Below are positions 1 through 64,000 of a stretch of 64,000 bases of DNA, piece after piece; position 1 is the first letter of the stretch; every line of letters starts with the position of its first letter. Source of the stretch: Verrucomicrobiia bacterium (GTDB taxonomy: Bacteria; Verrucomicrobiota; Verrucomicrobiia; Limisphaerales; JADLHS01). A model generated the notes under the pieces. The model had not been told where the DNA came from. It worked only from the letters and a program-made list of their open reading frames with translations, and ran no database searches. The stretch covers positions 248,001 through 312,000 of the forward strand of contig JAHCLO010000004.1 in NCBI GenBank assembly GCA_026125285.1, in the 5' to 3' direction. Both the position numbers and the translations under genes were made by a program.

Positions 1-123
1 CGCCTCCTCACGTCGGCGGCTACGAGCGAAGGGTTCGACGGGAGGGTTAGCAGCGGACGCGGGCAGGTGATGGGCAAGAGCAGTTCCTGGCTGACTGCCC
101 GCCATTTGCCCGTGACCGCGAGA
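1..123. other. Left edge, no gene recognised
   Basis: I see no gene here. The stretch lies downstream of the leftward PDZ-protein gene and holds no convincing terminator or conserved coding sequence. Confidence 0.4.
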
Positions 124-1203
124 TCAGAAGTCAGTCGGCGACTCGGCTTCCCCAACCTTCTGGCCGTCTGCCGTGAGCTTGTCCAACAAGGGTTCAATCC
201 TGTCCCAAAGCTCCCTGGGCACGGCGGCCTGCTGCTCCGGCGTTTCAATCTCGCCTTCAAAGAGCAGCTTGCCGTATGGATCGTGCGCCGTGAGACTCTT
301 GCGAGGATTGGCCACGATCACGTAATTGCCGGTTTGATCGGTCTTCACAATGGTCTGAACCGAATCTGTCCGCGTTTTCACGGTCACTGCGGCGTCCTCT
401 CGGACGGTGGCGAGTCCACGGGCGAGGTCTTCCAGCGTCTTGGCGGTGGGACCGAATTTCTTCAGGTTGTTCGTGGCTTGACGCAGAGCCTCCTGGGCGG
501 ATTTTCGTGCGGCCTCCAAGCCGCGCCGGGCTTCGCGCTGGATTTCCTCGTGGTCAATGCGCAACTCGCCCAGCGAGTGCTGGAGATGCTTGAGTTGTTC
601 GCGCAAGTTTTCACCGGGGCGATCCAGCAGATGCAGCTTCAACTCGCGGAATTTGTCCGCTGCCTCAAGCCAACGCGGCTCGTCTCCGAGACCTCCGAGG
701 TGCGCGGTGGTTTCGGAAAGCGTCACCGTGGTGGATTCCTTTTCGCCGCTGCGGTATCTGACGATCGTGACATTATCGCCAGGCTTGCGCACTTGGATCA
801 GTCTTCGAAGTTGTTCGGGGTGAACCAGCGCATGGCCTTCCAGGGCAACGAGCACGTCATGCCTTTGCAGGTTTGCTCTGGCCGCCGGACTTTCCGGGAC
901 GACGTAAATCACTGTTAGTCCCACGCCAGGGTCGAGGCCGAGTTGAGCCGCCAAGGCTTCCGTCGCCTCTTCCGTAGCCACGCCCAGCCACGTGCGCTGG
1001 TCGGGCACGCTTTCCGGAGCGCCCGGTTCGCGGCGTTCAATGCGCACGCTTTCAACTTTATGGATCGTGTTTGTTTCGTTTGTTTGGACACCCTGATCCG
1101 CCGACGCCGACACATTTTCCGAGTCAGCGTTTACTTGCAGGGCGAGAAGGCAGGCCGTCAGGATGAGTATCAAGCTGCGAGTTTGTTGCGTCATAATGTT
1201 CAT
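124..1203 (-). CDS. Secreted PDZ-domain protein
   Basis: The 359-residue product begins with a signal peptide (hydrophobic LILILTACLLALQVNA, residues about 11-26). Residues about 70-155 form a PDZ domain, seen in WLGVATEEA, the GLTVIYVVPESPAARA loop and DVLVALEG. It resembles the PDZ domains of HtrA/DegP proteases, but no protease domain is present. Residues about 180-260 are rich in Lys, Glu, Arg and Leu and probably form a coiled coil. It is the last gene of a three-gene leftward operon (ECF sigma, anti-sigma-like protein, this gene), so it may be the envelope sensor or effector of that sigma circuit. That role is inferred from order only. Confidence 0.8.
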   Translation of the reverse strand: MNIMTQQTRSLILILTACLLALQVNADSENVSASADQGVQTNETNTIHKVESVRIERREPGAPESVPDQRTWLGVATEEATEALAAQLGLDPGVGLTVIYVVPESPAARANLQRHDVLVALEGHALVHPEQLRRLIQVRKPGDNVTIVRYRSGEKESTTVTLSETTAHLGGLGDEPRWLEAADKFRELKLHLLDRPGENLREQLKHLQHSLGELRIDHEEIQREARRGLEAARKSAQEALRQATNNLKKFGPTAKTLEDLARGLATVREDAAVTVKTRTDSVQTIVKTDQTGNYVIVANPRKSLTAHDPYGKLLFEGEIETPEQQAAVPRELWDRIEPLLDKLTADGQKVGEAESPTDF

Positions 1204-1223
1204 GGTTCACTGCGGTTTCGATT

Positions 1224-1715
1224 TCAGTAAGTTTCAAAACTAACGGGAACAACCTCGACACGCGGGGTTCGCTGATGAATGGCCACCCCTTGTGCGGTGT
1301 CGCGCAGAACCACTTCGTCCATCCATCCGCGAACACGAACCCGCACGTGTTCACCATCGGGCAGCGTGGCCACGGCATCAAAGGAACCCACCAATTCCCG
1401 GTCAATGGCCACCTCGTCGGCACGGAGGGGCGTCGCGTTGCCCGCACTTGAAGCGCCGATGTCTTCGGCGCTCTCGCGGTTTTGCGCCAACCACCAAAAG
1501 GCCGCCGCGCATATCGTGGCCGTCGCCGGAGCCAACCAGCGCCACCAGCGCCAGCCCAGGGTTGCCGACGGCAAAGCGGCCCGGATCGGCGAACGCGCAA
1601 GTGCTTGGGGCCGGGCGGCGGACAACCGCGCAACCACGTTCTCCGGCAACTTCGCCGGACGCAGCCCTTGCAGTTCTGCTTCCACGGATTCGCGTTCGTG
1701 TTCGTGCTCCTTCAC
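1224..1715 (-). CDS. Membrane protein, probable anti-sigma factor
   Basis: The 163-residue product has a short charged N-terminal part, one transmembrane segment near residues 52-76 (Trp-rich WRWWRWLAPATATICAAAFWW) and a C-terminal part predicted outside the membrane. Its ATG overlaps the stop of the upstream ECF sigma gene by four bases (ATGA), so the two are probably translationally coupled. Gene order and a single-pass topology fit an anti-sigma factor. The N-terminal region shows no clear zinc-binding HxxxCxxC motif, so the call rests on context. Confidence 0.6.
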   Translation of the reverse strand: MKEHEHERESVEAELQGLRPAKLPENVVARLSAARPQALARSPIRAALPSATLGWRWWRWLAPATATICAAAFWWLAQNRESAEDIGASSAGNATPLRADEVAIDRELVGSFDAVATLPDGEHVRVRVRGWMDEVVLRDTAQGVAIHQRTPRVEVVPVSFETY

Positions 1716-2227
1716 GTCAGCACCTCTTTCGTCAGTTTGCGCAGTTCGTCCAGTCCGTACCGATATCGCGAGGCAGCGGTGTTGACCGGAACGCCCAGGA
1801 CTTCCGCAAGTTCAGCGTAAGTCAATTCGCCCCATATTCTCAACGTGATCACTTCACGGTACATAGCCGGCAACTGGCCAAGCGCCGCCTGAATCAGGCG
1901 AACCCTTTCACGATCCTCGGCCGCGTGGTCAAACCAACATTCGGGAGAAGTCTGCGCGACCGTCTCCCGACGCGTGCGTCGCTCCTGACTGCGGGCCAAA
2001 TCAATGGCCCGGCGGCGGATGGTGGCGAAAACCAGCGAAAGGGGAGGTGGGGCGTTGTCAGTCTGACGTTGCCAGCTTTCCACAATGGCTTCCTGCACCA
2101 CATCCTGGGCGTCCGCCTCGCACCGGGACTGTTGCCGGGCAAACAGCAGCAGCTTGGGGGCATGATGATCCACCCAGCGGTCCCATTCCGATGTCGTCGG
2201 TAATTCATTTGTTGAACCGCTCTTCAC
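1712..2227 (-). CDS. RNA polymerase ECF sigma factor
   Basis: The 171-residue product has sigma-70 region 2 (ADAQDVVQEAIVESWQR, residues about 38-55) and region 4 (LPAMYREVITLRIWGELTYAELAEVLGVP, helix-turn-helix, residues about 118-150), the minimal layout of an extracytoplasmic-function sigma factor. It directs RNA polymerase to a small regulon, probably including its own operon. It is first in a leftward operon with a membrane protein and a PDZ protein. The ATG at 2227 gives a full region 2. I could not assign a promoter motif. Confidence 0.9.
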   Translation of the reverse strand: MKSGSTNELPTTSEWDRWVDHHAPKLLLFARQQSRCEADAQDVVQEAIVESWQRQTDNAPPPLSLVFATIRRRAIDLARSQERRTRRETVAQTSPECWFDHAAEDRERVRLIQAALGQLPAMYREVITLRIWGELTYAELAEVLGVPVNTAASRYRYGLDELRKLTKEVLT

Positions 2228-2431
2228 GCGATTTCCAGTGTGATAGCGTCACCGCCCAAGGTTCTTGTCTAAAGAAAATTCAACCGTCCGTGCCAAGTTT
2301 GACCACACCGATTAGCAGGCCATTCAAGTGCAACGCACTCCGCGCCTTACAGGTCTTCAAAGGGGAGGGCAGTTCCCCCGCAGCCAAACGCAGGTTTGCC
2401 AAGCACACCGTATCCAGCTATCTGTTACGCC

Positions 2432-2995
2432 ATGATAACCCTGATTGTTGGCACGAACCGACCCGGCAGCAACACCCGCAAACTCGCGCGCCAGATGGAA
2501 GAAGTTTACGCCGAGTTCAACGTCCCGCTCCGCGTGCTGGATCTTGCCCAACTGCCCACGGAGATTTTTGCGCCAACGGCCTACGCCGAGAAACCGAAAT
2601 CCTTCCAACCGTTTTCTGAGGCCGTGCTGCAATCGTCCGGCCTGCATGTGGTGACCCCCGAATACAACGGCAGCCTGCCCGGCGTGCTCAAGTATTTCAT
2701 AGACATGCTGAAGTTCCCGGAGAGCTTCGAGCGACGCCCCGTCTGTTTTACCGGGTTGGCTGCAGGCGTGTGGGGCGCACTACGACCGGTGGAGCAGTTG
2801 CAGGCGATTTTCGGCTATCGTAACGCCTACATTTATCCTGAGCGCGTTTTTCTGCCACAGGTCAATGGCCTGCTCGATGACGCGGGCCGGCTCCAGGATG
2901 TCGAACTGTTGGAGCGCTTGAAGAAGCAAATCGGAGGTTTCGTCGGTTTTGTCGAACGCCTGCAAGACCAGAAGTGCGTGAAGCCCAAAAACTAA
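2432..2995 (+). CDS. NADPH-dependent FMN reductase family protein
   Basis: This flavodoxin-fold protein of 187 residues probably reduces FMN or quinone-like substrates with NAD(P)H in the cytoplasm. The N-terminal phosphate-binding loop reads VGTNRPGSNTRKLA, and the family signature TPEYNGSLPGVLKYFIDML lies near residue 75. I chose ATG 2432 because the beta strand MITLIVGTN starts there; an ATG 36 bases upstream would add an unconserved MPSTPYPAICYA. A secreted peroxiredoxin follows 25 bases later, which may point to a shared redox role. Confidence 0.85.
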   Translation: MITLIVGTNRPGSNTRKLARQMEEVYAEFNVPLRVLDLAQLPTEIFAPTAYAEKPKSFQPFSEAVLQSSGLHVVTPEYNGSLPGVLKYFIDMLKFPESFERRPVCFTGLAAGVWGALRPVEQLQAIFGYRNAYIYPERVFLPQVNGLLDDAGRLQDVELLERLKKQIGGFVGFVERLQDQKCVKPKN

Positions 2996-3020
2996 AAACA
3001 CCAACCATGGGAAAACGCTG

Positions 3021-3563
3021 ATGAAATCCAACCTTCCACAAGTTCTGCTGCCGGTAGCCTTGGGGTTGATGACTGGAGCGTCACTGTGCCTGGCCCAACC
3101 GGCCCACATCCCGAAGGTTGGTGAGGCGGCCCCGCTGGTCAGCGGCAAGACCGAGAAAGGCGAAACCTGGAAACTCACCGATGCCAAGAGCAAGCATAAC
3201 GTGATCCTGTACTTCTATCCCAAAGACGACACGCCCGGTTGCACCAAGGAGGCGTGCGGTTTTCGCGACAGCATGGGCGATTTGAAAAAGCTCGACGTCG
3301 AAGTCGTTGGTATCAGTTTTGACAGCGAGGAGAGCCATCGTGCGTTCATTGAGAAGCATAAACTCAATTTCTCGCTGCTTGCGGACACGGACGGCAAAAT
3401 CACCGATGCCTTCGGCGTGCGGTCTCCGGGCCGGAATGTGGCTCGCCGCGTGAGTTTTCTCATCGGCAAGGACGGCAAAATCGCCCATGTAACCGATTCG
3501 CCACAAGCGGACGTTCACTTGAGCGAAATGAAGGAGGCCGTGGCGAAATTGAAAAAGAACTGA
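3021..3563 (+). CDS. Secreted peroxiredoxin, Bcp/AhpC-TSA type
   Basis: The 180-residue protein has a signal peptide ending near SLCLAQ (residue 26), followed by a thioredoxin-fold peroxiredoxin domain. The motif DDTPGCTKEACGFRD carries the peroxidatic Cys74 and a second Cys79 five residues on, the arrangement of Bcp-type atypical two-Cys enzymes. It would reduce peroxides outside the cytoplasm, whereas most Bcp proteins are cytoplasmic. It lies just downstream of an FMN reductase and upstream of the metal-resistance block, where protection from metal-driven peroxide stress would make sense. Confidence 0.9.
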   Translation: MKSNLPQVLLPVALGLMTGASLCLAQPAHIPKVGEAAPLVSGKTEKGETWKLTDAKSKHNVILYFYPKDDTPGCTKEACGFRDSMGDLKKLDVEVVGISFDSEESHRAFIEKHKLNFSLLADTDGKITDAFGVRSPGRNVARRVSFLIGKDGKIAHVTDSPQADVHLSEMKEAVAKLKKN

Positions 3564-3746
3564 AACCAGGTCGGCGCTCGATTCAGCACTCTTGTCGGAA
3601 TATGTTTGCGGGATCCTGGGATTGGCGAGGTACGACTGTTTGTGCCACGTTCAAAATGAACTAGCCCGAGTACTGCGGTACGAAAGCCTCTGGGGTTTTG
3701 CCCCGCAAGGAGGCGTCCCCAGCAACTTCGCACGACGCCAACTGGC

Positions 3747-4145
3747 CAAATCCGAGACTGGCTGTTTGAATCCGCCCTGCCGCTGGCTGAACGCGAAGAA
3801 TGCCAATATCTCCACCGACTGGCTATCTTGGTAGTAGAGCAGCCAGCAGTGCTGCGGGCACTGGAAGACATGAAGAACGTTTTGGTGAGACATCGAACCG
3901 CCGAAGAGCGGTTGCGATTACTTGCCGAAAGGGAATCCGCAGCCGAGCGAGTCCTGCGCATGGCCCAAGCACAATACGTGGCAGGTGCCATTAACTCGCT
4001 GGAAGCGACCAACGCGGAACGCGCCTCCCTGGCTGCAGCACGGTAAACAGTGGCGGCGGCGACAGAACAGCAACTGGCGCTGGTGGCACTCTACAAGGCA
4101 GTGGACAGCGGATGGAATGAAACGCAGTTCATGGCACACCAATGA
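3747..4145 (+). pseudogene. Remnant of a TolC-family outer-membrane efflux gene
   Basis: One frame encodes a helical stretch typical of the C-terminal half of TolC/CusC proteins: ESAAERVLRMAQAQYVAGAI, then SLEATNAERASLAAAR, a stop codon at 4044-4046, and in the same frame TVAAATEQQLALVALYKAVD and SGWNETQF before a second stop at 4143. The LVALYKAxxxGW ending is characteristic of the family. The N-terminal half is missing and no start is evident. It is probably the remains of an older efflux operon next to the present one. The rest of 3564-4184 shows nothing I can name. Confidence 0.65.
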
Positions 4146-4184
4146 AGACACCCATCACAGGCGACCTGTGGTTAGACCGGACTT

Positions 4185-4736
4185 TTAGCGGCAGTGCTCG
4201 GTGTGGCTGGATTCGCCGCAAGTGCAGTCGAGGCAACCATGTTTGCTGCACGCCCGGCAGTTCCTGGAGAGCAATTCGCGCAGATGTTTGCGGGCGCGAT
4301 ACAGCCGCACGGTCAGATTGTTCTTTGTCAAACCCAGGTGCGCGCCCACCTCGGCAGGGTCTTTGCCGTCCAGGTCAATTTGTTGCAGTAGTTCCCGATA
4401 TTGCGTTGGTACGGACGGCAACAGTCGCCGGAAACATTGGCACAGCAGTCGTTCAGTGGCGGCGCTGGGCGCTTCGGGAAGTTCAGCCTCGAATCGGGCC
4501 AGCGCTCGACTGCGGGCATCATTGCGCCGATAGAGGTCAATGATCGAGCGGCGCAGAATCCGATAGAACCACGCCACCGAATCCTCGGCATTGGCGGGTT
4601 TTCGATCGGCAGATAGGGCTTTCACCAGACTGTCCTGCACAAGATCCGCCGCCAGAGCATCATCGCCGACCCGCTTACGGGCAAACCCGATGAAGGTTTG
4701 GAGATTCTTCACGAGGGAATCTTCAACGCTGTGCAT
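4185..4736 (-). CDS. CorE-like ECF sigma factor with Cys-rich metal-sensing tail
   Basis: The 183-residue protein has sigma region 2 (DDALAADLVQDSLVKAL, residues about 25-41) and region 4 (LPSVPTQYRELLQQIDLDG, then AEVGAHLGLTKNNLTVRLYR). After region 4 comes a tail with the pattern CRAC, HGC, LDCTC, HTEHC, that is seven cysteines and three histidines in about 25 residues. This is the layout of CorE/CorE2 sigma factors of Myxococcus, in which the cysteine-rich tail binds copper, cadmium or zinc directly and no anti-sigma factor is needed. No anti-sigma gene is adjacent. It is divergent from a copper P-type ATPase, a plausible target. The metal bound cannot be read from the sequence. Confidence 0.85.
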   Translation of the reverse strand: MHSVEDSLVKNLQTFIGFARKRVGDDALAADLVQDSLVKALSADRKPANAEDSVAWFYRILRRSIIDLYRRNDARSRALARFEAELPEAPSAATERLLCQCFRRLLPSVPTQYRELLQQIDLDGKDPAEVGAHLGLTKNNLTVRLYRARKHLRELLSRNCRACSKHGCLDCTCGESSHTEHCR

Positions 4737-4771
4737 GTCGCAACCCTATCGATGCGGCCGACCAGCGGCAA

Positions 4772-4799
4772 GGGCGCTTCCGACTGGGCGCTTCCGACT
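4772..4799. promoter_or_regulatory. Perfect tandem 14-bp repeat between divergent sigma and ATPase genes
   Basis: GGGCGCTTCCGACT occurs twice back to back (4772-4785 and 4786-4799) in the gap between the CorE-like sigma gene and the copper ATPase gene. It could be a duplicated promoter element or binding site, or a replication-slippage product. There is no direct evidence of function. Confidence 0.35.
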
Positions 4800-4850
4800 G
4801 CCGGAAATTAAGATGTAATCATTTTCAGACTCGTGCGTTTGGTTTGGCAG

Positions 4851-7443
<2,593 letters not shown>

Positions 7444-7664
7444 GCCACCCGACTCACCGCCAGGGTGAAAAGCTTCCGCAATCGGTGTGGTTCACTGTTC
7501 AGACCAGCGCATTCACCAGATGACATTTGCTGATTGCCAGTGCCGGGCAAAGTGGTAAAGAATTCCTTAGTGATTTGACCCGCATCGGGGTATGAAATTG
7601 AGGGCGTGCAGGGATAAAGGGCGTGAGTGCAAGCAGGATTCACGATTAACAAAGACTCAAAAAC

Positions 7665-7946
7665 ATGAAGAACTTAACCAAACTGATCAGTCTGACTTTG
7701 GGCGCGGCCCTGATGGCCACCACTGCCTTGGCACAGGAGAAAAAGCCCGAGAAAGCCAAGCCTTACACCCTCGACAAATGCCTTGTTTCTGATGAGAAGC
7801 TCGGCGAAATGGGCAAGCCGTATGTCTTCGTTCACGAAGGACGAGAGATCAAGCTATGCTGCAAACCTTGCCTGAAAGGGTTCAAGAAGGATCCGGCCAA
7901 GCACATCAAGAAGCTCGAGGCGGCGGAGAAGGCCGCCAAGAAGTAA
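7665..7946 (+). CDS. Small secreted YHS/TRASH-like metal-binding protein
   Basis: The 93-residue product has a signal peptide (ISLTLGAALMATTALAQ) followed by a short domain, KPYTLDKCLVSDEKLGEMG, then VHEGREIKLCCKPCLKGF and a Lys-rich tail. The cysteines of KC and CCKPC followed by an aromatic residue resemble YHS/TRASH metal-binding modules. A paralogue of about half-identical sequence lies at 16690-16974, at the other end of the efflux operon. I infer a periplasmic metal chaperone or sensor, but no experimentally known family is recognised. Confidence 0.75.
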   Translation: MKNLTKLISLTLGAALMATTALAQEKKPEKAKPYTLDKCLVSDEKLGEMGKPYVFVHEGREIKLCCKPCLKGFKKDPAKHIKKLEAAEKAAKK

Positions 7947-7954
7947 CCAAAAAA

Positions 7955-7974
7955 CGCCAAAATTGAGTTTGGCG
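7955..7974 (+). terminator. Possible hairpin after the small metal-binding gene
   Basis: CGCCAAA and TTTGGCG form a 7-bp stem with a 6-base loop nine bases after the stop codon. No T-run follows, so it may only attenuate transcription or be unrelated. Confidence 0.25.
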
Positions 7975-8003
7975 CGAATGGATCGCGCGATTAACTTGCT
8001 GCC

Positions 8004-8345
8004 GTGAAAACGTTGCTCGCCTGCTTGATGAGCGTGGTCCTTGTGTGGACCCCGGCGGGGCTGACGTTTGGCACGATCCCGGATAATGCAGAGCGCGCTG
8101 CCTGCCGCTGCTGCGATTGTGGCGGTTCGGGTTGTTGCGTTTCCCCCTCTGCGCCGGAGTCACCGCCGCTGCCTGCCATTCCGGCCCCCGCCGGGAATTC
8201 CTCGCCACTCTGGCTTCTACCCGTGCCGGCGCCCTGCTGGACCCTGTCTGAGTCCACAAGCCTGCGCGTGGCTTCCCCAAATTCTCTCTCGCTGACGACG
8301 TTCAGCGTGCCGCTGTTCACGCGGTATTGCGCCCTGCTGATCTGA
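8004..8345 (+). CDS. Small secreted Cys-rich, Pro-rich protein
   Basis: The 113-residue product starts at GTG. A signal peptide (TLLACLMSVVLVWTPAGLTFG) is followed by the cluster CRCCDCGGSGCC, a Pro-rich linker and a C-terminal VPLFTRYCALLI. The cysteine cluster suggests binding of soft metal ions in the periplasm. It sits at the head of the tolC-cusB-cusA genes, so a part in copper handling is likely but unproven. I do not recognise the family. Codon use fits the neighbours and the frame is open, but it could be missed or miscalled by gene finders. Confidence 0.55.
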   Translation: MKTLLACLMSVVLVWTPAGLTFGTIPDNAERAACRCCDCGGSGCCVSPSAPESPPLPAIPAPAGNSSPLWLLPVPAPCWTLSESTSLRVASPNSLSLTTFSVPLFTRYCALLI

Positions 8346-8436
8346 TTCTTCCTGGCCAGACGCCCGCAGTGTGTACCGCGCCGGCGCATTGCGTACTCCT
8401 TGGGTCGTTCGGCGCAGGAAGAGCATTCAAATCAGC

Positions 8437-9774
8437 ATGAAAACAAACATCCTTTTCAGTCTTACTCTGCTTGTCCTGGCAAATGCAGCGTCCGGGGACA
8501 CGGTTTCCCAGCCGGCGCGACCCGAGACCGGGCCGTTACGGATTACGCCGGAGTTGATCACGCAATTTGCCGAGGAAATGCGGACCAAGCACCCCGCCTT
8601 GCAGGCGGCAGAGGCGACTGTGGCCGCCGCCGTGGCCAACGAAGCCACCGTGCGCCGTTGGGAAGATCCCATGCTGCGCTTCGGAGGCATGGCGGCGGAA
8701 ACGATGATGCGCGCTGACGAAGGCGATCTGCTCTACGGGATCGAACAGAAGCTGCCGCTGTTTGGCAAGCCACAGGCCAGCCGTTCGCTTGCGCGGGCGG
8801 AAACCGGCGTGGCGACGGCCGATGCCGAGTTTCGATTCCAACGCCTGCGCCGCGACCTGGCCTTGGCCGTGTTCCAGACCGCGTTGGCCGACCGCGTAGT
8901 GGAAATCGGACGGCAGGATTTGGACTGGTTGGAAACGTTGGTCGCCGTGGCGAAGCACCGTTACGAAGCCGGCGACACCACCCAACTTGACGTCCTACGA
9001 CTGCAAAACGAACGCGCTCGACGCCAGACCCGGCTGCAAACGGAAACCGACATGCGCGGTCAGGCGCGGGTCAACCTCAACCGCCTGCTCAATCGCCCGT
9101 TGGATTCGCCTTGGCCCAACCTGCTATTGCCGGATGTGGCTCGTCCCGTGGCCTACAGCCCAAGGTTGATGGAACTGGCGCTGAAATTTGAACCGGGGAT
9201 CAGCTTGCGCCGCCAACAGGTCACCCAAGCGGAGGCGGCGGTGACGGTCGCCCGGCGCGAACGGTATCCCGACGTGAGCGTGGGCGCCGAGGCGCGCAAT
9301 TACACCGGCAACGGAGAGTTCCGTCAGGGGATGCTGATGCTTGGTTTCAATCTGCCCCTCGGTAACCGCAAGCGTTACGCGGCAGCGATTCGGCGGGAAC
9401 AAGCCCGCGCGCAATCCATTGAACTTGAACTGGCCGACGCCGAACTGGCGCTACGCAATGAAATTCACGAACTGATAGTGAGAATTGATGCGGCCCGTCG
9501 CGAAGCACTCGTTTTCCAGGATGAAATCGCTCCGCGTAGCCGGGCGGCGCTCGCAAGCGCCCAAGCCGCGTGGGAGTCGGGCCGCGGGATGATGATTGAT
9601 CTGTTGGATGCGCGCCGGATGCTCCTAGAGGCCCAAGTGATGCAGGCCCGGGCGGTGGCTGAACAGTACGAATGGTTGAGTGATCTGGTTTTGTGTTGTG
9701 GAATAGGCGACTTGGAGGCTCTCGAAATGATCGGCGCACTGCCGGAACAGCAGAACGGAGAGGATACGCGATGA
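8437..9774 (+). CDS. TolC-family outer-membrane efflux protein (CusC-like)
   Basis: This outer-membrane channel of about 445 residues works with CusB- and CusA-like partners to push metal ions out of the cell. It has a signal peptide (MKTNILFSLTLLVLANAASG) and the two OEP repeats: HPALQAAEATVAAAVANEA and LFGKPQASRSLARAETGVA in the first, GISLRRQQVTQAEAAVTVAR and FNLPLGNRKRYAAAIRREQA in the second. ATG 8437 is preferred over an upstream ATG at 8371 because the signal peptide begins there. Its stop overlaps the cusB start by four bases. Confidence 0.9.
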   Translation: MKTNILFSLTLLVLANAASGDTVSQPARPETGPLRITPELITQFAEEMRTKHPALQAAEATVAAAVANEATVRRWEDPMLRFGGMAAETMMRADEGDLLYGIEQKLPLFGKPQASRSLARAETGVATADAEFRFQRLRRDLALAVFQTALADRVVEIGRQDLDWLETLVAVAKHRYEAGDTTQLDVLRLQNERARRQTRLQTETDMRGQARVNLNRLLNRPLDSPWPNLLLPDVARPVAYSPRLMELALKFEPGISLRRQQVTQAEAAVTVARRERYPDVSVGAEARNYTGNGEFRQGMLMLGFNLPLGNRKRYAAAIRREQARAQSIELELADAELALRNEIHELIVRIDAARREALVFQDEIAPRSRAALASAQAAWESGRGMMIDLLDARRMLLEAQVMQARAVAEQYEWLSDLVLCCGIGDLEALEMIGALPEQQNGEDTR

Positions 9775-11765
9775 ACTTGAATTCGATACCTGAACTCCAA
9801 GAATCACAGCCTCGTGCGCACTCGTTCTCGCGTTACGGCCAGACTGCCATTCTCGTCGCCGGCGTTTGCCTCGCGGCATTATTGAGTATTCTCCCCGGTT
9901 GCAACCACAGCGGCGAGCCACACGCCACCTACAACCCGGAACCAACAACCAACAACCAACAACCAACAAGCGATAACCAACAACCCATCATCTACTCCTG
10001 CCCCATGCACCCGCAAATCCGCCAGCCCAATCCGGGCCGGTGTCCCATTTGCGGGATGGAGCTTACGCCGGTGGCGGGCGACCGTGACGCGGACGACAGC
10101 TCCGCGCCGGTATTGCGCGTCAGCCGCCGCGCCGCCGCGCTTATGGAAATCCAAACCACGCCGGCTGAACGTCGTTCGGTCGAAGCGGAGCGGCGTTTTC
10201 TTGGCAGGTTTGTTTATGACGAAACGCGGCTCACCGACATCGCGGTGCGGACCGACGGGCAGGTTGAACGGCTGTTCGTCAATTACACCGGCGTACCCGT
10301 GCGTAAAGGTGAACACGTCGCCGAGATTTACAGCCCGGAGTTTTTTGCGGCGACCAAGGAACTGCTCGTGGCGGCCCGCGCCGACGCCGATCCCGCGTTG
10401 CGCGAATCGGCCCGCCTGCGGCTGCGCCTGCTGGACGTGCCGGATGAACAAATCGAGGACATGCTTCGTGTGGGCGAGGCAAAGAAAACGTTCACCCTGT
10501 TCAGCCCGGTCAACGGCGTGCTCACCGAACTGGGCGGGCGGCAGGGCGGCTGGTTGATGAAGGGCCAACGCCTCGCGCAGATTGCCGACCTTTCGTCGCT
10601 CTGGGTGCTGCTCGACGCGTATGAATCGGACATCGCCCTGATCCATTACGGGCAACAGGTAAAGCTCGAAGTGCCCGCGTTTCCTGGACGCGAGTTCACG
10701 GGTTTCGTCGCCTATGTCGCCCCCGATCTCGACGAGCGCACGCGCACCATCAAGGTACGGCTCAACGTGCCGAATCCCGACGGACGGTTGCGGCCCGGCA
10801 TGTTTGCGCGCGCGGAACTCAAAGTGCCGTTGACCGCCGATGGTCTGGCCTATGGCCCGGAGTTGGCCGGCAAATGGATTTGTCCGATGCATCCGGAAAT
10901 CACCGCCGCCGAACCCGGCGCCTGCAGCTTATGCGACATGCCGTTGGAGGCGGCGGAGAAACTCGGCCACGTCAGTTCGGAGCGGGAGGTCAAACTGCCG
11001 TTGGTGATTCCGGCCAGCGCGCCGCTCATCACCGGCCGACGCGCGGTGGTCTATGTGCAGTTGCCCAACACCGAACGCCCGACCTTCGAGGGTCGCAACA
11101 TCCAGCTCGGGCCACGCGCGGGCGACTATTACCTCGTGCTCGAAGGTATCAGTGAAGGCGAGCGCGTGGTGACGGAGGGGAACTTCAAAATTGACAGCGA
11201 ACTCCAGATTCGCGGCCGTCCGAGCATGATGGCGGCTGATGGGGCGTGGCGGGTGGCGGGGGCGAGGGACGAGGGGCGGGGGGCAAGGGAGGGTTTTGTG
11301 GCGCGCACGGACGTTCCAAGTGCTTTTGGGGAACAGGTGGCGCAACTGGCCAAGGCGTATCTCGAACTCGCCACAGCGCTGGCAGGGGATGATTTCGAGA
11401 GATCGCGCACGGCAGCGGTGGCAATGAATGAACTGTTGCACTCATTCGATTCCAGTGCGCTGGCGGAGGAAGCGTCCATCGCGTGGAAGCTGCTGGAAAC
11501 CGAGTTGCACAAGCCACTGCACGCGATGCGTGAGCCGACGGACATCGCCGCGTTGCGCGAACAACTTGTCCCCCTTACCCAACACACCGAGCACGCCGTG
11601 GTCGCTTTCGGTGCGGGTCAGGTGGGCAAACTGTACGTCGCGCATTGTCCCATGGCCTTTGGCAACAAAGGCGCGAACTGGCTGCAAGCCGACGAAAACA
11701 TCGCCAATCCGTATTACGGCGCGCGGATGTTCCGGTGTGGGGAAATCGAAAGGACGCTCGAATGA
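9771..11765 (+). CDS. CusB-like membrane fusion protein with two metal-binding domains and a DUF3347 tail
   Basis: This periplasmic adaptor of an RND metal exporter is about 664 residues, much longer than E. coli CusB (about 400). A membrane anchor or lipobox (SILPGC, Cys44) leads into a heavy-metal-binding domain, YSCPMHPQI...CPICGMEL (residues 75-98), then the barrel-hairpin core. A second CPMHPE...CSLCDMPLE module lies near residue 368 and a DUF3347-type domain ends the protein (VAHCPMAFGNKGANWLQA, NPYYGARMFRCGEI). Residues about 54-72 (NPEPTTNNQQPTSDNQQP) are encoded by a heptanucleotide array and form a disordered linker. Translation is coupled to tolC by the ATGA overlap. Confidence 0.9.
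   Translation: MNLNSIPELQESQPRAHSFSRYGQTAILVAGVCLAALLSILPGCNHSGEPHATYNPEPTTNNQQPTSDNQQPIIYSCPMHPQIRQPNPGRCPICGMELTPVAGDRDADDSSAPVLRVSRRAAALMEIQTTPAERRSVEAERRFLGRFVYDETRLTDIAVRTDGQVERLFVNYTGVPVRKGEHVAEIYSPEFFAATKELLVAARADADPALRESARLRLRLLDVPDEQIEDMLRVGEAKKTFTLFSPVNGVLTELGGRQGGWLMKGQRLAQIADLSSLWVLLDAYESDIALIHYGQQVKLEVPAFPGREFTGFVAYVAPDLDERTRTIKVRLNVPNPDGRLRPGMFARAELKVPLTADGLAYGPELAGKWICPMHPEITAAEPGACSLCDMPLEAAEKLGHVSSEREVKLPLVIPASAPLITGRRAVVYVQLPNTERPTFEGRNIQLGPRAGDYYLVLEGISEGERVVTEGNFKIDSELQIRGRPSMMAADGAWRVAGARDEGRGAREGFVARTDVPSAFGEQVAQLAKAYLELATALAGDDFERSRTAAVAMNELLHSFDSSALAEEASIAWKLLETELHKPLHAMREPTDIAALREQLVPLTQHTEHAVVAFGAGQVGKLYVAHCPMAFGNKGANWLQADENIANPYYGARMFRCGEIERTLE
9933..9988 (+). repeat. 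Heptanucleotide array (AACCNNN x8) inside cusB
   Basis: Eight successive 7-bp units in exact phase: AACCCGG, AACCAAC four times, AAGCGAT, AACCAAC, AACCCAT. They encode a low-complexity Asn/Gln/Pro/Thr linker in CusB. The 7-bp period cannot be explained by codon structure. Confidence 0.85.
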
Positions 11766-11772
11766 GAGGAGA

Positions 11773-11928
11773 GGTTTTGGTTGTTGGTTATGGGTTATTG
11801 GTTGTGGGTTGTCGCGCGCGTCAGCAAGCGCCGCGCATCCCTGCAACCGCCAACCGCCGACCCAATACCGATAACCGATAACCCACAACCCATAACCGAA
11901 AACCCATAACCAACAATCGACAACCAAC
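11773..11928. repeat. Inverted heptanucleotide arrays between cusB and the four-helix-bundle gene
   Basis: Six units of the type GTTNNNG (11773-11814) are followed, after about 30 bases, by twelve units of AACCNNN type in perfect 7-bp phase (11845-11928), ending 10 bases before the next start codon. The two arrays are inverted relative to each other and could pair as a long imperfect hairpin. Confidence 0.8.
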
Positions 11929-11938
11929 AAACCACGCC

Positions 11939-12460
11939 ATGACAAAAATCACCACCTTCCGCGACCTGAACGTTTATCAGAAACTGAAGTCGCTGCACTT
12001 GGAGGTTCATGCGGAGAGCCTGAAGTTTCCGAAGTTCGAAATGTACGAACTGGGATCACAGGTGCGGCGGTCGTCCAACGCCGCGCCCGCGATTCTGGCA
12101 GAAGGCTGGGGCAGCCGGCACACGAACATTTATCTTGAGGCAATTAACCGCTCGCTCGGCGAAGTCCGCGAGACGCAGCATCACCTGGACATTGCGGCCA
12201 GCAAACACTACCTGACGCCGAAACGATTTCAGGAACTTGACACCGCCTACAATCACTGCGGTGGCATGTTGGAGCGTCTTTACCAGAGCCTCAATCAATG
12301 GCGCGGCTCACGCCGTTCGGATTCCGAACTGCGCGAAACTCCGCCTCCTTACGGCATTCCCACCCAATCACCCGATGTCGAATGGGATCACATTGTCGCC
12401 CTCACCGAACAAATCCTATCCACCCCCGACATCCCCCAACCCCCAACCGACAACCCATAA
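11939..12460 (+). CDS. Four-helix-bundle protein (S23/IVS family)
   Basis: The 173-residue product matches the family of proteins first found in 23S rRNA intervening sequences: FRDLNVYQKLKSLHLEVH at the start, QVRRSSNAAPAILAEGWG, and helical ETQHHLDIAASKHYLT. The biochemical role of this family is unknown. It is unusual to find it between cusB and cusA, flanked on both sides by heptanucleotide arrays, and its last residues (PDIPQPPTDNP) are encoded by the downstream array. It looks like an insertion into the efflux operon rather than a functional part of it. Confidence 0.85.
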   Translation: MTKITTFRDLNVYQKLKSLHLEVHAESLKFPKFEMYELGSQVRRSSNAAPAILAEGWGSRHTNIYLEAINRSLGEVRETQHHLDIAASKHYLTPKRFQELDTAYNHCGGMLERLYQSLNQWRGSRRSDSELRETPPPYGIPTQSPDVEWDHIVALTEQILSTPDIPQPPTDNP

Positions 12461-12493
12461 CCAAGAACCGATAACCTAAAACCCACAACCGCC
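12438..12493 (+). repeat. Heptanucleotide array (AACCNNN x8) just upstream of cusA
   Basis: Eight 7-bp units in phase (AACCCCC, AACCGAC, AACCCAT, AACCAAG, AACCGAT, AACCTAA, AACCCAC, AACCGCC) span the end of the four-helix-bundle gene and the 37-base gap before cusA. The array occupies the place where the cusA ribosome-binding site should be, and no purine-rich site is visible. Confidence 0.8.
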
Positions 12494-12497
12494 CACC

Positions 12498-15400
12498 ATG
12501 CTCGACCGCCTCATCCGCTTCTGCCTGGAGCAAAAGCTCATCGTCGCGCTCCTCGTCCTGTTCATCTTCGGCTGGGGCATGATGGTGGCGCCGTTCGACT
12601 GGCGCATTCCCGGGCTCGAACGCCGGCCCGTCGCGGTGGATGCCATCCCCGACCTCGGCGAGAACCAGCAGATCGTCTTCACCGAATGGATGGGCCGCTC
12701 GCCGCAGGACGTGCAGGACCAGATCACCTATCCGCTCACCGTGTCGCTGCTCGGTGTGCCGGGCGTGAAAACCATCCGCAGCACCTCGATGTTCGGGTTC
12801 TCGTCCATCTACATCATCTTCGACGACAACATTGACTTCTACTGGGCGCGCACACGAATTCTCGAAAAGCTCAACAGTCTTCCCGCCGGATTGCTTCCCG
12901 CCGGCGTGCAACCCGCCCTCGGCCCGGACGCCACCGCGATGGGCCAGGTGTTCTGGTACACACTCGAGGGACGCGACCCCGACGGGCAACCCGTGGGTGG
13001 ATGGGATCTGCACGAGTTGCGCAGCATCCAGGACTGGCAGGTGCGGTTCGCGTTGCAAGCGGCGGACGGCATTGCCGAGGTCGCTTCGGTGGGCGGGTTC
13101 GTGCGCGAATACCAGGTGGACGTTGACCCCGACGCCATGCGCGCGCACGGCGTCACGCTCGAACAGGTTTTCGAAGCTGTGCGCAAGTCGAACCTCGACG
13201 TCGGCGCGCGCACCATCGAGATCAACCGCGTCGAATACTTGATTCGCGGACTCGGCTTCATCCGCTCGCTCGAGGATCTTGAGTTGGCCGTGGTGCGGAC
13301 TGAGGACTTCGTACCCATCCGCATCAAGGACGTGGCGCACGTGTCGCTCGGCCCGGCCCTGCGCACCGGCGCGCTCGACAAGGAAGGCGCGGAAGCCGTG
13401 GGCGGCGTGGTGGTGGTGCGGCACGGCTTCAACCCACTCGAAGCCATCCACAACGTCAAGGCACAGATGGCGCGGCTGAATCCCGCGCTGCCGTCGCGCC
13501 CGGTAATTGACTGGGACAAGACCACCCGCGCGGACGTCGAACGCTTCGCCGAACGCGCCGAGATTGGGGCGCGTCAAGACGACTCAACTCGTAGCAGCGG
13601 ACGTGAGTCCGCTCCAATTTCAACAACAGCATCCGGAGAAAGTTCGAGCGGACTCACGTCCGCTGCTACGGGGAAGGGGTTTATCAACGGGCGCTTGGAT
13701 GAGGACGCCTGGCTGCAATGGCTGCGTTCCACTCCACGCGAACGCTGGCCGGAATGGGTGACGATCAGCCAGGTGAACATCGTGCCGTTCTACGACCGCA
13801 CAGGCTTGATCCAGGAAACACTCGGCACGTTGAACAAGGCACTGATCGAGCAGGCGTTGGTGACGATCATCGTCGTCATCGTGATGGTGCTGCACCTGCG
13901 CAGTTCGCTGCTCATCAGCGGTATGTTGCCGCTGGCGGTGTTGATGACGTTCATCGCGATGAAATTGTTCGGCGTCGAAGCCAACGTCGTCGCCCTCGCC
14001 GGCATCGCCATCGCCATCGGCACGATTGTGGACATGGGGATCATCGTGTCTGAGAACATCCTCAAGCACCTTGAGGAGGCAAGGTTATCGGTTGCAGGTG
14101 ATGGGTTATCGGTTGATGGGCCGTCCGACAACCCACAACCTAAAACCCAAAGCCCAAAACCAGTCTCCACCCTCGACATCGTTTTCCGCGCCACGTCCGA
14201 AGTCGGCTCGGCCATCCTCACGGCCATCGCCACCACCGTCATCAGTTTCCTGCCCGTGTTCACCATGACGGGCATGGAAGGCAAACTGTTCAAGTCGCTG
14301 GCGTTCACCAAGACGTTCGTGCTGGTCGCGTCGGTGATCGCGGCATTGACCATCATTCCCGCCGCGGCACACGTCATCATCGCCGGACGCGTGGATCGGC
14401 GCGGGCTGAAACGGGTGTTGCTGATCGGGTTGTTGGTGTTGGGTTTTGGGTTGTTGGTTGCGGCGGTGTGGATCAAATCGGTTGTGGTGTTGTTGGGCGG
14501 ATTGTTTGTTGTCGGGGCGGGCGCGTATTACCTGTTTGCAGAGAATCTGCCGGAGATGTGGCGCAAGGCCGGGCCGTGGGCGGCAAGCGCGGTGGCCGTC
14601 TTGATCGTCGGCTGGATGCTCGCCGAACGCTGGCTGCCGCTCGGACCCGAACGCGGCTTCACGCGCAATCTCATCTTCGTGGCGCTCATCGTGGGTGGCG
14701 CGCTGCTGTTCTTCCGCTTGTTCGAGCGCGGGTACGGCGCGATTCTCCGCTGGTGTCTCGATCACAAGGCGGCGTTCCTCGCCATTCCGCTGGTGTTGGT
14801 CGTGGTGGGCCTCTGTTCGTGGCTGGGCTTCGACCGCGTGTTCAGCTTTGCGCCGCGCACACTCGCGAAGGTGGGCATCAAGGAGGACTGGGTTCGGCTC
14901 AGTCCACCGTGGGTGTGGGCCAAACACGCTTTCCCCGGCCTGGGACGCGAATTCATGCCCGCGCTTGATGAAAGTTCGTTCCTTTATATGCCGTCTGCGT
15001 TGCCGCACGCCTCGCTCGGCGAATCGCTCGATTACCTCTCGAAACAAAACCTGCTTATCCGCGCCATCCCCGAGGTGGACGAGGTCGTGGGGAAAATCGG
15101 GCGTGTCGAAAGCGCGCTCGATCCCGCGCCCGTCGGCATGGTCGAAACCGTCATCAACTACAAGCCCGAGTTCGTTTCCGACGAGCACGGCTATCCCCTC
15201 CGTTTCAAATTTGACCGCAAGCGCGGCGAACATGTCCGGGACGAACACGGCGAACTCATACCCGATCCCCGGGGCCGTCCCTACCGCCAGTGGCGTGAAC
15301 ACATCCGCACGCCGGACGACATCTGGAACGAGATCGTGAAGGAGGCCGCGATCCCCGGCGCGACCGGCGTGTCGAAATTGCAGCCGATCGAAACGCGGCG

Positions 15401-16643
15401 CGTGATGCTCCAGAGTGGCATCCGCGCGCGCATGGCCGTGGAAGTCAAGGGCGACAACCTCGACACCATCAACGACCTCGTCCTGCGCGTGGAACAACTG
15501 TTGCGCAGCGGCGAAATCCCCGGCGTCAACCTCGACAGCGTCATCGCCGACCGCATCGTCGGAAAGCCCTACCTCGAGATCCACTTGGATCGCCACGCCC
15601 TCGCCCGTTACGGCCTGCGCGTGAACGACGTCCAGGAGGTCATCGAAGTCGCCATCGGCGGACGGACCATCATCACCACCGTCGAGGGGCGCGAACGGTA
15701 TCCCGTCCGCGTCCGTTACCAGCGTGAGTTGCGGGGCAGCATCGAAGACCTCGAACGCGTGCTCGTCTCGACGATGGACGGCGCGCAGATTCCCTTGTCA
15801 CACTTGGCGGAAATCCGTTACGTGCGCGGGCCGGAGGCGATCAAGGGCGAGGACACCTTCCTCGTCGGTTACGTCCTGTTCGACAAACTGGCCGTGTTTC
15901 CCGAGGTGGACGTGGTCGAGGCGACGGACCGTTATCTGCGAGGAAAAATTGACAGCGGCGAACTCGCGTGGCCGGGCGGTTACACCTACAGCTTCGCCGG
16001 CGATTACGAGAACCAGCTTCGCGCCCAACGCACGTTGATGATCGTGTTGCCGCTGGCGTTGTTCATCATTTTCATGCTGCTGTATTTTCAGTTCCGCTCG
16101 ACGGTGACGACGGCGATTGTGTTCAGCGGCATCGCGGTGGCGTGGGCGGGCGGGTTCACCATGATCTGGCTCTATGGGCAGGACTGGTTCGGAAACTTCT
16201 CCGTGCTGGGCGTGAACCTGCGCGAGTTGTTTCAGTTGCACCAGATCAACCTGAGTGTGGCTGTCTGGGTGGGATTCCTCGCGCTATTCGGCATTGCTGT
16301 GGACGACGGCGTGGTGATTGCGACGTATCTGCGGCAAAGCTTCGCCAAACGCGCTACGGAGACCATCGCGCAGATTCGTGAAGCCACCATTGCCGCCGGT
16401 CTGCGCCGCGTGCGTCCGTGCCTCATGACCACCGGCACGACGACGCTCGCGCTGTTGCCCGTGCTGACCAGCACCGGCCGCGGCGCGGACATCATGATCC
16501 CGATGGCCATCCCGATCTTCGGCGGCATGACCCTGGTGTATCTGACCATGTTCACCGTGCCGGTGCTGTACGCGCTGGTGGAAGAGTGGAAACTGAAGGA
16601 GAGGAGATCGAGTCACAACCACTCCGCGGCAGAAAAGATTTGA
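12498..16643 (+). CDS. CusA/CzcA-family RND heavy-metal efflux pump
   Basis: This inner-membrane proton-driven pump is 1381 residues, about 330 more than E. coli CusA. It begins MLDRLIRFCLEQKLIVALLV, contains DAIPDLGENQQIVFTEWMGR, the transmembrane block GIAIAIGTIVDMGIIVSENI with its conserved acidic residue, and FGIAVDDGVVIATYLRQSF near the end. The extra length comes from several insertions. One is a palindromic element at about residues 365-391, another a heptad-array segment at about 529-556 (LSVAGDGLSVDGPSDNPQPK), and a third an added membrane region near 635-755, part of which is also heptad-encoded. The frame stays open throughout, so the pump may be functional. Confidence 0.9.
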   Translation: MLDRLIRFCLEQKLIVALLVLFIFGWGMMVAPFDWRIPGLERRPVAVDAIPDLGENQQIVFTEWMGRSPQDVQDQITYPLTVSLLGVPGVKTIRSTSMFGFSSIYIIFDDNIDFYWARTRILEKLNSLPAGLLPAGVQPALGPDATAMGQVFWYTLEGRDPDGQPVGGWDLHELRSIQDWQVRFALQAADGIAEVASVGGFVREYQVDVDPDAMRAHGVTLEQVFEAVRKSNLDVGARTIEINRVEYLIRGLGFIRSLEDLELAVVRTEDFVPIRIKDVAHVSLGPALRTGALDKEGAEAVGGVVVVRHGFNPLEAIHNVKAQMARLNPALPSRPVIDWDKTTRADVERFAERAEIGARQDDSTRSSGRESAPISTTASGESSSGLTSAATGKGFINGRLDEDAWLQWLRSTPRERWPEWVTISQVNIVPFYDRTGLIQETLGTLNKALIEQALVTIIVVIVMVLHLRSSLLISGMLPLAVLMTFIAMKLFGVEANVVALAGIAIAIGTIVDMGIIVSENILKHLEEARLSVAGDGLSVDGPSDNPQPKTQSPKPVSTLDIVFRATSEVGSAILTAIATTVISFLPVFTMTGMEGKLFKSLAFTKTFVLVASVIAALTIIPAAAHVIIAGRVDRRGLKRVLLIGLLVLGFGLLVAAVWIKSVVVLLGGLFVVGAGAYYLFAENLPEMWRKAGPWAASAVAVLIVGWMLAERWLPLGPERGFTRNLIFVALIVGGALLFFRLFERGYGAILRWCLDHKAAFLAIPLVLVVVGLCSWLGFDRVFSFAPRTLAKVGIKEDWVRLSPPWVWAKHAFPGLGREFMPALDESSFLYMPSALPHASLGESLDYLSKQNLLIRAIPEVDEVVGKIGRVESALDPAPVGMVETVINYKPEFVSDEHGYPLRFKFDRKRGEHVRDEHGELIPDPRGRPYRQWREHIRTPDDIWNEIVKEAAIPGATGVSKLQPIETRRVMLQSGIRARMAVEVKGDNLDTINDLVLRVEQLLRSGEIPGVNLDSVIADRIVGKPYLEIHLDRHALARYGLRVNDVQEVIEVAIGGRTIITTVEGRERYPVRVRYQRELRGSIEDLERVLVSTMDGAQIPLSHLAEIRYVRGPEAIKGEDTFLVGYVLFDKLAVFPEVDVVEATDRYLRGKIDSGELAWPGGYTYSFAGDYENQLRAQRTLMIVLPLALFIIFMLLYFQFRSTVTTAIVFSGIAVAWAGGFTMIWLYGQDWFGNFSVLGVNLRELFQLHQINLSVAVWVGFLALFGIAVDDGVVIATYLRQSFAKRATETIAQIREATIAAGLRRVRPCLMTTGTTTLALLPVLTSTGRGADIMIPMAIPIFGGMTLVYLTMFTVPVLYALVEEWKLKERRSSHNHSAAEKI
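13591..13669. repeat. 24-bp perfect inverted repeat inserted in frame in cusA
   Basis: The arms 13591-13614 (GTAGCAGCGGACGTGAGTCC then GCTC) and 13646-13669 are exact reverse complements separated by 31 bases. The element encodes a Ser/Thr/Ala-rich insert (SSGRESAPI to SGLTSAAT) in a periplasmic part of CusA. It has the form of a REP- or MITE-type palindrome, with no coding capacity of its own. Confidence 0.85.
14083..14164. repeat. Facing heptanucleotide arrays inside cusA
   Basis: Five GGTTNNN-type units (14083-14117) face five AACCNNN-type units (14130-14164) across 12 bases, all in 7-bp phase. The segment can fold as a hairpin and encodes a cytoplasmic linker of CusA next to LKHLEEA. Confidence 0.8.
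14428..14462 (+). repeat. Heptanucleotide array (GGTTNNN x5) encoding a membrane helix of CusA
   Basis: Five units (GGTTGTT, GGTGTTG, GGTTTTG, GGTTGTT, GGTTGCG) encode the hydrophobic stretch GLLVLGFGLLVAA, which is predicted to span the membrane. Confidence 0.7.
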
Positions 16644-16689
16644 TCATGCCGAGTATTCAAACTACAAAGTGGTTCAACACAGCAAATCT

Positions 16690-16974
16690 ATGAAACACAT
16701 TCAACTCACCTGTATTGGGCTGGCGGTGGCAGGCGGTTTTCTGCTCGCTGGCTGCGGCAAGACCCACGATCACGATCACGGCGCTGCCCGCGGCACCGCC
16801 GAAGCCAAACCGTATCCCCTGGATGTCTGTATCGTGGCGGATGAAAAACTTGGCTCGATGGGCGATGCCATTGTGCGCGTGCATGAGGGCCAGGAAGTGA
16901 AATTCTGCTGCAAGGATTGCGTGGGCGAATTTGAGGCCGACCCGGAGAAGTATCTGGCAAAGCTCAAACAGTAA
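16690..16974 (+). CDS. Small lipoprotein, YHS/TRASH-like metal-binding paralogue
   Basis: The 94-residue product has a lipobox (LAVAGGFLLAGC), a His-rich segment (KTHDHDHG) and a domain KPYPLDVCIVADEKLGSMG with VHEGQEVKFCCKDCVGEF, closely related to the protein at 7665-7946. Lipidation would anchor it to a membrane, unlike the soluble paralogue. The cysteines and histidines suggest copper or zinc binding. It directly follows cusA (46 bases) and probably belongs to the same transcript. ATG 16690 is chosen over a GTG at 16669 because the signal peptide starts there. Confidence 0.8.
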   Translation: MKHIQLTCIGLAVAGGFLLAGCGKTHDHDHGAARGTAEAKPYPLDVCIVADEKLGSMGDAIVRVHEGQEVKFCCKDCVGEFEADPEKYLAKLKQ

Positions 16975-16985
16975 ACCCGCGAATT

Positions 16986-17004
16986 AGGCCCGCAGCCCGG
17001 GCCT
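16986..17004. terminator. Possible hairpin between convergent lipoprotein and glmM genes
   Basis: AGGCCCG and CGGGCCT form a 7-bp stem with a 5-base loop in the short gap between two convergent genes. No T-run follows on either strand, so its role as a terminator is uncertain. Confidence 0.3.
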
Positions 17005-17068
17005 CCCAAGCAGGTTTCGGGGTGACGTGACGCCGGCGTGGTTGCCCCTTGCCGCCAACTGATCGGAA

Positions 17069-18451
17069 TCAAGCCCCGATCTGCCGCTTGAGGGCTTCCC
17101 CAATTCTCTGCGACCATTTTTCGAGCACTTTAAGGTCGCGGCCTTCAACCAGCAGCCGGGCTTTGGGTTCGGTGCCCGAGTAACGCAGCAACAACCGCCC
17201 GCCCTGCGCCTGGAGTTCTTTCTCCGCTTCGGCGGCAAGCGCGGTAACGCCGTCCAGCTTCTCAAACGGGAGCTTCTCGCGCACCACCACGTTGGTGACG
17301 ATCTGTGGAAAACGCGTCCAACAACCCACCAGTTCGCTCAACGGTTTGCCGGTGGCGCGCATGATCCGCAGGATTTGCAGCGCCGCCACCAAACCGTCGC
17401 CCGTGGTGCTGAACTCGCGAAAGATCAGGTGGCCGCTTTGCTCGCCCCCGAAGTTAAAGCCGCCGCGCAGCATCTCGTCTATGACGTTCTTGTCGCCCAC
17501 CGGCGCAGACATCACCCGCCCGCCCGCCGCCTGGACGGCCGCCGCCAAACCCGAGTTGCTCATCACCGTGGTGACCAGCGTCCGCTCGGCCAGGGTGCCT
17601 TGCGCGAGCATTTCGAGGGCCGCGATGGCCATGATGTCATCCCCATCAATCAGCCGTCCGGCTTCGTCGCACAACACCACGCGGTCCGCATCGCCATCAT
17701 GCGCCAACCCCACGTCGGCGCGAAATTCGCGCACGCGCTGGCAGAGTTGTTGCGGATGCATGGAGCCACATTCCTTGTTGATGTTCTTGCCATCGGGTTG
17801 GGCGCCAAAGAGGAAGACCTCGGCTCCCAATTCCCGAAGGACGCACGGAGTGGACTTGTAGGCAGCGCCGTTCGCGCAATCCACCACGATCCGCATGCCC
17901 TCCAGCGTCAGGCCGCGGGGGAAAGAAGCTTTGGCGAACTCAATGTAACGGCCCAGGGCATCGTCAATGCGCACGGCTTTGCCGATTTCCTCGGCGGTGG
18001 GCCGGATGTTTTCAATCTCGCCGCCAAAGACAAGTTCTTCCACCTCCGCCTCAATCTTGTCGTCGAGCTTGTAGCCGTCCGCGCGGAAAAACTTGATGCC
18101 GTTGTCCGCATACGGATTGTGGGAGGCGGTGATGACCATGCCGGCATCCGCGCGCAGACTGCGCGTGACATAAGCCACGCCCGGCGTGGGCAACGGACCG
18201 ATGAACAACACGTCCACACCCATGGACAGGATGCCGGACGAGAGCGCGTTTTCGATCATGTAACCCGAAAGGCGCGTGTCTTTGCCGACGACGATGCGAT
18301 GCCGGCCACGGCTGCGCGACTCGGTTTCCAGGTTCTTAAAAACGTGGGCGGCGGCGCGCCCGAGCTTGAGCGCGGTTTCGACGGTGACGGGTTCAATGTT
18401 GGCGATGCCGCGCACGCCATCGGTGCCGAAGATTTTTCTAGGTTTGGTCAT
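17069..18451 (-). CDS. glmM: Phosphoglucosamine mutase
   Basis: The enzyme converts glucosamine-6-phosphate to glucosamine-1-phosphate for peptidoglycan and LPS precursors. The 460-residue product has the N-terminal FGTDGVRGIAN, the active-site phosphoserine loop TASHNPYADNGIKFF, the metal-binding DGDADRV and the C-terminal phosphate-binding LLRYSGTEPKARLLVEG. It is the last gene of a leftward operon folP-cdaA-cdaR-glmM. The linkage of glmM to a diadenylate cyclase and its regulator is conserved in many bacteria and ties cell-wall synthesis to c-di-AMP. Its ATG overlaps the stop of the cdaR-like gene by four bases. Confidence 0.95.
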   Translation of the reverse strand: MTKPRKIFGTDGVRGIANIEPVTVETALKLGRAAAHVFKNLETESRSRGRHRIVVGKDTRLSGYMIENALSSGILSMGVDVLFIGPLPTPGVAYVTRSLRADAGMVITASHNPYADNGIKFFRADGYKLDDKIEAEVEELVFGGEIENIRPTAEEIGKAVRIDDALGRYIEFAKASFPRGLTLEGMRIVVDCANGAAYKSTPCVLRELGAEVFLFGAQPDGKNINKECGSMHPQQLCQRVREFRADVGLAHDGDADRVVLCDEAGRLIDGDDIMAIAALEMLAQGTLAERTLVTTVMSNSGLAAAVQAAGGRVMSAPVGDKNVIDEMLRGGFNFGGEQSGHLIFREFSTTGDGLVAALQILRIMRATGKPLSELVGCWTRFPQIVTNVVVREKLPFEKLDGVTALAAEAEKELQAQGGRLLLRYSGTEPKARLLVEGRDLKVLEKWSQRIGEALKRQIGA

Positions 18452-18876
18452 GGGTTCGGTTCGAGTTTGGGCGGCAGGAGCACGTCCACCTCCGCGGGGA
18501 TGATTTCGATGACCGCCAGTCCCGGAGGCAGGGAGACGCTCACGCGCTGGCGTTGATCCGCCGTCAAGTCAGTATGAGAGAGGTCCACGGTCACACGGAC
18601 ATCCTTTTCCTGAAGGGCGTTGAGAACGTCCGACCGGCCGCCGACGATCACTTCCACGATTTTCGGGTTCACTTTGAACTCGCGGATATCCGCGGTGGCG
18701 GAAACGAGACGGATCGGGAGGCTTTCAAACGTGCGCGTATTCATGCCGGGCAGCGGCCGCCAGTCCACGGATCGCTCGGTGCGGGAGGTTTGCACCGTCA
18801 ACCAGATGACCACGGCCAGGACCACGGAGAACAGTTTCCAGACAAAATCGCTCGTGAGGATTTCACGCATAACCAA
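18448..18876 (-). CDS. cdaR: YbbR-domain protein, CdaR-like
   Basis: The 142-residue product has one N-terminal membrane anchor (FVWKLFSVVLAVVIWLTVQT) followed by a single YbbR-like repeat (IRLVSATADIREFKVNPKIVEVIVGG). CdaR of Firmicutes carries several YbbR domains outside the membrane and regulates the diadenylate cyclase CdaA; this one is shorter. It lies between cdaA (three bases apart) and glmM (four-base overlap), the standard gene order. A regulatory partnership with CdaA is inferred from this order. Confidence 0.85.
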   Translation of the reverse strand: MVMREILTSDFVWKLFSVVLAVVIWLTVQTSRTERSVDWRPLPGMNTRTFESLPIRLVSATADIREFKVNPKIVEVIVGGRSDVLNALQEKDVRVTVDLSHTDLTADQRQRVSVSLPPGLAVIEIIPAEVDVLLPPKLEPNP

Positions 18877-18879
18877 GGA

Positions 18880-19740
18880 TTACGTTGGCGGCGGGGGACG
18901 CGGTTCACGCCGGGTGACCACTACCGGGCCGGGCTTGGGCCGTTCCGCGGTCCACGAACGCAGCCAGGCCAGGAAGCCGCGCGATTCCTCCGGCCGCACC
19001 AGCACTGAAGTTAGGAAGGCCCGCAATTCTTCGAGGGTCACGCCGCGCACCAGTTGGCCCTTGTAGGCGTAGGAAATCCTCCCCGACTCCTCGGACACCA
19101 CCACGATCACCGCGTCCGTTTCTTCGCTCAAGCCAAGGGCCGCGCGATGCCGGGTGCCGAGGGACTTGTTCAAGCCCTGTCGTTGCGTCAGCGGAAAGAT
19201 GCAGGCGGCGTGCGTGATGCGGTCACCCTTGATCAGCACCCCGCCGTCGTGAATGGCGTTGTTCGGGAAGAAGATCGCTTCCAGCATTTCCGGCGTGGCC
19301 TCGCAATCTACCGGGATGCCGGATTCCACGGCTTCCTCCAGTTGGATGGATTGCTCGAGAGCGATCAACGCGCCGATGCGCACTTCGGCCAGGCGTTCGC
19401 AGGTTTGGATGATGATTTCGATGTTTTCGCGCTGCTCGTGGGCGGTGGCAAATCGGGGCAGACTGCCGAGTTCGGCCAACATCCGGCGCAACTCCGGCTG
19501 GAAGATGACGAGCGCCCCCAGTGCAATAAAGACGTACGCGTTGCCGAGCAGCCATTGGAGAACCTTCAAGTCCAGCAAGGTCGTAACCAGCGTCAAGGCG
19601 ATGAGCAGCACGGCGAAGCCAATCACCACCGGCCAGCCGCGGGTGCCGCGGACAAAGCGGGTGGTGTAGTAGATGCCCACCGCAAGGATGAGAATCTCCA
19701 GCGCCGGTCGCCAGGCTCGTTGAATAAACTCCCAGATCAT
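18880..19740 (-). CDS. cdaA: Membrane diadenylate cyclase (CdaA/DacA)
   Basis: The enzyme makes cyclic di-AMP from two ATP. The 286-residue product has three N-terminal membrane helices (residues about 12-95), a linker and a DisA_N catalytic domain with the signature NNAIHDGGVLIKGDRI (DGA-type motif, here DGG) and GTRHRAALGLSEETDA (RHR motif). Conserved TrmFO-like or other domains are absent, as expected for CdaA. It overlaps folP by four bases at its start and is followed by cdaR and glmM. Confidence 0.93.
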   Translation of the reverse strand: MIWEFIQRAWRPALEILILAVGIYYTTRFVRGTRGWPVVIGFAVLLIALTLVTTLLDLKVLQWLLGNAYVFIALGALVIFQPELRRMLAELGSLPRFATAHEQRENIEIIIQTCERLAEVRIGALIALEQSIQLEEAVESGIPVDCEATPEMLEAIFFPNNAIHDGGVLIKGDRITHAACIFPLTQRQGLNKSLGTRHRAALGLSEETDAVIVVVSEESGRISYAYKGQLVRGVTLEELRAFLTSVLVRPEESRGFLAWLRSWTAERPKPGPVVVTRREPRPPPPT

Positions 19741-20579
19741 TTGGTTTGCCGCTCCAGCATGGCCTCGGTCATGCGCACCGCCTGCACAGTTTCGGCCACG
19801 TCATGGGTGCGGATAATTTGCACACCGTTCGCCACCGCCAAGGCGGCGCACGCCAGCGACGCCGGCAGCCGCTCCGGCGTTTCCGCCCCCAGCAGTTTCC
19901 CGATAAACGATTTCCGCGAAACCCCAAGCAGCAGCGGGCGTTGCCAACAAGTAAAACGACGCAGCCCCGCGAGCAACTGCAAATTGTGTTCCAGCGTCTT
20001 CCCGAATCCAATTCCTACGTCCAACACGACTTGCTCGGGCGTTACCCCACACTCCTCCAGACGCCGCAACCGGTCGCCAAAAAACTCGCCCACTTCGCGG
20101 CACACGTCCGCATAGACGGGATTTGCCTGCATGGTTTGCGGGGTGCCCTGCATGTGCATACATACATACCCCGCCCCCGCCTCCGCCACCACCCGCCACA
20201 TAGCATCGTCGTCCCGATTCGCGGCAATGTCGTTCACGAGGCAGGCGCCGGCCTGCAACGCCGCTCGTGCCACGGCGGGCTTCACTGTGTCAACGGAAAC
20301 GGGCGTTGGCATTTCCGCCGCCAACCGCTCGATCACTGGAATCACGCGGCGCAGTTCCTCGGCTTCACTCACGGGTTCGGCGCCGGGTCGGGTGGATTCG
20401 CCGCCAATATCCAGCAGGTCCGCACCCTGCGCCGCCAAGGTGCATGCGTGTGCCACCGCGCGATCCGTCTCGAAAAACCGCCCGCCGTCGGAGAACGAAT
20501 CCGGCGTCACGTTGACGATGCCCATAATCAACGTGGGACGCGGGAACTGGAATTCAAACTGGCGGGCGCGCAGCAGCAT
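19737..20579 (-). CDS. folP: Dihydropteroate synthase
   Basis: The enzyme joins p-aminobenzoate to the pterin diphosphate in folate synthesis and is the sulfonamide target. The TIM-barrel protein shows both signatures: IMGIVNVTPDSFSDGGRF near the start and DIGGESTRPGAEPVS, plus the phosphate-binding LLGVSRKSFIGKLLG. I prefer ATG 20579 (MLLRARQFEFQF). An upstream ATG at 20603 would add MGVWVFSQ, which is encoded by an octanucleotide repeat. It is the first gene of the folP-cdaA-cdaR-glmM operon. Confidence 0.93.
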   Translation of the reverse strand: MLLRARQFEFQFPRPTLIMGIVNVTPDSFSDGGRFFETDRAVAHACTLAAQGADLLDIGGESTRPGAEPVSEAEELRRVIPVIERLAAEMPTPVSVDTVKPAVARAALQAGACLVNDIAANRDDDAMWRVVAEAGAGYVCMHMQGTPQTMQANPVYADVCREVGEFFGDRLRRLEECGVTPEQVVLDVGIGFGKTLEHNLQLLAGLRRFTCWQRPLLLGVSRKSFIGKLLGAETPERLPASLACAALAVANGVQIIRTHDVAETVQAVRMTEAMLERQTK

Positions 20580-20585
20580 TTGGGA

Positions 20586-20672
20586 AAACACCCAAACACC
20601 CAAGGAATGTAGCAGGGAAAAGCCCCTTGTCCGGCGCTTTAGGTATTTGGGTTCTTGGGTATTTGTGTCTGG
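20586..20672. repeat. Inverted octanucleotide repeats upstream of folP
   Basis: AAACACCC occurs twice at 20586-20601, and AGGTATTT, GGGTTCTT, GGGTATTT, GTGTCTGG follow at 20641-20672. The two halves are roughly inverted (ACCCAAA against TTTGGGT) around a 39-base centre. A similar unit lies at 48974-49036. Confidence 0.6.
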
Positions 20673-20714
20673 ATGTGTGGTTGAGCGCGATCTTGGGTCC
20701 GGTAGCCCCTCCGT

Positions 20715-21116
20715 TCAATACCCCGCTCCGTCCTTGCCCCGTTGCATCAATTCGATTTCGTAGCCTTCCGGAGCGTCAATGAAGGCAAAGCCACTGCCAT
20801 CTTCGCGAATGTGAGGTTCATCGGAGAACTTGAGGCCCATGGTTGCCAGGTGTCTGCCAAATGCCTCCAGGCTGTCCACCTCGAACGCCAGATGCGTAAG
20901 ATCGGGTTGAACCTGCACGGGGCCGCTGCCAGGAAAAGAACAGATTTCGATCAGTTCCTGGCTTTCCGGCGCCTTGAGGAAAACCAATTCCGAACCGCGC
21001 GGTGATTTGTGCCGACGCACTTCCTCCAAGCCGAGCACCTCGCGATAGAAAGTGACGGTGCGTGCCAGATCGTTCACGCGATAACGGGTGTGCAGAAGTT
21101 TTTTGGCCAAGCTCAT
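20715..21116 (-). CDS. Glyoxalase I / VOC family protein
   Basis: The product of 133 residues is a vicinal-oxygen-chelate protein close in plan to GloA (lactoylglutathione lyase). All four expected metal ligands can be matched: His in LLHTRYRVND, Glu in ELIEICSF, His in LTHLAFEVD and Glu in GYEIELMQR. It would remove methylglyoxal if it is a true GloA. ATG 21116 starts MSLAKKLLHTRYRV; the longer upstream reading is unlike the family. The gene stands alone after the folP operon. Confidence 0.85.
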   Translation of the reverse strand: MSLAKKLLHTRYRVNDLARTVTFYREVLGLEEVRRHKSPRGSELVFLKAPESQELIEICSFPGSGPVQVQPDLTHLAFEVDSLEAFGRHLATMGLKFSDEPHIREDGSGFAFIDAPEGYEIELMQRGKDGAGY

Positions 21117-21685
21117 GACCGCAGCATAATGCGCTTGACCGGGCCGGGCCAAGCGGCAATTGCGGGGCAACGCCACGGCGCCAAGGCGCGAAGGCCCAAA
21201 GGAAAATATCCCCAAGGGAATTCGACAATCAGCCCAGCATTGGTGCGATGGTGGCCGTGCGCAAGCACCTACGCTGGGTGGCGAATCACAAATTGAAATC
21301 AACTCTGAGGAGTTGCATCGAATTGCGACGAGCGTGATGCAACCGCGTTGCGGTTGGAAATGTTTTGGGGACGCGTGACCCAGGGTCGTCGCTTCGCGCC
21401 ATCCCTGGGCTGAAGGATTTGAATCCCGTTGGGATTCGGAGCGCGGCGTTCACGCCGCTTCACCTTCCGCTCATTCAAGTCGCCGGATTTCTCAAAAACC
21501 TCACAACATCGAACGGTGAAGCGACCTGAAGGTCGCGCTCCGGGAAAGCGCCGTCAGGCGCGGCATCGTGGTAGGACGGCGCTCAAGAAAATCACAAAGC
21601 CCCGTCAGGGGCGGCATGGGCGGAAGATGTCGCTCCTGACGGAGCTGGGAAATTTCTGCGACCCGGTTCTACAAAGATGACCCGC
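21117..21685. other. Gene-free stretch with decayed repeat units
   Basis: No gene is recognised. The stretch has several hairpin-type units built from CGTCAGG/CCTGACG and GCGCCGTCAGGCGC-like arms (21520-21680). The clearest, 21595-21680, is related to a unit at 48501-48584. Confidence 0.5.
21595..21680. repeat. Dispersed hairpin repeat, copy 1 (AGCTCCGT type)
   Basis: CAAAGCCCCGTCAGGGGCGG is followed by an arm reading GTCGCTCCTGACGGAGCT and then TTTCTGCG and CTACAAAGATG. The copy at 48501-48584 has the same order: CAAAGCTCCGTGAGGAGCGG, then CATCACTCCTACTGAGCTT, TTCTTTGCG and CTACAAGGATG. Confidence 0.6.
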
Positions 21686-22546
21686 CTACAGCGCTCGTGT
21701 TTGCATTTTGAATACGACATTTGTTTTGTCCGGGACGCCGTTGGTGAACACCACGGTGACGGGTGCGGATACAAGATTGGAAAATGAAAGAGTGCGCGTA
21801 ACAAATCCGCTGAAATTACTCTGGAGCGGCGGGTTAAACCACACGAGCGAATCTCGATTTAACGAGTTACCGCTCGACATCCCGTTGCCTGAAGAAGAAC
21901 CATCTGTCGCCGCTTCCTGTTCTTGAAGCGTGTAGGAAGCGTCCACACTTTCCAAATGGTTGCCATCGGGAAGTTCGATGATTGCATCAACGAGCGGTGC
22001 GCCTGATTTCGCCCTCTCTGTTCGTTGCGAGAGTAATTTCTTTTGCTCTTCCAAGAAGGCTGACCATGTTTTGCCTGAAATCCATTCGATGTTTCCACCA
22101 ACAAAAACGACTTGCCGCCCGCCGTCTTTGGTTTTGTCTCCATTGTGTCCGAGTGGTTGCTTGCAATAGAGGAGCGCGATTCGTGTGTCATCGGCACGGG
22201 TCAATCCATCAGTGTAATGCCACCCGCAACTATCCGGCCCAAGCAAACCGCCACTATCAAGAATCCTACGGGTTGTCTCTTCTGGGACGATCATTCCCCG
22301 GATCGTGTACGCATCGAGATAGTTGGATCGGCAGAGCAAGCTTAAGGATGCTTCCGGAGAAGATTCACCCGTTGGATACCGCCCGCCATTTTCGCTCGCA
22401 AACTGTTCAAGCGCGCCCATCACCCCGATGATGCAGCAATGACTTTGGCCGTACGGGAACTTTGATATGTAATAAACGCCTCCAGCAATCACCAAGACCG
22501 CGACGATTCCAAAAACTATCGCGATTATGCGGAGGCGCTTTTTCAT
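21686..22546 (-). CDS. Membrane-anchored protein of unknown function, H-X9-DG-like
   Basis: The 286-residue product has one N-terminal membrane segment (IIAIVFGIVAVLVIAGGVYYI) and an extracytoplasmic domain. FASENGGRYPTGESSPEA and LGHNGDKTKDGGRQVVFVGG recall the conserved stretches of the prepilin-like H-X9-DG proteins common in Planctomycetes and Verrucomicrobiota, but the prepilin cleavage site is not clear. The C-terminal part is Ser/Asn-rich. Its ATG overlaps the stop of an argG 3'-end fragment, so it may be cargo of the neighbouring duplicated region. Confidence 0.6.
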   Translation of the reverse strand: MKKRLRIIAIVFGIVAVLVIAGGVYYISKFPYGQSHCCIIGVMGALEQFASENGGRYPTGESSPEASLSLLCRSNYLDAYTIRGMIVPEETTRRILDSGGLLGPDSCGWHYTDGLTRADDTRIALLYCKQPLGHNGDKTKDGGRQVVFVGGNIEWISGKTWSAFLEEQKKLLSQRTERAKSGAPLVDAIIELPDGNHLESVDASYTLQEQEAATDGSSSGNGMSSGNSLNRDSLVWFNPPLQSNFSGFVTRTLSFSNLVSAPVTVVFTNGVPDKTNVVFKMQTRAL

Positions 22547-22665
22547 GCCTTCTTCCCCCTCACCTTCGCCGCCACCTTCAATCGCAGTGCGTTGAGCCGG
22601 ATGAAGCCCGTCGCGTCATCCTGGTTGTAGGCCTTCGTTGGGTCGGCTTCCATCGTGGAAATCAT
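22543..22665 (-). pseudogene. Duplicate of the argG 3' end (tip 1)
   Basis: This short stretch encodes [20 protein letters not shown] and [17 protein letters not shown], then stops; it is the last 40 or so codons of argininosuccinate synthase and nothing more. It lies directly after an ORF6N gene, exactly as tip 2 does at 26237. The sequence is well preserved, and only the extreme C terminus differs from intact argG (KVQRKIK). Confidence 0.8.
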
Positions 22666-22684
22666 AGTCGGGCCGGCGCGCAGT

Positions 22685-23281
22685 TCACGCTTTCTTCTTT
22701 CGTCTGGGTTTGGGGTTCTGCTGTTCTTTCGTCACGACGTGAAAACCAATTTCGCGGCGCGGCGGCTCTGGTAACGGCGGCGGGTCGAGAATATCCATCA
22801 CGCGCCGTAGCACTTCCACAATGGCGACCTCGTGTCCGTCGAGCCGCGCGGTCAGTTTCTTTTCCAAGTCGGCCAGTTGCCTTGCCAATTCCTTGGTGCT
22901 GCCCAGCAATTCACGCATTTGCACGAACGCGCGCACCACAAACACGCTCATGCGCACGGCTTCCGGGCTGTTGAGAACGTTTGCCGCCATGATTGCGCCA
23001 TTTTCAGTGAAGACGTAGGGGAGGTATTTGACATTCATGCCTCGCTTCAAGGTCGCAATTTGCGACCTTGAACGAAGTTCTGTTTCAGCTTCCTCGGCGG
23101 TGAGTTGAAACAGAAAGTCAGATGGGAATCGTTTCGCATTACGTTTGACCTGCTCGTTCAGACGTTTCGTCGGCACACCGTAGATCCGCGCGAGGTCAGC
23201 GTCGAGAATGACTTTCTTCCCGCGAATTGTGCGAATCAGCGAACCGATTCTGTCCACGCGCACCAATGATTGATTGCTCAT
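22685..23281 (-). CDS. ORF6N-domain protein, copy 1
   Basis: The product of about 198 residues starts MSNQSLVRVDRIGSLIRTIR. It carries the ORF6N domain, a DNA-binding module of phage regulators: VILDADLARIYGVPTKRLNE, RFPSDFLFQL, RSQIATLKRG and YLPYVFTENGAIMAANVLNS. A coiled-coil-like C-terminal half follows (ELARQLADLEKKLTARLDGH). The function of chromosomal ORF6N proteins is poorly known. The start is chosen because copy 2 shares MSNQSLVRVD. A 27-bp palindrome lies inside the gene at RSQIATL, and more palindromes lie upstream. Confidence 0.88.
   Translation of the reverse strand: MSNQSLVRVDRIGSLIRTIRGKKVILDADLARIYGVPTKRLNEQVKRNAKRFPSDFLFQLTAEEAETELRSRSQIATLKRGMNVKYLPYVFTENGAIMAANVLNSPEAVRMSVFVVRAFVQMRELLGSTKELARQLADLEKKLTARLDGHEVAIVEVLRRVMDILDPPPLPEPPRREIGFHVVTKEQQNPKPRRKKKA
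23046..23072. promoter_or_regulatory. 27-bp perfect palindrome inside ORF6N copy 1
   Basis: TTCAAGGTCGCAA, a central T and TTGCGACCTTGAA form two perfect 13-bp arms. It encodes the conserved RSQIATL segment. The same site in copy 2 has different arms that are still perfectly complementary. Confidence 0.75.
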
Positions 23282-23298
23282 CGCGTTTTGTTTCGATG

Positions 23299-23432
23299 CG
23301 GTCGCAAATTGCGACCGGTTCGACAATTCAACTTGAGATGCCAATTTGGCATTTCAAATTCCAGACTTTAAGGTCGCAATTTGCGACTTCAAGTTGCGGT
23401 CTCTGCATTTGTTCAAAGTCACAAATTGTGAC
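23299..23432. promoter_or_regulatory. Cluster of four palindromes upstream of ORF6N copy 1
   Basis: Four dyads share the centre CAAWTTG: 23299-23317 (GGTCGCAAATTGCGACC core), 23338-23352 (ATGCCAATTTGGCAT), 23373-23387 (GTCGCAATTTGCGAC) and 23418-23432 (GTCACAAATTGTGAC). Arms differ between sites but remain complementary. They lie in the 160-base gap between the argG fragment and the ORF6N start, where operators would be expected. Confidence 0.7.
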
Positions 23433-23443
23433 CTCAAACATTT

Positions 23444-23966
23444 TCACCTTCTCTTCGCGTGAACTTTCGCCGCCACCTTCAACCGCAGCGCGTTGAGCCG
23501 GATGAAGCCCGTCGCGTCGTCCTGGTTGTAGGCTTTGGTTGGGTCGGCCTCCATCGTGGCGATGTGCGGGTTGTAGAGACTCACCGGACTCTTGCGGCCG
23601 GCGACCATGAGGTTGCCCCTGTAAAGTTTCACGCGCACCGTGCCGCGCACGATCTTCTGCGATTCCTCGACGAGCGTTTGCAGGCGCCAGCCGCTCCGGC
23701 GAATACCAGTAGCCGTAATACACCAGCTCCGCGTAGCGCGGAATGAGCGCGTCGCGCAGGTGCATCACCTCGCGGTCCATCGTGAGCGATTCCATCTGCC
23801 GATGCGCGAAATGCAGGATCGCGCCGCCGGGCGTCTCATACACGCCGCGCGATTTCATCCCCGCGTAACGGTTCTCCACCATGTCCACGCGCCCGACCCG
23901 TCCTCCGTAGCAGCACTGCGGAGGGTGGACGCCGTGTTTGCCGCCGAGCCGGTTCAACGCTTTCAT
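23444..23966 (-). pseudogene. Truncated, frameshifted second copy of argG
   Basis: The segment matches the C-terminal 40 percent of argininosuccinate synthase, from [13 protein letters not shown] to [17 protein letters not shown]. It carries a 33-base in-frame insertion after GKHGV (peptide [11 protein letters not shown]). A one-base insertion near 23685 shifts the frame after WYSPERLA, and the ending resumes in another frame from [13 protein letters not shown]. Nothing upstream of the first Met matches argG. The sequence differs from intact argG at many positions (KALNRL against KTLNKL), so it is an old or foreign copy rather than a fresh duplication. Confidence 0.88.
23898..23930. repeat. 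33-bp mobile-looking hairpin, copy 1
   Basis: Compared with intact argG, an extra 33 bases are present, containing CCTCCGTAGCAGCACTGCGG, which folds as a 9-bp stem with one mismatch. The insertion is bounded by GAC (GTC on the other strand) on both sides. A second copy is at 26309-26341 in inverted orientation relative to the gene. Confidence 0.75.
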
Positions 23967-24046
23967 TGCGAACAGGCGAAAATGATTTTCAATTTGGGAA
24001 AAATGTTTTCAAGTCCGGCCAACTTGGAAAAATCTGCTAGCACTTG

Positions 24047-24688
24047 TTAGCCACGTAAATTATCCAGCGCTCCTTTCAATTCGTGCTCCAAACTCTGGAA
24101 AGCTGCTGCTCTTCGTAGCGGGCTGTAGTCTTGAATCAACTCGGCCAAACGCTGGATAGCCTGGCCGGTTCTGAATTTTCGCAGACGACGAGGAGGCTTG
24201 TCCGTCGCGAGGCGTAAGGCCTCATTGAGCACGGCTTTTGGATCAGGCAAGTCTTCGACTTTTGAAATCGGTGGCAAGCCCAGCGGCGTCGTGCCCTTCG
24301 GATTGCCGGCTGCTTGTCGAATCGCACCTTCGTCAAACAGCAACCATGCCTCGGTCATCCGAACTGGCACGACGCAGACATAGGGGCGGCGCGCGAAAAA
24401 ATCAGAAGCAATACGCTGAATTGCAGATCGAATTTCATCTACGCGGGTTAAGCGGGATTCCCGCTCTGCGTCGCGATGAACAAAGACTAGATCGCAAGGA
24501 TATAGTTCCAAGGCGGCTCGAATCTTGCGCTCCAAGCCATTTATCGGTTGTGGGAATGCCCTCAGGTCAGCCCACGCAGACTCGATTGGGTCGTCCACTC
24601 CGTTTGACTGCAAGAGCCATTTCAAAGGGTGGAGCAACGCGGCATCTGACGGGCCATCGGTAACGAGCGTGAATCGAAGCGAACTCAT
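24047..24688 (-). CDS. TOPRIM/DUF4276-like protein, partner of the AAA ATPase
   Basis: The product of 213 residues starts MSSLRFTLVTDGPSDAALLH. The acidic strand-1 motif (VTDGPSD) and the later DLVFVHRDAERES resemble the metal-binding motifs of TOPRIM-fold nucleases such as those in OLD-like, PARIS (AriB) or DUF4276 proteins, but the match is by eye and the family is not certain. Its ATG overlaps the ATPase stop by four bases, so the two are co-translated and probably act together. In known two-gene defence systems the ATPase senses the phage and the TOPRIM partner is the effector. That role here is inferred. Confidence 0.65.
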   Translation of the reverse strand: MSSLRFTLVTDGPSDAALLHPLKWLLQSNGVDDPIESAWADLRAFPQPINGLERKIRAALELYPCDLVFVHRDAERESRLTRVDEIRSAIQRIASDFFARRPYVCVVPVRMTEAWLLFDEGAIRQAAGNPKGTTPLGLPPISKVEDLPDPKAVLNEALRLATDKPPRRLRKFRTGQAIQRLAELIQDYSPLRRAAAFQSLEHELKGALDNLRG

Positions 24689-26184
24689 GCGCCAGAGGGA
24701 AACGTCATCAGAAGTTGGAGATCGTCTCGATCCATCACGCGTCGTTTCGCGACATCCGAGTCGCGCTCTGCGGCTGAAGGGTTCAAGTAGGCAAGTAAGT
24801 CTCCTTTTCCGGAAATTCGGTGGCCTTTTATTTTCTGTCTCCATGTGCCCTCAAGGCAACTGAACTGGAGCTGCCGAAAACGGATTTGCGTTATGCCGCT
24901 CTGCCGATCTGGGGGGCGGACGCCTTCCACTAATTCCGCGACCAACAGCGAATCCGCAGGCGTCTGGAGAACGACTGAGGGCGAATGGGTGTTGATAATT
25001 ACTTGTCGTAACGGATTCTCCTCATCGAGCGGTGAATCGGTGTCGGTTGCGATGTCTTGGAGGAGGCGGAGCATCGAATGAATTCGCCGAGGGTGAATGC
25101 CGTTTTCCGGTTCTTCAAAGCACAGGACGCCACCACTCTGTCCGTCAAACTCGGTCACAGCCAGGGCGAGAAATCGCAGCGTTCCATCCGACAGAGCGCT
25201 CGCTGGATGAACCGTTCCGTCCCGGCTCTTCACCTGAACGGTAAACAGTTGGCGTGTCTCATCACGATTCACCTTCACTTCGCGAACGTCCTCAATTAGC
25301 TCTGCCAGACGATTCGCTATATTGGCAAGCACGGCGCTTTCTTTAACGTCACTGGAAACCTTGCCCGTTCCGTTCCCATTTTGTCTGGCGAGGTGATTGA
25401 GAGCCGCCGGCAGATGTGCGCCTTCAGCCGTCATCTTTGTGGGAGCAGTGCACGGATCAGGTCGCCGCAACGCGGAACTCTCCAAGTGCAATAACCGCCA
25501 CGATTGCATTTCGCGGCGGACCAACATTGCTGTGGGATACTCGCCAGCCTGCACAGTGCTCAAGAGTGTGCGCGGCAGACTCGCCGTAGGTCTCGTGAAC
25601 AAACGGCCTGAACGGCCATCTTGGTGGAGTCGAACCATGCGTTGGAGGCCTTCTCCTTCGGTAGATATGAACTTTGCAGTGTGGCGACCTTTCAGCACAG
25701 ATTGTCTCCACTCGCGTGAATGTGGAAAAAGCAAATGCTGTGGTGCTTCACCCAAGCGTAAAGGGACGAGGGTTTCTTCGATTAATTCCAGCGGTCCGGC
25801 CTCTTTGCTTGGGGAATCCTCTGCTCGTAATCCCAGTACAAGTGAATACCGGACCAGCGTGATTGAGCCTTCCACCGGCTGCCCCAGTTCATCCGTTCCC
25901 TTTGCAGGCAAGATCATGTCGGCCTCGAATCGAATCGCTTCCGCGCGAGTGTCGCCAACGCAATGAAAAATGCCTCGCAGATCTCCCGTCCGCTCGGACT
26001 CCGACCGGACTGACAACGCAGCTTCGGCGAGGGTCCTGTCTGTTAACGCACTCAGGAAAAGAATCGCGTCGAACAGATTTGATTTCCCGACACCATTCGG
26101 TCCGGCGATGCACGTAAACGGTCCGAAGCGGACGTCCACATCCACCAGATTCTTGAATCCTGACACTTTTAGTCGGGTCAGCAT
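24685..26184 (-). CDS. AAA ATPase of the OLD/RecF-like (AAA_21) class
   Basis: The 499-residue product opens MLTRLKVSGFKNLVDVDVRF and has Walker A (GPNGVGKSN, residues 29-37), an ABC-type signature (ALSDGTLRFLALAV), Walker B (GGVLCFEEPENGIHPRR) and a switch His (INTHSPSVV). This is the SMC-like ATPase fold found in OLD nucleases and in several anti-phage systems; no nuclease domain is fused. It forms an overlapping pair with the TOPRIM-like gene downstream. The pair lies between two argG-ORF6N units, a likely site of inserted cargo. Confidence 0.85.
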   Translation of the reverse strand: MLTRLKVSGFKNLVDVDVRFGPFTCIAGPNGVGKSNLFDAILFLSALTDRTLAEAALSVRSESERTGDLRGIFHCVGDTRAEAIRFEADMILPAKGTDELGQPVEGSITLVRYSLVLGLRAEDSPSKEAGPLELIEETLVPLRLGEAPQHLLFPHSREWRQSVLKGRHTAKFISTEGEGLQRMVRLHQDGRSGRLFTRPTASLPRTLLSTVQAGEYPTAMLVRREMQSWRLLHLESSALRRPDPCTAPTKMTAEGAHLPAALNHLARQNGNGTGKVSSDVKESAVLANIANRLAELIEDVREVKVNRDETRQLFTVQVKSRDGTVHPASALSDGTLRFLALAVTEFDGQSGGVLCFEEPENGIHPRRIHSMLRLLQDIATDTDSPLDEENPLRQVIINTHSPSVVLQTPADSLLVAELVEGVRPPDRQSGITQIRFRQLQFSCLEGTWRQKIKGHRISGKGDLLAYLNPSAAERDSDVAKRRVMDRDDLQLLMTFPSGA

Positions 26185-26236
26185 TTGAATTAATTTACCG
26201 CTGCGCTCTCAGAAAGCAGTACTTTTGTCCGAATGG

Positions 26237-26383
26237 TCATTTCACCCCCCGCACCTTGGCCGCCACCTTCAGCCGCAGCGCGTTGAGCCGGATAAACCCC
26301 GTCGCGTCCACCCTCCGCAGTGTTGCTACGGAGGAGGGGTCGTCCTGGTTGTAGGCTTGGGGCGGGTCGGCTTTCATCGTGGC
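26237..26383 (-). pseudogene. Duplicate of the argG 3' end (tip 2), with insertion
   Basis: The stretch encodes ATMKADPPQAYNQDD, an 11-residue insert (PSSVATLRRVD), then [18 protein letters not shown] and a stop. Without the insert it is the C-terminal end of argininosuccinate synthase. It follows ORF6N copy 2 directly, as tip 1 follows copy 1. Confidence 0.8.
26309..26341. repeat. 33-bp mobile-looking hairpin, copy 2
   Basis: This insertion (CACCCTCCGCAGTGTTGCTA then CGGAGGAGGGGTC) is flanked by GTC on both sides. Including the flanks, 34 of 36 positions match copy 1 at 23898-23930, read on the opposite strand. Confidence 0.75.
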
Positions 26384-26390
26384 CAAGAGT

Positions 26391-26981
26391 TCACGCTTTC
26401 TTCCGGGCTTTGGCAACTGGCTTTTCATCTGTTTCGACATGGAAACCAATCCGCCGTTTCGGTTGGTCCGGCTCGGGCGGTAGTGGCGGCGGGTCGAGGA
26501 TGTCCATCACGCGCCGCAGCACTTCCACAATGGCCGCTTCGTGGCCGTCCAGCCGCGCGGTCAGCTTCTTTTCCAAGTCGGCGAGTTGCTTTGCCAGTTC
26601 CTTGGTGCTGCCCAGCAATTCACGCATTTGCACGAACGCGCGCACGACAAACACACTCATGCGCACGGCTTCCGGGCTGTTGAGAACATTGGCCGCCATG
26701 ATCGCGCCGTTTTCCGTGAAGGCGTAGGGCATGTAGCGTCGACCGCCACGCCCGTTTGAGGTCACAATTTGTGACCTCAAACCTTCGAACTCCTTCTCCG
26801 TCAATTGGAGGAGGAAGTCACCTGGAAAGCGTTTGAGGTTGCGCTTCACGGCCTGATTGAGCGCTTTGGTCGTCACGCCGTAAATTCGCGCGAGGTCGGC
26901 ATCGAGAATGACTTTCTTCCCGCGAATCGTCCGAATCAGTGAACCGATTCTGTCCACGCGTACCAACGATTGATTGCTCAT
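26391..26981 (-). CDS. ORF6N-domain protein, copy 2
   Basis: The product of about 196 residues starts MSNQSLVRVDRIGSLIRTIR and keeps the ORF6N domain (ARIYGVTTKALNQAVKRNLK, RFPGDFLLQLTEKEFEG, GGRRYMPYAFTENGAIMAAN). The C-terminal half is nearly identical to copy 1 (LADLEKKLTARLDGHEAAIV, MDILDPPPLP), while the middle differs (RSQIVTSNGRGG against RSQIATLKRG). It lies between intact argG and tip 2. A 29-bp palindrome is embedded at RSQIVTSN. Confidence 0.88.
   Translation of the reverse strand: MSNQSLVRVDRIGSLIRTIRGKKVILDADLARIYGVTTKALNQAVKRNLKRFPGDFLLQLTEKEFEGLRSQIVTSNGRGGRRYMPYAFTENGAIMAANVLNSPEAVRMSVFVVRAFVQMRELLGSTKELAKQLADLEKKLTARLDGHEAAIVEVLRRVMDILDPPPLPPEPDQPKRRIGFHVETDEKPVAKARKKA
26754..26782. 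promoter_or_regulatory. 29-bp perfect palindrome inside ORF6N copy 2
   Basis: GTTTGAGGTCACAA, a central T and TTGTGACCTCAAAC form perfect 14-bp arms. Compared with the palindrome in copy 1, three arm positions differ on each side, and each change is matched by its partner. Confidence 0.75.
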
Positions 26982-27003
26982 GTCCGTTGCTTTCCGAACC
27001 CAG

Positions 27004-27064
27004 CGCAATTTGCGACTTCAAGACGCGGTCTTTGCATTTGTTCAAGGTCACAATTCGTGACCTT
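27004..27064. promoter_or_regulatory. Two palindromes upstream of ORF6N copy 2
   Basis: 27004-27014 is a decayed CGCAATTTGCG dyad, and 27044-27064 is AAGGTCACAA-T-TCGTGACCTT with one mismatch. They occupy the gap between argG and the ORF6N start, matching two of the sites upstream of copy 1. Confidence 0.6.
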
Positions 27065-27072
27065 AAACATTT

Positions 27073-28302
<1,230 letters not shown>

Positions 28303-28361
28303 GCGGCGCCGATTAAACCGGCAAGGCGACGCAAGCGCAAAGCGGAAATGAAGCGGTGAAC

Positions 28362-29858
28362 CTACCCAAAAAGCTCGGGGATGACCTTCCCCTCGCCGTC
28401 GCGGGTAACGTAGAACGGCCGTTTCTCGATTTCGTAGGCCAGCTTTGGAGAAATCCCCAACGCGTGGAAGAGGCTGGCATGCAAGTCCTCGATGATCACC
28501 CGATCTCTGAGGGTCTTGCAGGGGCGTTCCTCGGCCGTGAGTCCGTGCAGGTAACCGCGTTTCATGCCGCCCCCGAAGAGCAACACACAGCCCGCGTCGG
28601 TGAAATGCCGGTGCATGCCGTAGTGTTTGGAGTCCTCGACCCGGTCCGGCACTTCCACCTGATCCTTGATTCGTTTGTCGGGCTTGCCCTCGATCATGGC
28701 GTCGCGGCTAAACTCGCTGGCCAGCACGATCAGCGTGCGATTCAACAATCCGCGCGCTTCCAGGTCCAGGACCAACTGCGAAAGCGGCGAGTCAATCTGC
28801 TGTTTCATGGCGGCAACGCGCGTGTGGCCGTTCTCGTGCGTGTCCCAGTTCAGGAAGGGAATGTATTCTGTACTGACCTCGATGAAGCGTGCGCCGACCT
28901 CGGCCAACCGTCGCGCCAAGAGACAGCCCAGGCCAAAGCGTCCGACCATCTGCTCCTCGTATTTGGCGCCAAACCGATCCTGCTTGGCGTCAAAACGCTG
29001 GCCCGGTTCGTAGCCGGGGACGTATTTGCGGATGCTCTCAATCGGCTCCAGCGCGAGGTCGAAGGCCTTGGCGGCCGGTGAACTCAGCAACCGGTGCGCG
29101 TTGTCGAGCGAGCGCAACAGCGAGTCCTTTTGATAATCACTGCCGGCCTCACCGATGGGGCTGGCGGCGAGCAGACGCTTGTAGAACCTGTTGCGATCTT
29201 CAAACCGGCCCGGAGTCATGCCGCCCGGGGGGCGCACCGTTTCGGCGGCCTGATCGGGAAACGGAATGTTGAATGGCCCGTATTCGCTGCCCAGGAACCC
29301 CGCTGTGGTGAAAGCCTTCAACTCTTCGCCTTCCCCGACATCGAAGCGCTGGCCGATGTTGATGAATGCCGGCACGGCGGGATTCAAGGGACCGAGCGTG
29401 CGCGCGATGATGGCGCCGATATGCGGCGCGGCGACGGTTTGCGGCGGGGCGTAACCCGTGTGCCATTGATATTGATGGCGCGAGTGAAGAATAAAACCCA
29501 GATCACCCGCCGTGTAGGTGCGGATCAGGGTGCCGCGGTCCATCACCTGGCCGGTCTTTTCCAGTCCCTGGGAAAACTTGATATGATCCACCGCAGTATC
29601 AATGCTGGGAAACGTGCTCAGGAATGAATCCGGCGCCATGCCCTTGCTGAACGGCGTGTAGCGTTTGGGATCGAACGTTTCCGTGTGCGCCATGCCGCCG
29701 CCCATCCAGAGCACGATGACCGTGTCCGCACTGGCATTGATCTTCTCCACTTCATCGGCACAAATGGCGCGCGGGAAGCCGGCCGCCAGGGCGGAGAGCG
29801 TCGCCGCGCTGGCGGTCTTCAGGAAGTCACGACGGGATTGAGGAGCGAAAATCTTCAT
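28362..29858 (-). CDS. DUF1501 protein with Tat signal
   Basis: The 498-residue product begins with a twin-arginine signal ([20 protein letters not shown]) and belongs to DUF1501, a sulfatase/alkaline-phosphatase-fold family of Planctomycetes and Verrucomicrobiota. Conserved stretches include [29 protein letters not shown] and [17 protein letters not shown]. The substrate is unknown. DUF1501 genes normally pair with DUF1549/DUF1553 cytochrome genes, as here (two genes upstream), and the pair is thought to act on polysaccharides or other exported substrates. It overlaps the LysM gene by four bases. Confidence 0.9.
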
Positions 29859-30490
29859 GGCTGTTTATTTTTCGGGATAATGATTCTTTGCTTAACCTGT
29901 AAACGATTGGGATTGACGCCGGGATTTGCTTTCAACAGATCACTGAATGAAACGCCGTGAAGGCGGGCGATTTTCGTCAGCGTGTCGCCACTCTTAACGG
30001 AATACCCGCCGTTGTTGGCGGGCAGGTCCGCCTTCGCGTGTTTTTTCTGCCAGCGCGCGTCGGCTTCCTTGTCGAGTTCAGCAAGAATGTCGGCCCCAAA
30101 CTTCTGCTTGATGGCGGCTGTGGAAGTTTCGTTGTAACCGCGCAGGTAAGCCAGCAACCCTTCACTGACGATACAGCCGGCAATGGGGAGCAACTCCACG
30201 TTGCACTGCTCCTTCAGCAAACGCGTGTATTCACCCCAGGCGGGCCCGGGTAGCCCTGCGCTTTTCACCATCATCACGCCGTTGCTCAAATCGTGGCGGG
30301 CATCGGCCTGACCCAACTCCACGGCTTTCGCAGGATCATTGGGGTAACCGAGCATGTCCTTGTCCGGCTTGGGCATGTTTTCGGTTTGTGCCAGGCACAG
30401 TTCCACCGGGACGGACAATAGAACCGCCGCCGCCATCGCCATCCACGGGCGGAGATGGACAGCAAACCGTTTTACGCGCGCCTTCTTCAC
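29855..30490 (-). CDS. Secreted LysM-domain protein
   Basis: The 211-residue product starts at GTG, two bases after the upstream stop. It has a signal peptide (MAMAAAVLLSVPVELCLAQ), a helical middle part of unknown function and a C-terminal LysM domain (YSVKSGDTLTKIARLHGVSF, then LLKANPGVNPNRLQVKQRII). LysM binds peptidoglycan or chitin-like glycans. It sits between the cytochrome-type gene and the DUF1501 gene in one leftward operon and may anchor the system to the cell wall. That role is inferred. Confidence 0.85.
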   Translation of the reverse strand: MKKARVKRFAVHLRPWMAMAAAVLLSVPVELCLAQTENMPKPDKDMLGYPNDPAKAVELGQADARHDLSNGVMMVKSAGLPGPAWGEYTRLLKEQCNVELLPIAGCIVSEGLLAYLRGYNETSTAAIKQKFGADILAELDKEADARWQKKHAKADLPANNGGYSVKSGDTLTKIARLHGVSFSDLLKANPGVNPNRLQVKQRIIIPKNKQP

Positions 30491-30491
30491 T

Positions 30492-32435
30492 TCAGTAAAT
30501 CAGTTGAAACTCCGGCAGCATGGCCAGCGCCCACATCAAATCTTCCACGCCGGCTTTCTGCGCCGGCTGGCCAAGAATTGCCTCCGACGCGCGCACCTCC
30601 GCCGCCGTTGGTTTTCGACCCAAGGCTTTCTGATAAAGCGTTTCCGCCAGCACACGGCTTGAGTCTCCGTTTCGGGTCGCCAGTATCTTCTCCGCGCCGT
30701 GCTGCAGGAGGTTGGCGAGTTCGGTGCCATTCGTCAGTTCCAATGCCTGCAACGTGGTGGCGGCAGAAGCCCGCACCGTGATGACTTGCTCGCGATTCGG
30801 ACGGCCCAGCGCGACCTGCAACTCGTCCGCGGGCACGAGCGCGGCGCGCACCGTGGCGAAGCGGTTCGTCGCACCATCGGCGTGGATGATCCGGGGGGCG
30901 GGTTTCGCATACCAGATGCCGGTCAATTCGCCGATGGCATCCCGGAATTGCTCCGCCGACATCCGCCGCACCAGCGGACCGCGGAAAACGAAATCGTCGT
31001 GGGTCTGTTCTTCCGCCGGCACGGCTGGCAACTGATACGCCCGCGAAGTGAGCAGCCGTTCGATCAGTTTCTTCGCATCGTAACCTTGATCGGCAAAGTC
31101 CTCCGCCAGCCAATCGAGCAAGTCCACGTTCCACGCGGGGTTTTCCATTTCGTCCACGGGTTCAATCAGTCCCCGGCCAAAGAACTTCTCCCAGAGGCGA
31201 TTCACGAACGTGCGCGTGAGCCGGCCATCCTGGCGATGGGTGATCAATTTGGCCAGTTGCTCCAGCCGTTCCGCTCTGGCGGCTTGCGGGTTAATGTCGC
31301 CGAGTTGCGGATAAATGAAACGCAGCGGCGCGTAGGTGCCGGTCGGCTTGTCGCAATGCACCATCTCCAGCGGTTCGTCACTGTAAATGCCAGCCAACCC
31401 GTAGGCGTCGGCCAGCGTCCAGTCGTTGATGAAACTGTCGTGGCAGGAGGCGCATTTGAGGTTCACGCCCATGAAGATCTGCGAGATGTTTTGCGCGGCC
31501 TGCATCTGCGGCGTTTGACTGGCGTTGACGACGCCGCGCCACACAATGCCCTTGGTGAAGCCTTCGGCTTCGGGCGTGGGATTGATCAACTCCGCCACGA
31601 AGCGGTCATAAGGCAGGTTGTTCTCCAGCGCCGTGTACAACCATTGCGTGATCTGTCTGCGACCGCCGTCAATGTAACCCGTGCCGCTATAATCATTCCG
31701 CAGCATGTCGTTCCAGAACGTCATCCAATGCAGCGTATAGTTATCCTGGTCCGCCAGCAGACGACGGACGAGTTGAGCGCGTTTATCCTGGCTCCGGTCG
31801 GCCACGAATCGCTGTAACTCCTCGGGCGGCGGCAGCAGACCGATCACATCGAGGTACACGCGTCGGGCGAATACCCGGTCGACAACGGGCTTGGGCCATT
31901 TGATCTTCTGCGCAGCAAAGTAGGCATCCAGGAAACGATCCACGGGGTTGGCCTTCTGGTCCGTGCCGGGTGGCAGTTCGGGCCGGCGTGCGAGCAGATT
32001 AATCGGTTCCAGCTTGCCGAAGCTGACGCCCGCATCCCACGGCGCCCCCTGATCAATCCAGCCGCGCAGCACGGCGACCTGCTCGCGGGTGAGTTTCGTC
32101 CCCTTCTGCGGCATCACGGTATCGGGATCAAACCCCATGACGAGTTCGATCAAATAACTCTCGGCGCTTTTCCCCAAAACAATGGCCGGGCCGGAGTCGC
32201 CCCCTTCGAGCATGGTCTCGCGCGTATCCATGCGGAAACTGCCTTTGCTCTTGCCCCGTCCGTGACAACTGATGCAGCGGGCCTCGAGGATGGGTTTGAT
32301 CTCCTTATTGAAATTGACCGAGTGTGTGGCGGGTGGAGGCAATTGGCCGGTCTGTTCCGGGGTCAAGCCGGCAAAGCTCGGCGCCAAACTGGCAGCCAGC
32401 AGGACAACAATCAGTTGTGAGAACTTGGGGTTCAT
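30492..32435 (-). CDS. DUF1549/DUF1553 protein with planctomycete-type cytochrome C domain
   Basis: The product of 647 residues has a signal peptide (FSQLIVVLLAASLAPSFA), an N-terminal PSCyt1 haem-binding domain with CISCHG near residue 53, a DUF1549 domain (FLDAYFAAQKIKWPKPVVDR), a second CxxCH (CASCHD), and a DUF1553 domain (RTFVNRLWEKFFGRGLIEPV). This domain set is typical of Planctomycetes and Verrucomicrobiota. It probably moves electrons for an oxidative step on an exported substrate shared with the DUF1501 partner. ATG 32435 begins MNPKFSQLIVV; an upstream ATG at 32480 is less likely. Confidence 0.9.
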   Translation of the reverse strand: MNPKFSQLIVVLLAASLAPSFAGLTPEQTGQLPPPATHSVNFNKEIKPILEARCISCHGRGKSKGSFRMDTRETMLEGGDSGPAIVLGKSAESYLIELVMGFDPDTVMPQKGTKLTREQVAVLRGWIDQGAPWDAGVSFGKLEPINLLARRPELPPGTDQKANPVDRFLDAYFAAQKIKWPKPVVDRVFARRVYLDVIGLLPPPEELQRFVADRSQDKRAQLVRRLLADQDNYTLHWMTFWNDMLRNDYSGTGYIDGGRRQITQWLYTALENNLPYDRFVAELINPTPEAEGFTKGIVWRGVVNASQTPQMQAAQNISQIFMGVNLKCASCHDSFINDWTLADAYGLAGIYSDEPLEMVHCDKPTGTYAPLRFIYPQLGDINPQAARAERLEQLAKLITHRQDGRLTRTFVNRLWEKFFGRGLIEPVDEMENPAWNVDLLDWLAEDFADQGYDAKKLIERLLTSRAYQLPAVPAEEQTHDDFVFRGPLVRRMSAEQFRDAIGELTGIWYAKPAPRIIHADGATNRFATVRAALVPADELQVALGRPNREQVITVRASAATTLQALELTNGTELANLLQHGAEKILATRNGDSSRVLAETLYQKALGRKPTAAEVRASEAILGQPAQKAGVEDLMWALAMLPEFQLIY

Positions 32436-32543
32436 GCGCTTCAAAGTGTAACGGAACTGGCTTGGAGAGTCAAAGGCCACAACCGCTGCTGTCGAGAGCA
32501 GTTCAAAAGGAGGACAGTTTGTGGATCACAAAGAGAATGATTG

Positions 32544-33179
32544 TTGGATCAAAAGGAAAGTGAAATTGGGAGGTTCGGTTAAAGGCGGTGGCGGGCCAGG
32601 ACCTCGGGCCAGACAGGGTGGGCCGGATTGGGCGGCTGGGGGGATGACCCAGAAGCACTGTTTGGGATGATGGACGAGGGTGACATGTTTGTCGGCCAGC
32701 GGGGTGACGGGCCAGTGTTTGCCAAGGAAGTCGAGGGTGCAATCGGCGTTTTGGCGACGCTGAAGATACCGGGCCAAGTGCAGGCCAAGCAACGGGACCA
32801 CAGGCACCGGGCGGTGGTGGTTGCGCTTTTCTTTGAGAGCGAGTTCTCAGGCCGCGTCGTGCGTCAGGCCAGTGGTGCGACAGACGTCCTGCGCGTTGTG
32901 CCAGGCGATTTGGGTGCGGAGCGAGGGGTTGGCGGGCAGGTAGTCGGTGATTTTCTCGTAGGCCAGGAGGGTGACCAGGCGGTTCTGCAACGTGCCGAAG
33001 CGGCATTCGATTTTGCCTTGGCCTGAGCATCGGGGGCGACCCGATGGGCGACGCCCAGCGCAGTGAAAGCGCGCTGGAATTGGGAGTGGGTGTCGAGCCG
33101 GTCGGCGGTAGAGGTGTGGCCGAGCGGGACAAGCCAGCCGAATCCGCCGACGGTGAACAGAATCCTCCTTTTGATCCAA
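32544..33179. mobile_element. Insertion-sequence remnant with 14-bp inverted ends
   Basis: TTGGATCAAAAGGA at 32544-32557 is repeated exactly in inverted form at 33166-33179. Between them lies a broken transposase segment. At 636 bp the element is too short to be complete, so it is probably internally deleted. No target-site duplication was found. Confidence 0.55.
32572..33150 (-). pseudogene. Decayed transposase, integrase-core (rve) type
   Basis: Pieces of one protein are spread over frames: FTALGVAHRVAPDAQAK, then GKIECRFGTLQNRLVTLLAY and TTGLTHDAA before an in-frame stop, then DFLGKHWPVTPLADKHVTLV and, in another frame, VWPEVLARHRL. The GKIE(C/R)RFGTLQ motif carries the catalytic Glu region of IS481-like transposases. 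A one-base deletion near 33020 and a later shift break the frame. The N-terminal part is missing. Confidence 0.6.
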
Positions 33180-33280
33180 AATCACTTCTCGTCTTGCTCC
33201 AACAATTCCCTCTCGTTTTGATCCGCCCCCGACACGCCCCAACACAAAGCTTGAAAGATTCCTTCGGCGGCTGCGAATGT

Positions 33281-33952
33281 ATGTCCGTGCGCAAATCCGA
33301 AGTTTGTGTGCCTGGCGCTGAAGATCCAAACGCCACGCGCTCCAGCCTGGTCAACCGCCTGCGGGATTGGGACGACCAAACCGGCTGGCAGGAGTTCTTC
33401 GACCGTTACTGGAAGCTCATTTATGCCGTGGCCATCAAGACCGGCCTCTCCGACGCGGAGGCTCAGGACGTCGTCCAGGAGACGGTTGTCGCCGTCGCCA
33501 AGCAGATGCGCGAAGGCGGTTACGACCGCACGAAGAGTTCCTTCAAAAACTGGCTGTGCCTGATCACCCGCCGCCGGATCGTGGACCACTTCCGACGCCG
33601 TACGAAACTGAAACGACCACCCTGCGGCCCGCCCGACGACACAAGTCGCACCAGCACCGCCGCGCGCGTGCCGGATCCCGCCAGCCTGGAACTCGATGCC
33701 GTTTGGGAAGAGGAATGGCGGAAGAACCTCGTTGATGCCGCCATCGAACGCGTGAAACTACAAGTCGCGCCCAAGCAGTTTCAAATCTTCGATCTTTCCG
33801 TGCTCAAGGACCTCCCCGTCCGCGAGGTAACGAAGCTGCTCAAGGTAAACGCCGCCCAGGTTTATCTGGCACGTCATCGGATCAGCGCGCTGGTGAAGAA
33901 GGAAGTCGCCCGCCTCGAAACGCAGGCGGAGAAAGCGGAGGTGAAGGGGTGA
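33281..33952 (+). CDS. ECF sigma factor linked to a protein kinase
   Basis: The product of 223 residues has region 2 (GWQEFFDRYWKLIYAVAIKT, AEAQDVVQETVVAVAKQM, FKNWLCLITRRRIVDHFRRR) and region 4 (FQIFDLSVLKDLPVREVTKL, HTH). Sigma factors of this type in Planctomycetes and Verrucomicrobiota sit next to Ser/Thr kinases that are thought to control them by phosphorylation. Here a kinase-WD40 gene follows about 530 bases downstream. ATG 33281 is preferred; the longer open frame upstream runs through the insertion-sequence remnant. Confidence 0.88.
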   Translation: MSVRKSEVCVPGAEDPNATRSSLVNRLRDWDDQTGWQEFFDRYWKLIYAVAIKTGLSDAEAQDVVQETVVAVAKQMREGGYDRTKSSFKNWLCLITRRRIVDHFRRRTKLKRPPCGPPDDTSRTSTAARVPDPASLELDAVWEEEWRKNLVDAAIERVKLQVAPKQFQIFDLSVLKDLPVREVTKLLKVNAAQVYLARHRISALVKKEVARLETQAEKAEVKG

Positions 33953-33984
33953 AATTCCGGAACACTCTTGGCAGGCTGGCGGCG

Positions 33985-34241
33985 AAGCTTTGGACTGCGG
34001 TGACTTGTCACCGCTTTGTTCGCTTGGCTGACTTGTCGGTCAAGCAGGGCCGCGCAAAGCGGCACGGAGAATTGCTTCAACCAAGCAATTCTGTGGAATG
34101 CATTCGCCAGCCGGCTTTCGACGGCGACAAATCAACTGCGGAAAGCGCGGCCAGGTCCGCGCACTCCAAAGCCCCCGGAGCGCGGACAGCCATGTCCGCG
34201 CGAATCGCTGACTGGAAACCCGCGGACAAAGCTGTCCGCGC
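33985..34241. repeat. Cluster of unrelated hairpin repeats between sigma and kinase genes
   Basis: The gene-free 33953-34487 stretch holds several palindromes: 33985-34018 (AAGCTTTGGACTGCGGTG with CACCGCTTTG), 34068-34092 (AGAATTGCTT/AAGCAATTCT), and three GCGGACA...TGTCCGC-type hairpins at 34145-34162, 34180-34201 and 34221-34240. An open frame over it is rich in repeat-encoded residues and is not a gene. Confidence 0.6.
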
Positions 34242-34487
34242 TCCTGCAGTTCGGTTGTCCACCGGCCCCACGCCTACGCGAGAGTTTGTGGACGTGGTCC
34301 TGGATTTCATCAAGGTCTTCACCAATTTGACCACCTCCTCTCAGCCTTGGCGCCGCTACCGCGTAGCCCCACGTGCAAACCCGGCAGCCTTCCGCCACAG
34401 TCTGCTCCTTGGTATTCAACTTGCACTCCATCGTGCCGGCTTGGCAGGCTCGCGCAAAATCGTCGGTCGCACTACGCTTTGATCGCG

Positions 34488-37400
34488 ATGCCTGAACCAG
34501 AGCCATCCGCTGCCATTCAGACCCCCGGCACCACGCCTGCGCCCGTTGGACAACGCGATGATTCGCCACCGTTTCCCGTTCCCGATCACACGCTGATTCG
34601 CCGCGTCGGCAGAGGTGCTTACGGTGAGGTCTGGCTGGCCCGCAACGCCCTTGGCACGTGGCGCGCGGTCAAATTTGTCCGCCGCAGTTCCTTCGATGAT
34701 GACAAGCCATTCGAGCGCGAGTTCGCCGGCATTCAACGCTTCGAGCCGATTTCCCGCAGCCACGAGAGCCAGCTCAACATCCTGCATGTGGGTCGCGCCA
34801 GGGACGGCTTCTACTATGTGATGGAACTGGCCGACGACATGAGCGACGCGCTTCCCGGTAACGCCGGTTTTCCAACCGGCGAGGACGGACTGGAGAGCCG
34901 GAAGAGCGAGCCTGACTCGCCGACTGGAAAATCGGCGTTACAGCCGGATACCTACACGCCGCGCAACCTCCGCAGTGAACTCCACCTCCGCAGCCGGTTA
35001 CCCGCGGCTGAATGTCTCCGCATTGGCCTCGCGCTCACCACCGCGCTCGAACATCTCCACAAGCACGGGCTCGTCCATCGCGACATCAAGCCCTCGAACA
35101 TCGTCTTCGTGAACGGCATTCCCAAGCTGGCGGACATCGGACTCGTGGCGCGCGCCGAAGCCACGATTTCGTTCGTCGGCACGGAAGGCTTCCTCCCGCC
35201 CGAAGGCCCGGGCACACGTCAGGCGGACATCTACAGTCTCGGCAAAGTCCTTTACGAAATCAGCACCGGCCACGACCGTCACCAGTTTCCGGAACTGCCG
35301 ACCAACATTGTCGAACTGCCGGATCGCGCTGAACTCTCCGAGCTAAATGAAGTCCTCCTCAAAGCCTGCCATCGCGATCCTGAGCAGCGCTACCAGACAG
35401 CGGCAGAGATGCATGCGGACCTGGCGTTGCTGGAGAGCGGACGCTCGGTGGTGCGGCTGCGCGGAATCGAACGTCGACTTCGCTTAGTGCAGCGCGCAGG
35501 CGCGGCAGTCACGGTGGTGGCGGCCATTGCCGCTGGCCTTTATCTGTGGCAAGCCCACCAAACCGACAAGGTTCGCCAACTGGCGGCGCAGAACAGCAAA
35601 CTGGCCGAGGAAAACCGTGACCGCCTGGTCCGCCTGAATGTTGCCAATGGGATTCGGGTCATGGATGAAGGAGACCTGGCTGGCGCATTGTTCTGGTTCA
35701 GCGAAGCGCTGCCATTAACGACGAATCGCCCGTCGGAAGAGGCGATCCACCGCATTCGTATCCAGCAAACGCTGGCCCCGCTTCCCCGCCTCCTGAATGT
35801 TTTCGCCCATCCAGCAGCGGTGAGTTCCGCAGAATTCAGCCCGGACGAGAAGCGTGTTGTTACCTCATCCAGTGATGGAATGATTCGAATCTGGAACACG
35901 GAGGCGAATGAGCAACCATTGGTGGAGTTCTCGCAGCCCTCGGAGAGGCTGTCCGCCTGGTTTGCCGAGGACGACCACCTGATCGTGGTTCGCGTTGTGG
36001 CTTCGGGGCAGGATCTCATGGAAATCCAGGAACTCTCGGTACTGGATGCCAATACCGGCGCACTGGCATTCCCGCCGCTCACGAACCTCACAACCGTCGC
36101 CATCAGTCCCGACGGCCGGTGGATCGCGGCAGGCCGTGAAGACCATGTTGTTGAGTTGATAGACCATCGAACTGGTCAGACCGTCGCCGAGCTTCGCGGC
36201 CACGAAGGCCCGGTCATCTGCGCGCAATTCAGCGAGGATGCCACACAACTGATTACCGGAAGTGCCGACCGTACGGCGCGTCGCTGGAGTGTATCAACGG
36301 GCCAACCTCTCGGTCCGCCATTGCCGCACGCGACCGCGGTTTATGCGGTGGTCTTCAATCAGGATGCCAGTCGGATGGCCACGGCCGGGTTTGACGATCC
36401 CTACCGGTCGCGCACCGCAATCCGAACCTGGGATGGTGCAACCAGCAAAGAAATTAGGAAATCATTCTCCGTCCGCGGACCCTCCCGGGTGCTGGAATTC
36501 GACCGAACTGGAAGACGACTGTTGACCGGCGGAGGCGAACCTGTCGCCAACCTTTGGGACGCGGACAGCCATACGCAGATATTCCCACCGCTGACAATGG
36601 CGGGCAAACCCGAATGCGTGGCCTTTATCCCCGATGGAGCGCAGTTCGCAATCGGCGGGGACGATGGGTTGGTGCGCTTTTGGAATCTGGAGGATGGTCG
36701 GCCCGGCTTGCCGTCGCTACACCATGGGGCTCGAACCCGGTCGGTTCGCTTCAACCGTGATGGCGACCTCGTATTGACAGCCAGTGACGATGGCACTGTG
36801 AAGCTCTGGGACTTGACGAAGGGTCTGTCTGACCGGCGGTACCGCCGGGAGGACGAGGAAATTGGTTCGGCTGCTCCCAGTCCTGATGGCCGGCGGCTGC
36901 TATTGGGCACGCTCAAGTACCCTGAAAGATCTTACGCGCTCCGAATGCTGGACGCCGCGACGCTGCAGGAAGTCATGGACCCCATGCCTTCTCCTGGCGG
37001 AATGTTGGGCGCGTTCGCCTTCGATTCGAGCGGGCAGAAATGGGCTGCTGGTTTGGGCTCCAAGGCCACTTATCTACCAGGCGAGCAGTCGCACTCCGCC
37101 GGTCTTTGGTGTCAGGAATATGGCCTGCTGAGGCACTTCGAGCTTCCACATGGCTGCCCCGTGCGAGAGCTCCGGTTTGATCCGGGCAGTTCACGGTTGG
37201 CCACGGTAGCTGATGATCTGAAGGTGCGTTTTTGGGACACGGCCAACGGCAAGCTCGAACGCGACTTCGCGCTACCGACTAATCACTACTTTCTTGCGCT
37301 GAACCCCAATGCCACCAGAGTCGCTGTCACCCGGGCAGACGGAGTCGCTCTGATCTTTGACCTCATCGAGGAACGACCCGTCGGTGAACCGCTGCGACAT

Positions 37401-38747
37401 GGCGGCTTGGTGCAAGCAGCCGCGTTTAGCCCAGACGGGCGATATGTGGCGACAGTAGGCAACAATCAGAAGTGCCGTGTGTGGGAAGCTCAGACCGGCC
37501 GGCCCGTTTCTCCCTTCTTCACGCCTGGTGACGACTTGTGGCTGGTCGGTTGGAGTCCCGACTCCCGCCGCGTCCTGACTGGTGGTTTTTCTCCTTTCGT
37601 CAAGGTTTGGGATGCAGCTTCGGGCGAACTGGCACTACCTCCTATGTTCATGTCTGAAAGCGTCCAGCAGGCCCGCTTCAGTCCGGATGGCCGATTCATA
37701 TATGCGTTTGGAGCGCATAGGATGCGTGTCTGGGACGCTGGCACGGGAGAAGAAATAACACCGTTCATGCAACATCGCAGGTTGCCTTTCACCATGCTCC
37801 TGACCGATTCCGGGGACATCGTGACCTCGGGCGAAGCCGAGCACTTGCGAATACAGACCTTGCAGCCGTCTCATCTGCCAGCGCGCGACCTTTCGGATTA
37901 CGCCCGCTTGCTCATTGGCCGGCGTCCCACCCAATTGGGTGTTAGTTCCATCTCCGCCACTGAACTTGCCGATTCCGTTCGCGATCTTCGGATTCGTCAG
38001 CCGTCGCTCTTCAGGATGTCGGACGAGGACAAACGCACCTGGCATGAGCAGCAAGTCAGAGTGCCGGACAATCTGGTGCGGCTTGAGGCGGCGATTTTCC
38101 ACCTCGAACGCCTGACGAAACTCACGCCGGATGACACCGAACTCCGCCTGCGGTTTGAGCGCTACCTGGCGGGCCGCATTCCGCCACGCGACTCGTCAGC
38201 GCCACCCCATTCGCTCGATCTAACCCGTGCCTACACGGAGGCTTTGAACATGTTCATCTGGCAGGAATTCAACGCCATTCCACGTGGCCGGCAGCGACTG
38301 GCCGGGACGGAGTTTGATATTCGTGGCTTCATCTGGCCGTGGCGTCACGCCGAATCCTTTGATCCAAGCCCGGGGTTTGCCAGGTCATTTGCGGTTCCAG
38401 TGAACCAGAAGTGTCGTCAGATTCATTTCCTGCACGCCACGGAAGGCTCGACCCCCGAAGATGGAACCCTCGTGGGCCGATGGGTGATCCGCTACGCGGA
38501 CGGCACGGAGCGGGAATGGCCCCTCCACTACGGTGTGCAGTTGCGGGATTGGTGGTGGATCCAGCGGGACGCCTTGGAAGCGACCGAGGCGGTCATCGCC
38601 TGGCGCAGTCAATCGGACTTTCCCACTCGCCGGCTGTTCAAGGCTACCTGGTCCAACCCGCGGCCGGAGTTGGAGATCGCCACCCTGGAACTCCGCGTCG
38701 GAAGAACCTCTCAGCACCCGATAGTCCTCGCCATTACGGCAGAATGA
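34488..38747 (+). CDS. Giant Ser/Thr protein kinase with WD40 beta-propellers
   Basis: The product of 1419 residues has a Hanks-type kinase domain (residues about 33-340) with glycine loop VGRGAYGEVWLA, catalytic Lys in WRAVKFVRR, HRDIKPSN and DIG in place of DFG. One transmembrane helix follows (AVTVVAAIAAGLYLWQ, near residue 350), then a long WD40 region with many repeats such as VTSSSDGMIRIWN, ITGSADRTARRWSV and LTASDDGTVKLWD, and a C-terminal domain of unknown type. It probably senses something through the propellers and signals to the adjacent ECF sigma factor. A palindromic element is inserted in the kinase domain. ATG 34488 (MPEPEPSAA) is the likely start. Confidence 0.9.
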   Translation: MPEPEPSAAIQTPGTTPAPVGQRDDSPPFPVPDHTLIRRVGRGAYGEVWLARNALGTWRAVKFVRRSSFDDDKPFEREFAGIQRFEPISRSHESQLNILHVGRARDGFYYVMELADDMSDALPGNAGFPTGEDGLESRKSEPDSPTGKSALQPDTYTPRNLRSELHLRSRLPAAECLRIGLALTTALEHLHKHGLVHRDIKPSNIVFVNGIPKLADIGLVARAEATISFVGTEGFLPPEGPGTRQADIYSLGKVLYEISTGHDRHQFPELPTNIVELPDRAELSELNEVLLKACHRDPEQRYQTAAEMHADLALLESGRSVVRLRGIERRLRLVQRAGAAVTVVAAIAAGLYLWQAHQTDKVRQLAAQNSKLAEENRDRLVRLNVANGIRVMDEGDLAGALFWFSEALPLTTNRPSEEAIHRIRIQQTLAPLPRLLNVFAHPAAVSSAEFSPDEKRVVTSSSDGMIRIWNTEANEQPLVEFSQPSERLSAWFAEDDHLIVVRVVASGQDLMEIQELSVLDANTGALAFPPLTNLTTVAISPDGRWIAAGREDHVVELIDHRTGQTVAELRGHEGPVICAQFSEDATQLITGSADRTARRWSVSTGQPLGPPLPHATAVYAVVFNQDASRMATAGFDDPYRSRTAIRTWDGATSKEIRKSFSVRGPSRVLEFDRTGRRLLTGGGEPVANLWDADSHTQIFPPLTMAGKPECVAFIPDGAQFAIGGDDGLVRFWNLEDGRPGLPSLHHGARTRSVRFNRDGDLVLTASDDGTVKLWDLTKGLSDRRYRREDEEIGSAAPSPDGRRLLLGTLKYPERSYALRMLDAATLQEVMDPMPSPGGMLGAFAFDSSGQKWAAGLGSKATYLPGEQSHSAGLWCQEYGLLRHFELPHGCPVRELRFDPGSSRLATVADDLKVRFWDTANGKLERDFALPTNHYFLALNPNATRVAVTRADGVALIFDLIEERPVGEPLRHGGLVQAAAFSPDGRYVATVGNNQKCRVWEAQTGRPVSPFFTPGDDLWLVGWSPDSRRVLTGGFSPFVKVWDAASGELALPPMFMSESVQQARFSPDGRFIYAFGAHRMRVWDAGTGEEITPFMQHRRLPFTMLLTDSGDIVTSGEAEHLRIQTLQPSHLPARDLSDYARLLIGRRPTQLGVSSISATELADSVRDLRIRQPSLFRMSDEDKRTWHEQQVRVPDNLVRLEAAIFHLERLTKLTPDDTELRLRFERYLAGRIPPRDSSAPPHSLDLTRAYTEALNMFIWQEFNAIPRGRQRLAGTEFDIRGFIWPWRHAESFDPSPGFARSFAVPVNQKCRQIHFLHATEGSTPEDGTLVGRWVIRYADGTEREWPLHYGVQLRDWWWIQRDALEATEAVIAWRSQSDFPTRRLFKATWSNPRPELEIATLELRVGRTSQHPIVLAITAE
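34858..34941. repeat. 26-bp inverted repeat inserted in frame in the kinase domain
   Basis: Arms at 34858-34883 (GTAACGCCGGTTTTCCAACC then GGCGAG) and 34916-34941 match with three mismatches, with 32 bases between. The element adds about 28 residues (NAGFPTGEDGLESRKS and onward) between the hinge of the kinase, MELADDMSDA, and TYTPRNLRSEL. Confidence 0.8.
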
Positions 38748-39060
38748 TACTTGTCCCTGCGCTCGCACAAACACGGCTGCCTGGATCAAAGCCAATTAAT
38801 CAGAAGGCCCACTAAATCCGCACAATCCAAATTGAGCTGTCCCTTGGCGGAACATAGGACGGATGCCTTGGATCATTGTCGGTTCTCCAACCGACCAACC
38901 TGCGTCCGCCCGGTACGACCTTCCTGGCGATTTGATAATACGCATGGCCACGCCACAGATGCGCGGCTTTTTCCTGAAAGATTCCCATGCGGCTTGCGAA
39001 TACATCCTCGTGACCACAACCAACATGATGAGCCCAGTTCAATTCAAACCACTTCATCCC
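38748..39060. other. Gene-free stretch, nothing recognised
   Basis: An open frame enters from 38863 but lacks a signal peptide until the ATG at 39061. I see no repeat, RNA gene or clear promoter here. Confidence 0.4.
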
Positions 39061-40419
39061 ATGAAACGAGCCTTCCAGTGCTTCATCCTAACTCTGGCAA
39101 TCGGCGCACCGTGCCTGACTTCTCGCGCCAACGATTTGGAAGAACGCCGCCCGATGTGGCGAACCGTGGCCAAGTTCGAATCGGAGTGGCCTACTTCAGT
39201 GGATGCGCTCACCGCCGATGCCGACGGGAATCTATACGCGGCCATCTCAGTCTCGGATAACGAAGGCCGGATTCATGCCGTCATACGGAAGAGCTCTGAC
39301 CGCGGAAGCACTTGGAGCGTGGTCGAGGATTTTGTGCCCGGCGCGTCCGGTTTCGCCCGCATTCTGAGTTTGGGGACAGACACGGCTGGCCACCTCTACG
39401 CGGCGGGCTATCTTGCTGATGAGCACGATCACCTCCGTTGGATTGTGCGCAAGCGAGTTGCTGGAGGAACGGCCTGGTCCACAGTGGATGATTTCACTTT
39501 ACCGGGTAGCCAGAAGACGGCGGCGCAATCGCTTTCGGTGAACGCCGACGGAACTGTGTATGTGGCGGGTTACGGCGACGAGCCTCCTGGCTCCGGCCCA
39601 TTGCACACTCGCATGCACTGGCTGGTCCGATGCAGTCGCGATGGCGGCAAGACGTGGTCCACGGTCGAGGACTTCCGCCATGAATTCAGCGCGTGCGCAA
39701 CCGCAATCTTAAGCACCCCGCAGGGAGTGTTTGTCGGCGGCTCCGCCTGGCATGAAGGCAAGGTAACCGGCGAGACCTGGCTCGTGCGCAAAGGCACCTC
39801 GGATGAAAGCGGTGCGCTCCGCTGGCAAACTGTGGATGCGTTCCAGATGGAAGACGGCAAGCACGGGCATGTCTCGCGGGTTCAGTCTTTGGGAATGGAC
39901 CGCGATGGCAATTTATACGCGGCAGGTCGCAGCCACGCGTGGGTGGATGAGCGGAGCAGCGCACATTGGGTGGTGCGCCGGGCCTCCCGCCGTGGCACGG
40001 ATTGGGCGGTGGTGGACGCCTTCCAATTGGACTCGGGCTACCACGCTGTAGCACAAAGTGTGGCGGCAAATCCTGTGGGCGGGGTTTTTGTCGTGGGCCA
40101 GGCCGGGCACAGCGACGGCGGCATTCACTGGATCGTGCGGCAAAGTGTCACGGGCGCGGCCGGAAATTGGCAACTTCACGATGACTTTCGGTTGAGGGCT
40201 TCGGCCTCAACAGTTCCGTCCTCGCTCAGGCTCATCAATGGTGTCGCTCCGGGGACCGTGATGTCCAATTCGCCGGCCGAGTATTCCAAAGGTTCGGCCA
40301 TCCTGGTGGCCGCGGAGTCACTCTACGCGGGAGGTTCAGCTCTGACGGGCAAAGGTCACGCGATCGTCCGAAAGTGGGAACTGCCTCGTGCGACCGAACA
40401 AGCGGCAAGTGCGCATTGA
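39061..40419 (+). CDS. Secreted BNR/sialidase-like beta-propeller protein
   Basis: The product of 452 residues has a signal peptide (FQCFILTLAIGAPCLTSRA) and six or more repeats of about 60 residues. Each carries a BNR/Asp-box-like core (SSDRGSTWSVVEDF, SRDGGKTWSTVEDF, RGTDWAVVDAFQL) and a strand such as DADGNLYAAISV or DRDGNLYAAGRS. This is the pattern of beta-propellers related to sialidases and photosystem assembly factors, but catalytic residues of sialidases are not evident. Function unknown. ATG 39061 is chosen because the signal peptide starts there. Confidence 0.8.
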   Translation: MKRAFQCFILTLAIGAPCLTSRANDLEERRPMWRTVAKFESEWPTSVDALTADADGNLYAAISVSDNEGRIHAVIRKSSDRGSTWSVVEDFVPGASGFARILSLGTDTAGHLYAAGYLADEHDHLRWIVRKRVAGGTAWSTVDDFTLPGSQKTAAQSLSVNADGTVYVAGYGDEPPGSGPLHTRMHWLVRCSRDGGKTWSTVEDFRHEFSACATAILSTPQGVFVGGSAWHEGKVTGETWLVRKGTSDESGALRWQTVDAFQMEDGKHGHVSRVQSLGMDRDGNLYAAGRSHAWVDERSSAHWVVRRASRRGTDWAVVDAFQLDSGYHAVAQSVAANPVGGVFVVGQAGHSDGGIHWIVRQSVTGAAGNWQLHDDFRLRASASTVPSSLRLINGVAPGTVMSNSPAEYSKGSAILVAAESLYAGGSALTGKGHAIVRKWELPRATEQAASAH

Positions 40420-40462
40420 GGTGCGGCTTGCCCCGGCAGGCCAACCCTCCTATGAAACTGAA

Positions 40463-40540
40463 GGTGGGGCGCGTCACTCCGTGCGCGCCGGGGACCGTTT
40501 CCAGCGATGGCGGCGCGCCTGGGACTGATGCGCCCTACCA
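40463..40540. repeat. RVTPCAP-type palindromic repeat, copy 1
   Basis: GGGGCGCGTCACTCCGTGCG followed by CGCCGG forms an imperfect inverted repeat with CGGCGCGCCTGGGACTGATG and CGCCCTACC. Read forward it encodes GRVTPCAP. Other copies are at 55362-55440 and 58404-58480. It lies in the short gap between two convergent genes. Confidence 0.7.
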
Positions 40541-40589
40541 ACACTGGGTTCGGGGGTTTACTGCGCGAATCTGGGTTTGGGATATCCTC

Positions 40590-42362
40590 TCACCGCTCGA
40601 ACAAGCTGGGCGCGGCGCGCTGCGCGAGTTCCTGGCAACGGCCCAGGATTTCCGTGGGCGATTCGCAGGTGAGCGCGAACTCGGCAAGCTGCCGGGTATC
40701 GGTGACTTTGAGCCGGCGGATCAGGTATTTAACCTGCGCCAGGAGCGGCGGGGCGGCGCTGAGTTCATCCACGCCCAATCCGATGAGCAGCGGCGCGAGC
40801 ACCGGGTCGCCCGCCATTTCGCCGCAGACACTCACCCACACCTTGTGCGCGTGCGCGGCGTCCACGGTGTTCTTGATCAGGCGCAGGATCGCCGGATGCG
40901 TCGGTTCGTAGAGATGGGCAATCTTCTCGTTCATCCGGTCCACCGCAAGGGAGTACTGGATCAGGTCGTTGGTGCCGATGCTGAAGAAGCGGCTGCGGCG
41001 CGCCAGCGAATCCGCCACCAGGGCGGCGGAAGGGATTTCAATCATCACGCCCACTTCCAGTTTGTCGTCGAAGGGAACATTCTGCTGCCGGAGTTCGGCT
41101 TTGAATTCGGCCAGCAGGGCGTTGGCCTGGTTCAATTCGTCCAGACCGGAAATCATGGGATACATCATCTTCACATTGCCCTCGACACTCGCGCGGAGGA
41201 TGGCGCGCAGTTGCGCGCCGAACACGTCACGTTGCTGGAGACAAAACCGGATGGCGCGCCAGCCCAGGAACGGGTTCATCTCGGTGGGCACGTGGAGATG
41301 GGAAAGGAATTTGTCGCCGCCCAGGTCCAGCGTGCGGATGACCACCGGATGCGGCTTCAGTGCGGCGGCCACCTGCCGATAGGACTGGTACTGTTCCTCC
41401 TCGGTCGGCGGCGAATCGCGGTTGATGAAGAGGTATTCGGTGCGGAACAAACCCACACCCTCGGCCCCGCTGGCGGTGGCGGACGCGGCGTCCGCGGCTT
41501 GTTCGATATTGGCCGAGAGCAGGACGCGGTGATTGTCCAGCGTGACGGCCGGCTGACTGATTGTGTCGCGGAGCTTTTCCTCCAGCGTGACCTGCTTGCG
41601 AATCAATTGGCCGTACTCAAACAACGTCTGGTCGGTGGGATTGAGGATGATGACGCCGTTGAAGCCATCGAGCAGGGCATATTCGCCGTTCTCCAGTTCG
41701 TCACTGGCGGTCTTGAGTCCGACCACCGCCGGGATGCGTAACGAGCGCGCCATGATGGCCGTGTGCGAAGTCTTGCTGCCCACGTCCGTGGCAAACCCCA
41801 GCACGTTCTGCCGATCCAGTTGCGCGGTGCGGGAGGGGGTGAGGTCGTGGGCGATGATGATGCACGGCTCCGACAAATGCCGCAGGTCCACCTCGTCCGT
41901 GCGGCCCTGGAGATTGTTGATCACACGGCCCGTTACATCGCGCATATCGCTCACGCGCTCCCGCAGGTACTCGTCATCCACCTTGGACAACGCCAGGGCG
42001 TAGCGCTCGGACACGGCATGGAAAGCAAACTCAGCGTTGACTTTTTCCGACTGGATCACCCGGACAGCTTCGTCAATGAGGGCGGGGTCTTCGAGCACCA
42101 TCAAGTGCGCGTCGAAAATGCTGGCCTGTTCGGCGCCGATGTTCTCCGCGAGCTTGTGTTGCACTTCGAGGATCTGGTGGCGCGTGGTCACCAGCGCGCG
42201 TTGCAGGCGGTTGACCTCCTCGCCGGCCTCGCTTTCCGACAGGTCCTGGCGCGTCACCACCTGCCGCTGCTTGTCGAGCACCAGCAGCTTGCCGCGACAA
42301 ACGCCCGCGGACACGGGGATGCCCCGCAGAATCTTCTCGCCTTTGTGCAACCGGTCAACCAC
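40590..42362 (-). CDS. ptsI: Phosphoenolpyruvate-protein phosphotransferase (Enzyme I)
   Basis: This cytoplasmic enzyme moves phosphate from PEP to HPr at the head of the PTS or a PTS-type regulatory chain. The 590-residue product has the active-site His in GSKTSHTAIMARSLRIPAVV, the PEP-binding stretch GVGLFRTEYLFINRD, and GEMAGDP with the IGTNDLIQYSLAVDRMN signature. The N-terminal part IPVSAGVCRGKLLVL is usual. HPr and the sugar permeases are not in the window. It starts with a divergent PfkB kinase 146 bases away. Confidence 0.95.
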   Translation of the reverse strand: MVDRLHKGEKILRGIPVSAGVCRGKLLVLDKQRQVVTRQDLSESEAGEEVNRLQRALVTTRHQILEVQHKLAENIGAEQASIFDAHLMVLEDPALIDEAVRVIQSEKVNAEFAFHAVSERYALALSKVDDEYLRERVSDMRDVTGRVINNLQGRTDEVDLRHLSEPCIIIAHDLTPSRTAQLDRQNVLGFATDVGSKTSHTAIMARSLRIPAVVGLKTASDELENGEYALLDGFNGVIILNPTDQTLFEYGQLIRKQVTLEEKLRDTISQPAVTLDNHRVLLSANIEQAADAASATASGAEGVGLFRTEYLFINRDSPPTEEEQYQSYRQVAAALKPHPVVIRTLDLGGDKFLSHLHVPTEMNPFLGWRAIRFCLQQRDVFGAQLRAILRASVEGNVKMMYPMISGLDELNQANALLAEFKAELRQQNVPFDDKLEVGVMIEIPSAALVADSLARRSRFFSIGTNDLIQYSLAVDRMNEKIAHLYEPTHPAILRLIKNTVDAAHAHKVWVSVCGEMAGDPVLAPLLIGLGVDELSAAPPLLAQVKYLIRRLKVTDTRQLAEFALTCESPTEILGRCQELAQRAAPSLFER

Positions 42363-42508
42363 GCACGAGGATTAGCTGATTGCCCGGCGGGAAGGAAACC
42401 AATTCTTCGGCGGAACCGGCGAAAAAGCGAGCGCCTGCCCGGAGAAAACGCTTGCCTAGGCTTCCGTGCTTTTCGTTCACTGGAAGTCCAGATACGGGCT
42501 GATCCGTC

Positions 42509-43558
42509 ATGAAAACCAAAACCCCAAACACACGCCGTGGCCTGCTGGCCGGCGGCAACTGGATCATTGATCAGGTCAAGCTGATTGACATATATCCGCA
42601 ACCGGAGCAACTCGGCAACATCCTTGGCCAGTCCCAAGGCACGGGTGGCGGACCGTACAACGTTCTGATTGACCTCGCCCGATCCGGTGCGCGCTTCCCG
42701 CTTCAGGGGGCCGGCTTGGTGGGGAATGATGCCCTGGGCGACCAGATTCTGGCCGACTGCCGGCAGCACAAGATTGACACGCGCCATCTCGGACGCACCA
42801 GCAAGGCGCCGACGTCCTACACCGACGTGATGACGGAGAAAGCATCCGGTCGCCGGACTTTCTTTCACGCCCGCGGCGCGAACGCGCTGTGGCACGGCGA
42901 GGGGCTGGACTTCAAAAAGTCCAAGGCGCGTATTTTTCACCTGGCGTATTTGTTGTTGCTCGACGCGCTGGACGAGCCGGACGCGAAATTCGGCACCAAG
43001 GCTGCCCGCCTGTTGGCCGTCGCCCAAGCGGCGGGCTTCAAGACCAGCGTGGACGTGGTGAGTGAAGACAGCGACCGCTTCGCCAAAGTGGTCGGGCCCG
43101 CGCTCAAGCACGTGGATTATTGCATTCTCAATGAAATTGAAGCCGGCAAAACGACGGGCTTCAAAGTCCGTCAGCCGGATGGCCAGCTCGACACCGTGGC
43201 GTTGCGGCACGCGGCCGGAGCGCTGTTGCAGCAGGGCGTGGGCGAACTGGTGATTGTCCACTTTCCGGAGGGCGCGTTTGCGCGCACGCGCAAGGGCGAA
43301 GACGTGTGGCAGTCCTCGCTCAAGTTACCACCCAAATACATCGCCGGTTCGGCCGGCGCGGGGGACGCTTTTTGCGCCGGGGTACTGCTTGGGCTGCATG
43401 AGGAGTGGGAACTGCAACGTTGTTTGCTTACCGGGGTCTGCCTGGCGGCTGCATCCCTGTCGCATCCCACCTGCACCGCCGGTGTCAGATCGCTGGCGTC
43501 ATCGTTGGCACTGGCAAAGAAGTATGGCTTCGGTCCCCCGGTGTTGTCCGGGGACTGA
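42509..43558 (+). CDS. PfkB-family carbohydrate kinase
   Basis: The product of 349 residues phosphorylates a sugar or nucleoside. It has GGGPYNVLIDLARSGA with GLVGNDALGDQI in the N-terminal part, and the C-terminal catalytic signature AGSAGAGDAFCAGVLLGLHE with the base Asp. The substrate cannot be told. It is divergent from ptsI and convergent with a histidine kinase gene, four bases apart at the stops. Confidence 0.88.
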   Translation: MKTKTPNTRRGLLAGGNWIIDQVKLIDIYPQPEQLGNILGQSQGTGGGPYNVLIDLARSGARFPLQGAGLVGNDALGDQILADCRQHKIDTRHLGRTSKAPTSYTDVMTEKASGRRTFFHARGANALWHGEGLDFKKSKARIFHLAYLLLLDALDEPDAKFGTKAARLLAVAQAAGFKTSVDVVSEDSDRFAKVVGPALKHVDYCILNEIEAGKTTGFKVRQPDGQLDTVALRHAAGALLQQGVGELVIVHFPEGAFARTRKGEDVWQSSLKLPPKYIAGSAGAGDAFCAGVLLGLHEEWELQRCLLTGVCLAAASLSHPTCTAGVRSLASSLALAKKYGFGPPVLSGD

Positions 43559-43561
43559 AAC

Positions 43562-45289
43562 TCACGCGACCGGAAAGATTACGCGGACGCCCGTGCCGCG
43601 GCCCGGCTGCGAACGCAGTCTGATTCTGCCCCCGTGTGTTTCCACGATACGCCCGACAATTGCCAGGCCCAGGCCAGTTCCTTTGGCCTTGGTGGTTTGG
43701 AGCACGGATCGGAACGCCCGCCCGCGCTGGTCCTCAGACATCCCGCCGCCCGTGTCCCGGATTTCCAGACTCACGTGAGTAGGGTGAGCGGCGTGTCGCG
43801 GCACGCGGAGCGAGCGGCTGGTCACGGTGAGGATGCCACCGTCCGGCATCGCCTCCGCGGCGTTGAGGATCAAGTTGAGGAACGCTTGTTCGAGCTGCGG
43901 AGCGTCGCCCATTACCGGCGGCAAACCGGGTTCGAGCGTCCGCACCCATTGCACGCCTTGATTGGCCAGCTTGTGGCGCACCAACAGTCCGAGTTCTTCG
44001 ATCAACGTGTTCAAGTCCACTCGCGCCAAGGTCGGCTCCGTTGTCCGCGCAAAGTCGAGGATGCGCTCCACGATCTGGTTGAGGTGTTCGATTTTCTCGC
44101 CCATCACGCGTGCGTCCTCCGCCCGCGGGTCGCCGGTGGGGAAATTCAAATCGAGCGAGTGATAAAGCATTTTCATCACCGTGAGGGGATTGCGGATTTC
44201 GTGCGCCACCTCCGCGGCCAACAAACCCAGTGCCGACAGTTTTTCGTTCTGGCGCAGCAACTCTTCCGTGTCCACCACGCGCTCGTAGAGCCGCGCCTTC
44301 TCAATGGCGATGGCTGACAACTCCGCAAACGCGGACAGGATGTGAATTTCGTCGTTGGAATAACGGTAGGGCCGGGCGGTGTAAACACTCAACGCCCCAA
44401 TCGCCTCGCCGCCAAATAACAGCGGCACGCTCAACAGCGAAACCAATCCTTCGCGGCGCGCAACCTCGACATTTTGGTAGCGGCCGGAAACCTGCACGTT
44501 CTCCTCGTGAATGGGTTTCCTGCGGCGCACGACCGCGCCCACCAGACTCTCCTCGACACTCAGGCGCGGTTTCTGAAGATAGGCCTGGCCGGCGCCGAAG
44601 CTGGCGCGCAAATCCAGCCATTTGCCAGTTTGATCCAGCAACATCAGCGACCCCATTCTGGCCTGCATCAACACACAGGCCTCACGGGTGATGACATTGA
44701 GCGCCTCGTCCAAATTGAGAGTGGAATTGATGGTGCGGCTCACGCTGGCGAGCGATTCGAGCAGGCGCGCTTTCAGACGAACCTGTTCGTACAGCCACGT
44801 GTTCTGAATCACGCGGGCCGCCTGGGCCGCGAGGGCTTCGAGCAACTCCTGATCATCCGGGCTGAAGGCATTGACGCGATCCGCATCCACGTTCAGCACG
44901 CCGCGCACTTCTTCGTTTACCTCCAGGGGCACGGCCAGTTCCGACCGCACCTCCGGGCGTAGCATGATGTAGCGCGAGTCGCGGGTCACATCGCCCACAC
45001 GCGCCGGTTTGCCCGTGCGCGCCACCCAACCGGTGACGCCTTCTCCGACGCGCAGTTTCAACCCGGCGGCGTTGGCGGGCAGCCCTTGCGAGGCGTGAAT
45101 TTCGAGGAAGCCATTGGTGGGATTAATCAAAACCACCGAGCCGCTGGAAGCGTCCATGATCCGCACCGCTTCGCGCACGATCAACGCGAGCGCCACTTCG
45201 GGATCGAGCGTTGAATGCAGGACGCTGCCCACCTGGTAAAGCAGCTTCAGGCGTTCGTACCGCGCCTTGAGTTCGGCCAGTTCACTCAT
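43562..45289 (-). CDS. Sensor histidine kinase with two GAF domains
   Basis: The product of 575 residues has GAF domains at about 30-165 and 185-330 (GLKLRVGEGVTGWVARTGKP, LVSLLSVPLLFGGEAIGALS), a HisKA dimerisation domain with phosphorylated His (EVAHEIRNPLTVMKML), and a HATPase domain (LNLILNAAEAMPDGG, DTGGGM, KGTGLGLAIV). There is no membrane segment in this reading, so it senses a cytoplasmic signal. No response regulator lies beside it. ATG 45289 (MSELAELKARYERL) overlaps the stop of the permease gene upstream by four bases. Confidence 0.9.
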   Translation of the reverse strand: MSELAELKARYERLKLLYQVGSVLHSTLDPEVALALIVREAVRIMDASSGSVVLINPTNGFLEIHASQGLPANAAGLKLRVGEGVTGWVARTGKPARVGDVTRDSRYIMLRPEVRSELAVPLEVNEEVRGVLNVDADRVNAFSPDDQELLEALAAQAARVIQNTWLYEQVRLKARLLESLASVSRTINSTLNLDEALNVITREACVLMQARMGSLMLLDQTGKWLDLRASFGAGQAYLQKPRLSVEESLVGAVVRRRKPIHEENVQVSGRYQNVEVARREGLVSLLSVPLLFGGEAIGALSVYTARPYRYSNDEIHILSAFAELSAIAIEKARLYERVVDTEELLRQNEKLSALGLLAAEVAHEIRNPLTVMKMLYHSLDLNFPTGDPRAEDARVMGEKIEHLNQIVERILDFARTTEPTLARVDLNTLIEELGLLVRHKLANQGVQWVRTLEPGLPPVMGDAPQLEQAFLNLILNAAEAMPDGGILTVTSRSLRVPRHAAHPTHVSLEIRDTGGGMSEDQRGRAFRSVLQTTKAKGTGLGLAIVGRIVETHGGRIRLRSQPGRGTGVRVIFPVA

Positions 45290-46398
45290 CGCACCCTCGC
45301 CGTCAGCCACGCTCCGGCCAACCCGAAGGTCAGGTTGGGCGCCCATGCGCCGAACCAGGCAGGCACCCAGCCGCCCGCGCCCAGCGCCAGACCCAGTTGC
45401 AGCAACACGTAGTAGGAGAAGCAGATGAAAATGCTGCTCGCCACACCCACAAATACGTTGCGCCGCCCCGACGCCGCACCGAAGGGCAGGGCAATCAGCA
45501 CCACCACGAGGCACGTCCAGGGCGCGGCGACGCGGCCGTGCAATTTGGTGTAAAGCCAGGATTGCTCCGCAGGCTGCAGGTTGGGATGCAGCCGCAGATA
45601 GTCGAGAATCTCCGCAATCGGCAACTCGGCACTACGCACCTTGCGGGACCCCAGCCGCTTGCTGATACTGATCTCGCTGCGGATTTCATCCGGCGTTTCC
45701 GTGAAGCGGAGGGAGGAGAAAACATTGGTGTAGAGTCCCGGGACCAACATGCCGTCCGCCTCCTGATATTCCTGCACTTCAAAGAACAGCCACGCTTCAT
45801 TGGTGTGGATGGCGCGCGCCGCGCGCAAGCAGCGCGCCAAACCGTCCGCGTCCAGCCAGTCCACCTGGAGATGTTCCATTTCCGCCGTGCGTTCGTCAAA
45901 AGAGCCGATGATCCAGCGGTGACCCTGGCGTTCGTTTATGAAGCCGAGGTCTCGCACCACCCCGACCCGTTCCGCCGAGGGCTTTTGCGAGCGTGCCGTC
46001 TTGATGCGTTCAGCCAGATCCGCGCTGTCCGGTACGAACCATTCGTTCAGCGCCAGTAGTACCAGACTGGCCAGCAAACCGACGCCAAAGTACGGCAGCG
46101 CGAGCCGCCACAAACTGATGCCCGCCGTCCGGATGGCTGTAATCTCGTGGTGACGGGAATGACTGGTGAGCGTGTACAGGAGCGCCAGCAACAGCGCAAA
46201 GGGCAGCACCACGACCATGAATTCTGGCGCTTTGACGGCATAATACCAGGCAATGTCGCCCGCCCGCATCTGATGCTCCTGCAAATCTCCCAATTCGGCG
46301 AACAGATCGAAAGCAATCCAAAAGATGAGGAACGCGCCCAGACAGTAGCCGAGCGGCACAAGCAACTCGCGCAATAGGTATCGGTCCAGCAAACGCAT
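45286..46398 (-). CDS. LptF/LptG (YjgP/YjgQ) family permease
   Basis: This inner-membrane subunit of the LPS exporter has 370 residues. N-terminal helices (LLVPLGYCLGAFLIFWIAFD, PEFMVVVLPFALLLALLYTL), the periplasmic beta-jellyroll middle part and C-terminal helices (TCLVVVLIALPFGAASGRRN, FICFSYYVLLQLGLALGAGG) match the family. LptF and LptG differ little in sequence, so the subunit is not assigned. ATG 46398 (MRLLDRYLLRELLVPL) is the natural start. The GAF histidine kinase follows with overlap. Confidence 0.9.
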   Translation of the reverse strand: MRLLDRYLLRELLVPLGYCLGAFLIFWIAFDLFAELGDLQEHQMRAGDIAWYYAVKAPEFMVVVLPFALLLALLYTLTSHSRHHEITAIRTAGISLWRLALPYFGVGLLASLVLLALNEWFVPDSADLAERIKTARSQKPSAERVGVVRDLGFINERQGHRWIIGSFDERTAEMEHLQVDWLDADGLARCLRAARAIHTNEAWLFFEVQEYQEADGMLVPGLYTNVFSSLRFTETPDEIRSEISISKRLGSRKVRSAELPIAEILDYLRLHPNLQPAEQSWLYTKLHGRVAAPWTCLVVVLIALPFGAASGRRNVFVGVASSIFICFSYYVLLQLGLALGAGGWVPAWFGAWAPNLTFGLAGAWLTARVR

Positions 46399-46648
46399 TG
46401 GGGCGCAGGCTAATGGCCGCTGCGGTTCAAGGCAAGCGGACCATCGCCGAGCCGCGCGGTGCTTGCATGAACTGACGCACCGCCAGGCGCAATAGCGCGG
46501 AACATCCATCCGCGGGATTGAACGACGTCCGCCTCACGAAACCGAGAGGCACACAGGGCTGGCGATATTCGAGCAAGAACATGGCATTTGCGGCAACTCC
46601 TACCATTGAGCTCGTCAACTCGCCCTCTGACAAGCGACTTGCAGCGCG

Positions 46649-46676
46649 TTGACACTCGAATTGCACGCGCTATCAT
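46649..46676 (+). promoter_or_regulatory. Sigma-70 type promoter upstream of asd
   Basis: TTGACA at 46649-46654 and TATCAT at 46671-46676 are separated by 16 bases, close to the consensus -35 and -10 boxes. The predicted start would be about 6 bases before the asd ATG, giving a very short or leaderless 5' end. Confidence 0.55.
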
Positions 46677-46688
46677 GGGCGGCCTTTT

Positions 46689-47696
46689 ATGAACGCAAAT
46701 CCGCATGTGGCTGTGGTGGGCGCGACGGGGGCCGTCGGCGTCGAAATGATCAAGACCCTGGAGCAACGCAATTTCCCGGTCGGGAAACTGACGTTGCTCG
46801 CTTCCGCCCGGTCCGTCGGCAAGAAGCTGAAGTTTCGGGATGAGGAAGTCGCGGTCCAAGAGTTGACCAAGGCGGCGTTTGCTGGAATTGACATCGCGCT
46901 GTTCAGCGCGGGCGGCAGCATCTCGAAGGAGTTCGCGCCCGTTGCGGCAAAAGCGGGCTGTGTGGTGGTGGACAACTCCAGCGCATTTCGCATGGACCCG
47001 GAAGTGCCGCTCGTTGTGCCGGAGATCAACGCCGCCGACGTCAAGTTGCACAAGGGCATCATCGCCAACCCGAATTGCACCACGGCCATTACACTGATGG
47101 CGCTGTATCCCTTGCATCACGCGTTTGGGTGCAAACGGATTTTTGCCTCATCCTACCAGGCCGTGTCCGGCACCGGCGCCAAAGCCATCGCCGAGCTGGA
47201 GCGGCAGGTGGACCAGATCGTCAAGGGCCAGCCGGTGACGAAGGAGGTTTATCCGCACCAGATCGCCTTCAACGTTTTGCCGCACGTGGATTCTTTCCTG
47301 CCGACCGGTTACACGAAGGAAGAGATGAAGATGGAAAACGAAGGCCGGAAGATCATGCACCATCCGGCGTTCCGGGCGAGCGTGACCTGTGTGCGCGTGC
47401 CCGTCTATCGCTCGCACTGCGTGGCCGTAAGCGCAGAATTTGAGAAGCCCGTGAGCGTGGAAGCCGCGCGCGCTGTACTAAAGAAAGCTCCCGGCCTCGA
47501 CCTGGTGGATGAACCGGAAAACAAGAAGTATCCCATGCCGCTGTTCACCTCGGAGAAATACAACTGCGAAGTCGGCCGCATCCGCCTGGATTGCGCGTTG
47601 GACAACGGTCTGTGCTTCTGGGTGAGCGGCGATCAGTTGCTCAAAGGCGCGGCGCTCAACGCAGTGCAGATTGCGGAAGAGCTGGTAAAAGGCTGA
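46689..47696 (+). CDS. asd: Aspartate-semialdehyde dehydrogenase
   Basis: The enzyme makes aspartate semialdehyde for lysine, methionine, threonine and diaminopimelate. The 335-residue product has the NADP-binding VAVVGATGAVGVEMIKTL, VVVDNSSAFRMDPEVPLVVP, the catalytic Cys in NPNCTTAITLMAL, and a C-terminal GAALNAVQIAEELVKG. It is full length. A toxin-antitoxin pair follows and then a duplicate of its last 16 or so codons at 48909. Confidence 0.96.
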   Translation: MNANPHVAVVGATGAVGVEMIKTLEQRNFPVGKLTLLASARSVGKKLKFRDEEVAVQELTKAAFAGIDIALFSAGGSISKEFAPVAAKAGCVVVDNSSAFRMDPEVPLVVPEINAADVKLHKGIIANPNCTTAITLMALYPLHHAFGCKRIFASSYQAVSGTGAKAIAELERQVDQIVKGQPVTKEVYPHQIAFNVLPHVDSFLPTGYTKEEMKMENEGRKIMHHPAFRASVTCVRVPVYRSHCVAVSAEFEKPVSVEAARAVLKKAPGLDLVDEPENKKYPMPLFTSEKYNCEVGRIRLDCALDNGLCFWVSGDQLLKGAALNAVQIAEELVKG

Positions 47697-47754
47697 AGTG
47701 CGTGCGGTGAACAACGACTTGCCAACCAGTTTGCAGGGCGATAGTGTCCGACTC

Positions 47755-47949
47755 ATGAGCATGAGCGAACTTATCGAAAAAGAAATCTCTGCCATGCCCG
47801 AACCATTGCAGCGCGAGGTTTATGATTTTGCGCGCTTTTTGCGGCACCGAAACGAAGAAGATGTGTTCAACGGCCTGCTCTTGAGTGAATCCGCGCTGGC
47901 CAAGGACTGGAACACGCCGGAGGAGGATGCCGCATGGGCAAGCCTTTAG
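47755..47949 (+). CDS. DUF2281-type antitoxin
   Basis: The small product of 64 residues starts MSMSELIEKEISAMPEPLQR and continues EVYDFARFLRH, a pattern of DUF2281 antitoxins. It has Pro-rich and Trp-containing C-terminal stretch WNTPEEDAAW found in such pairs. It overlaps the following MazF-like gene by 16 bases. Antitoxin role is inferred from size, order and partner. Confidence 0.8.
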   Translation: MSMSELIEKEISAMPEPLQREVYDFARFLRHRNEEDVFNGLLLSESALAKDWNTPEEDAAWASL

Positions 47950-48263
47950 TTGGCGAAGTGGTGGTTCTTCCTTTTCCCCAAACCAACCTCCAATCAGGCA
48001 AACGCCGGCCCGCTCTCGTGGTGGCCGATCTTCCCGGTGACGACTTGGTGCTCTGTCAGGTTACCAGAACAGAGCGATCCGATGGTTACGCCATTCGGCT
48101 GGTGCTCGCAGACTTCGCCCGCGGGCGGCTGGCGGTGGACAGCTTCATCCGCTCAAATCGCCTGTTCACCGTGGAGCAATCCGTCATCCTCTACGCCGCC
48201 GGGAAGATCACTGAAGCGAAGCTACAGGATGTGAAGGCGCGGATCCGGCAACTCTTCGTGTGA
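47934..48263 (+). CDS. MazF/PemK-family toxin
   Basis: The 109-residue product begins GEVVVLPFPQTNLQSGKRRP, with the conserved family elements KRRPALVV and DLVLCQVTRT, DSFIRSNRLFTVEQS. MazF/PemK proteins are mRNA endoribonucleases neutralised by the neighbouring antitoxin. The antitoxin gene overlaps its start, so the two are made together. The pair lies between asd and a second copy of the asd 3' end. Confidence 0.88.
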   Translation: MGKPLVGEVVVLPFPQTNLQSGKRRPALVVADLPGDDLVLCQVTRTERSDGYAIRLVLADFARGRLAVDSFIRSNRLFTVEQSVILYAAGKITEAKLQDVKARIRQLFV

Positions 48264-48289
48264 ATTGATGCTGGCACGGCTTATGGGGG

Positions 48290-48584
48290 AAAAGCGGCGG
48301 TGAACACGCCCGCACTCCAGACGCTTTGCGAGGTTCGAAGACACCCGGCAGTCGCAAAGCCTTTGGACTGCGCGTGGCTTTAGCACCGCTATTGGACAGG
48401 GCGAGGAATTCAACGCAACGACGCCAAGGCGCAGGAAAACCGATCAACGTCGTAGCGCCCTAGGCGCGGAATCATTGTAGCTCACGCAGCCAATATGATT
48501 CAAAGCTCCGTGAGGAGCGGCATATTTCCGACATCACTCCTACTGAGCTTGGGATTCTTTGCGGATGGATTTCCTACAAGGATG
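48290..48584. repeat. Repeat cluster downstream of the toxin-antitoxin pair
   Basis: The stretch has a hairpin unit with AAGCCTTTGGACTGCGCGTG and CACCGCT (48356-48390), related to one at 33985-34018, then the dispersed hairpin copy 2 at 48501-48584, related to 21595-21680. No gene is recognised from 48264 to 48908. Confidence 0.6.
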
Positions 48585-48908
48585 TCGCGCCGCTGGCGCT
48601 GGGGCGAGGAGGTTGAGCAGGCTGCTGTTCTCCAGCTGGTTTATTGTGGTGGGGCGAGGCTCCTGACGAGCCGGCTCGCGAGACGCAAAGCGCCGAACAC
48701 TGAAGAAGTGCAGTTTGAGGACGTGGTGAATTCGGCGGAACAGGCGCAGTATTGGTGTTGGTTTATTGAGGCTGGCCCTGAGTGCGGGCGCAGAATTGTC
48801 AGGGGAATGATTTGGCTTTTCAATCCCTTGACCACCATTCCTCTGACGATTGGTTGACCCTCGCCCTTAATTCGTCGCTTCCGGGTGAAGCTTTCACGAT
48901 CTGTCCGC

Positions 48909-48962
48909 AGGGCGCGGCGCTCAACGCGGTGCAGATTGCGGAAGTATTGGCAAAGGGCTGAC
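48909..48962 (+). pseudogene. Duplicate of the asd 3' end
   Basis: GGCGCGGCGCTCAACGCGGT and the bases that follow encode GAALNAVQIAEVLAKG and a stop, matching the last codons of asd (GAALNAVQIAEELVKG) at about 46 of 54 bases. Nothing further upstream matches asd. It marks the far side of the toxin-antitoxin insertion. Confidence 0.75.
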
Positions 48963-48973
48963 TACTCGAAAGA

Positions 48974-49036
48974 CCCCAGGACCCAAATACCCAAATGGTG
49001 GTGTATGGCTTAAGTTGGGTGTTTTGGTACCTGGGT
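48974..49036. repeat. Inverted octanucleotide-type repeat
   Basis: CCCAGGACCCAAATACCCAA at 48975-48994 pairs imperfectly with TTGGGTGTTTTGGTACCTGG at 49015-49034. It shares the ACCCAAA period-8 core with the unit at 20586-20672. Confidence 0.55.
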
Positions 49037-49047
49037 GATTGACCCTT

Positions 49048-49470
49048 TTACTTCCCCGCCTCTTTCATGAACGCGCTGGCGATGTTGATTTTCGCTTCTT
49101 TGGCGGCGTCCATGACTTTCACGATCTGTCCCCACGGCGCCGCCTGGTCGGCACTAATGGCGAGTTTGAGGTCGGGAGTGGTGGCCGCGCGCTTCAACAG
49201 TTCAGCCTTCAACTGGTCGGCGCTGATCGGCACGACGTCGGCGCCCAACCGTAAATTCCCGTGCGGGTCCACACTCACCACCAGCGGCGCCGCCTCGTCG
49301 GCGCCGGTCTTCTTCGCCTGCGTGGATTCGGGCAACGCGAGCCGCAACGCCGGTTGCTGCTTGAACGTGGTGGTCACGATCAAAAAGATCAGCAGCACGA
49401 TCAACACGTCAATCAGCGCCACAATGATGACCGTCGGGGTGCCGCGATGTTTGCGAACAAAGAAGTGCAT
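49048..49470 (-). CDS. ExbD/TolR-family biopolymer transport protein, cluster 1
   Basis: The product of 140 residues has one N-terminal membrane helix (VALIDVLIVLLIFLIVTTTF with its conserved Asp) and a periplasmic domain. With ExbB it forms a proton channel that drives a TonB-like protein. ATG 49470 (MHFFVRKHRGTPTVIIV) is chosen; the reading upstream runs through the CCAGCAT repeat at 49506-49533. It follows exbB and a TonB-like gene in one leftward cluster. Confidence 0.88.
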   Translation of the reverse strand: MHFFVRKHRGTPTVIIVALIDVLIVLLIFLIVTTTFKQQPALRLALPESTQAKKTGADEAAPLVVSVDPHGNLRLGADVVPISADQLKAELLKRAATTPDLKLAISADQAAPWGQIVKVMDAAKEAKINIASAFMKEAGK

Positions 49471-49505
49471 GGTCAGGCAAAGTGGGAACACCGAATGAGA
49501 AACGG

Positions 49506-49533
49506 CCAGCATCCAACATCCAGCATCCAGCAT
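49506..49533 (+). repeat. Heptanucleotide array (CCAGCAT x4)
   Basis: CCAGCAT, CCAACAT, CCAGCAT, CCAGCAT in exact 7-bp phase lie between exbB and exbD of cluster 1. The unit is unrelated to AACCNNN arrays in the cus operon but the period is the same. Confidence 0.7.
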
Positions 49534-49599
49534 CCCAGACGGCCTCGGCGGGAGGCATCGCGTCTGCAAGTGACTAATTCTGGATGCGTCGTCATGCGT

Positions 49600-50199
49600 T
49601 TACTTTTTTCCCTTCTGATACTGCCGGCGGATGAATTCATCGCAGAGCGTTTCCATCTCCACCGCGAGCATTTCGACCTTCTTGCTGTAGTAACTCCAGA
49701 AGATCAGCGCGGCGATGGCGATGAGCAGACCGATGAGCGTGGCGCGGAGAATGAGCGCGATGCCCCGGGCCAGGCGCGCGGCGTCTGCCATGCCCATCTG
49801 GCCGACGTCACCAAAAACGTCCATCATGCCCACAATCGTGCCCACCAACCCCAAGAGCGGCGCGATGCCTACGATGATTTCCAGCACCACCAGTCCGCGT
49901 TCGAGCCGGACGATTTCGTGACGGGCACGGGTTTGCAGTGCGTCCACGTTGTCGGCCTTCGGCCAGGCCAACCGGTCGGCGGCGAGCAGCAGCAGCCGGC
50001 TCAACGGTGAATTATTCTGCTCGCAGACCCGTTTGAGCATGGGGACGTCCTCGCGCGTGCGACAGGATTCCACCGCGGTTTCAATCTCTGGCGGCACAAC
50101 CTTTCGCCAGCGCAGAACCAGCCCGCGTTCAACAATGAAAGCCAGACCCACCACCGAGGTCAGCAGCAGCAGGACATAAACGAAGTTTTCCATGATCAA
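49600..50199 (-). CDS. ExbB/TolQ/MotA proton channel protein, cluster 1
   Basis: The product of 199 residues has three membrane helices (FVYVLLLLTSVVGLAFIVER near the start; VVLEIIVGIAPLLGLVGTIV; ALILRATLIGLLIAIAALIF). LGLVGTIVGMMDVF is the family core. It energises the TonB-like protein encoded just upstream together with ExbD. It lies 33 bases after the TonB-like gene. Confidence 0.9.
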   Translation of the reverse strand: MIMENFVYVLLLLTSVVGLAFIVERGLVLRWRKVVPPEIETAVESCRTREDVPMLKRVCEQNNSPLSRLLLLAADRLAWPKADNVDALQTRARHEIVRLERGLVVLEIIVGIAPLLGLVGTIVGMMDVFGDVGQMGMADAARLARGIALILRATLIGLLIAIAALIFWSYYSKKVEMLAVEMETLCDEFIRRQYQKGKK

Positions 50200-50231
50200 T
50201 GTGGGTGAGGCGGGCGGGTCAAAGGGTCAAC

Positions 50232-51227
50232 TCAATGATAGTAGAACGTGAAGGTGATGCGGCGGTAATCCGAGCCCACCATCAGCCGCATCTCGCGCGG
50301 CCATTTGTCGAAGGGCGCCGGGTCGAGCACCGCCTTCTGGCAAAGCAGGCTGAGCATTTCGGTGACGGTGTTTTCCATGACGTTCATTTCGGTGATGCGT
50401 CCGTCGTAATTCAAGTTAAATTGCAGTACCACCTTGCCGCGCCGATAACCATCGTAGCTCATGTTGTCCAGCAGGTCGTACCAGCGCGACGAGACGGCAT
50501 CAATAAACGCGCGATCATAGGCGCCGAAGGGGGTGGCCTTGGCATCGAACGAGGGCACCAATTGCTGGCGGCGCACCCCGCCCTCCTGCTGCAGCTTTCG
50601 ACCGGGCAATTGTTCGGGCTGCCGCGCCAGCGCTTCCCGGATCGTTCGCGGCCGAGGCCGCACCGGCGTGCTGGTGTCTGGGCGTGAAGTCAGTTCCGGT
50701 TTGGCGAGCGTCAAGTCGCCGGGCGGCGGTGACGGATTAACGCGGGCCACCTGCACCGGCTCAGGTTCAGGTGACGGCGGCACCGGATCAGGCATCAGGC
50801 GGTCGAACTTGTTTCGCTCCACGTCCTCGGTCTTGGGCACGTCCGGTTGCGTGCCGGTGATCTTGGGAACATTCGTGTCCAAGTCTGGCTCTGGATTGGC
50901 GGCCTGGGAGTTCTTGTCCGAGTAGAATGGCGCGTCCTTTGGCGCCTCGCTGGTGGCCTGCGCCGAGCTGACGTCCACGAAGATCAACGGCGGCTCCCGA
51001 TCAGCGGTCGGCTGCGGCTCGTTTTTGGCGCGGGCGACCGGCTGGGCGAGCTTCTGAACCCACGCCGGCAGCGGCAGCCGTTCCCACAAGTTCAAGTGCT
51101 GTCCCACCGTGTAACCGCCCCACAGCAGCAGATGTGTCGCGACGGAAATCACCAACGCCCAGACCAGTCTCGTCAACTCGAAACGGTCCGGGCGCAGGGA
51201 GAAATCACGTGCGCGGTCGGCAATCAT
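50232..51227 (-). CDS. TonB-like energy-transducing protein, cluster 1
   Basis: The product of 331 residues has an N-terminal membrane anchor (LVWALVISVATHLLLWGGYT, with the conserved His of TonB-type anchors), a long Pro-rich periplasmic spacer and a C-terminal domain (YRRGKVVLQFNLNYDGRITE, LLCQKAVLDPAPFDKWP) of TonB/TolA type. It would carry energy from the ExbB-ExbD channel to an outer-membrane receptor or to the Tol-like envelope system; the partner is not in the window. Confidence 0.85.
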   Translation of the reverse strand: MIADRARDFSLRPDRFELTRLVWALVISVATHLLLWGGYTVGQHLNLWERLPLPAWVQKLAQPVARAKNEPQPTADREPPLIFVDVSSAQATSEAPKDAPFYSDKNSQAANPEPDLDTNVPKITGTQPDVPKTEDVERNKFDRLMPDPVPPSPEPEPVQVARVNPSPPPGDLTLAKPELTSRPDTSTPVRPRPRTIREALARQPEQLPGRKLQQEGGVRRQQLVPSFDAKATPFGAYDRAFIDAVSSRWYDLLDNMSYDGYRRGKVVLQFNLNYDGRITEMNVMENTVTEMLSLLCQKAVLDPAPFDKWPREMRLMVGSDYRRITFTFYYH

Positions 51228-51474
51228 TCAGGCAGCCTAGCTTGCCGCAGGGTTCGTGCCGGGGCAACTGTTTAGACCGGGCGCTGGTTGGGGGTGTGGA
51301 GAGCGCAGGCGTCGCACGAAGTCATCGCGAGCCGCCATGGCGATCGAGAATGGCAGGACGGTGAAATCCCCAGCGCGCTCTCAAGATTTGCTGTCGCAAC
51401 AGATGCCGAACCCGTCGTGGGGGGATCTGATCATCTAAATGGTCAGAAGAATGAATGCGCACCAACACTGCCTG

Positions 51475-52329
51475 CTACGGCCTGGCAGGAATTTGTGGCG
51501 CGGGCACATCGCTGGTCGCCAGCCGGCGCACGCCGCCCGTAACGACAATTTTGCCACTCTCATCCACCTGCAACCGGGGACGGGTGTTCAGGTATTCGTA
51601 GGTCTGGCGCAACACCACCTCGCCATCCGGGTTCACCACGGTGTAGTTGAACGAGCGGGCGCCGTCCTGAAACAGCAGGTGGAGATTGCTGAACTTGTCG
51701 AGTTGCGGTTCCGGACGACTGAAAGAAACCATGGGGCCAATGGGAAACACCTTGATCAATCGGGATTCCGCCGCATCGGTGAGCCGCAGATAAAGCCGGA
51801 GTTGCGTGCGCAGGTAATTCGCCTGTTGCAGGATGTATTTGCGGACTTCCGGCACTTCGTTGGTGACGCCCGGGGCCAACGGCACGCCAAATTCCTGCGT
51901 CCACAGTCTGGCGCCATTGATGATGTCAAATGCCGTGGGACTCGAGTTGAGGATCGTGTCCCATTCCCGGACCCGCACGGTGGCGGTTACCTTGTAGCGG
52001 CCGGTTCGGGACAGCACAAAGTGCGGGGCCAAGTCCACCCGCCGCGTGGCCATCTGCGAGGATTCCACGGCGAACTCGCCCAGGACGGGCACCTCACTGT
52101 TCTTTACCACCACGAAGCCATCGCTGGATTCAACCGAGAACACCAGCCAGTCCGGTTCGCTGCCGAAACGCAACGTCTGGCCGGAACGATTGGTGATCCG
52201 CACCGCCGTGGGCAGACTTTCCCCGGGGAGGAACTGCTCCTGCTCCAGGGTGACGTCCACCGTTACCTGAGCCGAGAGCGGCAGGAGTGGCAGCAACAGG
52301 CAGCCGAGCGCGGCAACATGAATCTTCAT
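51475..52329 (-). CDS. Secreted protein of unknown function
   Basis: The product of 284 residues has a signal peptide (MKIHVAALGCLLLPLLPLSA). The rest is beta-rich, with VTVDVTLEQEQFLPGESLPT at the start as in Ig-like or intermediate-filament-like domains and RTGRYKVTATVRVREWD in the middle. No catalytic motif is seen and I do not recognise the family. It lies in a run of leftward genes after the exbB cluster; the 247-base gap to the TonB-like gene suggests a separate unit. Confidence 0.65.
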   Translation of the reverse strand: MKIHVAALGCLLLPLLPLSAQVTVDVTLEQEQFLPGESLPTAVRITNRSGQTLRFGSEPDWLVFSVESSDGFVVVKNSEVPVLGEFAVESSQMATRRVDLAPHFVLSRTGRYKVTATVRVREWDTILNSSPTAFDIINGARLWTQEFGVPLAPGVTNEVPEVRKYILQQANYLRTQLRLYLRLTDAAESRLIKVFPIGPMVSFSRPEPQLDKFSNLHLLFQDGARSFNYTVVNPDGEVVLRQTYEYLNTRPRLQVDESGKIVVTGGVRRLATSDVPAPQIPARP

Positions 52330-52403
52330 GCAATCACTCTAGGCGGACGGCCCGGCGGCGCAAGCGGCAAAATCCCCGTGCAAGCCTCAACTCATCGTCG
52401 CGG

Positions 52404-53153
52404 CTATTGCGGTCTCAGGGGAGGAGTGCCAGGTGTTGTCTGGCCGGATATGGCTGAAGCGGCCCGCCGGCCAAACCCCCTCCTCGAAGTTGATGCGGGA
52501 GCTTCCAAATCTTGACCCGGTTGCGCCGCGGGTGGAGTAACCGTGCCGCCACTGGCGCGGTGCGCTTCCAAGACTTCCGTGAGCGATGGCAAACTCAAGA
52601 ACTCGATCGCTTCAAGCAGTTCGACCTGCTCCAAGGGGTCTTCCGTTCGGTCCGCCAAGTCCTCCAGATAGGGAATGGCGGCTCGATCGGCAAACTGAAT
52701 CGTGGCCTCCAGCGCGGCTTTGCGAATCGTTTTGTTTCCGTTGTGTAGTTCCGTCAGAATCACATTCAGCGAAGCCGGATCATCCTCCATCGCCAGATCC
52801 TCCAAAGCGGCCACCCGGCGCTCCACCATTTCATCCAAGGCGGAGGCTTCGTCGGCAGTCAAGTCCTCCGCATCCGGCAGAACCGACGGAGAGGTTGGAA
52901 GTGGACCGGAAGCTTCAGACAAACCGTCGCGGTTGCTCCCGGTAAAATGGGGAACGGAAACAGACGTCTCCGATCTTGTTGGTTCCTCCAATTCATCCAC
53001 TTGAGCTGCGGACAGTGACTCAACAGTTGATCCAGACCCTGAACCGAGGAAGCTTGCCCAAACCAGGACCGCAATCAAACCGGCGCCCAACAACGAGGCC
53101 AGCACGATCACCTTAGGTCTCAACTGACTTGATTTATTCGTGGATGGATTCAC
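52404..53153 (-). CDS. Membrane-anchored protein with HEAT-like repeats
   Basis: The product of 249 residues has one membrane helix (VIVLASLLGAGLIAVLVWAS), a Ser/Thr-rich linker, and a helical part near residues 110-195 with repeats of HEAT type (LNVILTELHNGNKTIRKAAL, AAIPYLEDLADRTEDPLEQV). Such repeats bind other proteins. The C terminus is Pro/Ser-rich. Function unknown. Confidence 0.65.
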   Translation of the reverse strand: MNPSTNKSSQLRPKVIVLASLLGAGLIAVLVWASFLGSGSGSTVESLSAAQVDELEEPTRSETSVSVPHFTGSNRDGLSEASGPLPTSPSVLPDAEDLTADEASALDEMVERRVAALEDLAMEDDPASLNVILTELHNGNKTIRKAALEATIQFADRAAIPYLEDLADRTEDPLEQVELLEAIEFLSLPSLTEVLEAHRASGGTVTPPAAQPGQDLEAPASTSRRGFGRRAASAISGQTTPGTPPLRPQ

Positions 53154-53234
53154 ACAGCAAGAGGCGGTTCGGCTCTTGGAAGTCGCCGAACCGCCATCGG
53201 TTATTCAACTAGCGCTTGATCAATGCCCTTACTG

Positions 53235-53900
53235 TTAGGGCGTAGCAGGCACATCAACTGAACCTTTTCCTTTTGCAGTTATTTTGCCGGATACAACCGC
53301 GGGTTTTACAGGATCTCCCGCAATACTTCCGTCGCCTGCTCCATTCAAACTGGAGGATTCACTGACTGTTTGTTTCCCGTTCTTTACCTTGGAACCTGAA
53401 GACTTAAAAGTTTCCAAGCCTCGAATCTTGAAGCTGTTTCCAGCGCCGTCGTTGAACGTAACCTTGCTAATTCCAACGCCGGATTCCTTCCACGACTGAT
53501 TCGCCGAGTTGGTGTTGACTTGACCTTTATAGACATCGTTACCCCAACCGTCATCAAAACGGTCGGTAAGATTCGTGATTACGGTGCCATCCTTTTTCTG
53601 CGCCTGGATCTGGTCCACGTAATTCGTTACACCCTCCGTCACTACTGGCACATCAGGCACAAGCACAATCTTGGCGCCCTTCTCGGTGACGCCAAAAAGT
53701 TTGAGAATGTCTTTTGTCGTTACCCTCGTGCTGTCATACTTGAACTTGAGCACGTCGCCACTGGCTGCGTTAGCCGCTTGGGTGCGCGCCGTCAGCGCAA
53801 AGTTAACTGTCTTGGGCACTTCGTTCGCGAGGAGATTGCTGGTCGCAAACAGCGCAACTCCCGCCATCGCGCCCATCGCCAACATTTTGGTTGTTTTCAT
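53235..53900 (-). CDS. Secreted protein of unknown function
   Basis: The product of 221 residues has a signal peptide (KMLAMGAMAGVALFATSNLL). The mature part is rich in Gly, Ser, Asn and Lys and contains KDILKLFGVTEKGAKIVLVP and DRFDDGWGNDVYKGQVNTNS. I do not recognise a family. ATG 53900 starts the signal peptide; the frame before it is unlikely to be coding. Downstream it ends close to the HEAT-like gene, which may share its transcript. Confidence 0.65.
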   Translation of the reverse strand: MKTTKMLAMGAMAGVALFATSNLLANEVPKTVNFALTARTQAANAASGDVLKFKYDSTRVTTKDILKLFGVTEKGAKIVLVPDVPVVTEGVTNYVDQIQAQKKDGTVITNLTDRFDDGWGNDVYKGQVNTNSANQSWKESGVGISKVTFNDGAGNSFKIRGLETFKSSGSKVKNGKQTVSESSSLNGAGDGSIAGDPVKPAVVSGKITAKGKGSVDVPATP

Positions 53901-54203
53901 ATATGCGTCTCTTCTTAGGGTTAGTGTTTGTGTGATGTTTTGCTTTACCTCCCGGACAAGCAACCGCATGTCCTCTTCGAGGAAGTTTCTGCCTTTGCTT
54001 TTTAGCTTGGGTTCATTTTAGCACAGCCTGTCCGGCTGCCACTGAAGGACTTTTAGCCAAATACGTTGGACAGCGTCAACATCATTTTTAATATTTTTTG
54101 TTATCGCCCCCACTTTGGAAGGCCGCCAAATGGTGGATTTCATGAGGTCAGCGATGATATCTACATGGAATTGGCAGAAGTCGCTCACCGGCATACACAT
54201 ACA
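53901..54203. other. Gene-free stretch, AT-richer than surroundings
   Basis: The stretch is richer in A and T than its neighbours and lies between two leftward genes. A TAAAAT sequence on the minus strand near 54020 could be a -10 box for the secreted protein, but no -35 box is convincing. No gene or repeat is seen. Confidence 0.35.
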
Positions 54204-55232
54204 TCATGGATGCTGCGGGGCATTTAGAACTTTCAGCGCCCGGTCGGCAATGTCCCTGGGTGAAATCGCCGTCAGGCACTCCACCGGCTGCGGCCAGGCA
54301 CAGCGCGACTTCAGGCACGGCGCACACGGCAAAGGGTGATGCAACACGTTGTCAAGCTGGCTATAAGGGCCGGTGCGGCGCGGCTCCGTGGGGCCAAAAA
54401 CCGCTACCACCGGCTTGCGCAAAGCCACCGCCACATGCATGGGGCCGGTATCGTTGGTCACCATCAGATCACAACGCCGCACCCATTCCACCATTTCCGG
54501 GAGCGAAGTTTGGCCGGTCAAATCCACGCAACGCTCTGGGAGTCCCCGCCAGAGGAATTCGCCCAGGGGCAAGTCATCTGTACCACCTAGCACGGCAAAT
54601 CGCAGATCAGTGGAATGGGCGGCCAACTGCTTCGTCACAGCGGCGAAATGTTCGATCGGCCACCGTTTGTTCGACCAGCGAGCCCCGGGTAGTACTGCCA
54701 CCCAACGGACACTTTCCGCCGGCCACTTCCTTCTGACACTTTCCGCCACCGCAGGTCGTTCCGGCAACCAGTCAAAGTCCCAATGCGTAGGCACCCCGAG
54801 ACGTGGCAAGACGGCCAGATACCAGTCCACGGCGTGAGTGTAAAACGAAGCGCGAGGCACGATAACGTCATAGAATCCGCGCGCCCCTTCGCGCGGGTCA
54901 TCGAGACCCACCAGCAGTTTGCCATTGGCCAGCCAGGCAAACGCGCCGCTGCGCGCCAAGCCTTGAAGGTCTATGACCCAGTCAAAGTTTTGCGCCCGCA
55001 ACCAGCGCACGCTGCGCCACATTTCCGGCCAATGAACCGGCGAAGCCCAGCGGCGGCGTTCAAAACGTACCACGCTGGCAAGATCGGGGTCGCCCTCCAG
55101 CAATGGCGCCAGCGCCGCGTCAAGCCACCAATGAATCTCGGCGGTGGGGAAATGCCGTTTGAGCAGGCGCACCACGGGCAGCGCCTGCACCACGTCGCCC
55201 AGCGAACTGGGTTTGAGGATGAGAATCTTCAA
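54204..55232 (-). CDS. Glycosyltransferase family 9, heptosyltransferase
   Basis: The product of 342 residues adds heptose to the LPS core, like WaaC/WaaF. The GT9 elements are MKILILKPSSLGDVVQALPV at the start, ARWSNKRWPIEHFAAV, and the C-terminal MVTNDTGPMHVAVALRKPVV with FGPTEPRRTGPYS. The specific acceptor is unknown. It stands alone, with a palindromic repeat upstream. Confidence 0.9.
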   Translation of the reverse strand: MKILILKPSSLGDVVQALPVVRLLKRHFPTAEIHWWLDAALAPLLEGDPDLASVVRFERRRWASPVHWPEMWRSVRWLRAQNFDWVIDLQGLARSGAFAWLANGKLLVGLDDPREGARGFYDVIVPRASFYTHAVDWYLAVLPRLGVPTHWDFDWLPERPAVAESVRRKWPAESVRWVAVLPGARWSNKRWPIEHFAAVTKQLAAHSTDLRFAVLGGTDDLPLGEFLWRGLPERCVDLTGQTSLPEMVEWVRRCDLMVTNDTGPMHVAVALRKPVVAVFGPTEPRRTGPYSQLDNVLHHPLPCAPCLKSRCAWPQPVECLTAISPRDIADRALKVLNAPQHP

Positions 55233-55361
55233 GACCGAATTCCGAGGACCGGACGTTCAAGGAAACCACCCCTCCGAGCCGGGCCAAAGCGGTTCGGTGG
55301 TTGGACATCGTGCTTCGCTCGCACTGCGACAATGAAGTTTCGACACATTCTGCGGGGCGCG

Positions 55362-55440
55362 GGTAACGCCCCGTCACTCTGTGGGCGCCGCAACTTGCAC
55401 CTCGCTTCCCAACGGCGCGCACGGAGTGACACGCCCTACC
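55362..55440. repeat. RVTPCAP-type palindromic repeat, copy 2
   Basis: GGTAACGCCCCGTCACTCTG at the left and CGGCGCGCACGGAGTGACAC with GCCCTACC at the right form an imperfect inverted repeat. The stretch 55233-55558 has no gene. The flank CGACAATGAAGTTTCGACAC resembles a flank of copy 3. Confidence 0.65.
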
Positions 55441-55558
55441 GTGTCTCAGAATTTGTTTGTCACGGCACTAGGGATTGCGGGCATCCAATTTCACACTCGC
55501 GGGGCGACAGCAGCCTGGTTGTCGCGCAAGTGCCAATGAGCAATCGCCTGGAATGCGA

Positions 55559-56281
55559 TCAACGTCCGTAGGCCAGCCGTTCTGCCAGGCGTTGGGGCAG
55601 ACCGGCGGCCAGGATTTTCTTCTGGGCGGCGGCGATGTCGTAATCCAGCCGGCGCAATTCAATCGTGCCCTCATGCACATCGTAAATGACGTAAGCCGCC
55701 TTGGGATTGTTGTCGCGCGGTTGGCCGACGGCGCCCACGTTGACGAAGTACTTTTTGCCCGGTTCGACCTTGAACTTGGAGTAGGTGCCGCCGCGCACCA
55801 GACTGTCGCGCATGAACGCCACCGGCACATGGGTATGGCCGAAGAAACAGACGGCGGTGTTTTGATAGGTGAAACTGGCAGCGGCCGCGAGTTTGTCGAA
55901 CACGTATCCCCAACGCTGGGGACCATCAAGCGTGGCGTGGACCAGCGTGAAGCTCGTGACCATGCGGGTGTATTTGAGTTCGCGCAGCCACTGGCGGTCA
56001 GCCTCGCTCAATTGTTTGCGCGTCCAGTTGACGGCCTCGGCGGCGGCGGGATTGAAACCATCGAGGTGCTCATCGGAGGAGCAGTATTCGTCGTGGTTGC
56101 CCTTCACGCAGGGCATGGCCATGGTGCGGACGATGTCGAGGCACTCCTTGGGATTGGCGTTGTACCCAACCACGTCACCCAAGCAGGCATAATGAGTAAT
56201 CTTCTGCTGCTTGCAGTCTTCCAGAACGACCTGAAACGCCTCCAAGTTGGCGTGTATGTCGGCTATGATGGCAAACTTCAT
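55559..56281 (-). CDS. Metallophosphoesterase
   Basis: The product of 240 residues is a calcineurin-like phosphoesterase of the YfcE type. The metal-binding motifs are DIHAN near residue 8, GDVVGY, GNHD(E) and FGHTHVPV. The substrate cannot be told. It follows acylphosphatase in a leftward pair, 7 bases apart, which suggests one transcript. Confidence 0.88.
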
Positions 56282-56288
56282 TTACTTC

Positions 56289-56567
56289 CTATGACACGAT
56301 CTCAAATCCACGAAATTCATTCTGCGCTTCGGTCCAATTCACGTCTTCGCGGCGGATGTTCGCGGCCAGACCGGACTCGCGAATCGCCTTGCGGAACGCT
56401 TCCAGTTCCACGCGTGCGCCCTCGGCCACCAATTCCACCCGGCCGTCAGACAGATTACGCACAACGCCGGCAACTTCAAATCCCATCGCCACGCGCCGCG
56501 CCGTAAACCGAAAGCCAACCCCCTGCACGTGGCCGGAGTACATAACCTGCATCCGGCAGCGGTTCAT
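56289..56567 (-). CDS. acyP: Acylphosphatase
   Basis: The small enzyme of 92 residues hydrolyses acyl phosphates. It has [16 protein letters not shown] with the catalytic Arg and [17 protein letters not shown] with the catalytic Asn. ATG 56567 ([17 protein letters not shown]) is the probable start; a second ATG at 56549 (MQVMYSG) is also possible. It is upstream of the phosphoesterase and divergent from guaB. Confidence 0.9.
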
Positions 56568-56775
56568 CGTACGCTGCCGCCCAGCAAACGCGCCACTGGC
56601 GACACAGCAGCGGGCCAAACGCTCGTTCGTGCCGGTTTTCGCATTGCAGGGATGTAGCCAAAGCCCGTGCCCCAACGCAATGTTTTTCCTCACAGGAATT
56701 GACTTGACCCCGGACAGATCAGGTTCGTTCCGAATTCCACTTGCCAAGGCTGCGGGGTGGTTTGCATTATCCGAC

Positions 56776-58335
56776 ATGGCAACACAGCCCAAGAACCTCG
56801 ACTCCCAATTCTACCAAGTGGCGGAGGCATTCTTCCCCGCGCACGCCAGTCTCGGACTCACCTTCGATGATCTCACGCTCGCCACGCGGTACTCGGAAAT
56901 CCTGCCGCGCGACACCCAGCTCGACACGCAACTCGCGCCTTCGCTCACCCTGAACATCCCGGTCATCTCGTCGGACATGGATACGGTGACCGAATCGCGC
57001 ATGGCCATCGCCATGGCGTTGAACGGCGGCATGGGGCTGATTCATTACAACATGCCCGAACGCCAGCAGCTCTCGGAAGTCAGCCGGGTGAAATATCACG
57101 TGCCCGGGATGATTCAGGACCCCATCAAAGTCGGGCCCGATCAACTGATCGGCGACGTGGTGAAGCTGGTGGAGGAGCGCAAATTCACGTTCAGCACGTT
57201 TCCGGTGGTGAACGCCGATGGCGTCCTCGTGGGGTTGCTCCCCGGTCACGTCGTCAAGGCGCGCTACGCCAAGCGCAAGATCGCCGAGGCCATGACGCCG
57301 CGCACCCAGGTCCACACGATCAACAAGAAGGAACTCGGCAAAGATCCCATCGCCCGCGCGGACAAATTCTTCACCGAGCGTCCTGGGATCCACAAGCTGC
57401 TCGTCGTGGATGACGCGGACCATCTGCGCGGCTTGTTCACGATGAGTGACGTGGAGCGGATTGCCCATGAACGCCGCGCGCAATTCAAGCCCGCGCGCGA
57501 CGCCCAGTTCCGATTGGTATGCGGGGCCGCAGTGTCGGCCACCCGCAACGCCTTTGGCGAGCTGGATCGCGAACGCATCCTCACGCACGTCGGCGGTTTG
57601 GTGGAACGGGGCGTGGACGCTGTGGCCGTTTCCACCGCCCACGGCCACAGCAAAGGCGTGGGGGACGCGGTGAAGATGCTGCGGGAGGCCTTTCCCAAAT
57701 TGCCGATCATTGCCGGCAACGTCACCAGCGCCGGCGGGGTGGAGTTTCTCGCGGATTGCGGTGCCAACATCATCAAAGTCGGACAAGGCCCCGGCTCCAT
57801 CTGCACCACGCGCATCGTCGCCGGCGTGGGTATTCCGCAAATGACCGCGCTCTACATCGGGTCGCGAATGGCGGCCAAGAAAGGCGTGGCGATTCTCGCC
57901 GATGGCGGCATCACCAAGAGCGGCGACATCGTGAAGGCCTTGACCCTGGCGCACGCGGTGATCTGCGGCGGCTTGTTCGCCGGCTGTCCCGAAGCGCCGG
58001 GCGAAGTGATGGAAATTGGTGGCAAACTCTACAAACAATACCGCGGCATGGGCAGCCTCGCCGCGATGAAATCCGGGTCCGCCGCGCGCTACGGCCACGC
58101 GCCGAATCCAACGCAGAAAGTAGCACCGGAAGGCGTGGAGGCGCTCAAGGAAATGTCCGGGTCGGTGGATCGCGTGCTGGGGCAATTGGTGGGCGGAATT
58201 CAGTCCGGCATGGGTTATCTGGGCGCGGCGAATCTGGCCCAACTCCGCGAGAAGGCCCGCTTTATCCGGGTAAGCGCCGCAGGCATGAAGGAAGCCGCGC
58301 CGCACGATGTGGTGGAATTGAAGACGGGAAGCTAA
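56776..58335 (+). CDS. guaB: IMP dehydrogenase
   Basis: The enzyme oxidises IMP to XMP, the committed step of GMP synthesis. The 519-residue product has [20 protein letters not shown] at the N terminus, two CBS domains (residues about 105-235), the IMP loop with catalytic Cys in [19 protein letters not shown], and [20 protein letters not shown] 56776 ([15 protein letters not shown]) is chosen over longer readings. It lies divergent from the acylphosphatase gene. Confidence 0.95.
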
Positions 58336-58403
58336 ACCGCAAGCTCGGACCTCCCGGCCTTGGCACTCGAACTCGCACCGTGGCAATTGGATTTCGTTAT
58401 CAG

Positions 58404-58480
58404 CTCGGGCGCGTCACTCCGTACGCGTCGTGCGGTACACCGGTTGCAGATTGCGGCGCGCACGGAGTGACGCGCCCGAG
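58404..58480. repeat. RVTPCAP-type palindromic repeat, copy 3
   Basis: Arms 58404-58427 (CTCGGGCGCGTCACTCCGTA then CGCG) and 58457-58480 match at 23 of 24 positions across a 29-base centre. It is the cleanest copy. It lies in the gap between guaB and a convergent zinc-ribbon gene. Confidence 0.75.
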
Positions 58481-58565
58481 TTGCTTGCTTATGAAGTGTC
58501 GAAACTTGGCGGTCGCGGTGCTCGTTGTCTTATCCCCGTGCTTGATCGGTTGAAAGCCTGCCGGA

Positions 58566-58790
58566 TCAGAATTTGATCCCCTCATTCAACTTCCCGCATT
58601 GGGCGCAGCGGGAGCGGTCCACGTCTGGGTCGTCGGTATAGACGTAACCGCAATCGGTGCAACGAAAGATTCGGTCCTCGGTCGGCGTGGGATGAAATCG
58701 CCGCCGCCGCATTTCGAAGTAGATTCCCATGAAGGCCAACAACGCCAGCAGAGTGACCACGTAAGCTTGGATCAGTTCGGACGCGGTCAT
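58566..58790 (-). CDS. Small membrane protein with zinc ribbon
   Basis: The product of 74 residues has one membrane helix (LIQAYVVTLLALLAFMGIYF) and a C-terminal ribbon FRCTDCGYVYTDDPDVDRSR, CAQCGK with four cysteines for one metal ion. The CGYVY and spacing recall rubredoxin-type knuckles. It begins one base after the stop of the TonB-like gene of cluster 2 and probably shares its transcript. Role unknown. Confidence 0.75.
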   Translation of the reverse strand: MTASELIQAYVVTLLALLAFMGIYFEMRRRRFHPTPTEDRIFRCTDCGYVYTDDPDVDRSRCAQCGKLNEGIKF

Positions 58791-58791
58791 C

Positions 58792-59583
58792 TCACGGAGT
58801 GGCTGCCGGCGCGTTCGTGGCCGGGGGCGGGATCGTGTGCCAAACAAAGACCAGCGTGCCTTCGGTCAGATTCGCAGCCGGGCTGGCGAGGGGATTCCCG
58901 GTTTGTGGCAACGGGGTAAAGCGGGCGGAGCGCGTCGCGTTCAAGGCGAATTGATCAGCCGCCGCGGAACCGCTGCCAGGCGGCAACAAGGCGAACGTGA
59001 AAACATTGCCGGTGGCGGTCACTCGCAACTGCACCACGGTGTTCGTCAACAAATCGGTGGCGGGCCACGACGGAAGTTCGGGTGGATTCAGCAGGCGACG
59101 GTTCGCCAGTGCCCCTTGGATGAGCAGTTCGGAGCGACCGGCGAGCGATAGTCCGGGCGGTGTTTCGGTGCGGGGAAGCCGCGGCGCGGGCAGCGTCTCC
59201 AGTTCAAAGCGCACGAAGGTGTTGGTCTGCATGAACTGCCGGAATGTATCTCCCAATGGTTCCGTGCGAGGTTGGTCAAGCATGCGTTCGGGTTCGCGCC
59301 ATCGGAACACGGGGAAGTCAACCTTCGGCGTGCTCAACCATGCCGGGGCGGCGAAGCTGCGAGGATGCGGCAAGGCAAACAGGGTGGCATCATTCAGTGC
59401 CAGCAATTCGTTGGGTTCACTCACCACGCGCAGCATGGGGGCGGCGATCACGGGAGGGGGTGCAAGCGGCTGGCGCTCACTGAGCGCATAAGCCAGACCC
59501 AGATGCACGGCAAACACCACCAGGATCACGGTCCACCATTTGCGCCACGACCAATCCAGCGGCTCGTTTCGCAACGCGTTCAT
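58792..59583 (-). CDS. TonB-like periplasmic protein, cluster 2
   Basis: The product of 263 residues has one N-terminal membrane anchor with a His (WWTVILVVFAVHLGLAYALS), a Pro-rich stretch and a C-terminal domain (TNTVVQLRVTATGNVFTFAL, RSARFTPLP) similar to the TonB/TolA fold. It lies with ExbD and ExbB genes in one operon, overlapping ExbD by four bases. It could be the energy transducer of this cluster; sequence similarity to true TonB is low. Confidence 0.7.
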   Translation of the reverse strand: MNALRNEPLDWSWRKWWTVILVVFAVHLGLAYALSERQPLAPPPVIAAPMLRVVSEPNELLALNDATLFALPHPRSFAAPAWLSTPKVDFPVFRWREPERMLDQPRTEPLGDTFRQFMQTNTFVRFELETLPAPRLPRTETPPGLSLAGRSELLIQGALANRRLLNPPELPSWPATDLLTNTVVQLRVTATGNVFTFALLPPGSGSAAADQFALNATRSARFTPLPQTGNPLASPAANLTEGTLVFVWHTIPPPATNAPAATP

Positions 59584-60017
59584 GGCTCGGCAGGCGGCGC
59601 ATTGGGAGGGGAGATGATGCGCGGCAAAGTCGCGAGCAAGGCGTCGTGAATCCCCGCTTCGCGTGCCAGCAGACTCAGCCGGACGAGAAGTTCCTGCCGC
59701 ACCGACTTGTCCGCTTGCACCACCAGCGTGAGAGGTTCGCCGGCGGCTTCGACCGCTTCACTCAACCGGGCTTTCAATTCGGCTTCCGCGACCTGCTGGT
59801 TCCGGTAGTACAATCGCCCGCTAGCGTCCACCGCCACCGCAACCATGGGCCGATCCGTGCCGGGCAGGTCATCGCCCGCCGGCAATTCAATCCGCACGCC
59901 CGGTGTATAGACCAGCGAGCCCAGCATCATGAACAGCGCCACGAGAAAGAACACCGTGACGTAGGGCGCCACGTCGAACTGTCCCCGGAGAATCCGGGCA
60001 TGGCGGGGAAACCTCAT
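59580..60017 (-). CDS. ExbD/TolR-family protein, cluster 2
   Basis: The product of 145 residues has one membrane helix (VAPYVTVFFLVALFMMLGSL) and a periplasmic ExbD domain (PMVAVAVDASGRLYYRNQQV, LTLVVQADKSVRQELLVRL). The conserved Asp of the helix is seen as FDVAPYV. It overlaps both neighbours by four bases (ATGA), so the three genes exbB-exbD-tonB are translated together. Confidence 0.88.
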   Translation of the reverse strand: MRFPRHARILRGQFDVAPYVTVFFLVALFMMLGSLVYTPGVRIELPAGDDLPGTDRPMVAVAVDASGRLYYRNQQVAEAELKARLSEAVEAAGEPLTLVVQADKSVRQELLVRLSLLAREAGIHDALLATLPRIISPPNAPPAEP

Positions 60018-60730
60018 GCGGACTTTGTCCCGTTGGTCTCGGTCACGATGCCGACGATTTCCGTGGCGGCGCGTTCCATGTCGAGCACGATGGAATTCAC
60101 CCGGCTCACGAGATAATTGTAACTGGCGTGGCCAGGAATGGCCACTGCGAGTCCGGCGGCGGTGGCGTACAGCGCCTTCCAGACGCCGCCGGACAACATG
60201 CCGACGTGCGCATAAAGCCCGGCCCGCTGCATTTCCGTAAACACGTCAATCAAACCCAGCACCGTACCGAGCAAGCCCAGCAACGGCGCAATTTGCGTGA
60301 TGGTGGCGATCAGGTTGAGCCGCTCCTCCAGACGCGGCACCTCCACCAACCCGGCCTCCTCCAGCGCCTCGCGCACCCGTTCCCGTCCATGGTCGCGATT
60401 CAGGATCGCTGTCTTTACGAGTCGCGCCACCGGCCCGGGCGTGGCGTCGCAAATCGAGAGCGCTTCGACCACGTTATCGCGTTTGAGCACGGTCCGCACA
60501 CCATTGAGGAATTCGGTGGAATTGATCTGCGCGCGGTGACAATGGAGCAGGCGCTCGATGAACGTGGCAATGCCGACTGCACCCGTAAGAAGGATCACCC
60601 ACAGCATGGGCCCGCCGCCTTTGAGCAGCGACGGCGTCGGGTCCGCCGCCAAGTTGGGCGCGTTGGTCGCGACCACGGCCAGGAGCGGGGAAAACGTCAG
60701 CGTGCTGGCGGTTAGCAAGTCCTGCAACAT
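60014..60730 (-). CDS. ExbB/TolQ/MotA proton channel protein, cluster 2
   Basis: The product of 238 residues has membrane helices near MLWVILLTGAVGIATFIERL, ATITQIAPLLGLLGTVLGLI and VWKALYATAAGLAVAIPGHA; LGLLGTVLGLIDVF is the family core. ATG 60730 (MLQDLLTASTLTFSPLL) is chosen; the longer reading runs through the AAGTTCC repeat. It is the first gene of cluster 2. Confidence 0.9.
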   Translation of the reverse strand: MLQDLLTASTLTFSPLLAVVATNAPNLAADPTPSLLKGGGPMLWVILLTGAVGIATFIERLLHCHRAQINSTEFLNGVRTVLKRDNVVEALSICDATPGPVARLVKTAILNRDHGRERVREALEEAGLVEVPRLEERLNLIATITQIAPLLGLLGTVLGLIDVFTEMQRAGLYAHVGMLSGGVWKALYATAAGLAVAIPGHASYNYLVSRVNSIVLDMERAATEIVGIVTETNGTKSA

Positions 60731-60750
60731 GCCGCTGTTATAGTGTCTCA

Positions 60751-60778
60751 AGTTCCAAGTTCCAAGTTCCAAGTTGCT
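60751..60778 (+). repeat. Heptanucleotide array (AAGTTCC x4)
   Basis: Three AAGTTCC units and one AAGTTGC follow in exact 7-bp phase, just upstream of exbB of cluster 2. The array probably overlaps the promoter region of the cluster. Confidence 0.75.
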
Positions 60779-60882
60779 TCCCGCGATGGTGCAAGCGCAG
60801 GTTGAAAACGGCGGCCGGTTTTGTAACTGACTTGCCGCGCGGGGCCGCGTAGCCTCGCGCCAGAGTTCAATTCAGATGCGCC

Positions 60883-61653
60883 ATGAGTGTTGTCATTGAA
60901 ACCACCGGACTGACGCGGGTGTTCGGCAGCTTGCGGGCCGTGGACGGCCTGAATCTGAGCGTCGCGTCGGGAAGGTTCTTCGGCTTTCTCGGTCCCAACG
61001 GCGCGGGCAAGTCCACCACCATCAAGATGCTCACGGGATTGCTCGCGCCCACCAGCGGCCAGATGCGCATCCTGGGCGAAGACCTCGCCGACGAAAACCG
61101 CGCCCGCGAGGTGCGCCGCCGCATCGGCGTCGTGCCGGAGAACCTGGCGCTCTTCGACAACCTCACCGGGCGCGAATACCTGACTTTCATCGGGCGCATG
61201 TATCTGCTGCCCATCGCCACGGTGCGGACGCGCTGTGATGAATTGCTGGCCATGATGGGCCTGGAAAATGAGGAGAAGAAGCTCACGCTCGAATACTCCC
61301 ATGGCATGAAGAAGAAACTGGCCCTCGCCGCCGCGCTGCTGCCCGGGCCGGAACTGCTGTTCCTGGACGAACCGTTTGAGGGCGTGGACGCCGTGTCCTC
61401 GCGGGTGCTGCGAGATGTGCTGCGCAGTTGCGTGAAGCGCGGCGCGACGGTCTTCCTCACGTCGCACGTGCTTGAGATCGTGGAGAAGCTCTGTTCGGAC
61501 GTGGGCATCATTGCCAATGGCAAACTGGTTTACCAAGCTACGATGGACGAAGTGCAGCAGCAGAATGGGTCACTGGAAGATCGGTTCATTGCCGCCGTTG
61601 GGGGCGACCAAGCTGGCACGCAACATCTGAGCTGGCTGGCGGAGTCACCATGA
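60883..61653 (+). CDS. ABC transporter ATP-binding protein
   Basis: The product of 256 residues has Walker A (GPNGAGKST), the signature YSHGMKKKLALA, Walker B (LLFLDEPFEGVD) and the switch His (LTSHVLEIV). It resembles ABC-2 type exporters of drugs or polysaccharides and of Nod/Bce type. It is coupled to a membrane protein downstream by a four-base overlap. Substrate unknown. Confidence 0.92.
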   Translation: MSVVIETTGLTRVFGSLRAVDGLNLSVASGRFFGFLGPNGAGKSTTIKMLTGLLAPTSGQMRILGEDLADENRAREVRRRIGVVPENLALFDNLTGREYLTFIGRMYLLPIATVRTRCDELLAMMGLENEEKKLTLEYSHGMKKKLALAAALLPGPELLFLDEPFEGVDAVSSRVLRDVLRSCVKRGATVFLTSHVLEIVEKLCSDVGIIANGKLVYQATMDEVQQQNGSLEDRFIAAVGGDQAGTQHLSWLAESP

Positions 61654-63452
61654 ACTGGGAGCAATTTCGCGCCATCCTCTGGCTGCGCTGGCGGCTCACG
61701 CGCAATCAGATGACTCGTGGCAGCGGCCTGGGCGCTGTCATCGCCGCGCTGGCCGTGGTCGCGCTGGTGCTGGTCGCAGTCGGTGGCGGGGTGGGCGCGA
61801 TCTTCCTCGGCGCAGTGGCCATGAAAAGCATCCCCGCGCCCACCCTGATGTGGGTGTGGGACGGGCTCGTCCTCGTGATATTGTTTTTCTCACTTATGGG
61901 CGTGCTGAGTGAAGTGCAGCGATCCGAGAGTGTGGACCTGACCCGACTGCTGCACCTGCCCGTGAGTTTGCGACAGGTGTTCGTCTTCAATTATCTCGCG
62001 TCGCTGATCTCCTTCGGCACGGTGGTCGGACTTGCGTTCATGCTGGGGCTGGCCGTTGGATTGACCGTCAGCCGCGGGCCGCGCTTCGTGCTCGCGATGC
62101 CCCTGGTTTTGGGCTTCGTGTTCATGGTCACTGCGTGGATTTATTGTCTGCGCGGCTGGCTCTTGTCGCTCATGGTGAATCCGCGCCGCCGCCGGGCCAT
62201 CGCCATGTGGATCATGGTAAGCATCATCTTGATCGCGCAGTCACCGCAGTTGATCAACCTCGCTTATCAGCGAAAGGCGCGATCCGAACGCGAAGCCCGC
62301 CGGGCAACGCAGGTGCAGCAATTGCTGAATCCGGACGCTTCAACGGCATCGGCGACCAACGCGGCGGTCACCAACTCGCCGACCCTCCCTGAAGCCAGGC
62401 CGGACGCAAGTCACGCAATCCAGATTGCGGACGTGATCACGTTAGCGCATCCGTGGGTGCCTGTCCTGTGGCTGCCGCACGGCGTGCGCCGGCTGGCAGA
62501 AGGGAGTTTCCTGCCCGCGATCTGGGGTGCCGCCGGCATGATCGCACTGGGCTGGTTTGGACTGCGACGATCCTACCAGACCACCCTGCGCTTCTATCGC
62601 GCCGAGGAAAAACCGCGTTCCACCTCCCGGCCCATCCAACCGGCCAAAGCCGTACCGAACTGGGTTGAACGTTCACTGCCTTATGTTCCGGATGACATCG
62701 CCGGAATGGCGCTGGCGCAACTTCGGTCCATGACCCGCGCGCCGGAAGTGAAGATGATGCTGGGCATGGGCTTGTTTATGGCGATCCTGCTTCCCGGTAT
62801 GATTTTTCTGCGCGGCGGCGTGAGTTTCCCGGTGGCCGGCAAACCTTTCTTCGGCACCATTGCCGTGGTGATGGTGCTGTTTGCCCTCCTGCAACTGGTC
62901 AGCAACCAGTTCGGCTGTGACCGCGACGGCTTTCGCGGTTTGGTGTTGTTACCCACGCCGCGCGACCGGTTGTTGGCGGGCAAGAACCTCGCCCTGCTGC
63001 CGATGGCGGCGGCCGTGGCGTTCATTCCGCTGACGGGCGTTGCGATTCTGGCAAAACTGCCCGTGCCTGTCGTGGTGGCAACCTTGCTTCAATTCGGAGC
63101 CGCGTTTCTGCTGTTTTGCACGCTGGGCAACCTGGCCTCCATTCTGGCGCCCTATCGCATCGCGGCGGGTTCGCTCAAACCCACCAAACAATCGTGGCAA
63201 ACGGCGCTGGTGGCGCTTGGGGCGCATTGCTTGTTTCCGTTCGTGGTTTCCCCGGTGTTTCTCCCGCCGGCTTTGGGATATCTGGCCCAACGTCTGGCCG
63301 GCTTGCCTGCGGCGCTGGTGAATATGCTGGCGGCGTTCCTGATGGCCGCCGGTTTCGCCTGGCTCTATGTCATCACGTTGCGCCCTCTGGGCCGCTTGTT
63401 GCAGCGGCGGGAGACGAACATTCTCCGTGCCGTGACGGAAACCACGGAGTGA
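61650..63452 (+). CDS. ABC-2 type transporter permease
   Basis: The product of 600 residues has many membrane helices, such as AVIAALAVVALVLVAVGGGV, FASLISFGTVVGLAFMLGLA-like and LGMGLFMAILLPGMIFLRGG, in two halves separated by a soluble linker with Ala/Thr-rich ATNAAVTNSPTLPEA. It starts within the stop of the ATP-binding gene and would form its membrane channel. The long form with two halves is less common than single six-helix permeases. Confidence 0.85.
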   Translation: MNWEQFRAILWLRWRLTRNQMTRGSGLGAVIAALAVVALVLVAVGGGVGAIFLGAVAMKSIPAPTLMWVWDGLVLVILFFSLMGVLSEVQRSESVDLTRLLHLPVSLRQVFVFNYLASLISFGTVVGLAFMLGLAVGLTVSRGPRFVLAMPLVLGFVFMVTAWIYCLRGWLLSLMVNPRRRRAIAMWIMVSIILIAQSPQLINLAYQRKARSEREARRATQVQQLLNPDASTASATNAAVTNSPTLPEARPDASHAIQIADVITLAHPWVPVLWLPHGVRRLAEGSFLPAIWGAAGMIALGWFGLRRSYQTTLRFYRAEEKPRSTSRPIQPAKAVPNWVERSLPYVPDDIAGMALAQLRSMTRAPEVKMMLGMGLFMAILLPGMIFLRGGVSFPVAGKPFFGTIAVVMVLFALLQLVSNQFGCDRDGFRGLVLLPTPRDRLLAGKNLALLPMAAAVAFIPLTGVAILAKLPVPVVVATLLQFGAAFLLFCTLGNLASILAPYRIAAGSLKPTKQSWQTALVALGAHCLFPFVVSPVFLPPALGYLAQRLAGLPAALVNMLAAFLMAAGFAWLYVITLRPLGRLLQRRETNILRAVTETTE

Positions 63453-63534
63453 CGCCTTGGGCAGCCGACGGAATGGGTTAATAAGGTTTGCAGCGGGCGG
63501 AAGTTTTGTTAAGTTGCAGTGGAACGAGGACGTT

Positions 63535-64000
63535 ATGCGACATGGTGCTCTAATCTTGGCGGCGGCGGTTCTCGGCGCGGCGCACAGCGCGTGGGCCGCA
63601 AACGTGGGCTTGATCAAAATCGAAGGCGCCATCGGGCCGGCCACGGCCAGTTACATTGCCCGCGCCATCGAAGTTTCCAGCGAACGCAAGGACGTGTGTC
63701 TCATCATCGAACTTGATACCCCGGGCGGGTTGCTGGAATCCACCAAGGAAATCGTCCAGTCCTTCTACGCCGCGCGGGTTCCCACGGTGGTTTTTGTATC
63801 TCCCACGGGTGCGAGCGCGGGCAGCGCCGGGGTGTTCATCACGATGGCCGCCGATATTGCCGCCATGTCCCCGCACACCAGCATCGGAGCCGCACATCCC
63901 GTTTCCATCGGCGGCGGCGGGGGCGCGGAGAAGACCGACGACGTGATGAAGCAGAAGATGCAGAGCTACGCCTCCAGTTTCATCGAATCCATCGCGGACA
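63535..64000 (+). CDS. NfeD/ClpP-class serine protease, 5' part only
   Basis: The frame is open to the window edge and gives at least 155 residues. A signal peptide (LILAAAVLGAAHSAWA) is followed by a ClpP-like domain: IKIEGAIGPATASYIARAIE, LIIELDTPGGLLESTKEIVQ, and the catalytic Ser in PTGASAGSAGVFITMAADIA. It matches the N-terminal protease of NfeD1-type membrane proteins, which have C-terminal helices and an OB fold. A good ribosome-binding site (GAGGA) lies six bases before the ATG. Confidence 0.88.
   Translation, partial: MRHGALILAAAVLGAAHSAWAANVGLIKIEGAIGPATASYIARAIEVSSERKDVCLIIELDTPGGLLESTKEIVQSFYAARVPTVVFVSPTGASAGSAGVFITMAADIAAMSPHTSIGAAHPVSIGGGGGAEKTDDVMKQKMQSYASSFIESIAD

Follow-up and report, generated by a model that had tools for sequence, protein, structure and literature searches.

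A CorE-type sigma factor divergent from copA and a predicted copper regulon in Verrucomicrobiota

Introduction

On a 64-kb stretch of DNA from a Verrucomicrobiia bacterium (hereafter the window), an ECF sigma factor gene lies divergent from copA, which encodes a copper-type P1B ATPase and precedes cus-like efflux genes on the same strand. The locus raises the question of whether a single protein could both sense copper and switch on its resistance genes. A first-pass annotation had described the sigma factor as a CorE-like metal sensor and had proposed one-protein copper control of the whole block; its observations were confirmed in part, and its interpretation is supported in part. In the available text of a 2021 review (PMC8103513), CorE and CorE2 of Myxococcus are the only members of this metal-sensing group to have been studied experimentally. 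On the basis of the analysis described below, we conclude that the window sigma factor is very probably a partnerless CorE-type ECF sigma factor (former ECF44) that is activated by copper, reads a promoter at 4814-4841, and turns on copA.

Results

The sigma factor gene and its neighbors

The sigma factor open reading frame extends on the minus strand from 4736 down to 4185, stop codon included, and positions 4737-4799, which the first-pass annotation had included in the feature, are noncoding upstream DNA (Table 1). The product matches Sigma70_r2 and Sigma70_r4_2 of Pfam above the cut-offs and no further domain, giving a protein with sigma2 and sigma4 only, and its AlphaFold model predicts helices in two blocks; the fold of the tail in that model (pLDDT below 50) is unreliable, and no claim is drawn from it. 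The best NCBIfam match of the core is SigZ (TIGR02959), but its score of 88.9 bits lies far under the curated cut-off of 168.65 bits and SigZ membership was therefore rejected; the match stops at residue 162, ahead of most of the cysteine-rich tail. When the protein was used as a tblastn query, R. litoralis Och 149 gave a match at 38% (1e-22) and P. zucineum HLK1 one at 37% (7e-20); both strains have members in the 2011 list of CorE-like proteins, a relation shown at the level of the strain.

No anti-sigma gene adjoins the sigma gene when the neighboring frames are compared with Pfam, as had been proposed: on the minus strand, neither frame 3515-4012 nor frame 4746-5366 has a match in Pfam, whereas frame 3021-3563 encodes a peroxiredoxin. 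The nearest anti-sigma candidate (1224-1715), recognized by eye and lacking an anti-sigma Pfam match, is situated about 2 kb from the sigma gene. It is part of a minus-strand cluster (124-2227) in which another ECF gene (1712-2227) overlaps this possible membrane anti-sigma gene, followed by a PDZ-domain gene, and the pair is a system separate from the CorE-type sigma factor. Between the peroxiredoxin gene and the sigma gene, the plus strand carries a degenerate remnant of an outer membrane efflux gene (3660-4043; Pfam OEP, E 0.0012, below the cut-off).

Table 1. Coordinates of the features of the window and of metallothionein-like frames at related loci
Feature	Position	Strand	Basis
CorE-type ECF sigma factor gene, 183 aa	4185-4736	-	Translation, ORF, Pfam, alignments of 40 and 39 sequences
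Cys-rich tail, residues 160-182, C-x2-C-x4-C-x2-C-x-C plus sixth Cys	4191-4259	-	CorE spacing as given in the available text of PMC3107203 and PMC9023288
Linker CXC, codons of Cys99-Gln-Cys101	4434-4442	-	Linker CXC in 38/38 distinct sequences, window included
Tandem repeat, exact 14-bp unit, sigma upstream region	4772-4799		Sequence
Predicted CorE-type copA promoter: -35 TGTAAT (4814-4819), 16-bp spacer, -10 CGTTTG (4836-4841)	4814-4841	+	Pattern and matrix
copA, copper-type P1B ATPase, YHS and two HMBD	4851-7443	+	E1-E2 ATPase by Pfam; long single frames in relatives
Small TRASH/YHS-like protein gene	7665-7946	+	Weak Pfam matches, below cut-off
cusC-like outer membrane efflux gene	8371-9774	+	Pfam OEP; no sigma site upstream
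cusB-like adaptor gene, two HMBD	9768-11765	+	Pfam HlyD_D23, HMBD; no sigma site upstream
cusA-like RND pump gene	12498-16643	+	TIGR00914 above cut-off; no sigma site upstream
Cys-rich, metallothionein-like frame	L053:7708-7857	-	Unannotated; adjoins CorE-type sigma gene, behind predicted promoter
Cys-rich, metallothionein-like frame	L056:2035-2190	+	Unannotated; adjoins CorE-type sigma gene, behind predicted promoter
Cys-rich, metallothionein-like frame	L057:8720-8860	+	Unannotated; adjoins CorE-type sigma gene, behind predicted promoter
Cys-rich, metallothionein-like frame	L188:9651-9809	-	Unannotated; adjoins CorE-type sigma gene, behind predicted promoter

The cysteine layout is that of CorE

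The protein contains eight cysteine residues (99, 101, 160, 163, 168, 171, 173, and 182), of which six rather than the seven first counted belong to the tail; the other two form a CQC motif in the linker that the first-pass annotation did not mention. According to the available text of PMC3107203, the tail cysteines of CorE are residues 181, 184, 189, 192, 194, and 206, with four of them (181, 184, 192, and 194) invariant and Cys189 the main activating residue, and Cd and Zn elicit a weak response from CorE. The linker between sigma2 and sigma4 contains a CXC that is described as essential and kept across the former ECF44 group (PMC8999054, available text), and the spacing is given as C-x4-C-x2-C-x-C (from Cys184) for CorE and C-C-x3-C-x2-C-x-C for CorE2, the extra adjacent Cys of the latter setting its Cd/Zn response (PMC9023288, available text). 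The window protein has the marks of the former ECF44 group, namely, the four invariant residues (Cys160, Cys163, Cys171, and Cys173), the linker CXC, and no linked anti-sigma gene, together with the residues of the copper (CorE) subtype: Cys168 is present at the position of CorE Cys189, and the residue directly after the second tail cysteine is Ser164 in place of the CorE2-type Cys. The sixth tail residue, Cys182, is not conserved. We assign the protein as CorE-like, in agreement with the original reading, on three grounds: its first five tail cysteines are spaced exactly as in CorE, the linker carries the CXC, and no anti-sigma gene lies next to the sigma gene.

These features were compared across 38 distinct sequences (window included, seven duplicates dropped; L003-L008, L047, and the decayed copy L049 are outside the set). 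All 38 possess the linker CXC and C-x2-C-x4-X-x2-C-x-C with its four invariant tail cysteines, although one of the six peptides that recruited L009-L028 came from the tail, so that the tails of the more distant of these loci may be non-independent evidence; L031-L049 and later loci were recruited by whole-protein score. The Cys168 equivalent is found in 35 of the 38; the other three sequences come from alphaproteobacterial plasmids, and two of these have a CC like that of CorE2. An alignment of 40 rows omits seven of 47 sequences (L015, L016, L017, L023, and L068-L070, the last three without Cys168), and the invariance of Cys168 in it is valid for those 40 only. A marine CorE survey (PMC10141476) was not used, as TIGR02937, given in the available text as its model for CorE, is a general sigma factor model.

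Two other Cys-tailed ECF proteins of the window genome (L003 and L004, on contigs C56 and C8) have neither the linker CXC nor the CorE spacing; their tails contain CC and then three later cysteines, no promoter site of the kind described below occurs within 400 bp, and by eye they are SigZ-like.

The identity of the signal bears directly on this anatomy. The same sigma factor and promoter might answer to Ag, Cd, Zn, Hg, or thiol oxidation and not to copper, as cysteine clusters can bind several metals, sequence alone cannot name the metal, and CorE itself shows the weak Cd and Zn response noted above. We regard such a signal as improbable, given that Cys168 and Ser164 match the spacing of CorE and not CorE2 and that most verrucomicrobial loci have a CopA-type ATPase as the adjacent target. 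Copper is thus the preferred signal.

A conserved promoter-like element faces copA

The sigma and copA genes share an upstream region of 114 bases (4737-4850, with the ATG at 4851 taken as the start of copA), as the first-pass annotation had stated. The tandem 14-bp repeat that it had noted there is exact, but among the fetched loci the unit is confined to copies of this same region and a conserved role for it was rejected.

A different element is conserved. The core TGTAA-N17-CGT was found within 300 bp upstream of the sigma gene in 21 of 38 training loci, where shuffled sequences are expected to yield 0.147. The 21 comprise 20 of the 25 verrucomicrobial training loci and one of the 13 others (one of the 13 is of unstated phylum); the latter has a poor -10, and the motif is not claimed for other phyla. 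When core spacings from 10 to 26 were scanned, the only one other than 17 at which the core occurred was 13, in the three training and three hold-out loci whose sites contain CGTGCGT. The hold-out set consisted of nine new loci after removal of three duplicates: the pre-set pattern TGTAA-N17-CGTYWG occurs in four (expected 0.003), and the core, which was chosen after these loci had been seen, in all nine (expected 0.023). The orientation of the site follows copA in the training loci (14/14 divergent and 5/5 co-directional) and in the hold-out loci (4/4 and 4/4), such that it faces copA in 27/27 loci where both adjoin, its strand flipping with copA. The training loci are related to one another: the 34 verrucomicrobial sigma factors fall into 23 groups at 80% identity and 18 groups at 70%. 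In five verrucomicrobial loci (L053, L056, L057, L063, and L064) the 300 bp ahead of the sigma gene contain no site; each has one elsewhere, found only after a targeted look.

The consensus of 37 sites is TGTAAT-N14-TG-CGTYWGC-N4-GTGAA, in which the invariance of TGTAA and CGT follows from how the sites were selected. Additional positions are kept in most of the 37, with T21 in 31, G22 in 30, T35 in 32, G36 in 31, and A38 in 31; a C follows the -10 in 36, the window site being the sole exception. The start codon lies 8 to 10 nt past the -10 in many loci (window 4814-4853, L018, L060, L062, L065, L066, L158, and L189-L193), which suggests near-leaderless transcripts with a very short leader, and part of the downstream consensus may be the start codon itself.

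Within the window, TGTAAT-N16-CGTYWG has a single exact match, at 4814-4841, against a chance mean of 0.02. The same position ranked first (20.9 bits) when both strands were scanned with a matrix made of 16 sites from loci whose sigma factors are at most 57% identical to that of the window; the second-best site (12.8 bits, at 16898) falls within a YHS gene, and we make no claim for it. Control of copA by the predicted site is strongly supported because a conserved ECF-type promoter at 4814-4841 tracks copA. The search for common promoters that the first-pass annotation had suggested thus succeeded at copA, but it yielded no significant sigma-facing site: over 14 divergent loci the best sigma-facing scores averaged 1.3, compared to -0.8 (SD 3.8) in shuffles, and autoregulation in the divergent layout is unsupported.

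Nor did the matrix detect a site scoring above 0 bits ahead of seven further plus-strand gene starts in the block, so the proposed control of the copper resistance block is supported for copA and not for a cus operon with its own site. The cus genes may be reached by read-through from copA or by another promoter; scans of 4100-17100 for sigma-70 promoters and terminators found no more than in shuffles. The gap between cusB and cusA holds a gene for a four-helix protein of the 23S rRNA intervening-sequence type (11939-12460, plus strand).

The copA frame and a second copy of the system

The divergent copper ATPase was confirmed by its E1-E2 ATPase, HMBD, and YHS matches, but its frame is broken: one extra base is present near 6212 relative to each of the four relatives aligned there. 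The same genome has a second copy of the system on contig C56, with a sigma factor 61% identical to that of the window, a copA with an open frame of 845 codons, and relatives of CusA and CusB. One could suppose that the window locus is decaying, with a real frame break and a regulator that now acts only through the copy on C56, where the copA frame is open; the degenerate efflux remnant beside the locus would fit such a history. We think this unlikely, since neither the sigma gene nor its promoter shows damage, and a single base may have been misassembled in a draft genome.

Distribution among relatives and genome-wide controls

A homologue of the sigma factor was found at E <= 1e-25 in 18 of 146 relatives. 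Setting aside G071, whose sigma factor (32% identity) has the cysteine layout and no site beside its gene, copA lies within approximately 3.5 kb of the sigma gene in 12 of 17 sigma-bearing genomes, and among the five others G030 and G122 have less than 1.4 kb of contig on one side, where a copA could be hidden. Adjacent copA genes are divergent or downstream on the same strand, the exception being L025 (outside Verrucomicrobiota), where copA is upstream on the same strand. Three genomes (G030, G061, and G122) showed no copA close to the sigma gene but have one on a different contig, its start immediately preceded by the site. The copA of L115, from the sigma-bearing genome G101, is without a site.

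The element was absent from all 15 copA loci of sigma-less genomes (drawn from the best 30 copA loci of the relatives), where sigma-less means no homologue at E <= 1e-25 and where two loci, L130 and L131, have little upstream sequence. One of these genomes has a copA (L111) that is 81% identical to that of the window in the compared region and still lacks the site. Across 28 sigma-bearing genomes, TGTAAT-N16-CGTYWG occurs 57 times versus 17 for the reversed pattern, whereas in the window genome by itself a less strict pattern is outnumbered by its reversed control (19 versus 45). A stricter pattern has matches in 12 of 18 sigma-bearing and in 36 of 128 other genomes, and a lone match without context therefore means little.

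These counts also bear on whether the sigma gene is a bystander, the element being an operator or promoter of another copper regulator of the CueR, CsoR, or two-component type. Reading of the element by the sigma factor is itself deduced, and G098, of the same genus as G061 and G122, is an exception that keeps the site at copA with no sigma gene found. ECF promoters have a fixed spacer and a CGT in the -10. The element resembles them in both respects and is not a dyad, and this resemblance, the 15 of 15 sigma-less copA loci that lack it, and its excess over the reversed pattern make a different regulator highly improbable. The CorE-type sigma factor is the preferred reader.

Beyond the phylum, the gene after the CorE-type sigma gene resembles a DUF4396 membrane protein in L022, L026, and L028 (KSB1, Zixibacteria, and Leptospirales), as judged by Pfam for L026 only (E 4e-41) and by eye for L022 and L028. 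This suggests that DUF4396 genes are another target in other phyla.

Small cysteine-rich frames behind the predicted promoter

In G074, G030, and G101 a site is located just 3' of the sigma gene, ahead of an unannotated frame of 44 to 52 aa with 7 to 10 cysteines; the G030 site reads CGTGTG at the -10. G588 has a site between divergent genes, ahead of a 53-aa frame with 12 cysteines, and two more sites ahead of an HMBD copA and an HlyD/CusB-type adaptor gene. The four metallothionein-like frames align as a family. A profile made from them has matches at E <= 0.01 in 5 of the 146 genomes, comprising the three source genomes within the set, each beside the sigma gene, and two at E 0.008 that were taken as noise. 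Differences by codon position (36/34/55) provide a weak coding signal. Membership in metallothionein Pfam families was rejected, as two of the four frames gave sub-threshold matches only (E 0.13 and 0.0067). The window has no frame of 25 to 90 aa containing seven or more cysteines and four or more CxC, a threshold that also misses the G101 frame.

Discussion

The protein has a CorE-type anatomy, its gene is linked to copA, and a conserved promoter-like site is coupled to the sigma gene. By analogy with CorE of Myxococcus, we infer that the window sigma factor is what reads this site, that its signal is copper rather than Cd or Zn, and that metal would trigger its activation. Copper would bind the linker CXC and the cysteine tail and switch the sigma factor on; the copper-bound protein would take a form that binds core enzyme and promoter and would direct RNA polymerase to TGTAAT-N16-CGTTTG, from which the divergent copA would be transcribed, with the same-strand cus genes perhaps reached by read-through.

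On a wider scale, the results probably reflect a phylum-wide, single-protein copper regulon in Verrucomicrobiota, in which CorE-type sigma factors act through one extended promoter on copA wherever it is situated in the genome, on an RND adaptor gene in one genome, and on a family of metallothionein-like proteins of 44 to 53 aa, known so far only beside CorE-type sigma genes. What is new is the predicted regulon. This kind of sigma factor was already known and, contrary to what the original proposal implied, its verrucomicrobial setting is not new, since the 2011 list (PMC3107203, available text) already includes members from V. spinosum and O. terrae. Our literature search found no paper on this Verrucomicrobiota regulon, though an earlier ECF238 promoter motif is possible, and none on metallothionein control by CorE-like sigma factors. 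With 37 predicted targets in one phylum, all sharing one spacing, the promoter rule and the regulon of such sigma factors become directly testable, and the regulon points to small cysteine-rich genes that ordinary length limits skip.

Comparison with known systems

OrbS of Burkholderia cenocepacia, in the available description, is likewise a sigma factor whose own cysteine tail binds metal; that tail is spaced C-x2-C-x3-C-x5-C, and iron inhibits OrbS instead of activating it, unlike the behavior predicted for the window protein. CorE2 of Myxococcus xanthus has the same architecture and linker CXC as the window sigma factor but carries, right after the second invariant tail cysteine, the extra Cys of the Cd/Zn type, where the window protein has Ser164. 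The closest counterpart is CorE of M. xanthus (ECF44, now ECF238), which also has no linked anti-sigma gene, a linker CXC, and a six-cysteine tail whose first five residues are identically spaced, with the sixth following after x11 in CorE and x8 in the window protein. The reported targets of CorE are cuoB, copB, a gene for an HMA protein, and, less clearly, copA, whereas the window copA is divergent across 114 bp behind a predicted TGTAAT-N16-CGTYWG site; copA is probably among the targets of CorE too.
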